The notes under the pieces are model-generated. The model made no database searches, was not told the DNA's origin, and worked only from the letters and a program-made list of their open reading frames with translations. Shown one piece after another: positions 1 to 64,000 of a DNA stretch of 64,000 nt; the stretch's first letter is position 1; each line of letters starts with the position of its first letter. Where the stretch lies: contig JACNKX010000081.1 of assembly GCA_014381825.1 (NCBI GenBank), positions 1 to 64,000 of the forward strand, in the 5' to 3' direction. A program made the position numbers and the translations under genes. The stretch is from Planctomycetota bacterium (lineage in GTDB: Bacteria; Planctomycetota; Planctomycetia; Pirellulales; Pirellulaceae).

Positions 1-85
1 GCAGCAAGCCTTAACATCGACCAGCACATGAGTTGAGATAAGTTAATGCCATTCGACTATGGTCCTCCAATGGTACACGACTCCT

Positions 86-1576
86 CTACTTGATCGGAAG
101 GGCCTTATTCGTCAGCTCCACGAGGTTGGCTACGCAGGCGTCCATCATTTCCATCAGAGGCCCTGGATAGACGCCGATCATGAACACGACTATCGCGAGG
201 GGCACTAGATTCAATGTTTCGCGCGGCGTTAGATCTGGAATCTGTTCGGCGGTGCTCGTGGACGGCTGGCCCAAAACGACGCGCTGCAGCATCCAAAGCA
301 TGTACGACGCGGCCAGGACGATACCGCCCATCGCGAGCAAGACCATTACATAGCTTGTTTCTGACGCACCGAGCAGCACCAGTACTTCGCCGATAAAGCT
401 GCACGTACCCGGCAGCCCGAACGAAGCGACCGCGAAAATACAAAACAGTCCGGCGAAACGCGGCATTGTTTTGTGCAAACCGCCATAGTCGCTAATCAGC
501 CGGCTATGCGTTCGCTCGTACAACTGGCCGACGGCGAGGAACATCGCTCCCGTGACGATTCCGTGATTGAACATTTGCAAGATCGCGCCTTGAATTCCTT
601 GCCGATTGAAGACAAAAATGCCAAGCGTGACGAAGCCCATGTGTGAAATCGAAGAGTAAGCAACGAGTTTTTTCAGGTCGTCTTGCGCGAGCGCCATAAA
701 ACCACCGTAAAGAATCGCGACGACGGACAGCGAGAGCATCAGTGGTGCGAATGTTACCGCAGCGTCGGGAAAGATCGGCAGGCAAATCCGCAAAAATCCG
801 TAACCACCCATTTTCAATAGCACGCCCGCCAGGATGACGCTGCCCGCGGTCGGTGCTTCGGCGTGTGCATCAGGCAGCCACGTATGAAATGGAAACATCG
901 GCAGCTTGATACCGAAGGCCAGCAGGAACGCCAGGAACATCCAGAACTGTGCGTCCGACGAGTACGTTTGCTCGGACAATGTCTGAATGTCAAACGTGCC
1001 TAGGCCGCTTTCCACGTGCAGCGCCAGAATTCCGACCAGCAGAAGCAGACTGCCTGTCAAACTATAAAGCACGAATTTCAATCCCGCCGCGATCCGGCCC
1101 GGCCCGCCCCAGAGGATGATCATGAAGTACATGGGAATCATCGTCACTTCCCACATCATGAAAAACAGGAATAGATCCAAGGCCGTGAACACGACAATCA
1201 TCGCGCCCTCGACGAGCAGGATCAGAATCATGAATGCCTTCACGTGTATCTTGATCGAACTCCACGAACAAAGCACGCACAACGGGGTGAGCAACGTTGT
1301 CAATAACACCAAGAGGATGCTGATCCCGTCGACGCCGACGGCATATTCAATATTGAACGTCGGCATCCACGGTATCCGCTCGACAAGTTGCATTCCTTCA
1401 TCGGCCGGCTTAAAGCGGGACCACAGATACAGGCCTAGCCCCAAGTCGAGTACCGCGCACAACAAAGCGATGATTCGCGACACTTGCTCGTTGCGAATAA
1501 CCACCATCGCCAAAATACCGATGAACGGCACGGCAATCATGCAACTGAGCAAGTGGTTATCGAGAAGTGTAGCCAT
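86..1576 (-). CDS. nuoM: NADH-quinone oxidoreductase subunit M-like (complex I subunit 4 family, proton-translocating antiporter-like)
   Basis: 496 aa polytopic ORF with motifs typical of the family (FFMMWEVTMIPMYFMIILWGG, FHTWLPDAHAEAPTAGSVILAGVLLKMGGYG, KKLVAYSSISHMGFV). Confidence 0.93.
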   Translation of the reverse strand: MATLLDNHLLSCMIAVPFIGILAMVVIRNEQVSRIIALLCAVLDLGLGLYLWSRFKPADEGMQLVERIPWMPTFNIEYAVGVDGISILLVLLTTLLTPLCVLCSWSSIKIHVKAFMILILLVEGAMIVVFTALDLFLFFMMWEVTMIPMYFMIILWGGPGRIAAGLKFVLYSLTGSLLLLVGILALHVESGLGTFDIQTLSEQTYSSDAQFWMFLAFLLAFGIKLPMFPFHTWLPDAHAEAPTAGSVILAGVLLKMGGYGFLRICLPIFPDAAVTFAPLMLSLSVVAILYGGFMALAQDDLKKLVAYSSISHMGFVTLGIFVFNRQGIQGAILQMFNHGIVTGAMFLAVGQLYERTHSRLISDYGGLHKTMPRFAGLFCIFAVASFGLPGTCSFIGEVLVLLGASETSYVMVLLAMGGIVLAASYMLWMLQRVVLGQPSTSTAEQIPDLTPRETLNLVPLAIVVFMIGVYPGPLMEMMDACVANLVELTNKALPIK

Positions 1577-1601
1577 GGCACAAGCTTTCGTTAGGACACG
1601 T

Positions 1602-3668
1602 TCATAACACCAGCCAATAGAAAAACACGATCGCGAAAACTAACCAAGATATTACCACCAGCAGGTGATGCTGAAGCGTGCGCGGCTCGACAACATGCAG
1701 CTTGCGTCCTGTTGCGTCGACCGCCTGTCCAATTTGTTCGGATGTCTTGTCGATGCGACGGACATCGATCGCTTCCCACAGCCATCGCGCCAGCCCGATG
1801 CTTGTGCCGCCGGTTCCTTCCACGGTGCGGTCGATGGCGCGCACGTCAATTACCTGCCAGAGCCATCGCGCCATACTCACGACCATTGCAGCAGTCCCAA
1901 AAATCAATCCGTTGATCAACCATTCGTCGACAGCACGCCAAAGCCATCGCGCGAATCCAATCACCGGTCGCACGATGAAGACATGATAAATTTCGTCGAC
2001 GTAAAACTTGTTTAGGAACAGCACGTACATCGACTTTGACAGGCTTGATCGCGCGGCGCGCGAGGGCTTTGGCTTGAGATGGAGCATGTAGGCAAAAGCC
2101 CAACCGCCGGCTGCGACGATCAGCGGAAGTGCGAGCATCAGAAAAAGGTTCGGCTGCCAAACAACTGTGTCGGAAACCGTTGGCTTCGCCAGAGCCAGTG
2201 CGAGGAAAGGTGCAAACCAACTCCAAACGCCAATCAGAAGGCCGATCAGCCCGAGCGCCCCCACGCCGATTGCCGTCAAATGCTTGAGCGAATAAAAGTG
2301 TGGCCTGACCGAACTCGTTGGATGAGGGTGAAACTGCGAAACAACTCCGCGAAAAAGATAGACGGCCGTGAAAAAGACGGTCAACAGACCGATCACCCAA
2401 AAGCCAAGCTTTGCGGCGATCGAATTGTGGACGGTCCACAGGCTTTCGTACGGCCCCGTAAAGATTAAGAACGGCGGCACGCAAGCGAGAATCAAGGCAC
2501 CCAGGTACAAGGACCAGGGCGGCTTCGATTCTTCCGATGCGTGCTGGTGATGTGCATGCGAGCCGGTTGCTTCGAGTTGGTTTCCGGTCGACAAAAACAG
2601 GAAGCCTTTCAAAAATCCGTGCGCCATCATGTGGAAGATCGCCGCCACGAACGCGCCGAGGCCGCACGCCATGATCATGAATCCAATCTGGCTGATCGTC
2701 GAGTAGGCCAGAATCTTCTTGATGTCGCTTTGTGTGAGCGAAACGATCGCGGCGAAGAGAGCTGTCGTTGCGCCGACGATGGCGATCACAGTCATGGCCA
2801 CCGGTGAGAGGATGACCAGTGCACTGAATCGGACCAGCAGGAAGGGTCCAGCATTGACCATCGTCGCGGCGTGAATCAACGCGGAGACCGGTGTCGGTGC
2901 TTCCATCGCATAGGGAAGCCACACGTGAAAGGGCACCTGCGCCGATTTCCCCAGACAGCCCATAAACAGAAGCAGTGTGATGATCGTGACCTTCGGGACA
3001 TGGAGTTCGTGGCCGAACCAGGAAAGCAGATTGAACGTCTCTTCAGCCATGTCAGGCGCTCGATCCAGAATTAGCTGGATGTCAAGCGTGTGAAACGTCG
3101 CGTAGGACAGCACAATGCCAAACAGCAATCCGACATCGGCGACGGCGTTCACGAGAAACGCTTTTGTTGCAGCTCGACACGCGGCAGGTCGATCGGATTG
3201 ATGTGAAATCAACAGATACGAACAGATGCCCATGATTTCCCAACTCATGAACATCATGAGCAGATTGCTGCTCATCACGAGCGTCACCATGCCGAACGTG
3301 AACAACGTCGTCACGGCAAAGAAGCGGCTATATCGCGCGTCGCCAATCATGTATCGCGCGGAGTATACGTGGACGACAAAGCTGACACCGGTAACCAACA
3401 GCAGCAACAATACGGTGAGCTGATCGATGTACAAACCCATGTCGATGATGAGGTCACCCGAGCGCAGAAACTCATAGAGCGGCACGGCAATCGCTTCACC
3501 ACGTGACACGACGTCGATGAAGGCGACAATCGAGATTGCTAGCGACGTCCCAATCGCCGTCATCGCCACGCGCCGGCTCTTCTCGCCCATCCAATGCCCG
3601 GCGAGCGCAATAATCATACTTGCCAACAGCGGCGAAAGTGGAATTAAAATGTAAAGCGCGGGAAACAA
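1602..3668 (-). CDS. nuoL: NADH-quinone oxidoreductase subunit L-like (complex I subunit 5 / possible DabB-like partner), with unusual ARWLW-repeat C-terminus
   Basis: 688 aa; MFMSWEIMGICSYLLI, VPFHVWLPYAMEAPTPVSALIHAATMVNAGPFLLVR, KKILAYSTISQIGFM motifs; C-terminal repeats of ARWLWxxxD. Confidence 0.92.
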   Translation of the reverse strand: MFPALYILIPLSPLLASMIIALAGHWMGEKSRRVAMTAIGTSLAISIVAFIDVVSRGEAIAVPLYEFLRSGDLIIDMGLYIDQLTVLLLLLVTGVSFVVHVYSARYMIGDARYSRFFAVTTLFTFGMVTLVMSSNLLMMFMSWEIMGICSYLLISHQSDRPAACRAATKAFLVNAVADVGLLFGIVLSYATFHTLDIQLILDRAPDMAEETFNLLSWFGHELHVPKVTIITLLLFMGCLGKSAQVPFHVWLPYAMEAPTPVSALIHAATMVNAGPFLLVRFSALVILSPVAMTVIAIVGATTALFAAIVSLTQSDIKKILAYSTISQIGFMIMACGLGAFVAAIFHMMAHGFLKGFLFLSTGNQLEATGSHAHHQHASEESKPPWSLYLGALILACVPPFLIFTGPYESLWTVHNSIAAKLGFWVIGLLTVFFTAVYLFRGVVSQFHPHPTSSVRPHFYSLKHLTAIGVGALGLIGLLIGVWSWFAPFLALALAKPTVSDTVVWQPNLFLMLALPLIVAAGGWAFAYMLHLKPKPSRAARSSLSKSMYVLFLNKFYVDEIYHVFIVRPVIGFARWLWRAVDEWLINGLIFGTAAMVVSMARWLWQVIDVRAIDRTVEGTGGTSIGLARWLWEAIDVRRIDKTSEQIGQAVDATGRKLHVVEPRTLQHHLLVVISWLVFAIVFFYWLVL

Positions 3669-3719
3669 GGCTAGTATCCCCTAAAAAACTTATTAGTACT
3701 TTGGCAACGCTTAACTTTA

Positions 3720-3792
3720 GGGTGGCTGGGGTCGAGTCTTCGAGCCCCCAGCAACGACGACTGGGGGCTCGAAGACTCGACCCCAGCCACCC
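3720..3792. repeat. Perfect 32-bp inverted repeat with 9-nt loop, in the gap between mnhD-like stop and nuoL-like start
   Basis: gggtggctggggtcgagtcttcgagcccccag - caacgacga - ctgggggctcgaagactcgaccccagccaccc, matched base by base. Confidence 0.95.
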
Positions 3793-3813
3793 AACTCAAT
3801 TTCTAAGTCTTGA

Positions 3814-5322
3814 CTAGTTAGCTCCCAATCCCGCTGACTGGGCCACGTCACGGAAGACCCGAATGATCGGATCGCTACAAATGCCCATCGCGATGACCAC
3901 AATCGATGTTGCTGCAATGCTGAATCGAAGCGCAAAATGTGTTTCCACCTTTTCTGCATCGGCAGGCATTTCAGGCTCACTGAAAATGCGGACGAACAAG
4001 CGTTGAAAATAGGCCATGGTTAAAATGGTGGCGATAATTATTGCGGCGACCGCCCAATAATTCTGCGCCTCGATTGCGCCGAGGATGATGTGCCACTTTC
4101 CAAAAAATCCGCCCGTCGGCGGAATACCAATCATCGACATCGCCAGAATAATCAAGGTAGCGATAATCCACGGTGAACCGTTGCGAAGACTCGACAGGTT
4201 CTCGATTGTTCGCGTCGGGTGATGATAAATGGCGACGCCGGCAATGAAAAAGAGTCCGGCCTGCATGGCGGCATCGTTGATCAGATAGAACATGCTCCCG
4301 GCAAACGCTGTTTCGTTTCCCTGACTGACACCAATCAAGATGAGCCCGACATGTGAAATGCCGCCGTAGGCGAACATCCGTTTCACATCGTGTTGGCTGA
4401 GCGCCAGCAGTGCGCCGACGACGGCAGCGATCGCGCCGAAGATGCCGAGCAGCGTCAACAAATGTACTTGTCCGAACTCCGCCTTTGCGCCCAACACCCA
4501 AAACATAATTCGCACCCAGGCGTACAGCGAGACTTTGGTCATCAACGCGGCGAGCATCGGCGAAATCGCATCCGGCGCTCGGGTGTAGGCACCGGGCAAC
4601 CAGCCGTGCAGTGGAAATAGTGCCATTTTGATTCCGAGCCCGATGAACATAAACGTCGTCCCGCCGATGACCGCTTTGTTCGTTAGTAAATCCGGCTTGT
4701 CGGCCAGTTGTTGCGCCAAATCGGCCATGTTCAACGTGCCGGTCGTGGCGTAGAAAAAAACAACGCCTAACAAATAGAACGTGGCTCCCAAGGTTCCCAA
4801 AATCAGATATCGAAAAGACGCGATCAATGCTCGATCACCGGCAACACCGACCAGCGCGTATCCCGACAGCGCCGCCAGTTCCAAAAAGACGAAGATGTTG
4901 AACAAATCGCCAGCGAAGATAATGCCAGTCAGACTGGTGATCAGCATCAGGATTAATGTGTAATAGAGTACAACCTGCCGGCCTAGCGACCGCGGCGACA
5001 CCGGGCCACTGTAGATCAAACAAAGACTGGCAATCGCGCTGAGCGCAACGATCATGATGCTGGCCAGTCGATCGTTGACCCATTCGATGCCCAGCGGCGC
5101 CGAAGACGTGCTACCGCTGATCGGCCAACCGCCAAACGCGTATCGTGTTTCACCTTCGGTCAGCACGAGGACAAGATTGACGACCGCTGGGACACACATC
5201 GCAAAGACCGCCAAGAGCGCGATTGGACGACACCAACGGACACTCTTCGCCCCAACCATCGGCATGCAGATGGCGGAAAAAAAAGGAATCAGAAAGATGA
5301 TGATTGGCAGGTGTTCTCTCAT
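3814..5322 (-). CDS. mnhD: Na+/H+ antiporter subunit D-like (MnhD/MrpD, proton-conducting transporter family)
   Basis: 502 aa; FNIFVFLELAALSGYALVG, FPLHGWLPGAYTRAPDAISPMLAALMTKVSLYAWVRI, KRMFAYGGISHVGLI. Confidence 0.93.
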   Translation of the reverse strand: MREHLPIIIFLIPFFSAICMPMVGAKSVRWCRPIALLAVFAMCVPAVVNLVLVLTEGETRYAFGGWPISGSTSSAPLGIEWVNDRLASIMIVALSAIASLCLIYSGPVSPRSLGRQVVLYYTLILMLITSLTGIIFAGDLFNIFVFLELAALSGYALVGVAGDRALIASFRYLILGTLGATFYLLGVVFFYATTGTLNMADLAQQLADKPDLLTNKAVIGGTTFMFIGLGIKMALFPLHGWLPGAYTRAPDAISPMLAALMTKVSLYAWVRIMFWVLGAKAEFGQVHLLTLLGIFGAIAAVVGALLALSQHDVKRMFAYGGISHVGLILIGVSQGNETAFAGSMFYLINDAAMQAGLFFIAGVAIYHHPTRTIENLSSLRNGSPWIIATLIILAMSMIGIPPTGGFFGKWHIILGAIEAQNYWAVAAIIIATILTMAYFQRLFVRIFSEPEMPADAEKVETHFALRFSIAATSIVVIAMGICSDPIIRVFRDVAQSAGLGAN

Positions 5323-5744
5323 TCGATCTTCTTTAGCACCTCGTTCTCATCCAGACTGCCAAACCTGCGGTAAATCGCCGTGACCAAGGCCAGCGAAACG
5401 CCCAGTGTCGCAACTTGCACAACGATCGCCGTCAGCGTCAAAACATGTGGCAGCGGATTGGCGTACTCCGTGGGATCAATCTGGCCTGATTCGATATCGA
5501 CATCCCTCAGAATTGGGACCGTGGCGGGGTGGTCCTTGGCACTGACCGTAACCAGCAAGAAGATGACGCTCGTTTGCACAAGATACATCCCGACCAGTTT
5601 CTTCACCATGTTGGGGTGCGTCACCATAATGTAGAAGCCCCACAAGAATAGGATGACAAACGCGATGAAGTTTGGACGCTGAATCGCCGCTTCAACATGC
5701 TCGATCAACTCAGTCACGCGATGGCTCCGTATCCTCAGTGTCAT
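5319..5744 (-). CDS. mnhC: Na+/H+ antiporter subunit C-like (MnhC/NuoK family)
   Basis: 141 aa small membrane protein, NuoK-like (NPLPHVLTLTAIVVQVATLGVSLALVTAIYRRFGSLDENE); 4-bp overlap with mnhD. A GTG start near 5717 is also possible. Confidence 0.88.
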   Translation of the reverse strand: MTLRIRSHRVTELIEHVEAAIQRPNFIAFVILFLWGFYIMVTHPNMVKKLVGMYLVQTSVIFLLVTVSAKDHPATVPILRDVDIESGQIDPTEYANPLPHVLTLTAIVVQVATLGVSLALVTAIYRRFGSLDENEVLKKIE

Positions 5745-6168
5745 TGATCGGCGACAAACTAAACACGATCGAAATGGCGGTCACCGCGATGTCAACGGCG
5801 ACACCAATCTGTGTCATCAGGATTCCGAGATACCGCCGTCGCGCGTCGTCTGCTAATGGGATTTCCAGACTGGAATAATTCAAAAACTGACCGCCCATCA
5901 CCAGGCAAATCCCGCCGACACCGGCGAAGATGATTAATCCAACGCCGTCGCCATGCATAAGTTTTCTCGCCGCACGGCAAGGAACACCGTCTCGGCCATA
6001 AACAAGAATCCCAAGAATGAGGCTTGTCCCCAACATCACCCCACCCACGAATCCGCCGCCTGGTCCGTATTGACCGAAAAACAAAACGTAGAGCGCGAAC
6101 AATTGAATGAGCGGAATCAACATGCGGCTCATGGTTCGAACAATCACGCTGTCGTGAGGATTAATCAT
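5710..6168 (-). CDS. mnhB: Na+/H+ antiporter subunit B-like (MnhB)
   Basis: MINPHDSVIVRTMSRMLIPLIQLFALYVLFFGQYGPGGGFVGGV; ATG at 6168 overlaps the upstream gene by 4 bp. The longer ORF start in the track (6567) is not supported. Confidence 0.9.
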   Translation of the reverse strand: MINPHDSVIVRTMSRMLIPLIQLFALYVLFFGQYGPGGGFVGGVMLGTSLILGILVYGRDGVPCRAARKLMHGDGVGLIIFAGVGGICLVMGGQFLNYSSLEIPLADDARRRYLGILMTQIGVAVDIAVTAISIVFSLSPINDTEDTEPSRD

Positions 6169-6695
6169 TTCGAATCTCTCCTCAACAACAGGGCACAGGC
6201 GATGCCGGCTGTAAAGATCACCGCCGTTTCGATCAGCGTGTCGAATCCTCGATAGTCCATCAAGACGGATGTCACAACATTCTCTGTGTCTGTTTTCTGG
6301 TAACTCTGTTCCAAGTATTCGGGCGAAACATGCACGCTGGCCGGTGACTTGGGGTCGGAAAACTCTGGCAAGTCTTCCGCGGCAAACAGCAACAAGAGTC
6401 CCAGCATTGGCAAGCCAAGAAATGCGATGAAAGGCACGGGTTGTCGTCGAATTTCCGTGTCTTTGGGCGACGCGTTGAACAGCGTCAACAGGAAAAACAC
6501 CGTCGCCAGTCCGGCACCCACGACCGCTTCCACAAACGCCACATCGACCGCCCCCAGCCACGCCCAAACGAGCGCAAGGACAAAACTGTATGACCCAAGA
6601 ATTAAAACCGCGCTAATCAGGTCCTTGACGATGATCGCGCCGGCGGCGGTCAACAGCAGCAGAATCAATAGCGGTATCTCAAACGAAAAGATCAT
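6165..6695 (-). CDS. MbhD/MbhE-like protein (DUF4040-type; corresponds to the MnhA C-terminal region)
   Basis: 176 aa; DLISAVLILGSYSFVLALVWAWLGAVDVAFVEAVVGAGLATVFFL is typical of the MbhD/DUF4040 segment, followed by an MbhE-like segment; position in Mrp gene order. Confidence 0.85.
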   Translation of the reverse strand: MIFSFEIPLLILLLLTAAGAIIVKDLISAVLILGSYSFVLALVWAWLGAVDVAFVEAVVGAGLATVFFLLTLFNASPKDTEIRRQPVPFIAFLGLPMLGLLLLFAAEDLPEFSDPKSPASVHVSPEYLEQSYQKTDTENVVTSVLMDYRGFDTLIETAVIFTAGIACALLLRRDSK

Positions 6696-7024
6696 GCGTC
6701 TTCACGGCTCCAGGGTTTCAGACCGCTGCGATGAGCGGAGCGAACAGTCGCGTGAGCGATCACAGGATTCAGCAAATATAGCAGAATCAAGACGATGAGG
6801 ATCTTGACGGCGTTTGTGCTCAGGCCTTCGTAGAGTGCGAGACCACCCAAGACAAAAAATGCGCCCAGCGAATCCGTGAGCGACACGGCGTGAGACCGAG
6901 TGTAGACATCGGGCAATCGCAATACTCCAACCGCCGCGACAAACAAGAAAAACAGTCCCACAACGATCGATGCGATGGCAATCGGTGACATCACGTACAA
7001 TTCAACCCATTCAATCAGCGTCAT
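6692..7024 (-). CDS. mnhG: Na+/H+ antiporter subunit G-like (MnhG)
   Basis: 110 aa; FFLFVAAVGVLRLPDVYTRSHAVSLTDSLGA. Confidence 0.9.
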   Translation of the reverse strand: MTLIEWVELYVMSPIAIASIVVGLFFLFVAAVGVLRLPDVYTRSHAVSLTDSLGAFFVLGGLALYEGLSTNAVKILIVLILLYLLNPVIAHATVRSAHRSGLKPWSREDA

Positions 7025-7292
7025 TGGCCAACTCCCGTCGCTCTTCGAGGTATTTCGCGATTGCTAATGATCCGACCAGGTTGATGAGCGCGTAGCCGGT
7101 CGATATGTCCACAAACATGTCGACCCGCCCATAAACCGTGCCAATGACGACGAGCAGGATTATCGCTTTCGTCGAGATTCCGTTCAGTCCCAAAACGCGA
7201 TCGAACACGGTCGGCCCGCGCATCACGCGATACAAGTACACCACGATCAGCAGCGTAATCGTAATCAACACGATCAGAAAAAAGATCTTCAT
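7011..7292 (-). CDS. mnhF: Na+/H+ antiporter subunit F-like (MnhF)
   Basis: 93 aa; YRVMRGPTVFDRVLGLNGISTKAIILLVVIG. Confidence 0.9.
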   Translation of the reverse strand: MKIFFLIVLITITLLIVVYLYRVMRGPTVFDRVLGLNGISTKAIILLVVIGTVYGRVDMFVDISTGYALINLVGSLAIAKYLEERRELANDAD

Positions 7293-7768
7293 GCCGTCTC
7301 CTTGCTGCTTGTCACACGGGCGATCTGCTCGTCGAATCGAAAGGACGTCACATCTTCGGCGGACTCGGCGTCCATCGCGTGAACTTCAAGCTCATCGGAA
7401 TTTACTTCCACCGTGATGGTGCCAGGCGTCAAGGTGATCGAGTTTCCCAGCAGCACGATACCGGCGTCTTTGCGCAACTTGGTTCGCTGCCGAATCATTC
7501 TTGGGTCAATCGGCAGCGACGGATGCAGAATCAGCTTCGAAAGATGAAAACCACTTTGCAGGATGCGCCCCACAAGCCAGAAGTAATACCAAACGATTCG
7601 CGCCCGCGGGATCTCGAATCGAGTTTGCTCGCGGCTCCTGTTAAACCAGGCGACACCGAATGCACACAAAACACCCATGCTGACGTGGAGCCAGTCAAAA
7701 CTCTCCGACAACAGCAGCCAAATCAGAAAAAAGGCGAGCGTTTTGATCGCGAGGGGATTTGATTTCAT
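7289..7768 (-). CDS. mnhE: Na+/H+ antiporter subunit E-like (MnhE)
   Basis: LLGNSITLTPGTITVEVNSDELEVHAMD is characteristic; start assigned to ATG at 7768 (MKSNPLAIK), since the upstream extension translates a palindromic repeat. Confidence 0.9.
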   Translation of the reverse strand: MKSNPLAIKTLAFFLIWLLLSESFDWLHVSMGVLCAFGVAWFNRSREQTRFEIPRARIVWYYFWLVGRILQSGFHLSKLILHPSLPIDPRMIRQRTKLRKDAGIVLLGNSITLTPGTITVEVNSDELEVHAMDAESAEDVTSFRFDEQIARVTSSKETA

Positions 7769-7790
7769 GGTGCTGTTCTCTGTTGTGGAA

Positions 7791-7847
7791 ACCCCGACGC
7801 GTAAGCGAGGGACGTTCGATGTTTGTCCCTCGCTTACGCGTTGGGGT
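7791..7847. repeat. 23-bp inverted repeat (1 mismatch, G-T compatible) with 11-nt loop between dabA stop and mnhE start
   Basis: accccgacgcgtaagcgagggac - gttcgatgttt - gtccctcgcttacgcgttggggt. Confidence 0.93.
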
Positions 7848-7851
7848 CCTA

Positions 7852-10803
7852 TCAAATCTGCGACTCAGCCTGCCACGTGGCGTCAGGCAAGTATCGATGG
7901 AACTCTCCGGTATCCGGATCGACGGCGACCAGGTTGACCCATTGGTTGTGAAACAAGTGTTGTAATAGCGTGTGTTTGGCAATGATGTTAGTGATGCGGT
8001 CCGTCGGCGCTTCCAGGATTGCCAGCAGCCGCACCGGTTCGTGATAGTGTCGGCGGCCGTCGTTCACGCTTTGCAATGGCAAGCCGGATTGCAGGTCGCC
8101 ATGAGCACCGTGCATCACACCGACTCCCCCGACTACGTTGTGCGTTACTTTGCTGCCGCTGCCATAGACCGCTGGATCGACCGCCGAAAAGTAGTATTCC
8201 ATGCTAATCCACTGCGCGACGACGAGCGGGGCGTTCATGAGCGCTTCCAAAATCGTTCCTTCAGGATCGGAGTCCGGATCATAGGAGTGCAGAAACGCGC
8301 GTCCGCCCAAGTCGAGCCCTTTTGTCAGCGTCCGTCGGCCGAGGATGAATGCCGCGTTGCTCGAAAGTCCCCACTCTGGCCGGACGTTTGCCCAGTCGAC
8401 GGTGCGCGAGACCATATGATCCGCCGCGGCCTGAGGTGAGATCTCCGTTGGAGCATGCGGGATTCGATGGCATCGTTCAAGAGCCTGTTTAGCGCCAGCC
8501 TCTTTCAGGTCCTCGATCACTGAACGCAAGTCTTCGGCATGGCTCTCCGGCACATCTTCAATGTCATAGAACGAAACTTGATCGGTCGCCGTGTTGTGTT
8601 TGCCAGCCAGGAACCACGTGTCGTCTGGGATGTCGAGACCGTTTGCTTTCATTGCCTCGCGGACACTCGGTTGATTGCCCATCGCGGCGAAAACGCGCGC
8701 GTTCGGATCGCCGTGCCCGCCGCCGCAAGCGCCACAGTTGTACGCCGCAAAATACGGATTATTGTCCGCGTTGCTGCCATGGCCACAGAGTACGATGAAG
8801 CGGCCAAAGTTTTTCGTCAAACCAAACGCCCGAAGCCCCTTCTCGACAAACGTCGCTTGTTCAGCCACGCTGAATCCATGCGGCAGCCCCTCGGAAGCAT
8901 CGCCTTCACCATCATCGTCCCGATCGATTGGTATCCGCGTCGCGACCGAGCGCGAAAACCACTCGACCGACCGCGCTTTGATCGACTCATAAGGCTTGCT
9001 CAAGAACGTCTTGCCAATCAATCGCGCGCTATAGAACAAACCTAGCGCGTCGATCAACATCATCGAGCCAACGGGATTGCTTTTTAGATCATGAAACAGG
9101 TGTTCGCCGAGACGGTTGAATCGCGACGCCGCGCCATACGTTGTCAGTGACTCATCCTGACCAGTACGCGGCTCCTCATGAACTTCAAATCCCGGTGCTG
9201 CAATCACGGGGCACAACGCCGCCTGTCCGTCATTGTCGAACGCCCGAAAGCTGATTGGCAAGCCAAAGAAACCAGCGAAACCAAAAGTCTCGTACGGCCC
9301 TTGCGCTTCGACGTGCCGGCGAAACGACTCGGAACGCGCGTCGATGCACAACACGAATTGAGCCCGTGGCCGTTCTTGCGCCTCAGCGATCTTGCCACGA
9401 TGATCGGCCAGTCGTGCAAGCAATCGTTCACGATAACTTGTCTCCAGCGCGTGCAACCAGACCAGCCCGTGCCGGTCCGAGGGAAAATCATCCAACCATC
9501 CAAGCAACGTTGCGATGTCCGACGCAGCAAGACTTTTGATGTCATCAGGCCGCAGTCCAAGGAATTGCGCGAGATGAAACAAGCGCCACCCATCTTTGCA
9601 AATCGCGGCCGTTTCGAGATCTACCGAATGCGAGTCGTTGACCAGTTGTCGAAACTCGTCGGAGTTGTTTTGCCAGTAATTGACTAGCGAGGAAAGGGTC
9701 CCTTCGATTCCCCATCGGCGACGACAAAACGCTTCGACAAGTTCTGCTTCATAAAAGAGACAGACTGCGAGATATTGAACCGGATCAATCCTTCGCTGCT
9801 TTTGAGCCGGATAACTCGGGTTGTCGCCCAGCCAGCGGATGAATCCCGACCAGCCGGGCAATTGGGCCAGCATCCGCGACAAATACTCCACGCGACGCTC
9901 GGCGGGAATACCGAGCCGATCAAGGCCGAGTGCGATGGCATCTTCCGGCGTATCGGGCAACTCGCGGATCTTTTTCGCAATTCGTTTGATGCCCACCAAA
10001 CGGCCGGACCAATCCCGTGTCGCCAGGTCGCGCCAGATTTGGTAAAAGCCTTGTTTGCGATCTGGCATTTCCCACCCCGACATACCTTCGTCGAGAAATG
10101 CGGCGTTCCATTTGATCATCTGATCATTGATCTGGTCGACGATTGTGGCTGCTGCGAGCGACCCAAGCCAATCGCTGATCGTTCGATCGATGGGAAGCAT
10201 GATTTCGGGGTCATCCGCCTCTTCATCGGACCGATCCATCTTGCTCACCGCTGCCAGCGAACTGTCCCAAAGCTCGCGAATGAAGGATGGGTCGACGTCT
10301 TGATCTGTCTGACAGTCGTCCGGCAAGTCGTTTCGAAGTCGCGTTGTCGCCTTTCCTGCGCTCAGCGTCCAGTCCAACAAATCTGAAGCCAACGAGTCTA
10401 GACCGAACAATAAGTGCAAACGCTGCACGTGCAATGCCTCGACTTGCTGGTTGCCAATTGAAACAGATTGCTTCGTGGCATGAGGGCCAACCTCTTGCAG
10501 CGCTTGACGAACCGCATCGTCCGAGATGCTTCCATCGCGATACACCTGACGATATTCATCATTTGGGATGTACCCGTTGCCCCCCAGAACGTTTTTTGCC
10601 TTACGCACCGCGTCGTCAAACGGCAAAGATTCCCAGCCGCGAAGTGGATTGCGATAAGCAAACGTCTTCATCGGCCAGGACTGGGCAATCGGCTTACACG
10701 CCTCCGCGACCTCATCGCGCACGCGATTCCGTTCTTCTGGGGAAAGCTGCATCGCGCCCTCACCCAATACGCTGTGGTTTTCAAGGTCGGGAAGTAATTG
10801 CAT
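7852..10803 (-). CDS. dabA: DabA-like inorganic carbon transporter subunit (DUF2309)
   Basis: 983 aa; VLCIDARSESFRRHVE, GFAGFFGLPISFRAFD, IVLCGHGSNADNNPYFAAYNCGACGGGHGDPNARVFA carry the Cys/Asp ... His ... Cys residues expected of the DabA metal site. Confidence 0.93.
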   Translation of the reverse strand: MQLLPDLENHSVLGEGAMQLSPEERNRVRDEVAEACKPIAQSWPMKTFAYRNPLRGWESLPFDDAVRKAKNVLGGNGYIPNDEYRQVYRDGSISDDAVRQALQEVGPHATKQSVSIGNQQVEALHVQRLHLLFGLDSLASDLLDWTLSAGKATTRLRNDLPDDCQTDQDVDPSFIRELWDSSLAAVSKMDRSDEEADDPEIMLPIDRTISDWLGSLAAATIVDQINDQMIKWNAAFLDEGMSGWEMPDRKQGFYQIWRDLATRDWSGRLVGIKRIAKKIRELPDTPEDAIALGLDRLGIPAERRVEYLSRMLAQLPGWSGFIRWLGDNPSYPAQKQRRIDPVQYLAVCLFYEAELVEAFCRRRWGIEGTLSSLVNYWQNNSDEFRQLVNDSHSVDLETAAICKDGWRLFHLAQFLGLRPDDIKSLAASDIATLLGWLDDFPSDRHGLVWLHALETSYRERLLARLADHRGKIAEAQERPRAQFVLCIDARSESFRRHVEAQGPYETFGFAGFFGLPISFRAFDNDGQAALCPVIAAPGFEVHEEPRTGQDESLTTYGAASRFNRLGEHLFHDLKSNPVGSMMLIDALGLFYSARLIGKTFLSKPYESIKARSVEWFSRSVATRIPIDRDDDGEGDASEGLPHGFSVAEQATFVEKGLRAFGLTKNFGRFIVLCGHGSNADNNPYFAAYNCGACGGGHGDPNARVFAAMGNQPSVREAMKANGLDIPDDTWFLAGKHNTATDQVSFYDIEDVPESHAEDLRSVIEDLKEAGAKQALERCHRIPHAPTEISPQAAADHMVSRTVDWANVRPEWGLSSNAAFILGRRTLTKGLDLGGRAFLHSYDPDSDPEGTILEALMNAPLVVAQWISMEYYFSAVDPAVYGSGSKVTHNVVGGVGVMHGAHGDLQSGLPLQSVNDGRRHYHEPVRLLAILEAPTDRITNIIAKHTLLQHLFHNQWVNLVAVDPDTGEFHRYLPDATWQAESQI

Positions 10804-10852
10804 GGTTCGTTCCGCTGGTGCAGCAACTGAAACAAGGAATGAAGCCGCGTCG

Positions 10853-12241
10853 TCAATCCTCTCGAACGACTGAAACGGTTTCGATGGGTTCCAGATCCGG
10901 GACGGTAAACTTCAATCGCACCAAGTAAAACAAGGCGGTGAAGACAATCACCGCAGTATTCAAGTCCTTCACTAAAGTGACCACCGCCGTGCCCGCAATG
11001 AAAAACATCTCGCGGTGGCCCACGTCGAACAACCCGGTTGGATCGCGTCTTCCCAACAGTCGCCGGACATAAATCACACACGGTCGCCAGTCGAAAACGT
11101 CGTAGCCGACCTTGAAGAGAATCCCAGTAAACACGGCCACCGGGATGGTGCTGATGTAATCCTGAAAAATGAGCATCTCGACGAGCGCGAAGATGCCCAC
11201 CGCCACGCCCGCAACCCGCCATGTCGCGCCTTCGTTGAGGATCAACACCGATCGGATCGTGGCCTGCGCGCCGGGGATGCCGCCCAAGCAAGCCACCGCG
11301 GCATTTGCGGCGCCCTGCGCGGCGAGTTCCTGATTCTGCTTGGTCCGCTCATCGCGGCCAAACTCCTCGGTCATCTTCTTGTCCACGACCAACGACGTCA
11401 AAAGCGTGTCCAGATAGCACAGCATCGTCAATTGCAAAGCGAACGGAATCGCGAGCCAAACCAGTTGCGCGCTCCAGTCGGTCGGCACGTTTTTTTGCAC
11501 AACGGCAACCCAAGCGCCAACCGAATTCTCGATCTTCTCGGTTTGCACCATCTGGATATCGACACTCATCAATTGCACGACAATAGTCACCGCGAGAATC
11601 GCGATCAGCGTTCCAGGAGGAATAAAGGCCCTCCAGCGAGAAGAGAAACGGCGAGTAACCATCGGAACGGCAAAGGCAATCGCCAATGCGGACAATGCCA
11701 CGGCAATGTTGACAGCCAGCGCCCCGGAAAGCCGTTCCTGACCGCCGAGGCCGAACAGCTTCTTTGTCTGATCGACCCAAATCAGAATCGCAATGCCGTT
11801 CATGAATCCGGAAATGACCACCTTGGGAACGATTTGAATAAACCGTCCCAAACGACAAATCGCCGCGATGACCAGAATGACGCCGCAAAGAATGAGTACA
11901 AGGTTGACGAACTGCACGGGGTCGGCGCCCGGAAATGCCTCAAGCAGGCCTTTCCCCGCATACTGACGCGTCGACGCCGCGTACGCCATGATCAGCACCA
12001 TCACGGCGGTCATGGGAGCGGTGGGTCCCGAGGTCTGAACGCGCGTGCCGCCGAACAGGGCCGTGATCAGTGCGATGATCCCGGCCGAGAGGATCCCTGC
12101 AAAGGCCCCTCGCTCGGACAGAATTCCGAAAGCCGCGCCAAGACTGATCGCCACGAAACTGACCGCCAGGCCTGCGACAAGATTCTTGGCCAGTTCGCCT
12201 GCGAAGTTTGAATTAGAATTCTGCAAAGAATCCGTTGCCAT
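10853..12241 (-). CDS. SulP family inorganic anion transporter, no visible C-terminal STAS domain
   Basis: 462 aa; LVAGLAVSFVAISLGAAFGI, FGGTRVQTSGPTAPMTAVMVLI, GFMNGIAILIW, NAAVACLGGIPGAQATIRSVLILNEGATWR; ORF ends soon after the last TM segment. Confidence 0.9.
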   Translation of the reverse strand: MATDSLQNSNSNFAGELAKNLVAGLAVSFVAISLGAAFGILSERGAFAGILSAGIIALITALFGGTRVQTSGPTAPMTAVMVLIMAYAASTRQYAGKGLLEAFPGADPVQFVNLVLILCGVILVIAAICRLGRFIQIVPKVVISGFMNGIAILIWVDQTKKLFGLGGQERLSGALAVNIAVALSALAIAFAVPMVTRRFSSRWRAFIPPGTLIAILAVTIVVQLMSVDIQMVQTEKIENSVGAWVAVVQKNVPTDWSAQLVWLAIPFALQLTMLCYLDTLLTSLVVDKKMTEEFGRDERTKQNQELAAQGAANAAVACLGGIPGAQATIRSVLILNEGATWRVAGVAVGIFALVEMLIFQDYISTIPVAVFTGILFKVGYDVFDWRPCVIYVRRLLGRRDPTGLFDVGHREMFFIAGTAVVTLVKDLNTAVIVFTALFYLVRLKFTVPDLEPIETVSVVRED

Positions 12242-12359
12242 ACATCCGATCCCTTATTCACTCTCTGATGACTGAGAAGTCTAGAGGCAGTTTCAAAATA
12301 TCATTGGTTCGCGGAGGTGTATTCCGACGATTCACTGGTGTAACTCATGACCATGTTTC

Positions 12360-13025
12360 CTAGATGGACGGCAATTCGCGCGTGGCGGCTGGAGCGGTGA
12401 AGCCTGCTCCTTCAATGAGGACGAACTGACCAACTTGAGGGCGATAGCCGCAGACCTGTCCTGTCTCGAACTCGTAGACCCAGCCGTGAAGATTCAGCGT
12501 CTTCCTGCCCAATGCCGCGGCAACCGTCGGATGCGTTCGCACGTGTTCCAGTTGGACAAGTACGTTTTCTTCCACCGTTGCCGTCAAGCGGGCGTTCGCT
12601 TCCGAAATGTGTTCGTAGTTCTCTTGCATGATGCGCTGCGTGGAATCGGCGTAGGACAGCCAACTGCGCACCGCCGGAAGATCATCGAGCTTGCCCGGAT
12701 CGAGTACGCCTTTCATCGCTCCGCAATGCGAGTGGCCGCAGATCACGATATCCTTGACCCCCAGGGCACTCACTGCGAATTCGATGGTCGCCGCTTCACC
12801 GCCATTGAGCGTCCCGTAAGGTGGAACAATGTTGCCGGCATTGCGCATGATGAACAGCTCTCCCGGTTCGGTTTGCGTCAACAGCGACGGATCGATCCGC
12901 GAGTCGGAGCAAGTGATAAACAACGCCAACGGATGCTGGCCATCGATCAGCGTTTCGAACAATCGCTGCTTTGAACTGAAGATGTCTGTCTGAAACTGAT
13001 GAATGCCTTCAACGAGCTTTTGCAT
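12360..13025 (-). CDS. Beta-class carbonic anhydrase
   Basis: [35 protein letters not shown]; start chosen at ATG 13025 ([12 protein letters not shown]). Confidence 0.95.
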
Positions 13026-13219
13026 GAATGGGATCTCCACGGCATTTGTCGGTGTAAGAGGACTTCGCGCTAGAAATCCACGGCAACGCGACTGTCGCAG
13101 TATTGGCGGAAAATGTGAATCTGACCGGCAGCCACCACAGCCGAATCGAATGGACTCAGCAGGCGCGAACAATTACCTTAACATTGGCGGGAACGCGATC
13201 CCCAGAGAAAGAGCGCAGC

Positions 13220-13618
13220 CTAAATCAGTAAAGGCGCGCAGAGGTCATTGGCTAGCTGATGGCCAACAATCCCAATGAAACTGGCGTGACAAGCGATTCG
13301 ATGAAGCCGATTGCCGGTCTCACGTGGTCGACTGTGGCCATTGTAGTGTCGGTCGTTTGAGCGTCGGCGTTCCGAAGAACACACAATCTGTTCTTTCTCA
13401 GAGTTCTCCTCGTCCTCTTCGCTAGGGTATTCTCCCTCAGCGAATTCCACGCACGTCACAACTCCATGCTGAGATATCGGGACGAGGACGACGGCGCAAA
13501 GACAGATCAACACCGATACCCGACGTAACAAGGCCAGCCGTGTTGTCCATCTTAATCTGAGCGCCATCAACGCCTGCCATTTCGGAAATTCGAGTAGCTG
13601 CCACAGTTTGGCAATCAC
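13220..13618 (-). CDS. Small hypothetical protein with hydrophobic N-terminal segment and acidic EEDEEN stretch
   Basis: 132 aa ORF; LLRRVSVLICLCAVVLVPI hydrophobic segment; no competing coding ORF; position upstream of the carbonic anhydrase gene. Confidence 0.45.
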   Translation of the reverse strand: MIAKLWQLLEFPKWQALMALRLRWTTRLALLRRVSVLICLCAVVLVPISQHGVVTCVEFAEGEYPSEEDEENSEKEQIVCSSERRRSNDRHYNGHSRPRETGNRLHRIACHASFIGIVGHQLANDLCAPLLI

Positions 13619-13877
13619 GTTCTTGTACGATAATTCTTGAGAACTGTCAAAACCGGATTCGCCCGCTGAGATTTAGATTCCAAATAACCGCGTTGAAGTC
13701 AAGATCACCCAGCTCAAGTCCTGCAAAAGACGCGGATCACTGGTTGCGCCACAGAGTGCTTAGCACGGAAATAATCTGCGGCTTTGGATAATTAGAACAC
13801 TGAGTGTCCAATATGCTATCGCTTATGCATCATGAAGGTAAGTTGACCAACATCCCCCATTCGATAAAGGAGCCACT

Positions 13878-14228
13878 ATGCCCAAAAAGAACTTCCTATG
13901 CATCCAGCGAAGTCTGCCGGCGCAACCAGGGAAATGCGAAGCACCATCTCCAGCACAAATGGAAGAGATGTACGCGAAATTCAACGCCTGGAGAGAAACG
14001 TTCCAGGAAAATATCGTCGACATGGGAGGGAAACTGGGGGGAGGCGGGAAAATCGTCACTTCAGAGGGTGCAACTGATGGGCCTTTCGTAGAAGCAAAAG
14101 AGGTGATCGGTGGCTATATGATCGTCTCCGCGGAAAACATGGAAGAGGCGGTCGAGGTAGCTCGTCAGAGCCCGGGAGTCGCAATGCCCGGCTCAAGCGT
14201 TGAGGTTAGGGAGATCAGCACTCCTTGA
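13878..14228 (+). CDS. YCII-related (DGPF-domain) protein
   Basis: GGKIVTSEGATDGPFVEAKEVIGGYMIVSAENMEEAVEVARQSPG contains the DGPF motif; sigma factor partner directly downstream. Confidence 0.92.
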   Translation: MPKKNFLCIQRSLPAQPGKCEAPSPAQMEEMYAKFNAWRETFQENIVDMGGKLGGGGKIVTSEGATDGPFVEAKEVIGGYMIVSAENMEEAVEVARQSPGVAMPGSSVEVREISTP

Positions 14229-15481
14229 CTACGCCTAAACTGGTTGAGCACTTCTTCCGGCATGAATACGGCCGGCTAGTTGCGATGCTGTCGCGCCGGG
14301 TGGGCGTGCAATACATCGAGGCGGTTGAGGACGCCGTTCAGTCCGCCTTGATGAAAGCACTCGAGTCCTGGACGATTACGGGTTTGCCAGACAATCCATC
14401 GGCCTGGGTATTTCGGGTGGCGCACAACGATCTCATGGGAGAGTTGCGCCAACGGACGGGCCGTCGACGCATCTTGGAGAATTACGCGGAAGAATCCAGT
14501 GGTACTACTGAGAACGGTCCGGAGCACTTCTTGGCGGACGAAGTTCGTGATGACCTGTTGCGGATGCTATTTGTCTGCTGCGACGAGGAAATCCCGGCGG
14601 AATCACAACTGGTGTTTGCTCTGAAGACCCTGTGCGGCTTCAGCGTTGGGGAGATTGCGATTCGGCTGTTTACCAGAGAAGCAAATGTTTACAAGCGTCT
14701 GGGTCGAGCCCGCAGCCGGTTGCGACAACTCTCGACTGGCCCCGGTGAGCTCATCGGCCCACAGTACTCTTCGCGACTTCCCAGCGTAAACAAGATTCTG
14801 TACGTGCTGTTCACGGAGGGCTACCTTTCTTCCCACGCCGAGATGGCCATCCGCCGCGAGCTCTGTGACGAAGCGATACGGCTGGCTGTCATCATGGCGG
14901 AACATCCAACGGGCCAGGTTCCGGAAACTTATGCGTTATTGGCTTTGATGAATCTGCACGTGGCGCGGATGACCGCTCGCCAAGACGGTTCCGGGGGCTT
15001 GCTTCTTCTGGAGGAACAAGACAGAGCGCTCTGGGACCGGCAGAGAATTCAGGTGGGGTTGGAGTGGTTGGCAAAATCCGCGGGGGGTGACAACTTTTCT
15101 CGCTATCACGCGGAAGCCGGGATTGCGGCGGAACACTGCCTCGCTCCGTCGTTTCAGGAAACTCGATGGGACAGAGTGGTGGAGTGTTACTCGCTGCTGG
15201 AGCGAAACGCACCGTCCGCAATACACAAAATGAACCGTGCAGTGGCTATTGCAGAGTGGCAAGGCCCCGACGCGGGACTCGCTGTTCTCAAGGGCTTTGA
15301 ACCGCCCGCTTGGCTTGTCGGCTCCTACTTATGGGCTTCGGTACTGGCCGATTTGCATCGGCGCTGCGGAAATACCGATGCGGCGAGACGCTATCGGGAT
15401 GAAGCATTCAAATCGGCTCCCACTCTGGCGGTGAAGGAGCTTTTGCAGCGACGACTCCAGACTGGAAGCCCTGGCCGATAA
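14225..15481 (+). CDS. ECF-type RNA polymerase sigma factor of the YCII-linked (ECF42/DUF6596-like) family
   Basis: 418 aa; EDAVQSALMKALESWTITGLPDNPSAWVFRVAHNDLMGELRQ, long C-terminal extension KMNRAVAIAEWQGPDAGLAVL; TTG start overlapping the YCII stop codon. Confidence 0.92.
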   Translation: MTTPKLVEHFFRHEYGRLVAMLSRRVGVQYIEAVEDAVQSALMKALESWTITGLPDNPSAWVFRVAHNDLMGELRQRTGRRRILENYAEESSGTTENGPEHFLADEVRDDLLRMLFVCCDEEIPAESQLVFALKTLCGFSVGEIAIRLFTREANVYKRLGRARSRLRQLSTGPGELIGPQYSSRLPSVNKILYVLFTEGYLSSHAEMAIRRELCDEAIRLAVIMAEHPTGQVPETYALLALMNLHVARMTARQDGSGGLLLLEEQDRALWDRQRIQVGLEWLAKSAGGDNFSRYHAEAGIAAEHCLAPSFQETRWDRVVECYSLLERNAPSAIHKMNRAVAIAEWQGPDAGLAVLKGFEPPAWLVGSYLWASVLADLHRRCGNTDAARRYRDEAFKSAPTLAVKELLQRRLQTGSPGR

Positions 15482-15511
15482 ACGCGGAAAAGGCCAATCC
15501 TAGGATACCGC

Positions 15512-15553
15512 ATATTGCGCGTTATATTGCGCGTTCAGATATTGCGCGTTCAG
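15512..15553. repeat. Short tandem repeat, three copies of atattgcgcgtt(cag)
   Basis: 15512-15523 atattgcgcgtt; 15524-15538 atattgcgcgttcag; 15539-15553 atattgcgcgttcag. Confidence 0.9.
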
Positions 15554-15723
15554 AATCAATTGCGATACACTTGAGAATCCTTTCTTTGAAGTAATCCCCG
15601 GGAATGAATCGACCGAAACCGACGCAGCCGCACGTTCAGACAAACAATCGGCACCTGCCTGGTTCTGGTTGGCTGCAGTAGGAATCGCGACGTGTCTTAG
15701 CAAGCAGCGGATGATATACGGCA

Positions 15724-16473
15724 ATGCCTAAAAATGAGTCTCACCGAGAACCGATCGCCCGCGAGCGGCACTTCGCCACGACGCACTGGAGCATCGTCGT
15801 TGCGGCGGGGGATGCCAGTCGTGAGGGTGCACAGGATGCTCTCTCACAACTTTGTGAGGCCTACTGGTATCCGCTTTACGCGTACGTGCGGCGGCGAGGC
15901 CATTCCGCGCCGGATGCTCAGGATTTGACACAGGCGTTCTTCGCGCGGCTGCTAGAAAAGCAATCCTTGCGCGTTGCGAAGCGCGAGCGTGGCAAGTTCC
16001 GTTCGTTTCTCTTGGCGTCGCTCGATCATTTTCTGGCCAACGAGTACAATCGTGCTCGCGCGCAAAAACGGGGCGGCGACCGCGTGCATCTCTCGCTCGA
16101 CGTGGCTGCCGGAGAATCCCGCGTCAATTTGGAGCCGGCGCACGATTTGACGCCTGAGCGGCTTTACGAGCGACAATGGGCGCTGACGCTGCTGGAATTG
16201 GTGATTTGCCGGATGGAAGCCGAATACCAAGAGGCTGGCAAGGCACGGCAGTTCGAGTTGTTTAAAGACGTCTTGGGCGGCGGTCGCGAGCGTTTACGCT
16301 ATGTTGAGATTGCCGCAGAACTCGATATGAGTGTTGAGAACGCACGGCAGGGAGCTCATCGCATGCGAAAACGCTACCGGGCGCTGTTACGAGAAGAAGT
16401 GGCTCGCACCGTTGTCGATCCGAGCGACGTGGACGAGGAATTGGCCAATTTGTTCGAGGCGCTGGGGAATTGA
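15724..16473 (+). CDS. ECF-like RNA polymerase sigma factor (planctomycete kinase-linked type)
   Basis: 249 aa; FATTHWSIVVAAGD, YWYPLYAYVRRRGHSAPDAQDLTQAFFARLLE, YVEIAAELDMSVENARQGAHRMRKRYRALLREEVA. Confidence 0.88.
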   Translation: MPKNESHREPIARERHFATTHWSIVVAAGDASREGAQDALSQLCEAYWYPLYAYVRRRGHSAPDAQDLTQAFFARLLEKQSLRVAKRERGKFRSFLLASLDHFLANEYNRARAQKRGGDRVHLSLDVAAGESRVNLEPAHDLTPERLYERQWALTLLELVICRMEAEYQEAGKARQFELFKDVLGGGRERLRYVEIAAELDMSVENARQGAHRMRKRYRALLREEVARTVVDPSDVDEELANLFEALGN

Positions 16474-16543
16474 CTTTTTCTGTCACATCCGCTGAAGCTT
16501 GCTTTAGATAAGGGTAGAGACCTAGCAAACAAGGAACTCTGCC

Positions 16544-18175
16544 ATGTCAGACCAAAGTATTTGCCCCAAATGTGGCGAAAAAATTCCCGCCAGCGCTCCC
16601 GCAGGACAATGTCCAAAGTGCATGATGAAAGCCGGCTTCGAGAGCCGCGACGCTGGGTCGGTCGACGGACAGGCGACCGATCTGGCCTCTCGCCGTTCGG
16701 GCTTTGTGGCCCCTTCCCCTGAGGAATTGGCACCGCACTTTCCCCAATTCGAGATCGTCGAGTTGCTGGGAAAAGGAGGCATGGGAGCGGTTTACAAAGC
16801 CCGACAGCCGAAGCTCGACCGTTACGTCGCGTTAAAAATCCTTCCGCCGGAAATTGGCAAAGATCCTGGCTTTACCGAACGTTTCACGCGCGAGGCCCAA
16901 TCGCTGGCCATGTTGAATCACGCGTGCATCGTCGCAGTGTACGACTTTGGCGAAGCTGATGGGTTGTATTACTTCGTCATGGAATACGTCGATGGTGCCA
17001 ATCTGCGGCAGACGATCGAGACCGGTGGACTGACGCCGCCCGAAGCCCTGGCGATTGTCCCACAAATCTGCGACGCCCTGCAATTCTCGCATGACGAAGG
17101 CGTCGTTCACCGCGACATCAAGCCTGAAAACATTCTCATCGACAAACGGGGACGCGTGAAGATCGCCGATTTTGGTTTGGCGAAACTACTCGGCGTGGCA
17201 GAAGACGGCTCAGCGGTCGAGAAGCCGTACACGGTAACCGGTACGCATCAGGTCATGGGCACGCCGCGTTACATGGCACCCGAACAGATGCAAGGATCGA
17301 GTGCGGTCGATCATCGAGCGGACATCTACTCGCTGGGTGTGGTGTTTTATGAAATGCTGACGGGCGAGCTACCCATCGGCCGATTCGAAGCTCCGTCAAA
17401 GAAAGTACGGATCGACGTCCGGCTTGACGAAGTGGTGCTTCGATCGCTGGAATCGGCACCCGACCGCCGTTATCAACACGCCAACGATGTGAAGACCGAG
17501 GTCGAATCGATCGTGGGCGCCAGCGACACTCGCTTCTCGGTTGCAAAACCGGCCACAGCAGACTTCAAAGCAATGGTTCGCAGTCAACTGAAAGTCCCGG
17601 CAGTCGGCTTGATGGTTGCAGGCATCGTGAACCTGCTGGCAGCGGCGGTGATTCTTCTGCTCCCAACTTTCAGTAAGCTCTCAGGAGGATTCCCTGAGGG
17701 TTTAGAAGGTTTCGTCGAGGGTAAAGCAACTTTCGCCGAGGCGACGTTCGTAAGCATAATAATTGCGTCTTGCAGTTTCGTGTCGGGCATCCTTCTGGTA
17801 CTTGGCGCGGTCAGAATGTTTGACCTGCAGTCCTATGGAATTGCGCTGATCGCGGCCGTGGTAGCGATCTTGCCGTGCGCGCTTGGATTCCCGATCAGCC
17901 TGCCGTTCGGCATTTGGGCGCTGATTGTGGTGTTAAGGCACGACGTGAAGAACGCGTTTCCCGATGAGCATGCGAAATCTGAACGGAAACAAACGCCGAC
18001 GGGACCGGTTTCGGTGGTCGGCGGGGCGATGGTCGGTGGCATGATAGTTGGAATGGTTTTGGGCACAGCGGTGGACCAGGACAAGATTGGGGAGTACATG
18101 GTTCTTGGGATGGTCGTCGGTCTACTGCTTGGCTGCGTGATCGACGCGAACAACCGCGGAAAATCGAAAGACTGA
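16544..18175 (+). CDS. Ser/Thr protein kinase with N-terminal zinc ribbon and C-terminal membrane segments
   Basis: CPKCGEKIPASAPAGQCPKCMMKAG; LGKGGMGAVYKARQPKLDRYVALKIL, VVHRDIKPENILI, KIADFGLAKLL; Gly-rich C-terminal hydrophobic segments. Confidence 0.94.
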   Translation: MSDQSICPKCGEKIPASAPAGQCPKCMMKAGFESRDAGSVDGQATDLASRRSGFVAPSPEELAPHFPQFEIVELLGKGGMGAVYKARQPKLDRYVALKILPPEIGKDPGFTERFTREAQSLAMLNHACIVAVYDFGEADGLYYFVMEYVDGANLRQTIETGGLTPPEALAIVPQICDALQFSHDEGVVHRDIKPENILIDKRGRVKIADFGLAKLLGVAEDGSAVEKPYTVTGTHQVMGTPRYMAPEQMQGSSAVDHRADIYSLGVVFYEMLTGELPIGRFEAPSKKVRIDVRLDEVVLRSLESAPDRRYQHANDVKTEVESIVGASDTRFSVAKPATADFKAMVRSQLKVPAVGLMVAGIVNLLAAAVILLLPTFSKLSGGFPEGLEGFVEGKATFAEATFVSIIIASCSFVSGILLVLGAVRMFDLQSYGIALIAAVVAILPCALGFPISLPFGIWALIVVLRHDVKNAFPDEHAKSERKQTPTGPVSVVGGAMVGGMIVGMVLGTAVDQDKIGEYMVLGMVVGLLLGCVIDANNRGKSKD

Positions 18176-18301
18176 CGCCAGCAGCACTCCGGCACTTGAA
18201 ATCGTGACCTGATTTGTGACACGGTCCGACCACTTATCCTTTTTTTGGCAGGTCCGTTCCTGTGCGAGCGAAGAGTAACACAAGCACTACGAAGGATAGA
18301 C

Positions 18302-20731
18302 ATGTTCATAATCAAACGAAAATGCGTCGAGTTCTGCTGTAGATTGTTCGTCGGCGGGGCCATCGGCTGCGGAGTCGGAATCACATCGCCAGCGGCATTT
18401 GGACAGGAAAAAGGTAACGATGATCTCGCGGCGCGCCTCGCCAACCTGGAGAAACGGATCGAAGGGGAACGAAAGAAGCAGCACATTCCCGGCGTGGCAA
18501 TCGCAGTGGTCAAAGATGACAAGGTTGTTCTTGCGAAGGGATTCGGCTACAGCGACATAGAGAGAAAACAACCCGTCACGACAGAATCTCTGTTTGCAAT
18601 CGGGTCGGCCACAAAGGCTTTCACGGCCGCGCTCATCGGCATGTTGGCAGATGATTCAAAAATGAGTTGGGACGATCCGGTCGAAAAGCATATTCCGGAG
18701 TTTCGACTGGAGGTCGACACGGGTGACGAAAAGATCACCGTGCGAGACTTGCTCTGTCACCGTACCGGCTTCACTCGAATGGGAGTCCTGTGGGCTGCTG
18801 GCCGTCTTACCCGAGCCGAGGTCATTGAACACGCCGCCGCCGCGAAGCCGTACGCCGATTTTCGCAAGAAGTTTCTCTATAACAATATCATGTACATGGC
18901 CGCCGGGATCGCGGCAGGTAATGCGGCGGACAGCGACTGGGAATCGCTTGTTGCAGCTCGGATCCTGAGCCCGTTAAACATGACAGATTCCACGACTTCG
19001 ATTACGGAAGCACAACAAGACGAGCGGTTGGCCAAGGGCTACCTCTGGGATGAAGACAAGCAGACGCACAAACGACTGCCGATGCGCAACATCGACGTGA
19101 TCGGCCCGGCCGGGTCTATCAATTCGAACGTCAAGGACATAGCTCAGTGGGTGCGATTTCAGCTAGGCAAAGGCGAATACGAGGGCAGACAACTGCTCGG
19201 CGTGGATACGCACGCGGAAACCTGGAAGCAGCAGATCGAAATGACACCGGGCGCGGGCTACGGTCTAGGCTGGATGCTACGGGAATGGAACGGAAAGAAA
19301 GTCATCGAGCACGGTGGCAGCACCGACGGCTTTGCAGCTCAAGTTACGCTGCTTCCCGAACACGATCTCGGCTACGTCCTGTTAACAAACGTCACGGCGA
19401 CTCCGTTGCAGCAGAAGTCGATCAATATTGTATTCGACTCGCTCGTTCGCGGTGCGTCGGATGATCCAGCAGCCGTGAAGAGCGAGGATGTTGGCGGGTT
19501 GTTGGGCAAGTACGTGGCCAACTTTGGCCCGTTTCGGGACAAGCGTTTTACTGTTTTCGTGAAAGACGGCCAGCTCGCCGTGGACGTACCGGGCCAACGA
19601 GTCTATGAACTCAAGGCACCCAACGCGGAAGGGAAATGGTATTTCGCACTGACGAATCAGATCGCCGTCTCGTTCAAGCAAAATGAAGCGGGCGAATCGA
19701 CCTCGTTGACGATGTACCAGAAGGGTTTGGAATTCGAGTGTCCGCGCGAGGGCGTCGAACTCGAAGCGGAAGTCCCACTGAAAGAGCTGCAGCCGCTTAT
19801 TGGAACTTACCGCGACGAAGCAACGAAGCGCAACATCAAGGTCATCGTCTTAAACAACCGGCTGGCGGTTGAGTTGTCGGGCAATGGTGTTTTTGAGCTG
19901 TTCCCACCCGACGACAAGCAGAAGTGGGCTTTCCGAGCCAACAGGAAACGCCTGCAGGTTCGGTTTAACAAAGCTAAGGACGGGTCGATCCTATCGATGA
20001 CGCGGTTCGAAAATGGCAAGGAATTCGAGATGCCGCGAGCTTCCGCGGGAGCCAAAGATTCGATCCCCTCGGTCGAATCGCTGATCACGCATGTCCGTGA
20101 CGGCTATGGAGCGGACAGGGTCGCGGATCTCGGCCACATTAGGCTGACAGGAACAGTAGCCTTCGTTCACCAAGGCGTTCAAGGCAAAGCCACGCTATTG
20201 ATTTCCGGTTTAGACCGATTCCTGTCAGAATCCGATCTGGGAAAACTCGGCTACATCCGGGCGGCTTATGACGGACAACGCGGCTGGAGCGACTCCGACT
20301 TTCATCCGTTCGAGGAACTGTCGGGTCCACGGCTCAAGCAGCTCAAGTACGGGCACCCGCTTTGGTTTCTGCAAAACTGGCGCGAAGCGTTCGACAGCGC
20401 GGTGATCGTTCAGCCGGGCGAAGTTGATAGTGAGAAGGTCTTCGTTTTGAAGCTGTCTGCCAAAGGGCTTCCGCCGCACACGCTTCATGTTAGCGCTGCA
20501 AGCGGGTTGGTCCTTAAGGAAGAAACGGCGGCGATTGCGCCAGGCATTGGACAGTTGCCCGTGACGCTTACTTACGCAGACTACCGTCCAGTTAATGGTG
20601 TCATGTTACCGTTTAAGATCGTGTCGAACTCTCCACAATCCGGCCAGATCGTCACCCAGTTCGAAAGGGCAACATCACCACTGGACGAACTGAACCGCGA
20701 CGCCTTCCAGCTGACTCCGAAGTCCGACTGA
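18302..20731 (+). CDS. Beta-lactamase-like serine hydrolase with C-terminal DUF3471-like and outer-membrane lipoprotein-like segments
   Basis: SxxK motif in SATKAF; YNNIMYMAAG; IEHGGSTDGFAAQVTLLPEHDLGYVLLTN; start at ATG 18302 rather than TTG 18245. Confidence 0.88.
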   Translation: MFIIKRKCVEFCCRLFVGGAIGCGVGITSPAAFGQEKGNDDLAARLANLEKRIEGERKKQHIPGVAIAVVKDDKVVLAKGFGYSDIERKQPVTTESLFAIGSATKAFTAALIGMLADDSKMSWDDPVEKHIPEFRLEVDTGDEKITVRDLLCHRTGFTRMGVLWAAGRLTRAEVIEHAAAAKPYADFRKKFLYNNIMYMAAGIAAGNAADSDWESLVAARILSPLNMTDSTTSITEAQQDERLAKGYLWDEDKQTHKRLPMRNIDVIGPAGSINSNVKDIAQWVRFQLGKGEYEGRQLLGVDTHAETWKQQIEMTPGAGYGLGWMLREWNGKKVIEHGGSTDGFAAQVTLLPEHDLGYVLLTNVTATPLQQKSINIVFDSLVRGASDDPAAVKSEDVGGLLGKYVANFGPFRDKRFTVFVKDGQLAVDVPGQRVYELKAPNAEGKWYFALTNQIAVSFKQNEAGESTSLTMYQKGLEFECPREGVELEAEVPLKELQPLIGTYRDEATKRNIKVIVLNNRLAVELSGNGVFELFPPDDKQKWAFRANRKRLQVRFNKAKDGSILSMTRFENGKEFEMPRASAGAKDSIPSVESLITHVRDGYGADRVADLGHIRLTGTVAFVHQGVQGKATLLISGLDRFLSESDLGKLGYIRAAYDGQRGWSDSDFHPFEELSGPRLKQLKYGHPLWFLQNWREAFDSAVIVQPGEVDSEKVFVLKLSAKGLPPHTLHVSAASGLVLKEETAAIAPGIGQLPVTLTYADYRPVNGVMLPFKIVSNSPQSGQIVTQFERATSPLDELNRDAFQLTPKSD

Positions 20732-20947
20732 GCGACTCATAGGAAGTAGGATGTAAATGCATGCACAACTCCCATTCCCTCGAAGCCTCCGGCGAATATA
20801 CGCAGGAAACACACATGCGAATGAAATTCGCAAGATGTTGCCCAAGTCGGGGACGCGCGGTCAGAGAATCTCGTGCGTTTAGCTGAATTCGGCTTACCTA
20901 AATCCGTCAAACGAGTGGTCCGACGGGCGAGAGAACGCCTGAATTAC

Positions 20948-22558
20948 TCACAGTCTCGCCGCGAGAGGCGCGAACTGTCGAACGATCTCTCGAGCCGAGC
21001 GAAGTCCGTCGACAGCAGCACTCACGATTCCGCCAGCATAGCCCGCACCTTCGCCTACGGGATACATGCCTGCCAGGCCAGGCACTTGCCGTGTGGTCCG
21101 ATCACGATCGATTCGGACGGGGGAACTGCCTCGCATCTCTGGACCAATCAGCGTTGCGTTGTTGAGGAAGCGGCCCCTCCAGCGCCGGTCCATGATCGGC
21201 AAGCCCGCGCGAATTGCATGAATCACCGTCCGCGGAAGAACCGCTTGCAAATCTGCGACCACCGTCCCTCGTTGATACGATGAAGGAATTCGATCGCCAC
21301 TAGATGATGTACGCCCTGCGACGAAGTCGCTTGCTCGCTGAATCGGACATAAATAATCACGCTTGCCGATCTCGAACGCAGCCGATTCGTAACGACGCTG
21401 AAGCTCGACGCCAGCGAGCGGGTGTTCGCTGCCGAACTCTTCTGGCTGCAGCGTGACCATCAATCCGCTATTCGCGAACGGCGTATCATGTCGCGAATTG
21501 CTCATGCCGTTCGTGCAGAACTGATGCGGTTCCGAGATACTTGGAATCGCCACGCCACCAGCACACATGCAGAACGAATACAAATCACGTTGCCCCTTCG
21601 CGACCAAACTGTAATCCGCCGCGCCTAACAACTCCCGGTACTGATCGCGTCCGTATTTCCATTCATCGACTTGTGTCTGCGGTTGTTCGATTCTCAGACC
21701 AAGTTGAAATGCTTTCTGCTGAAACGGGATGCCCGCCGCATAGAGCATTTCGTACGTGTCACGAGCGCTATGCCCGATCCCCAAGACGACATGCGTCGCC
21801 GCGATGAATCCGCTCGAAGTGTGCAAGCCAGTGATCGCGCCATCTTGGACGTCGAGACGTTCTAATCGACAACCGAACTTGTACTCGCCTCCCAGGGCTT
21901 CGATCTTTCGACGAAAGTTACGGCAGATCAACGGCAATTTGTTGCTGCCCAGATGGGGCCGATGTTCATAGATGATCGATGATCGCCCGCCGCACTCGAC
22001 GAACGCTTCCAGAACCCAATCCACATCGGCACCACTCATTCGACAAGTCAGTTTGCCATCAGAAAATGCGCCCGCTCCCCCTTCGCCAAATAAGTAATTG
22101 TTCTCGCCGTCGTGATCCGCCTCGTGTCGGTCGAAGGCTCGCAAAACCGGAACACGTTCTTTGACGGGTTGCCCGCGCTCGATGATCAGAGGTCGGTAGC
22201 CACGTCTCGCCAGATAGTAGCCCGCGAGTAAACCGGCAGGTCCCGACCCGACGATGACCGGCCGCGAGAGGAGCGGTGGCTTTCCTGGCTCTGGGTCATC
22301 GAACCCGTCGGGTTGATAAATCGCGATATCGCGGTCCATTAAAAGCCGCTTTAAGCAAGCCGGTTCGTCCTGTAGGTCAACGATCGCTGAGTAGACAAAC
22401 TTCAGATCGTCTCGCGAACGAGCATCGAGGCTCTTGCGGAGGATTCGCCACCGGAGAATCTCTTCCAGGGGAAGCTTCAGACGCCGCGCAATCCGTATCG
22501 GCAACTCGGCTTCCGGTTGCTCGACGGGCATTCGTAGATTGGTCAGTCGGATGGGCAT
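20948..22558 (-). CDS. FAD-dependent dehydrogenase/oxidoreductase (COG2509-like)
   Basis: 536 aa; VIVGSGPAGLLAGYYLARRGYRPLIIERG dinucleotide-binding motif; LFGEGGAGAFSDGKLTCR; GLAGMYPVGEGAGYAGGIVSAAVDGLRSA. Confidence 0.92.
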   Translation of the reverse strand: MPIRLTNLRMPVEQPEAELPIRIARRLKLPLEEILRWRILRKSLDARSRDDLKFVYSAIVDLQDEPACLKRLLMDRDIAIYQPDGFDDPEPGKPPLLSRPVIVGSGPAGLLAGYYLARRGYRPLIIERGQPVKERVPVLRAFDRHEADHDGENNYLFGEGGAGAFSDGKLTCRMSGADVDWVLEAFVECGGRSSIIYEHRPHLGSNKLPLICRNFRRKIEALGGEYKFGCRLERLDVQDGAITGLHTSSGFIAATHVVLGIGHSARDTYEMLYAAGIPFQQKAFQLGLRIEQPQTQVDEWKYGRDQYRELLGAADYSLVAKGQRDLYSFCMCAGGVAIPSISEPHQFCTNGMSNSRHDTPFANSGLMVTLQPEEFGSEHPLAGVELQRRYESAAFEIGKRDYLCPIQRASDFVAGRTSSSGDRIPSSYQRGTVVADLQAVLPRTVIHAIRAGLPIMDRRWRGRFLNNATLIGPEMRGSSPVRIDRDRTTRQVPGLAGMYPVGEGAGYAGGIVSAAVDGLRSAREIVRQFAPLAARL

Positions 22559-22636
22559 GTTCGATACGCGCGGAGGTATTTAACGCGGTTCGCCTTACTT
22601 TCGCAAGGGCATCGAACGCAATGATCGCTTCGCCAA

Positions 22637-23668
22637 CTAACGCTTACACAGTCGAACCGTTCTTACATCGCCTGTTTCTTCAATGACGATTTCGATTTCG
22701 AGAAAACGCTGAAGGACATCGATGTGTGTCTTCGTATGTTGCGTGAGTGGACTCGTCCGAAACGCGCACGCGTGTCCCTGATGTGCGGCAATACCCATCG
22801 GGAGCACGAGTTGATCAGCCAGATACGCACCGACCGGTGCGTCGGTCGCGATATACTCACGTGCGGCTTGAATGACTGCGTTGGCGACGCGTTCTGCCTT
22901 CTTGCCGATCTCGCCGAAAGCGACGAAGAGTTCCGTAACGTGTTCGAATTCAAGCTCGATCATGACGACGTTCCCCGGGCCTGACGATCCAGTCACTTCT
23001 TCGCATACGAAGCATTTTGCGTCCCAATCGGTCTTGCGCGCGATCAGCTTGCACTCACGCTCGGCGATATGCTTTGGTAATTTGGCAACGACCGCTCGGA
23101 CCTCGCGTCGAACGAGCTTGCCGCGTTCCAGCAGCTCGAACGGATGAAGCTGTTGGCAGGGCGAGATGTTCATACGGAAGCTGCCGCCTCCGGCGGGATA
23201 GAATCCCGGTTGGCATTCACCCGGTATCACGGTTGGGCCAAGCTCTTTTAGCAGTGGCAGATAAACATTGGTCAAGAAGTCGAAAGGCGGTGCAAACGGA
23301 TTGTGCGTTCCACCGTGAATCTCAACGGTCGAATTCCCTTCGGCGAGCATTAACGCAGGCAAGACGGTTTGGAAGACAAGCGTCGTGCTTCCCGCAGATC
23401 CGACGCTAAATCGGTACTCGCCAGCTTGGACCACTCCCGGCTTGAAGACGAATCGATTCGACCCAAGTTCGACACCCTCGATCGTTGCGTCACTGATTTG
23501 AGCGGCAAATTGAGTAGCCGTAAGATGCTGCCGTAGCAGTCCCGGCTTCTTTCTACCGGCGCGTATGTTCTCGATCGTCACGGGCTTTCCTGTCACCAAT
23601 GACAATGCCAAAGACGACCGAACGATCTGCCCGCCGCCTTCGCCTTGTGAACCATCGATCGTGATCAT
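22637..23668 (-). CDS. rtcA: RNA 3'-terminal phosphate cyclase
   Basis: 343 aa; ITIDGSQGEGGGQIVRSSLALSLVTGKPVTIENIRAGRKKPGLLRQHLTA; HGGTHNPFAPPFDFL; PAGGGSFRMNI; LPMGIAA. Confidence 0.95.
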   Translation of the reverse strand: MITIDGSQGEGGGQIVRSSLALSLVTGKPVTIENIRAGRKKPGLLRQHLTATQFAAQISDATIEGVELGSNRFVFKPGVVQAGEYRFSVGSAGSTTLVFQTVLPALMLAEGNSTVEIHGGTHNPFAPPFDFLTNVYLPLLKELGPTVIPGECQPGFYPAGGGSFRMNISPCQQLHPFELLERGKLVRREVRAVVAKLPKHIAERECKLIARKTDWDAKCFVCEEVTGSSGPGNVVMIELEFEHVTELFVAFGEIGKKAERVANAVIQAAREYIATDAPVGAYLADQLVLPMGIAAHQGHACAFRTSPLTQHTKTHIDVLQRFLEIEIVIEETGDVRTVRLCKR

Positions 23669-23701
23669 CTACCGATACCGTCCGTGTTAGCAAGAAACGC
23701 G

Positions 23702-23726
23702 AGACGGCCTCGAGAAGAGGCCGTCT
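23702..23726. terminator. Perfect 10-bp stem hairpin (loop gagaa) between the NarL-type regulator and rtcA; possible terminator
   Basis: agacggcctc-gagaa-gaggccgtct; only a short T-run nearby. Confidence 0.55.
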
Positions 23727-23783
23727 TTCGGAAGTAGTCACGTGAAACTGAGCGAAGGTTCGCGGCCTTATACGGCTCGTGAC

Positions 23784-24449
23784 CTAGACCACGCCGCGTC
23801 GCACTGCCCACACGGCGGCTTGCGTGCGATCGTTCACATCCAGCTTTCGCAAAATATTCTGAACGTGTTCTTTGACCGTCTCGATACTGATGCCGAGCGA
23901 TTGGCCGATCTCGCGATTGCTTAAGCCAAGCGAAACATGCCGCAATACTTGAAGTTCGCGGTTGGTCAACGGAATACCGTCATCGTCGCGCTCGTGGCGT
24001 CGACGCATGACTCGTTTAACGCGGCGCAATACGCTTGTGTCAAGCGGTTCGTCACCTGACGCCGCTCGCGTGATGACGTCGACAATCTCTTGGCGAGTCG
24101 AGCCCTTGAGGACGAAATCCGTCGCTCCCAGTGCCACGCTTCGCGCCACGTAAGTCGGGTTGTCATAGGTCGACAGCATGACGACGCGAGCGTCGGGCAT
24201 CTTGCCGCGGATTGCCTCGAGCGCCGAGAGACCGTCTCGATTTGGCATCCGAATATCCATGAGGACGACATCGGGATGATGCTGCATCGTCTTTTCGACG
24301 GCCTCATCGCCATCGGCAGCTTCACCAACAATGTTGATGTCGGAACCTTTCAGGAGGTTCGCCAGCCCGCTGCGTACAACCTCGTGATCGTCCGCAATTA
24401 GAATGTTGATCGTCATATTTATTTCCTTCCCTTGGCCAACGACGCTCAT
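23784..24449 (-). CDS. NarL/LuxR family response regulator
   Basis: Receiver NILIADDHEVVRSGLANLLKG...VVLMDIRMPNRDGLSALEAI plus HTH LTNRELQVLRHVSLGLSNREIGQSLGISIETVKEHVQNILRKL. Confidence 0.95.
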   Translation of the reverse strand: MSVVGQGKEINMTINILIADDHEVVRSGLANLLKGSDINIVGEAADGDEAVEKTMQHHPDVVLMDIRMPNRDGLSALEAIRGKMPDARVVMLSTYDNPTYVARSVALGATDFVLKGSTRQEIVDVITRAASGDEPLDTSVLRRVKRVMRRRHERDDDGIPLTNRELQVLRHVSLGLSNREIGQSLGISIETVKEHVQNILRKLDVNDRTQAAVWAVRRGVV

Positions 24450-24732
24450 GGGTGGTAAGCGATGGAGTACCGAAGCGGCCGCCTCAAGTGCCTAACATTC
24501 GATCCGTACTCACTGATGATACTACCTTTGTTGATCAGGAGGAACTAGTTGGTACATCCCGGATGTGACGAATCTGCCGATTTTTGCGGTGATTTCCGTA
24601 TGCAAACGTTTCGATTCTGACACATCCCGTCAGAGAAATGCCTTGCTCGGCCGTTGTTCGTTGACGTTGCACAACGTGTGACGTAGATACCCTACGACAA
24701 CTGTTTACTTACAGCACAAGGCGAAGCAAACG

Positions 24733-26121
24733 ATGAATAACGGATCGTTACTGCTTGTGGACGACGATCGGCACGTCCTCGACTCGATGTCGGATTGGTT
24801 GCGCGAACAAGGCTATGAAGTTGCGGAAGCTTCGAGTCGCGCGGAAGCGATTCAACAAATCGACAATCGAACCTACGATCTTGTTTTGGCGGATGTCCGC
24901 CTGCAAGATGGCGATGGTTTCGATGTCTTGGCGCATTGCCGCGAGCACCAACCCGCGACGACGGTAATCCTGCTAACCGGCTACGGCACCGTGGAAACAG
25001 GTGTCGAAGCGATCCGTGCTGGTGCGTTCGATTTGCTGACAAAGCCGTTGATCGACGAAGAGTTGCTGATGTCGATCCGACGAGCTCTTTCGCAGCGCGA
25101 AGTCATCGAAGAAAATAAGAAGCTGAAAGAACAACTCGATCTCCGCTTTGGCATGGAGAACATCATCGGGCACGATCATCGGATGTTGAAGATCTACGAC
25201 ATGATCGACAGCATCGCGGATACGAAAGCCACGATTCTGATCACCGGCGAGAGTGGCACAGGAAAATCACTGATCGCACGTGCGATCCATCGCCGCAGCG
25301 GTCGTCGCGAAGGAGCGTTTGTCGAGATCGCTTGTGGAGCGCTTCCCGAAGCACTGCTTGAGAGTGAGCTGTTTGGCCACGTCGCCGGTGCCTTCACCGG
25401 AGCGGCTGGCGAAAAGATGGGAAAGTTTCTCCAGGCAGATGGCGGTACGATCTTCCTCGACGAAATCGGAACGGCATCGCCAAGCATGCAAGTCAAACTG
25501 CTGCGAGTGCTCCAAGACTTCGAGTTCGAGCAAGTGGGCGGGACGAAGACGTTTCATGTCGATTCGCGAGTCGTGTTGGCAACGAACGAAGAGCTTTCCC
25601 AGGCCGTTGCCGAAGGGCGTTTCCGGCAGGATCTGTTCTATCGTGTCAACGTGATCAACATCGAACTTCCTTCACTCCGTGAGCGAATTTCAGACATCCC
25701 GCTGCTCGCTCAGCACTTCCTTGATTCTGTCTGCGAAGAGTCAGGACGTCAGGTGGAAGGATTCAGCGAAGAAGCGCTGACAGCGCTTCGCCGATACCAA
25801 TGGCCCGGCAATGTTCGCGAATTGCAGAATATCGTCGAGCGAGCCGTGTTACTTGGTAAGGGTCCCAGGATCACCGTCGCAGATCTTCCAGGCCAACTCG
25901 CATCGGGAGCGCCTGTTTCGGTGCAGTCCTCGCCCGGTGCTTCGCTCAAGAACGCATTGGACGCACCCGAACGTCAAATCATTCTAGACGCGCTGCAAGC
26001 GAATAATTGGAATCGCAACGCGACAGCCGAACTGCTCGGCATCAATCGCACGACGCTCTATAAGAAGATGAAGAAGCTTGGTCTTCAGGATCCTCGACAA
26101 GCGATGACGTTTTTGCAGTAG
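24733..26121 (+). CDS. Sigma-54-dependent response regulator (NtrC/AtoC type)
   Basis: Receiver domain, Walker A GESGTGKS, sigma-54-contacting [22 protein letters not shown], Fis-type [30 protein letters not shown]. Confidence 0.96.
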
Positions 26122-26148
26122 TAGGTCGCGACGCTCGACGTGAGTTTT

Positions 26149-27054
26149 CTATCGACGCAAGTCGACGGAGAACGTTGGATTGTTTGCCACCGGGAGCATT
26201 GGGGCAAACCGCCGCGAACGACCTGATTGAGCATTGCCGCCTGGATAATAAACTACTCCCAGATAGGCGTCGACCGTTCCTGAGTCGGAAGGCGTGATGA
26301 AGTTCGCTTCGCCGAAAATTGCAAGACGATCGTTGAGCGGTACATGGATATCCGCTCCATAAACGAGCTGGACTCCGGTAGGATCAGCTACCGGAAACAG
26401 AATAAGTTCTTCGCCGTGTGGCTCGGCCGCTCCGACCCAAATGCTGGTTTCAGCTCCTCGTTCCCACGAATGTCGCCAGTACGCATTAACTTGGCTTATC
26501 GGCTCCAGACTAAGAGGAGTCCCAAGAAACGTCGCAGAGTCGCCGTGATCGGACACCGTGAACCACACGCCGAAATCGTCGCTATCAGATAGTTCGTGCG
26601 CTACAGTCCCTCGCCATTGCCCAAGATTGATTCCTTCGTAGTAATTCTCTGCGAGAAAGTCGTAAGCGAATCCCCACTTCCAGCGCCCGTCTCCGCGCTG
26701 AAAGACGCCGACGGTGGTAAAACTCTGAAATCTCTCGCCAGTACCTTGTAGAGCCTCGACCGCTCCCACCGCAAAGTCGTGGTAATTGACTCCTGATCCG
26801 AGCTGCATGCCGATGCTAAGTTCTTCGTGCAGTGGGACGCTGAAGTTGATGTGCGCTCGAGCACCCATGTGGGCATTCACGCCAAGATCTTGCGGCTGTT
26901 TCGAGCCGTCTAGACCGAAGAACATGGACAGGTTCTCGTTCCAGTTATTTCGTACGTCATCGTGGAAGGCTGAATACTCTTCGTCTATCTGCGATGTCGG
27001 TTCGATTTGTGCGGGGGCTACCGCCATGGCGCAAAAAACGAAGAGTATGTTCAT
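26149..27054 (-). CDS. Secreted/outer-membrane beta-barrel-like protein (resembles DUF6666 family)
   Basis: 301 aa; signal peptide; FGLDGSKQPQDLGVNAHMGARAHINFSVPL and alternating barrel-like segments. Confidence 0.65.
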   Translation of the reverse strand: MNILFVFCAMAVAPAQIEPTSQIDEEYSAFHDDVRNNWNENLSMFFGLDGSKQPQDLGVNAHMGARAHINFSVPLHEELSIGMQLGSGVNYHDFAVGAVEALQGTGERFQSFTTVGVFQRGDGRWKWGFAYDFLAENYYEGINLGQWRGTVAHELSDSDDFGVWFTVSDHGDSATFLGTPLSLEPISQVNAYWRHSWERGAETSIWVGAAEPHGEELILFPVADPTGVQLVYGADIHVPLNDRLAIFGEANFITPSDSGTVDAYLGVVYYPGGNAQSGRSRRFAPMLPVANNPTFSVDLRR

Positions 27055-27181
27055 AACAGGATCTCGGGAGAACTCCGCTAGAGAAAGCGCGCACGACCAC
27101 GCAATCTATTATCGTCGTACCGATTATGCCGAGTTGATAGCAGCTCGTGCGCGCGTTTAATCTTGCGCCGCTTAACCAGCT

Positions 27182-30100
27182 TCAAGCCGGTGCTTGCATC
27201 CGGCAATAGCGCTGGACGATAGCAGGGCACCAGTCAGCGTCGATGACTTCGCCGACATCGCAGTTATCACGGAGAAATCTAACGGTTTCCGAGTTTTCGA
27301 TGATCGTGTCGGTAACAAGCAGATCCCCAGCGACACCCAGATCCAACAGCCGCTTCGTCACGTGGACGGTCGAGCCGAAGTAGTCGAGCCGGTCATTCAG
27401 CGTCGTTACCATGGCGGGACCGCGATGAGCTGCGACGCGAGCTGTCAACGGATCCTTGCGATCGGGCGACGATAACGCCGCATGAATTGCCAACCCCGAT
27501 TTGACGGCGGAACTAGGATCGGTGAAGGTCGCGATCATCCCTTCGCCAACGATCTTCACAACCGCGCCGCCGTGTTGAGTAATGCAGTTCTCTAATGCGA
27601 CTAACGCCTCGCGGATCACATCGAACGCTTCTCCATCCCCAAGCTGCTCGTAAAGTTCAGCTCCGCCGCCGATCTCCGCCATGAGCATCGCAACGGTCGC
27701 CACACTGACCATCTGACCGGCTGACAGCACTTGTCCCGGCAATAGCTCGCCAAACAGCGGAAAGGAAGAAGCATCTGCCGCCGTAACTGCGTCGGCGCGC
27801 GATGCCGTTCGTTCGAGCCGCATCATCAATTCTGTCGGACCATCGTTAAGCAAAGTCACCACTTGCGAGCCAGTTCTCAGAATTGGAACAAGGTCTCGCG
27901 GTGTCGGCTTCGAGAGGCGAATTTCGCACCGCCCGCTCGCGCCGCGTGAAGCAACTCGCAGATCGACCGCGAACGGTAGCTGCGGCCCACAGAGGCGATA
28001 CGCGCCTTCGGACAACGCCAATTCCATCTCGAATCGTTCTCCGGGCGGCAGTCGCACTTGGGCCACGACATGTGCGGAGAACGCGGGCCCCCCGATACAG
28101 TAGGTCTGCACTTCGACGTCGCGAATTTCGGGATGGGCTCGAAAAATCATCTCGATCGAATTCGCAAAGTCTAGCTCGAAGTTGGCATCGCACGCTTCAC
28201 AGTGTCCGTGTCCTTCGAGTGCCGCCAACGACTCTTCGACGTTCGACGGAATGCGACAAGAAGGACACAGTATGTCCCACAACAGTACCAACAACCCTTC
28301 TCGTGCCCCGTGTAAACAAGCGGCGAGAGCGCTCGTCGCATCAAGGTCGAATCGTTCAGCAAACGCTCGCGGTCGAATACGAGCGACTTCCTGATCCGAA
28401 GCATGTTCCAGGAACTGCCCGAGCGTGTCGATTACGGTTGCATCGAGTCCTCGGTCACGCAACCGTTCGATGCGTTGGTGCAAACGAGTTCTTCTTCGCG
28501 CCGATAGCGCCGCCGACTTGCGAAACGCGTCGGCCGTCGGGTCGGTATGCTTGCCGCTGGCGATAAAGCCATCGATCTGTTGATAGATCCGACCAAGCGA
28601 GCGTCGAGCTTTCATGCCAATTTCCATCTTGGCGATCAGCCGCCCGAGCATGTTCTTCGGCTCTAGCAACACTTTGTGACTGAGCAGCGTTGTACCGTCC
28701 ACCTGTGGCGTAAGTTCCACAACATTGACAAACCAAGTGAACGGTCCGTGTGAAAACTCCCGCAGAACGCTCATTCTTCGACCTTCCGTCCACTCGAACG
28801 GATGCTCTTCCCAAGCGATCCGTTGACCCGCGATTCGTGTTTCCGCAAACCGACGGACGCCACGTTCTGGGTCGTTGCGAGTCGAAAATCGAGCTGGTGG
28901 CAAACCCATCGCTTGGTTCAGTCGATCCGTGTTCGCTACGAACGGCCATAACTGAGCAGCCGAAGAATTGAGTGTCCACGTAAATTCGTACTCCAGCGTT
29001 CGAGCGGCATCGCAGTTGGGGAGCGCCGGGTGAATTGCTAAAGACGTCGCTTTACCGAGAAGAAGATTTTCGAGATCAACCAGCAACGCTTCTGCATCGG
29101 CGTAGCGAGCATCTGGATTTTTGGCGAGCGTCTTCTCGACGACGCTCTCGATCGCGCTGCCTATTCCAGGTTTCGTCTTCGACAACGATGGAATGGGATC
29201 GTGGCTGTGTTTGTTCAATACAGCAACGTGCGTCTTGGCGACGTACGGAGGACGTCCCGCTAGTAAATGAAACAGTGTCGCCCCCATCGAGTACACATCG
29301 GATCTCTCGTCGGTCGCCTCGCCGCGACACTGCTCCGGTGGCATATAGAACGGCGTTCCCATGACGGCACCCTGGCGCGTGATCGCCAGCGATTCACTCT
29401 GATCGAGACTCCGAGCGAGCCCGAAATCCGCAAGTTTGACGAGCGGCTGCTGTGTTTCTGACGGAGCCGTTTCCGCCGAGATTCGTTGGGTGCCGGCTGC
29501 GGTCAGCAAGAGATTGTCCGGTTTGATATCGCGATGCACGATCCCCCGACTGTGGGCAACGGCCAAGCCTCGTGCGACATCAACCATCAGCGCGAGCGCA
29601 ACGACTTCGTCGAGCGATGTTCGTTCTTCCAGCAATTCCGCCAAGTTGCGTCCCGGCACGAATTCCGTCACTAGGTAGGACACGTCGTCTTCGGTATTGA
29701 ACTCCAGAAGGTTTGCAACGAACGGGCTTTGCATCTTTGCAAGCATGCGGGCTTCTTTTGCGAATCGACGACGCGACGCAACGTTGTTGACGACCGCTTT
29801 GCCAAGCACCTTGATCGCGACCGCTGCACCGTCCGCCATGTCCTCGCCCCGATAAACGGCCCCCATTCCTCCTTCGCCAAGCTTGCCGACGATTCGGAAG
29901 CGTCCCAATTGTTCCGGCATCGGCTCATCGCTTGGTTCGACGACTTCGACGTCCGACTCGACGGTTTGATCGAGCCGAGCGCCGCCTAACGACTCGCTCG
30001 TCGCGAGTTGCGTTTTATCGAAGCTCGGCAGCGTCGCTGTGGAGACGATCGCGATGCGCTTCGCACAAGAATCCAACTGCTCGGCAAAGCCTCGCGCGGT

Positions 30101-30811
30101 GGTTCGATCGGCAGGGTCTGTAGCGAGCGCATGAGACAGGCACGCTGCTAGTTGGTCGGAAATCGGCTTCAACTCGTCGATCGTGGTGAGGTCGTCCTTG
30201 ATCGCCCCAACCTCTACGCTGGCAGCGCGCTCGCGGTCGACATGCTTTCCCAATAACAGCCAATGCAGAATTGTCGCGAGGCTGAACACGTCGCTGGCTG
30301 CCTCGGGTTCACCCCGCGCCGCCTCGGGCGCGATAAAGTCAGACTGACGATGCTCCGGAGCGTTAATGTCGATTGGATGGGTGCAATCAAGCTTCCAGAC
30401 GTCGTCGTCGCTTTGGATGTTCTCTGGGCAGATTGCACCATGACTAAACCCAACGCGATGCATCGCGATCAGTGCGTCTGTAAGTTTTCGGATCAATCGG
30501 ATCGTATCTGCTTGCGAGAGTGGTTGCTTCGCCTGTTGTTCGACGAGATTCGCGCCCTCAAGCCACTCGAGCGCTAGGTGAGGCGGATCGGCGTCCAATT
30601 CCAGTGTCTCAATCGAACGTAATGCCGGACCGCTTGCTAACGCTGCCTTTGCCAAGCGTGATCGCAGTTCGACCCCGGAAGAAGAATCAGCATCGACGGT
30701 CGTGAGCAGTCGGATCTCGACTGGTGAATTCGTACGCATGTCGACGGCTCGATATCGACCGAGGTCGCTGCCTAGCAATGGCGCATCGAGCCGGTACCTT
30801 CCAACTTGCAT
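27182..30811 (-). CDS. Chimeric signalling protein: pseudokinase + Ser/Thr kinase + SRPBCC-like + Zn ribbon + divergent class III cyclase-like domain
   Basis: Active kinase: VGKLGEGGMGAVYRGEDMADGAAVAIKVLG, IVHRDIKPDNLLL, KLADFGLARS. N-terminal kinase-like domain with HGAICPENI in place of HRDxKPxN. CPSC/CEAC ribbon. Cyclase-like VVKIVGEGMIATF and DYFGSTVHVTKRL. Start at ATG 30811. Confidence 0.9.
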   Translation of the reverse strand: MQVGRYRLDAPLLGSDLGRYRAVDMRTNSPVEIRLLTTVDADSSSGVELRSRLAKAALASGPALRSIETLELDADPPHLALEWLEGANLVEQQAKQPLSQADTIRLIRKLTDALIAMHRVGFSHGAICPENIQSDDDVWKLDCTHPIDINAPEHRQSDFIAPEAARGEPEAASDVFSLATILHWLLLGKHVDRERAASVEVGAIKDDLTTIDELKPISDQLAACLSHALATDPADRTTARGFAEQLDSCAKRIAIVSTATLPSFDKTQLATSESLGGARLDQTVESDVEVVEPSDEPMPEQLGRFRIVGKLGEGGMGAVYRGEDMADGAAVAIKVLGKAVVNNVASRRRFAKEARMLAKMQSPFVANLLEFNTEDDVSYLVTEFVPGRNLAELLEERTSLDEVVALALMVDVARGLAVAHSRGIVHRDIKPDNLLLTAAGTQRISAETAPSETQQPLVKLADFGLARSLDQSESLAITRQGAVMGTPFYMPPEQCRGEATDERSDVYSMGATLFHLLAGRPPYVAKTHVAVLNKHSHDPIPSLSKTKPGIGSAIESVVEKTLAKNPDARYADAEALLVDLENLLLGKATSLAIHPALPNCDAARTLEYEFTWTLNSSAAQLWPFVANTDRLNQAMGLPPARFSTRNDPERGVRRFAETRIAGQRIAWEEHPFEWTEGRRMSVLREFSHGPFTWFVNVVELTPQVDGTTLLSHKVLLEPKNMLGRLIAKMEIGMKARRSLGRIYQQIDGFIASGKHTDPTADAFRKSAALSARRRTRLHQRIERLRDRGLDATVIDTLGQFLEHASDQEVARIRPRAFAERFDLDATSALAACLHGAREGLLVLLWDILCPSCRIPSNVEESLAALEGHGHCEACDANFELDFANSIEMIFRAHPEIRDVEVQTYCIGGPAFSAHVVAQVRLPPGERFEMELALSEGAYRLCGPQLPFAVDLRVASRGASGRCEIRLSKPTPRDLVPILRTGSQVVTLLNDGPTELMMRLERTASRADAVTAADASSFPLFGELLPGQVLSAGQMVSVATVAMLMAEIGGGAELYEQLGDGEAFDVIREALVALENCITQHGGAVVKIVGEGMIATFTDPSSAVKSGLAIHAALSSPDRKDPLTARVAAHRGPAMVTTLNDRLDYFGSTVHVTKRLLDLGVAGDLLVTDTIIENSETVRFLRDNCDVGEVIDADWCPAIVQRYCRMQAPA

Positions 30812-31089
30812 AATTGAATCGACGATCAGAAGCGAAAGAAAGATCGGCGGCACGACCGCTCATGCGCGATCGGCCCAATAATCGACAAAACGATGTTGTA
30901 CAGCATCGCGAGTCGGGTGGCATCCAGCAACGTTGCCCTAAATTCTACGGATCAGCGGCAACAGGTCGCGCCCGATCCCGTCACGTCGATTCGACGGCTT
31001 ATTGACCGTTCTGCGCACCGGCACCTATAATCCGCAACTCACTCCTTTACTCGATGCCCCTACCAGATATTCTGAGCGGAAATGTTGCG

Positions 31090-32274
31090 ATGAAAATTCA
31101 CGAGTATCAGGCCAAGCAGGTCCTGCGAGGCGCAGGTGTTGCGGTTCTCGATGGCCATGTCGCCGAGACGGACGACGAAGCTGCCAAAGCGTACGATGCT
31201 TTAGGCGGGTCGATCGCGGTTGTTAAAGCCCAGATTCATGCCGGCGGTCGCGGCAAAGGGACCACCAAGGAGAATCCAGAGCAACACGGCGTTCAACTTG
31301 TGAAAAGTGCGGACGAAGCTCGCGCTGTCGCCGAAGGTTTGCTCGGGAACACGCTGGTCACGATTCAAACCGGTGCGGAAGGCAAGACGGTCAACAAAGT
31401 TTTTGTCGAAGCCGGCTGCAACATCGCTCGGGAACTGTATCTTGGCATCGTGCTGGATCGTGCCGCCGCGATGCCCGTGTTAATGGTTTCGACGGAAGGC
31501 GGCGTCGAGATTGAGAAAGTCGCTGAAGAGACTCCGGAGTTGATCTTCAAGGAGCATTTCGATCCACATTTTGGCTTGCAAAGTTATCAAGTTCGTAAGC
31601 TCTGTGCGAAGCTCGGCATCAAAGGCAAGAGCATTCGCAGCGCTGACAAGTTTATGAGGGCGCTGTGCAAGGTTTACGTCGATTACGATTGCAGTCTCGC
31701 TGAAATCAATCCTCTGGTTGTGACGGGTGAAGGCGAGTTGGTTGCGCTCGACGCGAAGATGAGCTTCGACGACAACGCTCTCTTCCGTCATAAAGACATT
31801 CTCGAGTTCCGCGATCTAACTGAAGAAGAGCCCTCCGAGGTTCGTGCCGGCGAAGCAGGTCTAAGCTATGTCAAACTTGAAGGAAATATCGGCTGTTTGG
31901 TCAACGGAGCCGGCCTTGCGATGAGCACGATGGACATCATCAAGCTCAACGGCGGACAACCCGCGAACTTCTTGGACGTTGGCGGAGGTGCTAACGCCGA
32001 ACAAGTGACCGAGGCCTTCCGAATCATCCTCTCCGACCACCATGTGAAAGCCGTACTCGTAAATATTTTCGGCGGCATCATGCGTTGCACGACAATCGCC
32101 GAGGCGCTGGTTCAAGCGTACAAAACGGTTGGCTTTAACGTGCCGCTCGTCGTTCGCTTGGAAGGAACGGAAGTCGAAGAGGGAAAGAAGATCATCGCCG
32201 AAAGCGACGTCGATATTATCACAGCCGATGACATCAACGACGCCGCCAAAAAAGTTGTAGCAACGTTGATATAA
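31090..32274 (+). CDS. sucC: Succinyl-CoA ligase (ADP-forming) subunit beta
   Basis: [61 protein letters not shown]; start at ATG 31090. Confidence 0.97.
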
Positions 32275-32329
32275 CGTCGTGGTGGCTTCCAGCCGCCGCA
32301 GATTCAAAGCAAACTCGAAAGTTGCAACG

Positions 32330-33211
32330 ATGAGCATTCTGGTAAACAAAGACACGCGTTTGATCTGCCAAGGTATCACCGGCAAGGCCGGTGAATTTCA
32401 CTCGAAGAACTGCCTGGATTACGGAACCGATCTTGTTGGTGGCGTAACGCCCGGCAAAGGCGGCGAAGAAGTCCTCGGCAAGCCGGTTTTCGATACCGTC
32501 GCAGAAGCCGTCGAGCAAACTGGTGCGGACGCAACGATGATCTTTGTGCCTGCTCCATTCACAGCGGACGCGATTCTCGAAGCGATCGATGCGGGCATCA
32601 AAACGATTGTGGCAATTACCGAGGGCGTTCCTGTCTTGGACATGGTTCGCGTCTATGAGATTGTTCGGAACAGCGACTCGGTACTGATCGGACCAAATTG
32701 TCCGGGCGTGATCACATCCGACGAATGCAAGATCGGCATCATGCCCGGTTACATTCATCAGCCTGGCAAAGTCGGTGTCATGAGCCGTAGCGGCACACTC
32801 ACCTATGAAGCCGTTTGGCAAACCTCGAGCATGGGACTTGGCCAGACGACGTGCGTTGGACTGGGCGGCGATCCAATCGTCGGGACATCATTCATCGATC
32901 TCTTCAAACTCTACGAAGCCGATCCAGCCACGGAGGCGATTCTAATGATCGGCGAAATCGGCGGCACCGCGGAAGAAGAAGCCGCAGCGTTCGTCAAGGA
33001 ACATGTCACGAAGCCAGTTGCCGCGTTCATCGCCGGTCGCACCGCGCCTCCCGGCAAACGAATGGGTCACGCCGGTGCCATCATCTCCGGTGGCAAAGGC
33101 ACTGCGGCCGAGAAGGTTGCCGCTCTTCAAGACGCTGGCATCGCAGTGGCGGAAAGTCCTGGTGACATGGGCGAGGCGGTTGCTCGCGCGATTAAGAACA
33201 AGGGCAGGTAG
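32330..33211 (+). CDS. sucD: Succinyl-CoA ligase subunit alpha
   Basis: [92 protein letters not shown]. Confidence 0.97.
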
Positions 33212-33250
33212 TCGAACGGCAAATACCTGGAGTGGCTACTTAGGTCGCAG

Positions 33251-33277
33251 GCAAGGCGAAGTTCTGGATCGCCTTGC
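33251..33277. terminator. Hairpin (9-bp stem, 9-nt loop) just downstream of sucD; possible terminator without clear T-tract
   Basis: gcaaggcga-agttctgga-tcgccttgc. Confidence 0.45.
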
Positions 33278-33357
33278 GGTAGTCGAATGGTTAGAATAGT
33301 AGCGGTGGGCCAGCCGCGCCCAGGGATTCCTCTCTTTTGCGGTCGGAGAGCATCGAT

Positions 33358-33573
33358 ATGCTAGGACCAAACTACACCGCCGTAATTCGCCGCGATGGCG
33401 AATGGTGGATCGGTTGGGTTGAGGAAATACCAGGCGTCAATTCTCAAGGCGCGACGCGAGACGAGTTGCTCTCGAATCTCCGCGAAGCACTCTCCGAGGC
33501 ACTGGAAATGAATCGCAAGGCCGCTCGATCGGCGGCAGGCACGACATTTGAAGAGGTTGCGATTCAGTTGTGA
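33358..33573 (+). CDS. hicB: HicB-like type II antitoxin
   Basis: YTAVIRRDGEWWIGWVEEIPGVNSQGATRDELLSNLREALSEALEMNR; start at ATG 33358. Confidence 0.88.
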   Translation: MLGPNYTAVIRRDGEWWIGWVEEIPGVNSQGATRDELLSNLREALSEALEMNRKAARSAAGTTFEEVAIQL

Positions 33574-33755
33574 AACGCCGAGATCTCATTCGCCATCTAG
33601 TTAATCAAGGTTGTGAGTTGGTGCGAGAGGGTGGTAATCACTCGTGGTGGGGTAATCCGGCAAATGGCCATCGATCTGCAGTACCACGGCATAACGAGGT
33701 CTCCGACTTCCTTGCTCGAAAAATTTGTCGCGATCTCGGAATTGTAGATCCATAG
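33570..33755 (+). CDS. hicA: HicA-like type II toxin (mRNA interferase family)
   Basis: MKRRDLIRHLVNQGCELVREGGNHSWWGNPANGHRSAVPRHNEVSDFLARKICRDLGI; GTG start overlapping hicB stop by 4 bp. Confidence 0.9.
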   Translation: MKRRDLIRHLVNQGCELVREGGNHSWWGNPANGHRSAVPRHNEVSDFLARKICRDLGIVDP

Positions 33756-33773
33756 CCAGCAGGCCCACTCTTT

Positions 33774-34577
33774 TTACACTAGACGCCGTCGCTCTTGATC
33801 CAATCGTTCGGCGATAAACATAACGGCTCGCTCGGCCATCACGTTGTAATACTCAAAGCCGTGGCCACCGCCAGAGGATTCGAGATCACACTCGTGCGGC
33901 ACGCCTAACGAGTACAGCTTCATTCGTAAGCGATCGACGCTGTCCCACCAGCGATAATCTTCCGGATCGCAACTGAAGAACTGATGTCTGGGCCAGTTCA
34001 GAGGATGAATGTGTAAGGTGGCAGTATCTTGGCGGACAGCTTCCGGATCTGAATACATCAACGGGATAGTTTCGTCGTCATCAAATCGTGACTGATAGTC
34101 GATCGCAGGGGAGATGGCGGCGACAACGGGAAATCGATCGGGATGTTTGTAAGCGATCCGTAACGCTCCTTGGCCTCCCATGCTCGTCCCGAGTAATGCA
34201 ACATTTCGGCTCGCCGATCCCCACCGCTGTTCGACGTAGGGCAAGACATTGTCGAGCACATGCCGTTCGGCGGTCAATTGTGGATCGAATTCAGCGCAGA
34301 TCCTATCGGTCCACCAGCTGCGTTGTGTCATCGGCGAAATGACGGGCAGACCGTGCTGGGAAAACTGTTTGATGAACGCGGTTTTGTCGACGAGCCGATT
34401 TAGATGGACGCCATGCAGATAAATCACAGCGAAACCATGAGCGCCGCGCTGAGGCGGCTCGTACACGTCGCACAGATGTCCGCCGACGGTTTCTTCGCTC
34501 CAAGTTCCCAATTCGCTGGTCATCGCGCGTCGCCTTCGATCTTCAACCGTGAATCGCTCAATAGAAGCAGCCATCAC
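33774..34577 (-). CDS. Alpha/beta hydrolase (esterase-like)
   Basis: AVIYLHGVHLNRL, ALLGTSMGGQGALRIAYKHPDRFPVVAAISPAI (GxSxG), GGGHGFEYY; true start may be ATG 34523. Confidence 0.85.
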   Translation of the reverse strand: MMAASIERFTVEDRRRRAMTSELGTWSEETVGGHLCDVYEPPQRGAHGFAVIYLHGVHLNRLVDKTAFIKQFSQHGLPVISPMTQRSWWTDRICAEFDPQLTAERHVLDNVLPYVEQRWGSASRNVALLGTSMGGQGALRIAYKHPDRFPVVAAISPAIDYQSRFDDDETIPLMYSDPEAVRQDTATLHIHPLNWPRHQFFSCDPEDYRWWDSVDRLRMKLYSLGVPHECDLESSGGGHGFEYYNVMAERAVMFIAERLDQERRRLV

Positions 34578-34750
34578 TCTCCGCGTGATGAGCGCTCGTC
34601 ACTTGGAAAGAGACCGATACGTTGACTCTCGCCGGGCAAATCAACTCTGCCCAGCGTACCGATGCCAGCACGCTTGGGCTACCCGTCCGTCATCACCCCT
34701 TTTAGAATAGCGACCGCCAATCGAACATTCGTGGAATACGGACTGCCAGC

Positions 34751-35278
34751 GTGAAGACATTACTTAGCGAAGAAGAACTCGAAGCCGGCGTCGCTCGCAT
34801 GGCGAGCGAAATCGCTGCATCGTACCGCGAACGGCCACTGACGATCGTTGGCGTGTTAACGGGCAGCATTGTCTTGTTGGCGGATCTCATAAGGCAACTC
34901 GATATGTCGCTGCGTGTCGGCGTGCTGCAAGCCAGTAGCTATCGCAGCGGAACTACTCGCGGCGAGTTGACAATCAATTCAGAAATGATGCTCGACGTTG
35001 CAGGGCGTGATATCCTCGTGGTTGATGATATCTTTGACACCGGTCACACGTTGGTCGAAGTCGTTGCCAAGCTGAATGAATTGGCGCCGACTTCAGTGAA
35101 GACGGCTGTGCTACTGCGGAAGCACGGTCGACAGGAAGTCGATTTCAGGCCGGATTTCGTTGCGTTTGATATCCCCGACGAGTTCGTTGTAGGTTACGGG
35201 CTGGACTATGCGGATCAGTATCGGCATCTTCGTGACCTTGTGGTGCTGGAGCCGGACGATCTGGCCAGTGACAAATAA
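34751..35278 (+). CDS. hpt: Hypoxanthine phosphoribosyltransferase
   Basis: LTIVGVLTGSIVLLADLIRQLD; GRDILVVDDIFDTGHTLVEV (PRPP motif); FVVGYGLDYADQYRHLRDLVVLEP. Confidence 0.95.
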   Translation: MKTLLSEEELEAGVARMASEIAASYRERPLTIVGVLTGSIVLLADLIRQLDMSLRVGVLQASSYRSGTTRGELTINSEMMLDVAGRDILVVDDIFDTGHTLVEVVAKLNELAPTSVKTAVLLRKHGRQEVDFRPDFVAFDIPDEFVVGYGLDYADQYRHLRDLVVLEPDDLASDK

Positions 35279-36459
35279 TGAATCCATTGCGGCTCCTGAT
35301 GGTGACTCCCCGCTATTGGCCGCTGGTCGGCGACACAGAACGTGTGACCACGCGGCTAGCGAATGAGTTCTGCGCGCGAGGTTGCCCAACGACGATTCTT
35401 ACAGCAAGATGGCACACTGACTGGCCGGAGACGGTCTCTCACCGTGATGCTGTGGTAAAGCGTCTGCCAGGATCGCCACGAGGTGGTTGGACGACATTTA
35501 GTTACATGCGTGCCTTGTCGCGTTGGATTCGCCGACACCAAAGCGAGTTCGATATCGTCTACGTCATGAATCTTCGGCAAGATGCTTACGCGGTTGTCGG
35601 AGCGTTGCAATCTTCCGCCCCTCCGGTCGTGCTCCGAGCCCAACGGGCGGGCGCCACGGGCGATTGCGATTGGCAAGACCACGCACGTTTCGGGAAACGC
35701 ATTCGTCGGCGTTGCCACGCGGCTGACGCGATCATCGCGTCGACGGATGCCAGCGTTGACGAGTTGCTACGCGCCGGTTACTCATCCATTCACAAGATCG
35801 AATACGGAGCGGAGGAGATCGAGCCGCGAAGCGCCGCGTCTCGCTTTCATGCTCGCGCGGCGCTAGCCGACGTAAATCAGGACCTCGAAGTCGCCGAGTT
35901 CGCTCCCGTTGCGATCTGCGTCGATCGCTTTGCCGAAGGACGCGGCTTAGCAGATCTGATTCGAGCGTGGCTTCCGATCGCCGATCGCTGGCCGAGTGCC
36001 AAGTTATGGTTGATCGGAGATGGGCCGCTGCGCGATTCGTTGTACGAGCGAGTTGTTGATCTAGGCTTGCGGCAGCAGATCTCGATGCCGGGAAGCTTCG
36101 ACGAACTAAGCGAGTTGTATCATGCGGCGGACTTGTTTGTGTCGCCTTCTCCGGACTACGGGACGTCGCAGGCATTGGTCGAGGCAATGGCCGGAGGATT
36201 GCCAATCATCGCGACCGACACACCGGATGTGCGAGAAATGATAGATCACGGGAGCCACGGTTATTGCGTTCCGTCCGAAAACCGGAAACAGCTGTCCGAA
36301 CGAATCGCACAATTGTTCGAAGCGACCGAGTTGGCGTTGCAGTATGGACTCGCCGTGCGACGCCGAGCAAACGAGTGCTTTTCACTGGCTCATGTTGTGG
36401 ATAACCATCTCGCGTTATTTGAGCAGTTAGTCAACTCCGCACCGCGGGGGATCGCATGA
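35278..36459 (+). CDS. Glycosyltransferase family 4 (GT-B)
   Basis: LIGDGPLRDSLYERVVDLGLRQQISMPGSFDELSELYHAADLFVSPSPDYGTSQALVEAMAGGLPIIATD. Confidence 0.9.
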   Translation: MNPLRLLMVTPRYWPLVGDTERVTTRLANEFCARGCPTTILTARWHTDWPETVSHRDAVVKRLPGSPRGGWTTFSYMRALSRWIRRHQSEFDIVYVMNLRQDAYAVVGALQSSAPPVVLRAQRAGATGDCDWQDHARFGKRIRRRCHAADAIIASTDASVDELLRAGYSSIHKIEYGAEEIEPRSAASRFHARAALADVNQDLEVAEFAPVAICVDRFAEGRGLADLIRAWLPIADRWPSAKLWLIGDGPLRDSLYERVVDLGLRQQISMPGSFDELSELYHAADLFVSPSPDYGTSQALVEAMAGGLPIIATDTPDVREMIDHGSHGYCVPSENRKQLSERIAQLFEATELALQYGLAVRRRANECFSLAHVVDNHLALFEQLVNSAPRGIA

Positions 36460-37559
36460 CGATTCGCGTACTTCAGATCATTCCAACGCTCGTCCGCGGT
36501 GGTGCCGAGAAGCAGTTAACCGAGTTAGCCATCGGTTTGCCGCGGGATGAGTTCGACGTACATGTCGCTGTTCTCACTCATACCGGTCCTTATGAGGAGA
36601 CACTACGGGCCCATGATGTGCCAGTGACCATCATCGGCAAGTCGTTGAAAGTCGATCCATTCGCATACTTGCGACTGAAGGCTCACATCAAACAGCTTCA
36701 GCCTGATCTCGTTCACACGTGGATCTTCGCCGCAAATAGCTATGGACGGCAGGCCGCGTTCTCGGCGGGCGTCAAACACGTGCTGGCAGGCGAACGATGC
36801 GTCGATCGCTGGAAAGTGTGGCATGAATTTGCTATCGACCGTCGGCTTGCGAAACGGACTGAGCGGATCGTCACAAACAGTTCCGGTGTCCGTGACTTCT
36901 ATGCTGAAAATGGAATTCCTGCCGAGAAGTTCACGATCATTCCAAATGGCATCCGCCCGATTGAAACCACCGGCGATCTGACTCGTCAGCATCTACTTGA
37001 CGAACTCGAACTTCCGGCTGACGCAAAGTTGATCGGATCGGTCGGACGGCTTTGGCCGCAGAAACGGACGAAGGATTTGATTTGGGCTGCTGAGTTGTTG
37101 AAGGCCGCTCGCGACGACACGCACTTGCTATTGATCGGTGACGGGCCGCAACGCGAAGCTCTACTTCGATTCCGCAATGAAGTCCAAATCGCAGATCGCG
37201 TTCACTTCCTCGGCGAACGAGAAGACGTACACGAGCTGCTTCCGTTGCTGGATTGCTTCTGGCTAGCTAGTGGCTACGAAGGTCAATCGAATGCGATCAT
37301 GGAGGCGATGTCGGTCGGTGTGCCCGTCGTCACCTCGGATATTCCGGGCAATCGCGATCTCGTCGTCCCTGAGCAAACCGGGTACCTCGTGCCGGTGGGC
37401 GACTCCGCCGAAATGGCACGCAAAACACAATTGATCATTGATGATCCCGATCGATCCGCCAGATTTTCGGAAGCCGCACGCGCTCGAATGCGTGATGAAT
37501 TTTCCATCGAGAAGATGGTCGAGCGTCATGCCAAACTATATCGGGAGATCGTGGGGTGA
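36456..37559 (+). CDS. Glycosyltransferase family 4 (GT-B)
   Basis: VLQIIPTLVRGGAEKQLTELAIGL; LIGDGPQREALLRFRNEVQIADRVHFLGEREDVHELLPLLDCFWLASGYEGQSNAIMEAMSVGVPVVTSD. Confidence 0.93.
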   Translation: MTIRVLQIIPTLVRGGAEKQLTELAIGLPRDEFDVHVAVLTHTGPYEETLRAHDVPVTIIGKSLKVDPFAYLRLKAHIKQLQPDLVHTWIFAANSYGRQAAFSAGVKHVLAGERCVDRWKVWHEFAIDRRLAKRTERIVTNSSGVRDFYAENGIPAEKFTIIPNGIRPIETTGDLTRQHLLDELELPADAKLIGSVGRLWPQKRTKDLIWAAELLKAARDDTHLLLIGDGPQREALLRFRNEVQIADRVHFLGEREDVHELLPLLDCFWLASGYEGQSNAIMEAMSVGVPVVTSDIPGNRDLVVPEQTGYLVPVGDSAEMARKTQLIIDDPDRSARFSEAARARMRDEFSIEKMVERHAKLYREIVG

Positions 37560-37790
37560 TGTTTGTCGCTCGTTCCGTAAGTACCAGCCTGGATGCAATC
37601 CAGGGGAACGATGCGTCACATTTGGAACACTGATCTACACTGATTGCCATTACTGATTTAATGAGTAGAGTCCAAGCGGCGGCGTCCGATAAGCGTCAAT
37701 TAGCGAAGATCAGCGTTCCCTTTCGGATAGTTAGAATCTTGCTCCAATTGTTCGCAGCGTAATTAACTTTCAACGTGTAGACTCTAATTC

Positions 37791-39701
37791 ATGTGTGGCA
37801 TCACCGGTGCAATCTGGACGGACCCGCATCGAGCAGTCGATGCACCGACACTGCGCAAAATGACCGACGTGATTCGGCATCGTGGTCCAGATGATGCAGG
37901 GGAATACTCGACCGAGTTCCACCTTCGCCCGCCTTACGAACCAATGCCAGGTGTTGCGCTCGGCTTTCGTCGGCTGTCGATCATCGATCTCGAAGGCGGA
38001 CACCAACCAATGTCTAACGAGGATGGCTCGGTGTGGGTTGTCTTTAACGGCGAGATCTACAACTTCCCGACGCTTCGACGGCGACTTGAAGGTGCAGGCC
38101 ACACGTTTCGGACGAATTCCGATACGGAAACAATCGCTCATCTGTACGAGGATGAAGGACTTGATTTTGTTCAGCACTTGAACGGCATGTTCGCGATCGC
38201 AATTTGGGACTCGCGGCGACGACGACTCGTCCTGACTCGCGATCGAATCGGACAGAAGCCGCTTGTTTACCGTCACGAACCAGGGCGACTTCTGTTCGCC
38301 AGCGAATTGAAGAGTTTGCTGCAAGTTCCCGATGTTCCACGTGATATCAATCTCGGCGCGATCGACGAGTATTTGACCTATCAATACATCCCTCATCCAA
38401 AGACGATCTTCGCAGGAATCCGAAAGTTGCCGCCCGGTCACTTGGCAATTTATGAAGATGACAAGCTCGACGTGCGACCGTATTGGGAACCTGATCTGAA
38501 TGCAGCAATCGAGGTTAACCCGAGCGAAGCCGCCGAACGACTTGTCGAGCTGATGACATCGTCGGTGGAAATGCGGATGCGCAGCGACGTGCCTCTTGGC
38601 GCATTTCTTTCCGGTGGAGTTGACTCGTCCTTGATCGTCGCTCTGATGCAACAAAAGAGCGAGCAGCCGATTAAGACGTTTACAATTGGCTTTCCGATCG
38701 CCGAGTATGATGAGACAAGCTATGCCCGCCAAGTGGCGACGCATCTCGGTACGGAACACGAAGAGCTGCGAGTCAGTCCCGACGGTGTCTCGATCTTGCC
38801 GAAGCTCGTTTGGAATTTCGACGAACCGTTTTCGGATAGCTCGGCGATTCCAACTTGGTACGTTTCTGAGATGACCAGGCGCCACGTCACGGTTGCCTTG
38901 TCCGGCGACGGTGGCGACGAGCTATTCGCCGGGTATCCGCGATACAAAGCAGTGTGGATGGCCGATCAAATCGATCGCCTCGGACCGATTCGCTCTCTTC
39001 TCGCCGCTCCCGCTTGGCAGAGATTGCCCGGTTCACGCCAAAAGTCGTTCGCCCGACGTTTCAAACGCTTCAGCGAGTTTCTCGGCAAGACGCCGCAGCG
39101 CCGATACCTCGAGTGGATCGCTATCTTCAACGAAACTCGCAGGGCAACACTGTATCGCGATGACTTCGTTGAGCAACTTCCTAACAGCGATCCATTTAGC
39201 TTTCTCGGAAACGCGTGGGGGCGAGCCGGCTCGCGCGATGTCGTCACAGGGGCATCCTTGGCTGATCTAACAACTTACCTACCCTGCGATTTGATGACGA
39301 AAGTGGACATCGCTTCCATGGCCCACTCGCTGGAAGTACGTCAGCCGTTTCTTGACCATCGCGTCGTCGAGTATGCGACTGCGTTACCGTTGTCACTAAA
39401 GTTCCGTCGAGGTCAAGGTAAGTTGCTCTTGCGAAAGGCTTTTGGCCATCTGCTGCCTGCCGCCATTTGGAATCGCCGCAAAATGGGCTTCGGCGTCCCG
39501 TTGGATCATTGGTTCCGCAGCGAACTCCGCGAGCTAACTCACGACACGTTGCTCGACGAATCCGCTCGCATCGGCAGCTACTTTCGTCGTGACACCGTCG
39601 AGCAACTCGTTACTGAGCACGAGTCGAAGCAATTCGACCACGCCTATCGCTTGTGGTCCTTGTTGGTGCTGGAGTTATGGTTGCGAGAGTGGTGCAGTTA
39701 G
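37791..39701 (+). CDS. asnB: Asparagine synthase (glutamine-hydrolysing)
   Basis: MCGITGAIW N-terminal Cys nucleophile; RHRGPDDAGEY; FNGEIYNF; PLGAFLSGGVDSSLIVALM; LSGDGGDELFAGYPRY. Confidence 0.96.
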   Translation: MCGITGAIWTDPHRAVDAPTLRKMTDVIRHRGPDDAGEYSTEFHLRPPYEPMPGVALGFRRLSIIDLEGGHQPMSNEDGSVWVVFNGEIYNFPTLRRRLEGAGHTFRTNSDTETIAHLYEDEGLDFVQHLNGMFAIAIWDSRRRRLVLTRDRIGQKPLVYRHEPGRLLFASELKSLLQVPDVPRDINLGAIDEYLTYQYIPHPKTIFAGIRKLPPGHLAIYEDDKLDVRPYWEPDLNAAIEVNPSEAAERLVELMTSSVEMRMRSDVPLGAFLSGGVDSSLIVALMQQKSEQPIKTFTIGFPIAEYDETSYARQVATHLGTEHEELRVSPDGVSILPKLVWNFDEPFSDSSAIPTWYVSEMTRRHVTVALSGDGGDELFAGYPRYKAVWMADQIDRLGPIRSLLAAPAWQRLPGSRQKSFARRFKRFSEFLGKTPQRRYLEWIAIFNETRRATLYRDDFVEQLPNSDPFSFLGNAWGRAGSRDVVTGASLADLTTYLPCDLMTKVDIASMAHSLEVRQPFLDHRVVEYATALPLSLKFRRGQGKLLLRKAFGHLLPAAIWNRRKMGFGVPLDHWFRSELRELTHDTLLDESARIGSYFRRDTVEQLVTEHESKQFDHAYRLWSLLVLELWLREWCS

Positions 39702-39809
39702 AGATTCGCGAATCTCGTTTCGCGAACGCGTTCTCGACATCATCGACACCGAATCAACAGTTGTGAATCGGCTCGCTAGTAACACTTTTGAGCTCTTTAC
39801 CATGAATCA

Positions 39810-41129
39810 TCATTCGTGGCGCAACGCCTCGATTGGATCCATCTGAGCGGCTCGAAGGGCGGGGTAGATTCCGAAGATGATCCCCACGACGACTGAAATT
39901 CCAAAGGCAAGTGGAATCGACCAGGAGACGATCTGCGGTGTGACGTTCTGCACTGATTGAGGCAGGTTGTTCATCGCATCAGGAATCGTTTGCAGCAGAA
40001 AGTCGCGTAGCCACAGCATCACCGTTGGGCAGGTTAGACCACCCAGAATTCCCGTGAAGCCTCCGACGATCGAAAGTACAACGGTTTCAGCTAGAAACTG
40101 TCGCGTGATGTCGCTTCGTTTGGCTCCGAGAGCCCGTCTTACGCCAATCTCGCGCGTGCGTTCAGTGACCGTCGCCAGCATGATGTTCATGATGCCGATT
40201 CCGCCGACGCCGAGTGTGACCGCGGCAATCAATCCCATGAACACCATGAACATCATCCGAGTCGTGCGAGCTTGTTCCAGTAGCTCCAGCGGCACGACCA
40301 CCGCATAATCTTCCTTGTCGTGCAGTTTACTCATCGTGCGTTCGATGGCGTCAGCCGTCGGCTGGACATCCGCGGTGGAGTTCACCTGGAATGTAATTTG
40401 GCTCAGCTCCACCTCTTCACCGCTACGCGTTCCGGCACCCATAAACAGGACTCGGTCGCCGATTCGTTGCCAAAACGTCGCGAGCGGAATATAGATATCA
40501 TTCGTAAAATCTTGCGCCGCCAAGGAGCTTCCGATGCCGGCCATCGGCGCACGCGGCTTCATGACGCCGACGACGACATAAGGCAACTCGCGCACTCGAA
40601 TCACTTTGCCAAGCGGATTTTCGACGGGAAAGAACTGCCGAGCCGCACCGGCGGCCAACACGCAGACGTTGGCGCGTTGCTCGACATGAATGTCTGAAAT
40701 GAATTGGCCAGCTTCTAGTTCGAGACGCATGACCTGAGCATATTCGGGTGTGCAGGCCACCAAGTGGCTGTCGATCTGCGTGCCGCCGAAGTGTGCCTCG
40801 CGTTTCGTCTCGCGAATCTTGAGAGCGTTGACTATCGTGGGAATTTGCATCAGGGCATCGACGTCGTCGCGGCGTATGCCATACCGCACCCAAAACGTTA
40901 TGTCCGTCGACAATTCCTCCACCGGCAATTGGGAACGTAGAATGATGTTCGTTGCACCCAGTTCCTCGATCTGCCGTTGAGCTTCGTCGCTGATGCCTTC
41001 GCTGATGGCCAACAGCCAAACAACACTCGCAACGCCGATGAACATCCCCAGCACCGTCAGCATTGATCGCAGCGGATGCAGAAACAGCGTTTTGACGGCG
41101 AGGTGCCAGATTCGCAGTTGAAATAACAT
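39810..41129 (-). CDS. MacB-like ABC transporter permease
   Basis: LRSMLTVLGMFIGVASVVWLLAISEG; GVGGIGIMNIMLATVTERTREIGVRRALGAKRSDITRQFLAETVVLS; PALRAAQMDPIEALRHE. Confidence 0.95.
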   Translation of the reverse strand: MLFQLRIWHLAVKTLFLHPLRSMLTVLGMFIGVASVVWLLAISEGISDEAQRQIEELGATNIILRSQLPVEELSTDITFWVRYGIRRDDVDALMQIPTIVNALKIRETKREAHFGGTQIDSHLVACTPEYAQVMRLELEAGQFISDIHVEQRANVCVLAAGAARQFFPVENPLGKVIRVRELPYVVVGVMKPRAPMAGIGSSLAAQDFTNDIYIPLATFWQRIGDRVLFMGAGTRSGEEVELSQITFQVNSTADVQPTADAIERTMSKLHDKEDYAVVVPLELLEQARTTRMMFMVFMGLIAAVTLGVGGIGIMNIMLATVTERTREIGVRRALGAKRSDITRQFLAETVVLSIVGGFTGILGGLTCPTVMLWLRDFLLQTIPDAMNNLPQSVQNVTPQIVSWSIPLAFGISVVVGIIFGIYPALRAAQMDPIEALRHE

Positions 41130-42622
41130 TACGACGCTGGGGCGGCTATTGCCGCGGCGGTTGAACTGGCGGCTTTGATTGGGTGCGTGTCGACTTTCCG
41201 GTCCGACGCAATGTCGATCGGGGCTGCATCGGGCAGATCGGAACGCTTGATGTGTCGAAACGGAGTTAGCGCGACTTGGTCGCCATCGACAAGCCCTTCT
41301 TCGACAACAACGTGTGTGTTGTTGTTCGAGCCAAGTTGAATCGATTGCGTCCGCCAGCCTTGTTCTTCACGGACGAGACAGAAGTGTCGCTCGTCGTGCT
41401 CGACAACGGCAGCGAGGGGGACTTGCAACACCTGCGACTTTGATTCGAAGAACACTTTCACTTTGGCTCGGAGGCCGGGCCGAATCGTTGGCGGCGGATC
41501 CATAATCCGAACCGTCACTCCATATTCCATTGGTGCTCCGTGCCATCGTATCGGAATCGGATACGCCGCGATCTCCTTGACTTCGCCGTGCAAAACTTTG
41601 TCAGGGTCGGCATCCAGTTCGATCTCTGCAATCTGGCCTGGCTTGATACGGTTGACATGCGACTCGTTAATGTTCACATCGACTTGCATGTTCGTGAGAT
41701 CCGGCAGGCGTATGACGACTTGGTTCTCACGGATAATAGTTCCCTCTTCCATGACTTCAGGAGTATCGCCACGACCGTCTCGTTCGTTCGCGTGGACAAC
41801 TTGCCCGGCTGCCGGGGCATTAACGAGACAATACTCAATCTGCTGCTGAGTCTCTGCGAGTTTCTGCTCACTGAGTTTTAGTGTGAACGTCGCTGCTTCA
41901 ACGTTTGCCTCTTGCTTCGCGATCTCGGCTTCATATTCGCCGCTCATCTTCTCCCGAGTAAATCGCTTGAAGACGTCAACCTTGCGTGTCGCCGCATCGA
42001 CGTCTTTCTTCGCCTTCTCGAACGCGAATTTTGCCGCTGTCACCTGCAGCGTGTTGATCAGCCCACGGGCTGCGAGCCGCTTGCTGGACGCCGTGGCGAG
42101 TTCGCTCTTACGAAGCTCTTCCTCGGCAACGAAGAGTTCGCTTTCCAATAACTCAAGTTCTTGCTGGAACAACCCCTCGTCAAACTCGGTGAGAGTACGC
42201 TGGGCGTTCTTCAGATCACTCTCCGCCTGAATCAGCAAGGCCTTATCGTTAGCAACGACGATCTTCTGGGCGAGCAGCTCGTTCTGAAGTACCGAGTCAT
42301 CGAACTGAATCAGAAAGTCGCCTTCCTTAACGTTGGTCCCCTCGTCACAGATTCGCAGAATCGGAGTTCCCGGCGCCCCGCGAGACTTTACTCGGCATCT
42401 CACTTCAACATTGCTGCTGCTCGCCACATCTCCTGGTTCGGTTACAAAGGCGTTGAAGTCGCTTTGCTCGACGGTGTGCAGCAACAGAGTTTGTCCCGAG
42501 TCTGGCTCAGGCGACTGACGAAGGTAGGCGAACGCCGCACCGACAATCGCCACCACGCAGATAACGCCAACTAGCGTCTTGACAGCATTGCCACGCGGGT
42601 GTGAATTACGAGATCGCATCAT
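41129..42622 (-). CDS. HlyD/MacA-like periplasmic adaptor protein
   Basis: Coiled-coil hairpin; NAPAAGQVVHANERDG; GLRAKVKVFFESKSQVLQVPLAAVVEHDERHFCLV; shares one base with the permease gene. Confidence 0.9.
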   Translation of the reverse strand: MMRSRNSHPRGNAVKTLVGVICVVAIVGAAFAYLRQSPEPDSGQTLLLHTVEQSDFNAFVTEPGDVASSSNVEVRCRVKSRGAPGTPILRICDEGTNVKEGDFLIQFDDSVLQNELLAQKIVVANDKALLIQAESDLKNAQRTLTEFDEGLFQQELELLESELFVAEEELRKSELATASSKRLAARGLINTLQVTAAKFAFEKAKKDVDAATRKVDVFKRFTREKMSGEYEAEIAKQEANVEAATFTLKLSEQKLAETQQQIEYCLVNAPAAGQVVHANERDGRGDTPEVMEEGTIIRENQVVIRLPDLTNMQVDVNINESHVNRIKPGQIAEIELDADPDKVLHGEVKEIAAYPIPIRWHGAPMEYGVTVRIMDPPPTIRPGLRAKVKVFFESKSQVLQVPLAAVVEHDERHFCLVREEQGWRTQSIQLGSNNNTHVVVEEGLVDGDQVALTPFRHIKRSDLPDAAPIDIASDRKVDTHPIKAASSTAAAIAAPAS

Positions 42623-42784
42623 GTCAGTTTGTGCTGAACTGGGAGGGCAGAGGTGGCGTTCATTATACGATCGATGTTAGCAAGCTACACGGTTTCAGAG
42701 CGAAGAATAACCTGCGACCGAATGACGCAGGTCGGTACTGCGGTTACGATGCGTCGCAATTAGCGCGCGTGCGGTAAAACGAAT

Positions 42785-44683
42785 TCAGCCATTGGCGTCT
42801 CTCCCTCGATCCTTCTCATCACCATCTCGCTGCTCTTTCTTCGACAGCTTTTTGCCATCTTTTAACTTTTGCTTCTCAATCCACTGCTTGTACTGCTCGA
42901 TCTTCTTCCGGCGTTCCTCCTCCGAATCGCCGTCCGTCTTGCCGCTCTTTAACAACTCAAAGTATTTACGTTTCTCTTCCGCAATTCGTTCCGGATCGCC
43001 ACGTGATGAGCTGCGGTACGACTCGGCTCTTGAATCGGTACGACTCTCTGGTTTCGAACTCGTTTCCGGTCGGCGTGAAGGGAATCGAGCCTCGAACGCA
43101 GTACTCAGTTGTGGTCCGTCTTGCGCCGGAGCCGCGACCTCGCTGGTGAGCATCTCTTCACGAGGACGCACGATCAGACTCCAGCTATGCAACATTCCAA
43201 ATCGCTCACTGCGTGTTCCTCGCACGACAAGCTGCCAAACGCCTCTTGCGTTCTTGCCATTGAAGTGGCCGAGGCCAGGTTGGCGGCTGAGCAGACCTTC
43301 GGGCAGGAACGTACCCTTGAATGGCGGACGAGCTTTGTTGATTGGAAACCTTGACTGGTCATCGAAGATCGTTTCGTCGAAGTGATCGCCGCTGCCGCCT
43401 ACTTCGGAGAACAACTCGATTCGCTGGCCATCTGGCCCGGTTAAATACGCATCAAGAAAGCCCGTGTTTGAGTGAGTGATCGACAGTTGAACATTCAGAT
43501 CGCCGATTGTGAAGTCTTCGTCGACTTCAATCTCCGAGATAATGGTCTTCTTCGGCGGTAACACTTCTGCGTTCTTGTTGCTGTAGCTGCCACCGACCAT
43601 TGCTTTGGAACGGACGACTTCTAAGGCTGTCAACAATCCGTCAGTGTTTGTATCAAGCGACGCAAACTCTTGTAACTTTTCGTCTGACCATTCTGCCGTA
43701 AACTCGTTCATGGCGACTTGTCCATCACGATTCGTATCCAGTTCGTAGAACCAGCCCGGCAACCCGTCAGAGAAGTCGCCCGCATCGTCCTGTAATCCCG
43801 TCAGATATTCGTGCAATTCGTCGCGCGACAGTTCGCCATCTCGGTCGATGTCGACTTGCGTTGACGGAATCCCAAGGCTTTGCAGTTCCTGTAATTCCAA
43901 ACGACCATTCCTGTTCAGATCGAACCGTCCCATCATGCTGGCCGTCAGCCAATGTCCACTGCCTCCCTCCCGCCACCACTGCGACTCGTCTCGCCTTTCT
44001 TCTTCGCGCCGCGACGGCTCGATTTCACCGCCCGTTCGCCAATCTTTGCGACGAATCTCGTTCGACGCACCTTCCAGCAGCCGACGACGAGCGTATCGCT
44101 GGCTCAACTCCAATCGGCTCAAGCGATCGTCTTTATTCAGATCGTCGTCGAACGGATTGCGGTGAGTCCACTTGCGCGCTCTCGCGGCTTCGTCACGATC
44201 AATGAAGCCATCTTCGTTGCGATCGTAGTCGCCCAGCGTACGATCCGCAAAGTCCAAGTCATCCTGGGTATAGCGAAACTTCACCTCGGCCAATCCGAAG
44301 GCAGGGACCAGCAACTCGTCTGGCTTTGGCCGTAAAGGCAGCACCGTCCGCTCGCCTTTGGGGCGCACATCTCTGTCATTCGCTCCATTGCTAACCGCGT
44401 AGTATCGGCGAGCGACTTCCTGAATTCTGGAAATCTCGTTGGGCCGATCGACGGATATGCGGGATCGTTCTGATCCGCTCCTAGACAGTCGTTCAAAATA
44501 GGGGCGCGCCAGAGGAGTGATCTCCTCCGGTTCGATAACTCCGTTCTCGTTTCGGTCGAGTCGTTCCAGCGACTCGCGCAGGCCGGCCTGGCCATAGAGT
44601 TGATCGGTTATCAGCGAGTTAACCAACGAAAGAACTGCGCAAACAACACACCATCTCCAAGTGGCGAGAGCTCGAGTCATCAT
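42785..44683 (-). CDS. Secreted EF-hand protein (about seven EF-hand loops) with proprotein convertase P-domain
   Basis: DRNENGVIEPEE, DRNEDGFIDRDE, DLNKDDRLSRLE, DLNRNGRLELQE, DIDRDGELSRDE, DTNRDGQVAMNE, DTNTDGLLTALE; P-domain LNVQLSITHSNTGFLDAYLTGPDGQRIELFSEVGGSG...GVWQLVVRG. Confidence 0.9.
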   Translation of the reverse strand: MMTRALATWRWCVVCAVLSLVNSLITDQLYGQAGLRESLERLDRNENGVIEPEEITPLARPYFERLSRSGSERSRISVDRPNEISRIQEVARRYYAVSNGANDRDVRPKGERTVLPLRPKPDELLVPAFGLAEVKFRYTQDDLDFADRTLGDYDRNEDGFIDRDEAARARKWTHRNPFDDDLNKDDRLSRLELSQRYARRRLLEGASNEIRRKDWRTGGEIEPSRREEERRDESQWWREGGSGHWLTASMMGRFDLNRNGRLELQELQSLGIPSTQVDIDRDGELSRDELHEYLTGLQDDAGDFSDGLPGWFYELDTNRDGQVAMNEFTAEWSDEKLQEFASLDTNTDGLLTALEVVRSKAMVGGSYSNKNAEVLPPKKTIISEIEVDEDFTIGDLNVQLSITHSNTGFLDAYLTGPDGQRIELFSEVGGSGDHFDETIFDDQSRFPINKARPPFKGTFLPEGLLSRQPGLGHFNGKNARGVWQLVVRGTRSERFGMLHSWSLIVRPREEMLTSEVAAPAQDGPQLSTAFEARFPSRRPETSSKPESRTDSRAESYRSSSRGDPERIAEEKRKYFELLKSGKTDGDSEEERRKKIEQYKQWIEKQKLKDGKKLSKKEQRDGDEKDRGRDANG

Positions 44684-44772
44684 TCGAATCCCTTCCTGTC
44701 GCATTGTCGCTGTTCGCTTCGCGAACAATGCGTGTTGCTTGTGCGTTGGGTTCGCGGAACGAACTACGGCGA

Positions 44773-47370
44773 TCAGCGACCGCTTTTAAACCGGTTTGGT
44801 GATGGCGCTGGCGAAGTTGAAGGTACTTGAGGTCTTGGTGCGGGAGTTGAGGGTCGGCTGCTGCTCCCTGAACTAGCTCCACCAGATAGAAGTTGTTGCA
44901 ACATCGACTCGATCCCGACTGCCGTCGGCAGCGTGATAACTTGCAAGGACTGCTCGTTTCGCGAGTCGATTAACTTGGCAAGCTGCTCGACTTCATTAAA
45001 TAGTTGCTCGGGTGCCGTGACAATCAGCGAGTTGCTCGGTTCATGAATAGCAATCGTCATCGTTGGTTCCAGGTTTCTGGCAGGCTGAGAGGCTGGCTTT
45101 CTCTCTGGATTTTTCTTCCCCTTCTCTTGTTCTTCGCCTTCGGCCTGGGGTGCTTTCGCGGTGGCGACCTCGCGTTGCCCTTGTTGCGGTACACCCGGCT
45201 GAACTCCGGCACCGGCGCCGCTGACACCAGCGACTCTACCCGCATACGCTTCACGAATCGCTGTCGCGACTTCGCTGGCCTTCGTATAGGACAACTCGAT
45301 CACGTGCGAAGTGCCATACGTTTCGATTGACGTAATACTGGTGTCTTTGTCGACGATCTTTAAGTAACGCTCGATTAATTCAATTTCGTTCGCGGTTCCT
45401 TGAGCGATCAGTCGGTTTAACCGCGAATCGGCGACTACCGTAATGGACCCAGCGATCATCGTTGTCGTTCCCTCACGCGATGTCACCAAGCTGCCTAGGA
45501 ACGAGCCTGCTGACCCCGATGATACGTACCCGTTAACCAACGTACCGGCTTCGCCTTCCTTTGCCGCTTCACCGCCATCCAACAATTCCGCCAGCATCCG
45601 AATTGCATCGTCGGGCATTGCATACTTAAGATAAAAGACGACGGGAGGAGACGGCGTCGAATCAACGGGGCCCGCGATCGTTCGTAAGTGATCTTCAAAC
45701 GTATCGAGTGCTTCGGCGTCGTCTGACTGAAGTAACAGTCCGCGCGGTGTTAAATGACACCGAATCGGCGGTGCTTCGCTGTGAACATCGTCCGTCAAAT
45801 ATTGGCCAGTTTGCGGAACTGCCTTGGCGGTCGATACATCGGTCAACGTGGACTTCTTCGGTTGTTCAGCGACGACGCGTTCGGTTTCCTCAAGCTCGGA
45901 GTTGTCGGTCGAAGGATAGTAGATGATTGGATTGGGCGCTCGCCAGAACTTAGCCGCAGTCTTCAGCAGTCGTTTGGCTTGCTCGCCTCGAAGTGGAAAG
46001 ATCCGAATCTTGTCATTGCTGCGATCGATCCCGCCCGAATCGAGTCCGGCGACGATTTTCTTAATCTGTTCGATCTGATGCTTCTTGGCACGAACGAACA
46101 GACGCATGTTTCCGGGATCCGCATCAATCTTGGGTGCGTCAGGGTCGATGTCATCGGGATCATCGAGCATCGGGTCCGGCAGATCGAGCATCTGTTCCAA
46201 CAGAGTGATCACTAAATACGGATCGACTGTTTTGAGGGGTATGACCTCGAAGTCGGCTTCCGCGGCTTGCAACTGCAACACGGTCTGCTCGATTTCCAGT
46301 TGGACCTCTGGTGTCGCTAGGGCGACGATCGCGCCGGCCGTTTCGTCCATCGACAAACGCACGCTTTCGCCCTTGCTCGCCAGCAACGTTAGCAGGACGT
46401 TGTAGACGGTCTCGACGTTGCCACCCGCGATCAGATGCGACCGTAGTTGGGATTCGCCATTCGTAAGCGACAAACTCGCGGACGGAATATCAATCGCCGT
46501 CACAAGTCCTTCGATCAATTTTACTTTGTCCTCGATGCCTGTGACGAAGATATTCTTTCCCTGCAAGTCAGCCGACAGACTGACATCGATCCCAATCATT
46601 TCGCCAATCGCCAATCCCAAATGCGGACGCGCCACGGCCAAGATGTCTTCTGCCTCTACATGCTTCAACGCAAACGTTTTGACGACCGTCCCATTGTCGA
46701 GCATTCGCGGCTGAAAGGCGTCGATGATCGCCTTGACGTTTTTCAACTTTCCAGCCGTGTCAGTGATCATCAGCTGGTTCGTCTTCGTGAACACCGCGGG
46801 CGTCGTCATAAGATTCAGAGCTGACAATTCTTCGACGGCATCTTCGGCGTCGAGTTCGCCGAGTGGGAAGATGCATTTCACGACGTCGTGGTCATTTAAT
46901 TCGTCGAGCTGTTCGACGGTAACCATCCTCGCAATCGCATCCATCTGCTGCATGCTTCGTGAATCGCCGAGATTAATCACTGAGAGCAACTTGCCACTTC
47001 TCACCAAAGTGAATCCTTGAGGCAGCAAGAATAGATTGACTCGCGCAATGGCTTCGTCATGTGTGAACGAACTCGAATCGGAATAGGTAAAGCTGCCGGT
47101 TGGAACATCACTAACATGCAACGCCAATTTCGCCTCGGTCGCCACCCACTTGATGACGTCGCGCCACGGTGCGCCGTCGAAAGCGAACTGCAATGGCTCG
47201 TCCGATTTTGCGGTCGCAGGTTCGGTGGCAGGAACTTCTTGCGCTCGAAGCGACGGGCCGTGCAACAAGACCGCGGTGACGACCAACCAGATCCCAAGTC
47301 GACAGCGTCGCACGGATAAAAGAATTCTCGGGCGGAGATATCGAGCAGGTTCGATGCGACCAACGCGCAT
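44773..47370 (-). CDS. Secretin N-domain repeat protein (no obvious secretin barrel domain)
   Basis: Repeated segments such as VVKTFALKHVEAEDILAVARPHLG...IFVTGIEDKVKLIEGLVTAID and FEVIPLKTVDPYLVITLLEQML...RLFVRAKKHQIEQIKKIVAGLD. Confidence 0.85.
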   Translation of the reverse strand: MRVGRIEPARYLRPRILLSVRRCRLGIWLVVTAVLLHGPSLRAQEVPATEPATAKSDEPLQFAFDGAPWRDVIKWVATEAKLALHVSDVPTGSFTYSDSSSFTHDEAIARVNLFLLPQGFTLVRSGKLLSVINLGDSRSMQQMDAIARMVTVEQLDELNDHDVVKCIFPLGELDAEDAVEELSALNLMTTPAVFTKTNQLMITDTAGKLKNVKAIIDAFQPRMLDNGTVVKTFALKHVEAEDILAVARPHLGLAIGEMIGIDVSLSADLQGKNIFVTGIEDKVKLIEGLVTAIDIPSASLSLTNGESQLRSHLIAGGNVETVYNVLLTLLASKGESVRLSMDETAGAIVALATPEVQLEIEQTVLQLQAAEADFEVIPLKTVDPYLVITLLEQMLDLPDPMLDDPDDIDPDAPKIDADPGNMRLFVRAKKHQIEQIKKIVAGLDSGGIDRSNDKIRIFPLRGEQAKRLLKTAAKFWRAPNPIIYYPSTDNSELEETERVVAEQPKKSTLTDVSTAKAVPQTGQYLTDDVHSEAPPIRCHLTPRGLLLQSDDAEALDTFEDHLRTIAGPVDSTPSPPVVFYLKYAMPDDAIRMLAELLDGGEAAKEGEAGTLVNGYVSSGSAGSFLGSLVTSREGTTTMIAGSITVVADSRLNRLIAQGTANEIELIERYLKIVDKDTSITSIETYGTSHVIELSYTKASEVATAIREAYAGRVAGVSGAGAGVQPGVPQQGQREVATAKAPQAEGEEQEKGKKNPERKPASQPARNLEPTMTIAIHEPSNSLIVTAPEQLFNEVEQLAKLIDSRNEQSLQVITLPTAVGIESMLQQLLSGGASSGSSSRPSTPAPRPQVPSTSPAPSPNRFKSGR

Positions 47371-47652
47371 ATATCGGGCTCCACGAACTAGGCGGTTACT
47401 TCAGCCCTAACGCAAGGCGCGAGGCAGGGGATGCGGGGTGGGATCTCAGGCGACTTGGAACTTGAGGCCAGACGACGCTCCGAGACCAGTCTCTACCCTA
47501 CCTGAATGTCTAGAAAGATCAATGTTTCTTTGTATCAACGTGTAGCGGACTCAACTCCCCTTTGACGCGAAACTAGGGTTGAAACATTTGTCAGGAGTCA
47601 CCAGCTTTCAGGAAAATCTAAAAGCGGACCGAGGTCTCATGGACCCTCTAGC

Positions 47653-47901
47653 CTATTTTGTCAGCCAATTCACCATCGCTTGAGTGACCGTCTCAGACGC
47701 GTCTTGCTGGACGAAGTGCCCTGCGTCGGGAAGCGTGACAAGCGTCAAGTCCTTCTCGAGCCATTCCCACGTATTGTTCAACGCACCCGGCAACAGCGCT
47801 GTGTCCATTAAACCGTGGATCATCAAGACGGAACATTCTAAATTTACAGGGTGCCGATATCCGTTGTTGCTTCTCAGCGTGGCGCATTTGAGCTTTCTCA
47901 T
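47653..47901 (-). pseudogene. C-terminal remnant of an alpha/beta hydrolase (epoxide hydrolase/dehalogenase-like)
   Basis: 82 aa only: [66 protein letters not shown] keeps the Asp/His region; the nucleophile half is absent. Confidence 0.65.
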
Positions 47902-47947
47902 TTACAACATTGTGACCAACGAGGACATTCTGGCCGAGGGCGATAGG

Positions 47948-48481
47948 ATGGACGCGGTAGAAGAAGTTTCGCCTGCTGACTCCTCAGGACAAGCGAGGTT
48001 CGCCGCTGCTGAACGTAAAATCGTTGGTGCGTCTTTAGGTGTCGCCCACGGAAACTCGGAAGAAGCACACAAACTGGCAGAAGATTTCTCCGGGCGGATG
48101 AAAGTCCTCCGCGAATTGATGTTCACCGAAGGCGAAGACCGCATCATTGAGATCACAGACGGCGAGTTTATAACTTACTGCGAGTTGCACGAGGATCGGT
48201 GTGCCTTTCTGGTCCATGTGCCTGCGTACCGCGATTTCAAAGGCGAAGCGAAAGAGCAGTTGGCAAGTCTGGCTTGGCAGACCGCGCAACGTGTTGTGGA
48301 GGAGACGCTAGAAGAAGGTGACCAGCTTGGAATCGGGATGAAGGGAACGTTCCTATATGGTTCTGTCATGGTTGGCTCGGTTGGCTCTGAAACACCAACT
48401 TCCAGCAGTAAGGAGAAAGACCTCCTGATCGGCTTCTTTCCCGACGAAGTTCCCGATCTGGAATCTGAAGAGGAACCTTAA
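47948..48481 (+). CDS. Hypothetical acidic protein
   Basis: ORF with coherent composition from ATG 47948 (MDAVEEVSPADSSGQARFAAAERKIVGAS) to stop 48481; the longer upstream extension overlaps the hydrolase remnant. Confidence 0.6.
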   Translation: MDAVEEVSPADSSGQARFAAAERKIVGASLGVAHGNSEEAHKLAEDFSGRMKVLRELMFTEGEDRIIEITDGEFITYCELHEDRCAFLVHVPAYRDFKGEAKEQLASLAWQTAQRVVEETLEEGDQLGIGMKGTFLYGSVMVGSVGSETPTSSSKEKDLLIGFFPDEVPDLESEEEP

Positions 48482-48639
48482 AAAGGACCGGAACTACTGG
48501 AGCCAACACCGCGCTCGAAGACTCATGGCTCTAACACGCAACATCATGACTCTCTGGAACAATCACCTTTTCTACAGAGCCTGTCAGGAACTGTTTCGGT
48601 GAATGCCGGCGTTGCTTCGCTCCCGACGTCTTTGAGTAA

Positions 48640-49623
48640 TCACGCCGTTCGCAACTCGTAATCGAGTATGCACAGCCAATAGTAGCCAGCTGCGATGACG
48701 ATCAATGCCGAGCCCAAAAGCGAAATCGGCAAGGGGAACAGCCGGAAAACTTGATCCAAGCCAATTGATGGTTCAAAGGCACCAGCGACGTAAGCGGCGA
48801 AACTAGCAATCGACGACAGGGTACTAACGAGAATAATCGCGCAGAGAAGTAACCATTGCGGCCAACGGACCGAACGCGTATCTGGAAGTCCGAGTAGTTT
48901 AGGAAGCGTCCAGGAGTGAAGGCACCCAACGCCGAACAATGGTCCCCCAAACACTAACAGCCATGGAATCGCATCTGTCATATCGCCAGCAATCTCTTGC
49001 CACGGAAAGAACTTAATCGTCGCGAGTGTGATCCCCAAAACGGTCATCATAAGGATATAACTGCTCAGTGACATCGGGCGAGCAGCCGCTTTCGAAGCTC
49101 GTCGCATGATGGTCCAGCGACACAAAGAGCGGGCCACAAACACCGGGATCACGATGACGATCGTCAGAAACGGTGAGGCATATCCCAAGTAAGCTGTATC
49201 TCGGTCGCTGGTGTCGACGATCACGCTGCTGATGAATGTCATCCCGGCAAACACTGAGCCCATGGCTACAAATAGAAGAACCCTTTGCAGAAGAGACTGA
49301 TCGCTCAACATGCAGAAGATCCCAAGCAAGGACCACTGGGCCCATAGAGCGCCAATCGCCATTCCCCATAGAATATAGAAGAGCCACTCGGCCTCACCCG
49401 TCGGCCCTCCCCAGAGATCTAAGACGACCCACGGGAGATTAGGGACCGTCGCAAAGAGAAAGGTGCCTACCGCAGCGAGCGTTGACCACTTTATCCCAGG
49501 CTTCGGCCAAGTTGTTTGCCGTAACTGAGCTAACTCGTCTTGCAGTCGGGAGATTTCCTTCAAATGCTCGTCACATCGCGGACAAGTAACCGTCGTCGGT
49601 TCGAACTGAGCATCTGAGTCCAT
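48640..49623 (-). CDS. Hypothetical integral membrane protein with N-terminal CxxC pair and coiled-coil-like segment
   Basis: TVTCPRCDEHLKEISRLQDELAQLRQ followed by multiple hydrophobic segments; start at ATG 49623. Confidence 0.65.
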   Translation of the reverse strand: MDSDAQFEPTTVTCPRCDEHLKEISRLQDELAQLRQTTWPKPGIKWSTLAAVGTFLFATVPNLPWVVLDLWGGPTGEAEWLFYILWGMAIGALWAQWSLLGIFCMLSDQSLLQRVLLFVAMGSVFAGMTFISSVIVDTSDRDTAYLGYASPFLTIVIVIPVFVARSLCRWTIMRRASKAAARPMSLSSYILMMTVLGITLATIKFFPWQEIAGDMTDAIPWLLVFGGPLFGVGCLHSWTLPKLLGLPDTRSVRWPQWLLLCAIILVSTLSSIASFAAYVAGAFEPSIGLDQVFRLFPLPISLLGSALIVIAAGYYWLCILDYELRTA

Positions 49624-49799
49624 TAAGTGCCTCCATGGTCGAGTCGCGCTCCAACGTATCGCCATGCGAGTCGGCAAACAACAGGAAATCGACATCGCTG
49701 CAATTCGCCGTGCGAGTGTTGGCAGTAGAGAATGATCCGTCTAAGCTGATGGGAGCCCTCCAACGATTCACACCCTTTTTCTCACCGGAATCTGAGATC

Positions 49800-52700
49800 A
49801 TGCGTTCGAGCCTGCTGGCGATCGCGCTGCTGATTGCCGCTTGCCCCGCAGTGAACCTGTGGGGCGACGAATCCACGATTGTCGCTCGTTGGAATTTCGG
49901 TGCCACAGAACTAACGCCACTTTCGTCGCATGGTGATGTCGAGCGTGATCAGGCTGGACCGCGACCACCGGAGTTTCCGGACTTTGCGAAGGATAATACG
50001 GCGGTTCGCCTGGATGGCAAAGGCACCTACCTCTCCGTGGACGGAGCGGAAACAAATCGCAGGTTTGATTTCACGAACGGCGATGCCATCACGCTCGAAG
50101 CTTGGGTCAAACTGGATGGTTTGCGAGACGGCAGCCCGATGTATGTCGTTGGCAAAGGGCGTACCAGTGCACCGAATGTCGCTCGCGACAACCAAAACTG
50201 GGCGTTGCGAATCGTTGGCTCTAAAGGTGTCGCAAAGCTCAGCTTCCTGTTTGCAACAGCTCCCGGTGCGGGAACGTCGCATTGGCATCGGTGGACGTCG
50301 AAGGCGGGATTCGAAGCAGCAACCGGTTGGCATCACTTCGCCGTTGGATATCGGTTTGGTGAGCCGGAATCGGTTCGCGGCTGGATCGACGGCCAGCCGA
50401 CCTCAGGGACGTGGGACATGGGTGGCGCGACGACGGAGCCACCCATCGTGGACGACGATGCAGTGTGGATCGGATCGTCACTCGCCGGGAATCCAGGGAA
50501 CAGTTTTCGCGGGTGGATCGACGCTGTTGCGATTCATCGCACGTTGCTAGACGACAAAGTCATGGCCGCACGGTTTCATCGTGTTGGCGGTCCACGAGTT
50601 GTTGGCCCGCAACCAGAAGTAATGCCAAAGCTCGACGGGATTCCAGATGGCCGCGTGCTGGTGACTTTCTCCGAGGGGATGCCAACTCATGAGCGTTGGT
50701 TGAACGAAGGCGAAGCCTGGCCCGACGAGACGACTCGTTGGTTAAGTGATGAGCTGTTGCTGCCCCGAATTCCTTTGCGCTATGACGACTGGGGAATTCG
50801 CGCGAGCTGGAGGGCACCAGTGTTAGTGCGTATCGCAGCTGACGTCGAATTGCCGCCCGGCGAACACATGTTTCTGCTACGTGCGCGAGCGCTCAGCCGA
50901 CTGTGGATCGATGGAGTTGTCGTTGCGCGAACCGATGCGATTACGAAACAGCCTCCTAACGGTGAAGAGCCAATGACGCCCGTTACGAAACCGCCAATCC
51001 CTGGAGCGCGCGTCGCGGGCTACCATCAACAGGAACTTCTCGCGACCGCAAAGATTGCCGAGACGACCGATGGCACACCGCGCCGCTGCCGCGTCGTGCT
51101 AGAGTTAGTTGTCGGTGGCAAGAATCTTCGTTCCGAAACCGGCGAGGTGTGCGTCGCATTGCAATCGGAAGACAGAGAGTCATTTGTCGTTCTACAGCCC
51201 ACCTTGAATGATGTTGGGACGGACGGGCATGCCGGTCCTGCGATGTTGCCGCTCACTGATGCTGCCATCGAATCTGCGCTGGCGCGGATCGAATCTTCGC
51301 TCAGATACTTTGATGACCAGACTCGACGCGCTGCCGCCGCGTCTCAAACCGAGTTCTGGCATCGGCGTCACGAGGCGGGACGCGAATGGAGCCGGGAACA
51401 TCCGTCGCCAGCCGTGCCGTCGGTTGCAGAGGCGTCAAGCGAGCATCCGGTCGACGCATTCGTGGTCGCGAAGATCGAGCACGCGTTGACCGCGACCGCC
51501 AATTCGAGCGCCGAGGAGACCGAGACATTTCACATGAAGGTTCTTCCCATTCTCAGCGAGCACTGTTTCCGCTGTCACGGAGAGAAAGATAAAGGCGGAT
51601 TGAAGTTGACCTCACGTGATCTCGCTCTTAACAGCGGAGACTCCGAAATGGCCGCGATCGTCCCCGGCGACGTTGCAGCGAGCGAACTGATGGAGCGCAT
51701 TCGCAGCGACGACGAGAGCGTGCGAATGCCTCCGACCGGAGACGGCCTATCCGCCGATCAGATTGCGGTACTTGAGAAATGGATTCACAAAGGGGCCGCA
51801 TGGCCAGCACCCCCGGTATTCGCCGCCGATATTGCGATGTCTGAAGTGATCAGCGACGAGGCATTCCTGCGCCGCGTCTTTCTCGATACGGTGGGCGTCC
51901 CGCCGCAGCAAACCGAGGCAGAGGCATTCCTTGCCGACACCAAACCCGACAAACGCGAGCGATTAATCGATCAGCTGCTGAAGGACGATCGCTGTGCCGA
52001 TCACTGGATGAGCTATTGGCTCGATTTGCTTGCCGAGAATCCAACTCTACTCAACGCGTCGCTCAACAGCACGGGGCCGTTTCGCTGGTTCCTGTACGAT
52101 TCGCTGCGCGACAACAAACCGCTGGATCGAATGGTCACCGAGTTGATTTTGATGCGAGGCAGTCAACATGAAGGCGGCAGCGCGGGATTTGCGATGGCAG
52201 CCGAAAACGACGCGCCCTTCGCCGCAAAGGGGCATATCGTCGCCTCCGCGTTTCTGGGGGTCGAGTTGCAGTGTGCCCGTTGCCACGATTCGCCTTATCA
52301 CAGCACGACGCAACGTGATCTCTATTCGCTGGCCGCGATGTTCGAACGGAAGCCAGTCACGGTACCCGGAACAAGTCGTGTGCCCGATGCATTTTTCGAG
52401 AAAAAGCAACGTGATTCGTTGATTCAAGTGACACTGAAGCCCGCCGAGCCGGTGGCCGCGAAGTGGCCGTTCGGTGAAGTCGCCGGTATCGAAGATGGTC
52501 CAGCCGTCGACGAGTTGATGCAGAGTCCGGATGATTCACGTGAGCGACTCGCGGCACTGATCACTGCGCCACAGAATGGACGTTTTGCACGAGTCATGGT
52601 GAATCGCCTTTGGAAGCGATTGATCGGTGCCGGCTTCGTTGAGCCAGTGCATGACTGGGAAGGGCGTGAGGCGAGTCATCCGGAATTGCTCGATTGGCTC

Positions 52701-53564
52701 GCGCAGCAATTGGTTTCGCACGACTACGATCTTCGTCAGGTAATGCGACTGATCTTCTCGTCGCAAACTTACCAGCGCAAAGCTACAGGACATAACCTCG
52801 CGGCGGCTCCGGAACTGCGTTTCTTTAACGCTCCAGAGCGGCGCCGACTGACCGCCGAACAGATCGTCGACTCGATGCATGCCGTAACCGGATCACCGAT
52901 GGATGTCGAGGAGCTTACGTTCGTGCATGATGGGCGACGCCCGGTCAGCAATCGACTGACATTGGGTCGTCCAAGGCGGGCGTGGATGTTTGCCAGTTTG
53001 AACAACGAGCGCGATCGTCCGAGCTTGTCGCTGCCTCGCGCACGGATGACGGCAGATGTACTGGAAGCTTTTGGATGGACCGGTTCACGGCAAAGGCCAA
53101 TCATCGAACGTGACGGGGATCCCAACGTGCTGCAACCGGGAGTCCTTGCCAACGGAACACTTTCCATGACACTGACCCGAGCATCCTACGGAAGCGAACT
53201 GGCACAACTGGCAGTCGATTCACAATCACCGCAGTTGTTGACCGAGGCAGTATTCCTGCGTGTTCTCAGCCGTCGACCGAACTCGGACGAACTTTCAACG
53301 TTTTCTAACGCGTTGGCGGAAAGGTTTGATGCTCGATTGATTCCCGCTGACCAAATCATACTGCCGCCGTCGCTGGCAGCCTTGCCGCGGGTCACTTGGT
53401 TTAATCACTTGCAATCCGAAGCCAACACAATCCAGCAGGAAGTAGAACGTCGTGTCCGCCAAGGTCCGGCACCTGATCCTCGCCTGCGTGCGGAGTGGCG
53501 GGAAGTTTATGAAGACGCTGTGTGGAGTCTGATTAACCACAGTGAATTTGTTTGGATGCCGTAA
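49800..53564 (+). CDS. LamG + cytochrome c (PSCyt1) + DUF1549 + DUF1553 secreted protein
   Basis: Signal peptide; LamG-like region FTNGDAITLEAWVKLDGL...; HCFRCHGEKDKGGLKLTSR (CxxCH); RRVFLDTVGVPPQQTEAEAFL; CARCHDSPYH; FARVMVNRLWKRLIGAGFVEP. Confidence 0.93.
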   Translation: MRSSLLAIALLIAACPAVNLWGDESTIVARWNFGATELTPLSSHGDVERDQAGPRPPEFPDFAKDNTAVRLDGKGTYLSVDGAETNRRFDFTNGDAITLEAWVKLDGLRDGSPMYVVGKGRTSAPNVARDNQNWALRIVGSKGVAKLSFLFATAPGAGTSHWHRWTSKAGFEAATGWHHFAVGYRFGEPESVRGWIDGQPTSGTWDMGGATTEPPIVDDDAVWIGSSLAGNPGNSFRGWIDAVAIHRTLLDDKVMAARFHRVGGPRVVGPQPEVMPKLDGIPDGRVLVTFSEGMPTHERWLNEGEAWPDETTRWLSDELLLPRIPLRYDDWGIRASWRAPVLVRIAADVELPPGEHMFLLRARALSRLWIDGVVVARTDAITKQPPNGEEPMTPVTKPPIPGARVAGYHQQELLATAKIAETTDGTPRRCRVVLELVVGGKNLRSETGEVCVALQSEDRESFVVLQPTLNDVGTDGHAGPAMLPLTDAAIESALARIESSLRYFDDQTRRAAAASQTEFWHRRHEAGREWSREHPSPAVPSVAEASSEHPVDAFVVAKIEHALTATANSSAEETETFHMKVLPILSEHCFRCHGEKDKGGLKLTSRDLALNSGDSEMAAIVPGDVAASELMERIRSDDESVRMPPTGDGLSADQIAVLEKWIHKGAAWPAPPVFAADIAMSEVISDEAFLRRVFLDTVGVPPQQTEAEAFLADTKPDKRERLIDQLLKDDRCADHWMSYWLDLLAENPTLLNASLNSTGPFRWFLYDSLRDNKPLDRMVTELILMRGSQHEGGSAGFAMAAENDAPFAAKGHIVASAFLGVELQCARCHDSPYHSTTQRDLYSLAAMFERKPVTVPGTSRVPDAFFEKKQRDSLIQVTLKPAEPVAAKWPFGEVAGIEDGPAVDELMQSPDDSRERLAALITAPQNGRFARVMVNRLWKRLIGAGFVEPVHDWEGREASHPELLDWLAQQLVSHDYDLRQVMRLIFSSQTYQRKATGHNLAAAPELRFFNAPERRRLTAEQIVDSMHAVTGSPMDVEELTFVHDGRRPVSNRLTLGRPRRAWMFASLNNERDRPSLSLPRARMTADVLEAFGWTGSRQRPIIERDGDPNVLQPGVLANGTLSMTLTRASYGSELAQLAVDSQSPQLLTEAVFLRVLSRRPNSDELSTFSNALAERFDARLIPADQIILPPSLAALPRVTWFNHLQSEANTIQQEVERRVRQGPAPDPRLRAEWREVYEDAVWSLINHSEFVWMP

Positions 53565-53570
53565 GGTAGG

Positions 53571-54896
53571 ATGCGAACTGGAATGAAACTACATATGGAT
53601 AGAACTCCCGGACTTACTGTCAATCGTCGCGAGTGCCTTGCCGCTAGTGCTGCGGTTGCGTGCGGCATCGCCTTGCCAAAAGCGGGCTTCGCCGATTCAT
53701 CCAGCGAAGTTCTTCGAGGCAAAGCCGAACATGTGATCTCGATTTGGCTGGGCGGAGGCATGGGCCAGATCGATACGTTTGATCCGAAACGAAAGGGCGA
53801 CCCGAAGAAGAAAGTGGCCGGTTCGTACTACGAATCGATCGAAACAGCGGTCCCCGGCGTGCGGCTGTGCGAACATTTGAAGACGTTGGCTCCGTTGATG
53901 GATCGCGCGACCGCTGTACGAACTGTTAACCACGAGATGATCGATGAACACGCGGCCGCAACCAACCGCATGCACACAGGGCGACCGATCAGCGGGACGG
54001 TGACCTATCCGTCGTTAGGTTCTTTGGTCGCGCATGAGCGAGGTGTCGTGAACGAAGGTGCTCCTCCTTACGTCTTGATTGGCTACCCGAACGTGACTCG
54101 CGGTCCGGGATTTCTAGGAGCCCGCGATGGATTCCTTTATCTGACCGATACGAGCCAAGGACCAGCCGGTTTGTCGCGCGTGGACGGCATTACTCCGGCA
54201 AGGCAATCGCGGCGGGAATCGTTTCTGTCCGCGCTGCGAAGAAATGCGGAGCCGACGACCGACTCGCGGCTCTTAGACTACGAGGCAGCGATCGAGCAAA
54301 GCCTGAAACTCAGTGGCCCAGAGTTCAATCGCGTGTTCCAATTGGATAAAGAGCCGTCCGATCTGCGAACGCGATACGGCGGCGAGTTTGGCCAGCGCTG
54401 TCTGCTGAGCCGTCGGCTCGTCGAGCGCGGAGTGCGGTTTATCGAAGTGTCTCACAATCTGAACTTTCTCAATGGCGCTGGATGGGACGTTCACAACGAA
54501 GGTATTTTGGATCAGCATAAACTGATTCAGGAACTCGACACCGCCGTCGCAACGTTGATCTCCGACCTCGAGGAGAAGGGATTGCTTGACAAAACGCTAA
54601 TCGTCATCACGACAGAGTTCGGTCGGCCGCCTGAGTTCGACAGCGGCGGAGGCCGCGGCCACCAAGGCACGGCGTTCACATGCGTACTTGCCGGCGGCGG
54701 TTTGTCACATCGCGGAGCATGGGGCGAAACCGATGAACTGTCGAAGAAGATCGTTTCCAATCCAGTCAGCGTTCCTGATTTCTTTGCAACTGTGTGCGCG
54801 ACCGTCGGAATCGATTACCGCAAAAATCTCTACGATGGTGATCGCCCTGTTCCAATCACCGACATGGGGCGACCAATCGCCGAACTGTTCGTGTGA
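53571..54896 (+). CDS. DUF1501 family protein
   Basis: [69 protein letters not shown]. Confidence 0.93.
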
Positions 54897-55915
54897 CAAC
54901 GCTCTCTGTGGCGCAGAAAAAGCTAAGCGAACTTCCTCGACAGGAGACGAAGGTGATTACCGAAACCGTCGACCGTAGAACATGGATGGCGAGTAGCATC
55001 GCTGGACCGATTGCACTTGGGCTTCGTCCAGTGTTTGCCGCTGAGCCGGCGGCCGATTTGGACATCATCGATTGCCACACGCACTTCTATGATCCGACGC
55101 GACCGGAAGGAATTCCTTGGCCGAGCAAGGGATCGCCTTTGTATCGAACGGTACTCCCGGGTCATCTCCGCGCACTCAAGACCTATCGACCTGTTACCGG
55201 GACCGTTATCGTTGAAGCGAGTCCCCGTCTTGAGGACAACGCGTGGCTGCTCGAACTCGCGAAAGATGATCCGTTTGTCGTGGGAATTGTCGGCAATCTG
55301 AACCCGGCTGATCCAAACTTCACGCAATACGTGAATCGTTTCGCCGCCGATCCTCTGTTTCGCGGCATTCGCATCTCAGTCAAGTTGCTACAGAATCTGC
55401 TTGAGCGGAGCGATCTTTCAGCTTTGAAGTTGCTTGCCAAACGGGATCTTGCGCTCGACGTGAATGGCGGGCCGGAGACTTCAGCAGTCGTTGCCGAACT
55501 CGCATTGCGCTTGCCAACACTGCGAATCGTGCAGAATCACATCGGCAACGTGAAGATCACCAAAGAAGCGCCGCCGCCCGATTGGAGCGAAGGAATTCGC
55601 GCCGCTGCTGGTCATCCGAACGTGTTCTGCAAGATCTCAGCACTCGTCGAGGCTGCCGCGCGTGACAGGCAGAAACCACCGACCGATCTGGGATTCTACA
55701 AACCTTACATCGATGTTGTGTGGGATGCGTTCGGAGACGATCGCGTGATCTACGGCAGCAACTGGCCCGTATCAGACCGTGCCGCCAGCTACGAGACATT
55801 GCAACGCATTGTGATGGAGTATGCCGCGGAAAGAGGAACGGACGCGACGACAAAATTCTGCTCGCTGAACGCGAAGCGAGCCTACAAATGGATCGAGCGA
55901 CCCGACCGCCGCTAG
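54893..55915 (+). CDS. Amidohydrolase family (TIM-barrel metal-dependent hydrolase)
   Basis: [58 protein letters not shown] start overlapping DUF1501 stop by 4 bp. Confidence 0.93.
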
Positions 55916-55949
55916 AGCAGTAGTTCGAATCGAACGAGACGCGCGGCGA

Positions 55950-57392
55950 TCATTGCCCTGCCTTCAGTGGATGATAGTTACGCAGCCACGGATCTTGCTG
56001 CGCTTCGAGACGCTCTACCAGTTCGGCAACCATCTGGGTCCGGATCGATTTGGCATCCGGACGCTCAGCGAGATTGGTCGTCTCCCACGGATCGCTCTGT
56101 AAATCGTAAAGTTCTAGTTGCGGTCGATGCAGAAACGCTTCAATCGATCGTCCTCCGAGCATTTGTCCGTCGCTCTGACGAGCGTCAACCCACGTACGGC
56201 GTTGCACCGTGTCGATCGGCAACGGGTATTCGCTGCGATAGTTAACGTTCCAGATCAGCTTATATCTCCGTCCACGAAGCGTTCTCATCGGATAGTAGGC
56301 AAAGACGTCGTGGCCGACGTGGCTGAGCAAAGCACGGTCCCAACCGTTGGTCTGGTCCGATTCGAGAATCGGGAGAAAGCTACGACCATGAAACTTGTAA
56401 TCGTCGAATGTCGTATCAGTCCAGTCGAGAATAGTCGGAGTAATATCTGTAAACGCGACAAGTGCCGGGTTGACTATGCTTTTCTTCTTCAAGCCAGGAC
56501 TGCGAACGACGAAGGGCACTCGAACACCTGGTTCGTAGTGAGTTCCCATCGCACCGGGCTCCGACGTTCCGTGATCGGCGGTGAAGATGACCAAGGTATC
56601 GTTCTTGTGACCATGCTTCTCGATAGATTCCAAAACTCGCCCAACACCATCATCCATCCGCGTGGTTTGTTGGTAATAGCCCGCGATGCCTTCGCGAACT
56701 TCGGGAGTGTCTGGCAGGAACTTTGGGACGCTGATTTCGTGCGGATCATATTTGATGGGAGAGTAACCGTCTTGAGTGGTTGGTATTCCCCACCCAGGTC
56801 CATCAATCGAAACTGGGTGGGGGTCGCCGAACGACATCACGAGAAAGAATGGTTGTTTCGACTCGCGAATGAATGTGTCTGCCATGGCAGCCATCGCGAG
56901 TACATCGCGAGACTTTGTTCTGGGTTTGAAATCGATCGGATACTTTTCCAGCGGGCGAACATGATCTTTCCCGATCAATCCCGTGCGGTAACCATTCTCT
57001 TTGAGCATGGCGAAGACGGTCGTAACATCTGGTCGAATCTCCTGGTTGTGTTCGCGATGTGGATGCGCGTACTGACCGTTTCGGTGCGTCAGCAGTCCGC
57101 TGTAGATGACGGCTCGACTCGGTCCGCACGACGCCGTCGTAGCGAAAGCGGATTCGAATCGTACGCCTTCGGTGGCGAGACGGTCGATGTTCGGTGTCTG
57201 TACAACTCGATTTCCGTAACAGCCGACATCGAACCAAGTCTGGTTGTCCGAAATCAGGAGAACAACATTCTTCGTTTCCGCAGCGCCCGCTGGTGCCAGA
57301 ACTGCGGATAGAATCGCGGTCATCGATACGCAACTGATTCTGAAAACCTGTTGCACCTCTGATGAACAATTCGATTGATGTTTGTATTTCAT
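55950..57392 (-). CDS. Sulfatase (type I, heparan N-sulfatase-like)
   Basis: NVVLLISDNQTWFDVGCYGN; CGPSRAVIYSG (CxPSR formylglycine site); TLVIFTADHGTSEPGAMGTHYEPGVRVPFVVRSPG. Confidence 0.94.
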   Translation of the reverse strand: MKYKHQSNCSSEVQQVFRISCVSMTAILSAVLAPAGAAETKNVVLLISDNQTWFDVGCYGNRVVQTPNIDRLATEGVRFESAFATTASCGPSRAVIYSGLLTHRNGQYAHPHREHNQEIRPDVTTVFAMLKENGYRTGLIGKDHVRPLEKYPIDFKPRTKSRDVLAMAAMADTFIRESKQPFFLVMSFGDPHPVSIDGPGWGIPTTQDGYSPIKYDPHEISVPKFLPDTPEVREGIAGYYQQTTRMDDGVGRVLESIEKHGHKNDTLVIFTADHGTSEPGAMGTHYEPGVRVPFVVRSPGLKKKSIVNPALVAFTDITPTILDWTDTTFDDYKFHGRSFLPILESDQTNGWDRALLSHVGHDVFAYYPMRTLRGRRYKLIWNVNYRSEYPLPIDTVQRRTWVDARQSDGQMLGGRSIEAFLHRPQLELYDLQSDPWETTNLAERPDAKSIRTQMVAELVERLEAQQDPWLRNYHPLKAGQ

Positions 57393-57579
57393 GTGTCTTT
57401 CAAATCAGGACGAATATGTGGTCGCGTTTCTCCATCGTCGGAGAATTCTCGTCGCAATTGTAGAATCCAAAACGGTACTCGCGTAAGCTTAACCGACCGA
57501 TTAGGACATTGCTGCGCTGGCAATCCAGCCGCACGACCTACACGACCCTTTTTCGATCCTGGATCTAACGAGCTTTGCC

Positions 57580-58743
57580 ATGAAACCGACCTTGCGATGC
57601 GTATTGATACTTGCGACGGCGTGTAGCTTCACCGGGGGTGTCGCGGCACAGAGTGATTCGCCGAAGCCTTTTGCCGAGTATCCCGAACGGACGGCCAAAT
57701 ACTTGCAGCGACTGCACATCACGAATTCAGTCGGTTCGAAGGGGACGCTTTCGTTTCGTGAGGACTTTCCCGGTGGGTTCGCCGCGTGGCAAGTGGTTGC
57801 CCGAGCTGAACTTGAGAAACTGTTGGGGCTCGATACCATTCGTGAAGCTACGGAGTCGCATAAACCAGTTGTGATGTTAGGTCGCGTTACGACGGAGGAC
57901 GGCTACACACGGCAGCGGGGCGATATACAAACCGAACCGGGGATTACGATTCCGTTTTGGCTCTTGCGACCTGTTGGTCGTTCAAGCAAACCGCGACCGC
58001 TGGCGATTTGCTCCCACGGCCACAATCCAGATGGGTGGAACACTTATGCGGGCGTCTACTCTACCGCCGAGCATCGCGAAAAGACGCTGGAGAAAGACGG
58101 CGACCCTGGAGTTCAGTCCGCACGGCGCGGCTTTGTGACGTTGGTGCCCGCCACGCGTGGACTGGCCGAAGCAACACAGCTTCCTGACCTTAAGGGACGG
58201 CACGGCGATCGCGAGTGTCGAGTCCAGCTAATTCATTGCTTGCTTGCCGGGCGCACGGCGGTGGGCGAACGTGTGTGGGACGTTCAACGATTGCTCGACT
58301 GGGCGCTCGACGAGCTTAACGGAGTTGATCAGAAGAAGGTTGTGCTGCTAGGTAACTCCGGCGGCGGCGTACTGACCGTCTACGCCGCAGCGTTGGATGA
58401 ACGGATTACCGTGGCAGTGCCAAGTTGCTCGTTTACTTCGTACACGAGTGATAGCGGGTTCATCTTTCACTGTGATTGCTGCTTGGTGCCGCGCGCACAG
58501 GCCCAACTTGGTGACATGGCAGACATCGGCGCTCTCACCGCACCGCGCTCGCTCCTTGCTGTACATGGCCGCAAGGATGGCTTGCACTCTTATCTGGACG
58601 TAGAACGCGCGATGGCTCGTGTGCGCTCGATCTACCAAGCTGCTGGAGCCTCCGATCAGTTCCGCAACGAATGGGGCGCAGAAGGCCATAAGTTTTATCC
58701 AGACATCATGTGGCCGTTTATCGAGTCAGCGCTTGGACACTGA
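57580..58743 (+). CDS. Alpha/beta hydrolase (acetylxylan-esterase/dienelactone-hydrolase-like), secreted
   Basis: Signal peptide; RPLAICSHGHNPDGWN; KVVLLGNSGGGVLTVYAAALDERI; APRSLLAVHGRKDGLHSY. Confidence 0.85.
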   Translation: MKPTLRCVLILATACSFTGGVAAQSDSPKPFAEYPERTAKYLQRLHITNSVGSKGTLSFREDFPGGFAAWQVVARAELEKLLGLDTIREATESHKPVVMLGRVTTEDGYTRQRGDIQTEPGITIPFWLLRPVGRSSKPRPLAICSHGHNPDGWNTYAGVYSTAEHREKTLEKDGDPGVQSARRGFVTLVPATRGLAEATQLPDLKGRHGDRECRVQLIHCLLAGRTAVGERVWDVQRLLDWALDELNGVDQKKVVLLGNSGGGVLTVYAAALDERITVAVPSCSFTSYTSDSGFIFHCDCCLVPRAQAQLGDMADIGALTAPRSLLAVHGRKDGLHSYLDVERAMARVRSIYQAAGASDQFRNEWGAEGHKFYPDIMWPFIESALGH

Positions 58744-58855
58744 TCGTTTCAGAAGCGAACGACCAAGTAATTGATCAGATTTCGACACACTTCGACGAAC
58801 GGTGTATACTCGCGTGAGGAATCCGTATCGCATTATCAATTGCATCGGACTCGGG

Positions 58856-60235
58856 ATGTTCAATCTTGGCCAAATAACCGCGCGTGACTGCCAGCAGACG
58901 ACCCGTCGGTCGATGTTACAACTGGGCGCGTGTTCTGCACTCGGACTTGGCTTGCCACATTTGTCCGCCGCGAACACGTTTGCAGCGGAGCGGCCCGCGA
59001 AAACGAAATCGGTGTTGTTGCTCTGGTTGTGGGGTGGACCCAGTCACCATGAGACGTGGGACCCCAAGCCCAACGCGCCGCTTCGGGTTCGTGGTTCGTA
59101 CAATCCAATTTCGACGGCCGTTCCCGGAACTCAGATCTCGGAATTGTTGCCAATGTCGGCCAGCCGAACAGACAAGTTCACGATCATCCGCAGCATGGCT
59201 CACGATATGTCGGATCATAATCAGGGCGGGACCGTCGCGTTGACGGGCAGCAAGATCGGCTCGCGAGCGTCAGGTGGAATCCCGGTTCCCGGCCGCGTCC
59301 GTCCGAGCATGGGGTCGCTGGTTTCTTATCTGTCACGCGAACGCACGACCGACTGGCCTGCGTTCACGGCGATCGGTCGCAACTGCAACGTCAGTGGCGC
59401 TGATTTGCGAGGCCAGAAGGCGAACGCGTTAGGCGCAGCGCACGACCCCTTCCGAATCGAGGGTTTCAGTTTCGAGAAGGGCGTCCCGACACCGGCGGCT
59501 ATCGAACCTCTGGGAGACATCGGAACGACGCGTCTGACGGATCGTCGTCGTTTACTGAGCGAGATCGACTCATGGCAACGTAAGCTCGAAACCTCTGGTC
59601 AAGTGGACCGACTCGACGATCTGCGTCGTAAGGCGTTTGGTCTGCTGTCCGATGCCGGCACTAAGCGGGCGTTGAACATTGAAGAAGAGTCCGATCAACT
59701 TCGAGACCGCTACGGTCGCACTGTCTTCGGGCAGAATTGTTTGTTGGGCCGGCGATTAGTGGAAGGCGGCGTCCCGTTCGTCCAAATCAACTGGAGCGGC
59801 AATGCCGAGGACGAGCAGCAAGGTGGCGATGGCGGTTGGGACTTGCACTATCGGCTGTTTGAACGGATGCAAGATCGCTACTGTCCCGTGTTCGATCGCG
59901 CGTTCAGCACGCTGTTGGACGATTTGGAGGATCGAGGGTTGCTGGATTCAACACTCGTCCTTGCCATGGGGGAATTCGGTCGCAGCCCAAAGATCAGCCA
60001 GATCGGTGGCCGCGAGCATTGGCCGTACGGTTACTCCCTTGTCGTCGCCGGCGGCGGCACGCATGGAGGCACGGTGGTCGGCGCATCGACTCCCGACGGC
60101 GGGTATCCGGCCAGTCGCCCGACGCATCCGGTCGATCTGATCGCGACAGTTCTCGAACTGATGGGCATCGATCGTGAGAAGCTATTCGAGAAGGACTCGG
60201 CCGTATTGGGATCGATAATTCCCGAACTCGTGTAA
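58856..60235 (+). CDS. DUF1501 family protein (second copy)
   Basis: SVLLLWLWGGPSHHETWDPKPNAP; MAHDMSDHNQGGTVALTG; RRLVEGGVPFVQINW; LLDSTLVLAMGEFGRSPKI. Confidence 0.93.
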   Translation: MFNLGQITARDCQQTTRRSMLQLGACSALGLGLPHLSAANTFAAERPAKTKSVLLLWLWGGPSHHETWDPKPNAPLRVRGSYNPISTAVPGTQISELLPMSASRTDKFTIIRSMAHDMSDHNQGGTVALTGSKIGSRASGGIPVPGRVRPSMGSLVSYLSRERTTDWPAFTAIGRNCNVSGADLRGQKANALGAAHDPFRIEGFSFEKGVPTPAAIEPLGDIGTTRLTDRRRLLSEIDSWQRKLETSGQVDRLDDLRRKAFGLLSDAGTKRALNIEEESDQLRDRYGRTVFGQNCLLGRRLVEGGVPFVQINWSGNAEDEQQGGDGGWDLHYRLFERMQDRYCPVFDRAFSTLLDDLEDRGLLDSTLVLAMGEFGRSPKISQIGGREHWPYGYSLVVAGGGTHGGTVVGASTPDGGYPASRPTHPVDLIATVLELMGIDREKLFEKDSAVLGSIIPELV

Positions 60236-60248
60236 GGCGTGTTCCGAG

Positions 60249-61892
60249 ATGCGCTCGCTTCCGATTTTACTGCGGTCACAAGTTCTATTAGTCGCCGTCC
60301 TGTTATCTTGCGCGGTCGCCCGTTCAGCGGAGCCGTCAGAGAAACCAGCCATCACGCGACTGACGCGGACCTACTATCCGAAATTCTTTCTCCGCTACTC
60401 GCCTGATGGATCGCAGATCACTTTTTCACGGCATCATCGCAATTCACGCGGCACGAATCAGATCCTTGTTGGTTTGCGAATCATGAAGGCTGACGGTACT
60501 GGTGATCGACCTCTGCTTTCAGAGTTCGACTCCAAGGTACAGATTCAAGAGCATGCCTCGTGGTCACCGGACGGAAGAAGACTGGCTATCTCGGGCGGCG
60601 GCAATGATACGGGCAATTCTTCCAAGGACACCTTTGTCTGCGATATCGACCAAGACTTCCAGGCGACAAATCTCCGCAAGCTGGCGGCGGGGGAGGGTGT
60701 CACGATGGGCGAGGAGCCGTGTGTTTCGCCGGACGGAAAATATCTCGCATTTGTCAGCGTCGACGAAACGCTGTGGACAGCCGATGCCGATGGCAAGAAC
60801 AAAACGCGGGTCATCCAGGTTGATGGTCAATACTGTCACCAGCCCGAATGGTCGCCAGATGGCGAATGGATCGCCTTTGCCAGCGACCGCGACGGCAACG
60901 TCGAGATTTATAAGGTCCGTTGGGACGGCACGGATCTCGCTCGGCTGACCACCAACGCCAGTTTCGACTGTCGCCCGCGCTGGTCTCGGGACGGGCAGCT
61001 GATCTTGTTCACGTCAAACCGCGACGGCAATCATAATCTGTTCTTGATGGACGCCGATGGCGGCGATGTGCAACCGCTGACGACCGATTTGGCGATGGAT
61101 GACCACGGCGATTGGTCGCCGGATGGGCGCTCAATAGCGTTCGTATCGATGCGTGATGGCGGCTTCGATGTTTATCGGTTAACACTGCCGAGAGACATAA
61201 AGATTGGCCCCGCTCCAGTTCCGAAAGGACCGTCGGTCGTGTTGCCTGGCGATCTCGTGGCTTGGTACGACTTTGATCAAACGAGTGACGGTGAATTGGT
61301 TCGTGACAAGGCGGGGCGCAACCACCTCAGACTGATCGGAGCGAATGTCGTCAGTGCCGATGGTCACGGCGCTTTGGAATTCGATGGCAAAGAGAATCAT
61401 GCGGTTGCAGGGAACGGGGCAGCGTTGCGAATCGGCGGCGCTTTGACAATCTCCTTTTGGGTGCGACCTTCAAAGTTTGGCGGCAACGGCTATCTAATTT
61501 CCAAGTATGGCTGGAACGTGTACATCGGGTCCGACGGAATCCCTCGCTTCGAATCACGTACGGCCGCAAACAGCGCTTGGGACACGCTGCCGGCGAACAG
61601 GCCGCTGAAACCCGCCAAATGGTCTTTCGTCGCCATGGTCTTCGATCCCAAATCAGAGAAGTTGTTGGTTTACCTCGACGGCGAACTGTCAGCAGAACGC
61701 GAACGTCGCGACGGTGCTCTGGGTGCCGTCGACGCCTACCCGTTGCAGCTAGGACAGTACACTGCCTCCAATACACAATCATTCGCAGGCAAGCTTGACG
61801 AGATTCGGATCTACGCGCGAGCGCTGCCCGCCGAGTCGATCCGCCAAGAATTCACGAAACAAAAGGAAGCGGTTGTGTCCGCTGCGCCGTGA
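60249..61892 (+). CDS. TolB-like PD40 beta-propeller protein with C-terminal LamG domain
   Basis: PEWSPDGEWIAFASDRDGNVEIYKVRWDGTDLARLT; GDWSPDGRSIAFVSMRDG; LAWYDFDQTSDGELVRDKAGRNHLRLIG...GGALTISFWVRPSKFGG. Confidence 0.9.
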   Translation: MRSLPILLRSQVLLVAVLLSCAVARSAEPSEKPAITRLTRTYYPKFFLRYSPDGSQITFSRHHRNSRGTNQILVGLRIMKADGTGDRPLLSEFDSKVQIQEHASWSPDGRRLAISGGGNDTGNSSKDTFVCDIDQDFQATNLRKLAAGEGVTMGEEPCVSPDGKYLAFVSVDETLWTADADGKNKTRVIQVDGQYCHQPEWSPDGEWIAFASDRDGNVEIYKVRWDGTDLARLTTNASFDCRPRWSRDGQLILFTSNRDGNHNLFLMDADGGDVQPLTTDLAMDDHGDWSPDGRSIAFVSMRDGGFDVYRLTLPRDIKIGPAPVPKGPSVVLPGDLVAWYDFDQTSDGELVRDKAGRNHLRLIGANVVSADGHGALEFDGKENHAVAGNGAALRIGGALTISFWVRPSKFGGNGYLISKYGWNVYIGSDGIPRFESRTAANSAWDTLPANRPLKPAKWSFVAMVFDPKSEKLLVYLDGELSAERERRDGALGAVDAYPLQLGQYTASNTQSFAGKLDEIRIYARALPAESIRQEFTKQKEAVVSAAP

Positions 61893-61941
61893 CGCCGTCC
61901 TGCCGGGTAAGAGCGCGACTTCACAATTGCAATAAACGAGA

Positions 61942-63207
61942 ATGACACTCGTACGATGTTCACCAATTGATCAGGTGCTATTGATGATTTGGATAACGTT
62001 TAAGTGGTTGGTTGCGTTCATTGTCGTAAGCGTCGTAAGTTCGTTGCTGGTTACTGGCAGCCATGGTCAAGAGAGTACGACCGACAAGCGGATTCGAACT
62101 CGGCGTGTATTCCACGGGAAGGAAAGACGATTTCCCGCAAGTGTCCACGTGGCGGCAGCGCGGTTGGCCCATACGACTCAACTGCTCCCCGCTGACTGCT
62201 CTTTGAATGCGAGTTCGCAGTGTGTTTCCGTTTTGGAACAGCTCGATCGCACGCTAAACTTGTTTAACTCTGAGCGGTCCAACGTTGTGCAGCTGAACGG
62301 GTATGTTCGCAACTCGGAGGTTCGGACCTTGTTGCTTGAGCAGCTCATTCAGTGGTCGCCCGACGGGCTGCCAGCTGTGACGTGCGTCGCAACGCGTTTA
62401 CCTGAGTCAGAAGCGCTCGTTGCGATCGATGCTATTTTCGCTTCCACAAAAGCCGAGCCAGCGGATGCACCAGCGAGACATACGGTCAAAGACCTCAGCG
62501 GAGCAGATCGCGTCGCTCACGTCAGTTTGCTGCCACCCGGAGATACCGTCTATGTGTCGGGGCAAGCCGAAACTGGCAATCTTGCCGAAGCAACTTATGC
62601 GACTTTGGAATCCCTTCATCGAACGCTTCAGCACTTGAAGCTCGACAAACGGAATATCGTTCAAGTGAAATGCTTTCTCGCTCCAATGCGCGATGCATCG
62701 ATTGTTAACCGGGAGATCGCCAAGTTCTTTAGCGACACAAAGATCCCGCCAGTTTCTCATGTTGAGTGGATCTCTGGTTCTCGCCCAATCGAGATCGAGT
62801 TGGTCGCTTGGGCTCCCAAGAAGTTTGCGACGGATACGGTAAGCTTTGCGACACCGCCGTGGATGAAGAGTTCTCCAGTATTCAGTCGCGTCGCGCGAAT
62901 TCACGGCAACGATCGAATCTTCGTTTCGGGCATCTATGCGGAGCAAGCAGGTAGCGGTGAAGAGCAGGTAAAGGACATCTTCTACAACCTTGAGCACATT
63001 CTAGAAAAATCAAATTCCAATCTTGAGCATCTCGCCAAGGCGACCTACTACGTCACGGCACCAGAAGCCAGCGCTGCGTTGAATCAACTTCGACCAGAAT
63101 ATTACGATCCAGAAGTTCCGCCCGCCGCGTCGAAGGCGATGGTTGAGGATGTGGCATACCCGAGCCGAACGATAATGCTCGACATGATCGCCGCGCCAGC
63201 GCCTTGA
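61942..63207 (+). CDS. Secreted protein with three tandem Rid (YjgF/YER057c/UK114)-like domains
   Basis: NLFNSERSNVVQLNGYVRNSEV; GDTVYVSGQAETGNLAEATYATLESLHRTLQHLKLDKRNIVQVKCFL; NDRIFVSGIYAEQAGSGEEQVKDIFYNLEHILEKSNSNLEHLAKATYYV; start could be ATG 61984. Confidence 0.85.
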   Translation: MTLVRCSPIDQVLLMIWITFKWLVAFIVVSVVSSLLVTGSHGQESTTDKRIRTRRVFHGKERRFPASVHVAAARLAHTTQLLPADCSLNASSQCVSVLEQLDRTLNLFNSERSNVVQLNGYVRNSEVRTLLLEQLIQWSPDGLPAVTCVATRLPESEALVAIDAIFASTKAEPADAPARHTVKDLSGADRVAHVSLLPPGDTVYVSGQAETGNLAEATYATLESLHRTLQHLKLDKRNIVQVKCFLAPMRDASIVNREIAKFFSDTKIPPVSHVEWISGSRPIEIELVAWAPKKFATDTVSFATPPWMKSSPVFSRVARIHGNDRIFVSGIYAEQAGSGEEQVKDIFYNLEHILEKSNSNLEHLAKATYYVTAPEASAALNQLRPEYYDPEVPPAASKAMVEDVAYPSRTIMLDMIAAPAP

Positions 63208-63417
63208 CTTGCGTTTTCATTCGTTCAATCGAGTAGGGTACGCGAGCGACACGTAGCCCGGCGGGCACGCAGTTAAACAAAACTTCATCCCAGTGACGAT
63301 GCTACACAGAATCGCGAACGACTTAATGTGTCCTAGAGATGGCATCTTTCTTCCTCGAATATCACGGTTCAGATTTCGGTACGGACGTTGTTGCGAGCGC
63401 AGCATGTTGTCGGATCG

Positions 63418-64000
63418 TCATTTTGTGGAATCTGAAATACGCATTTCGACAACCTCATGCGTGCGCCGAACGATTCCGTACAGAGTTCCGATGTCGCTTC
63501 GATCCCACGCAATTCCCTGGCCTGCGATGGGTGCCGTAAGAGTTGCGGTATGCGTCAACTCGTCCCCGCTGGAGGGAACGTCCAAGACATAAAGCTCCGC
63601 GTGATCATGTCCCGTGACGAAAAGCCGACCATTCGGTCCAAACGCTCCGCCGGAGTTGCTGTTGGGCAGGAACCGTTTGATGACAGACTCCGGAAATGTC
63701 CACTCGCCGGTCGACTCCCAGTCGTCGTTGTAGCGAACAAGCCGCGTGCGACGCACTTCGGCTTCGCCGTAGAAGGCAAACACGATCCACCAAGATCCCC
63801 GATGGCGGTCTATCCAGTTGATCGCACCTTTCGTCTCGGGGAACGTCTTTCGTTCGATATGTTGGAGCGTTGCCGCTTCGAAGATCTCGAGCGAATTTTT
63901 GAGAGGCGATTGCGGCCAGTTGGAATTAGCGCAGTACAAGCGACCGTCCACAACGATTCCGCTGTTCAGATGCTTGATCGGAGATTCCACCTCAGCCGTC
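63418..64000 (-). CDS. Hypothetical protein, truncated by the window edge (5' end outside)
   Basis: Open reading frame continues past 64000 (TAEVESPIKHLNSGIVVDGRLYCANSNWPQSPLK...); propeller-like WWIVFAFYGEAEV / GPNGRLFVTGHDHAELYVLDV. Confidence 0.75.
   Translation of the reverse strand, partial: TAEVESPIKHLNSGIVVDGRLYCANSNWPQSPLKNSLEIFEAATLQHIERKTFPETKGAINWIDRHRGSWWIVFAFYGEAEVRRTRLVRYNDDWESTGEWTFPESVIKRFLPNSNSGGAFGPNGRLFVTGHDHAELYVLDVPSSGDELTHTATLTAPIAGQGIAWDRSDIGTLYGIVRRTHEVVEMRISDSTK

Follow-up and report, generated by a model that had tools for sequence, protein, structure and literature searches.

A planctomycete protein family in which an apparently working Ser/Thr kinase is fused to a pseudokinase and a probably inactive cyclase domain

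The gene, its domains and its neighbours

The DNA analysed here (the window, 64,000 nucleotides in all) belongs to a planctomycete genome of 9.7 Mb. Its minus strand carries a genuine open reading frame that runs from an ATG at 30811 to a stop at 27182 and encodes 1209 residues. A GTG lies 14 codons upstream and could give a protein of 1223 residues, but the ATG at 30811 is preferred because several relatives (L031, L032, L034, L036 and L050) begin at the matching position.

The reading frame, Pfam searches and family alignments divide the whole gene (27182-30811, minus strand, as are all the domains below) into a pseudokinase, a Hanks-type Ser/Thr kinase, an SRPBCC-like domain, a DUF5939 ribbon and a putative pseudocyclase. 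Pfam matches are found to Pkinase (residues 306-574, E 6.7e-58), to DUF5939 (PF19363; residues 784-900, E 1.6e-17 to 3.5e-17, 62.9 bits and so above the curated cut-off of 22.5) and to Guanylate_cyc (PF00211; residues 1036-1175, E 1.1e-5). The C-terminal half was modelled by AlphaFold2 at pLDDT 89. Within it, residues ~607-752 (28556-28993) show a pattern of beta strands and long helix at pLDDT >90, a secondary structure like that of SRPBCC domains, and in relatives L021 and L130 the corresponding region matches Polyketide_cyc2. The DUF5939 region (28112-28465) includes a ribbon at residues 849-874 (CPSC..CEAC) whose four cysteines are invariant in family alignment A1. A sequence-only reading of this DNA had proposed the order pseudokinase, intact kinase, SRPBCC-like domain, zinc-ribbon-like element and class III cyclase fold; profiles, conservation and structure models back this order, and the residues quoted in that reading are all found in the translation. 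A single chain thus apparently holds, as judged from its residues, one live enzyme fold and two that are impaired in catalysis, an arrangement conserved across the lineage.

The next gene downstream, 127 bases away on the same strand (26149-27054, minus), encodes a DUF6666 protein (PF20371, E 1.9e-27). Its product is predicted to be secreted or barrel-like and has a GSKQPQDxGVNA signature. A DUF6666 homolog occurs near the kinase gene, on either side, in 20 of 65 loci, making this a candidate associated gene. From their translations, the plus-strand flanks resemble an NtrC-type response regulator (24733-26121) and a succinyl-CoA ligase pair, sucC/sucD (31054-33211).

The pseudokinase and the live kinase

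The N-terminal region (residues ~1-262, 30026-30811) had been read as kinase-like from its letters, and modelling bears this out. AlphaFold2, given an alignment of 20 family members, returned a confident kinase fold (pLDDT 86), for which the best Foldseek matches are PknB and PknA, with E about 1e-13 and a TM score of about 0.6-0.75, the upper value being normalised to the target. In this protein the beta3 Lys is replaced by Arg (VEIRLL), HRD by HGA and DFG by DCT (KLDCTH). Are these losses peculiar to one genome? None of 41 relatives has the beta3 Lys, which is replaced by Arg in 31 of them, and three retain the HRD Asp, which the other 38 have lost; 40 retain the structural alpha-F Asp. The absence of DFG, noted in the sequence-only reading, holds for this protein but not for the family, since 35 of the 41 relatives keep the DFG Asp in the form D[F/L][T/L], having lost the glycine. 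A pseudokinase is defined as lacking at least one of the beta3 Lys, the HRD Asp and the DFG Asp (PMC4718504); here the kinase fold is present and the Lys, the HRD Asp and DFG are all absent. By its residues, then, the N-terminal domain is an inherited pseudokinase and not a copy that has decayed in a single genome.

The pseudokinase is not found throughout the family. Among the 63 relatives whose 5' ends are complete, 40 have a long N-terminal region and the other 23 begin 52-148 residues before the live kinase. Roughly one family member in three is without the pseudokinase, whose presence and absence require at least six changes on the tree.

The middle domain (residues ~304-576, 29084-29902) has a Gly loop, beta3 Lys, HRD Asp, DFG Asp, APE Glu and alpha-F Asp, and its VAIK, HRDIKPDN and DFG motifs are intact. 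The catalytic Lys and two Asp are retained in 83-84 of 85 aligned rows, and the nearest sequences to the protein in the PDB are the StkP and PknB kinases. Together with the Pkinase match, these residues uphold the earlier description of this domain as intact, and indicate that it is apparently a working Ser/Thr kinase.

The cyclase domain and the origin of the fusion

The C-terminal domain (residues ~1017-1192, 27236-27763) has a class III cyclase fold: its model matches Ma1120 with a TM score of about 0.82 over the domain and 22% identity (Foldseek). The six class III catalytic positions (Rv1625c numbering) were scored across 120 non-redundant sequences. The window gene appears twice in the raw kinase-group table (as the query and as L001) and the count was corrected for this; L052 (a contig-end fragment whose sister in the tree is the window gene) and L135 (truncated) were set aside from the no-kinase group.

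At these six positions the 1209-residue protein reads E-K-E-D-H-R. The metal-binding Asp residues are replaced by Glu1046 and Glu1090 and the transition-state Asn by His1150, and Lys1086, Asp1143 and Arg1154 are retained. Not one of 82 kinase-fused proteins has both metal Asp residues (singly, the first is present in eight and the second in 23), the transition-state Asn is kept in nine and the Arg in about 28. Stand-alone DUF5939 cyclases, on the other hand, have the full D-K-D-D-N-R set in 32 of 33 cases, L014 departing from it at two positions. The catalytic set is lost also in L132 and L133 (both from genome G046), DUF5939 proteins with a C-terminal kinase, and is kept in the long, kinase-less DUF5939 cyclases L130 (1517 residues) and L021 (890 residues). 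The last two have large N-terminal regions without Pfam matches.

Could the domain nevertheless be a divergent but active cyclase, with Glu in place of Asp at both metal sites, so that phosphorylation and cyclic nucleotide synthesis are joined? Both Asp-to-Glu changes are conservative and leave room for residual activity, and the fold is intact with its pocket Lys, Asp and Arg in place. A live enzyme would not, however, be expected to tolerate the residue losses seen in the fused relatives, in which the paired Asp are never found, Asn is rare, Arg is kept in under half, and changes to Arg, Gln, Ser, Cys or Ala outnumber those to Glu at the first metal position. On these family-wide losses we rejected an active cyclase, and regard it as highly improbable. 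The cyclase domain of the 1209-residue protein, in which the fold and Arg1154 are present and both metal Asp and the transition-state Asn are absent, is almost certainly dead, and the chain probably makes neither cAMP nor cGMP. The link between phosphorylation and cyclic nucleotide signalling that had been envisaged within this one chain is accordingly unlikely, because catalytic residues are missing from the cyclase domain of every kinase-fused relative examined.

A related idea is that the domain is a C2-like half-cyclase, which pairs with a metal-bearing class III partner to form an active heterodimer like that of mammalian C1 and C2. The kept Lys and Asp, with Arg as well in this protein, would fit such a role, and there are six further class III cyclase loci in the window genome. 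That genome lacks a stand-alone DUF5939 partner, however, and it is the transition-state Asn and Arg, seldom kept in the fused set, that a C2 half supplies. A C2-like role for the family as a whole was therefore rejected, and we consider it very unlikely.

What, then, is the domain conserved for? In the fused set used for conservation ranking, 83% of sequences retain the base-recognition Lys and 79% the base-recognition Asp, and the columns of Lys1086 and Asp1143 rank 15th and 18th of 175; the metal and transition-state columns rank 56th-136th. A ligand-free scaffold or dimerisation unit, with the SRPBCC pocket or the zinc ribbon acting as the sensor, would agree with the drift of much of the cyclase domain (median top-residue frequency 0.40 per column) and with the location of the most conserved C-terminal positions, which fall in the SRPBCC region and the ribbon (WEEHPFEW and the four Cys). 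A pure scaffold has no obvious need, on the other hand, of a Lys and an Asp that are among the top 18 columns, and we hold this alternative to be possible but rather doubtful. We favour a pseudocyclase whose remaining role may be to bind a nucleotide or to make a dimer contact. A nucleotide-sized ligand is plausible because the Lys/Asp base-recognition pair is kept; that the third adenine-pocket position is Lys in this protein, and not the usual Ala, makes nucleotide binding uncertain.

The fusion itself had been thought unusual, and turns out to be common: in a sample of 394 genomes from the class, 67 carry the C-terminal family, which is found in 45 of 186 genera and nearly all of whose members sit in kinase-sized open frames. 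When six peptide patterns taken from the 1209-residue protein were run against 85,462 species genomes, 36 loci came up. Of these, 33 group with planctomycetes (L051, from bacterium isolate RI_54, included), and their matches either span the kinase junction or fall on pieces of genes of this kind. The other three loci lie outside planctomycetes and all lack the kinase; with patterns this short and specific, the scan is no proof that the fusion is confined to the phylum.

Did cyclase loss occur repeatedly, independently with each fusion? Quick maximum-likelihood trees (short searches without bootstraps, some rows being long-branched) argue against this and it was rejected: a single branch separates the kinase-fused proteins from the rest, with SH-aLRT 99 when the whole C-terminal half is used and L052 is counted as fused, and with SH-aLRT 87 when the SRPBCC-DUF5939 part is used and the cyclase columns are left out. 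Since there is a single clade, fusion and loss of the cyclase residues probably happened once and early, and the catalytic positions probably drifted later as the Lys/Asp pair was retained. By the same token the association of fusion with cyclase death amounts to about one event and is no statistical proof of cause.

The linker, FHA-EAL neighbours and related systems

Between the two kinase domains lies a Thr-rich linker (residues ~263-303, 29903-30025), of low pLDDT at residues 268-282. The [DE]xT pattern is over-represented in the linkers of relatives, with [DE].T[GVCI] in 31 linker sequences against a mean of 9.7 and a maximum of 18 in 500 shuffles. In several of the linkers of L042, L043, L045 and L063 a motif resembling D/E-x-T-[GC]-E-[VI] occurs two or three times, which may provide more than one phospho-docking site. 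The linker of the 1209-residue protein has LDQTVESD and lacks the fuller [DE].T..[VILM] motif.

At 13 of 65 loci the kinase gene is immediately followed, in the same orientation, by one for a protein with an FHA domain and, after it, an EAL domain; coordinate comparison found direct FHA-EAL adjacency in 16 of 50 genomes, a set that partly overlaps the 13 loci. Botrimarina colliarenosi (L035) and Rhodopirellula baltica (L063) are among the species with a linked homolog. In 12 aligned FHA-EAL proteins the key FHA residues are invariant and the EAL motifs ExLxR, N, E, DDFG, K, E and Q are all present, and we therefore predict that the linked proteins are active c-di-GMP phosphodiesterases. No FHA-EAL protein above threshold was found in 21 of the 50 kinase-bearing genomes. 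The window genome has two FHA-EAL genes (C44 and C45), both unlinked to the 27182-30811 gene. One of the two (at L155, 2805-6785, plus strand) directly follows the gene of a different Ser/Thr kinase, of 898 residues with a ribbon-like N-terminus, which indicates that kinase and FHA-EAL pairs are not limited to the pseudocyclase-kinase family. By simple counts [DE].T..[VILM] is commoner in linkers with an adjacent FHA-EAL gene (16 of 22) than elsewhere (11 of 59), but a comparison along the tree shows no significant association, the shared ancestry of the relatives leaving only 5-6 independent contrasts. Since FHA-EAL is the next gene in many relatives, the output of the kinase may reach c-di-GMP, and the neighbourhoods suggest such a link for part of the family.

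The retention of broken enzymes beside a working kinase suggests that they are kept as its control modules. We give about an even chance to a soluble Ser/Thr kinase in which one live catalytic domain is flanked by enzyme-derived regulatory modules; the pseudokinase, SRPBCC pocket, ribbon and pseudocyclase would be allosteric, ligand-sensing or dimerising elements that set kinase activity, in a design that mirrors receptor guanylyl cyclases with their pseudokinase and live cyclase. For those receptors an allosteric ATP site within the cyclase domain is reported (PMC4718504), which offers a precedent. In part of the family the kinase might autophosphorylate its own Thr-rich linker, the FHA-EAL protein might dock on the phosphorylated linker, and the output would then be c-di-GMP hydrolysis and not cAMP or cGMP synthesis; the docking step is offered as a suggestion from sequence patterns. 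A more specific version, in which the pocket of the pseudocyclase senses a nucleotide and allosterically switches the kinase, as a mirror image of receptor guanylyl cyclases, and many species signal through a linker-docked FHA-EAL protein to c-di-GMP, is speculative and unlikely to be correct in full.

If these assignments are right, a widespread lineage of planctomycete proteins has taken on class III cyclase domains as dead modules attached to a live kinase, opposite to the layout of receptor cyclases; the cyclase annotation of kinase-fused DUF5939 proteins is probably misleading; and the pairing of a kinase gene with an FHA-EAL gene could tie Ser/Thr phosphorylation to c-di-GMP in these bacteria. 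The non-subscription literature searched yielded no description of this architecture (an absence that is thus provisional), no mention of DUF5939, and nothing relevant on FHA-EAL-kinase or kinase-cyclase fusions; 'cyclase' and 'pseudokinase' are absent from the main text of a census of planctomycete Ser/Thr kinases (PMC11032199).

Several known systems share parts of the arrangement. Closest to the live kinase domain are the Hanks kinases of the PknB/StkP type, and the pseudokinase too has a PknB-like fold. PknB and StkP carry transmembrane and PASTA regions instead of an SRPBCC-DUF5939-cyclase tail. The TOMM kinase/cyclase fusions (TIGR03903, NCBIfam) likewise combine a bacterial Ser/Thr kinase with cyclase homology at similar length, but TIGR03903 matches the 1209-residue protein in the kinase region only, with 136.1 bits against a cut-off of 705.75, so that the protein is not a member. 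Stand-alone SRPBCC-DUF5939 class III cyclases (PF19363 plus PF00211) have the same C-terminal half at about 30% identity, but are without the kinase and, in all but one of the 33, have intact catalytic residues. Receptor guanylyl cyclases (GC-A, GC-B and GC-C) also pair dead with live enzyme domains of the same two fold families; they are membrane receptors, however, in which the roles are reversed, a pseudokinase controlling a live cyclase, and we claim no homology of overall architecture with them.
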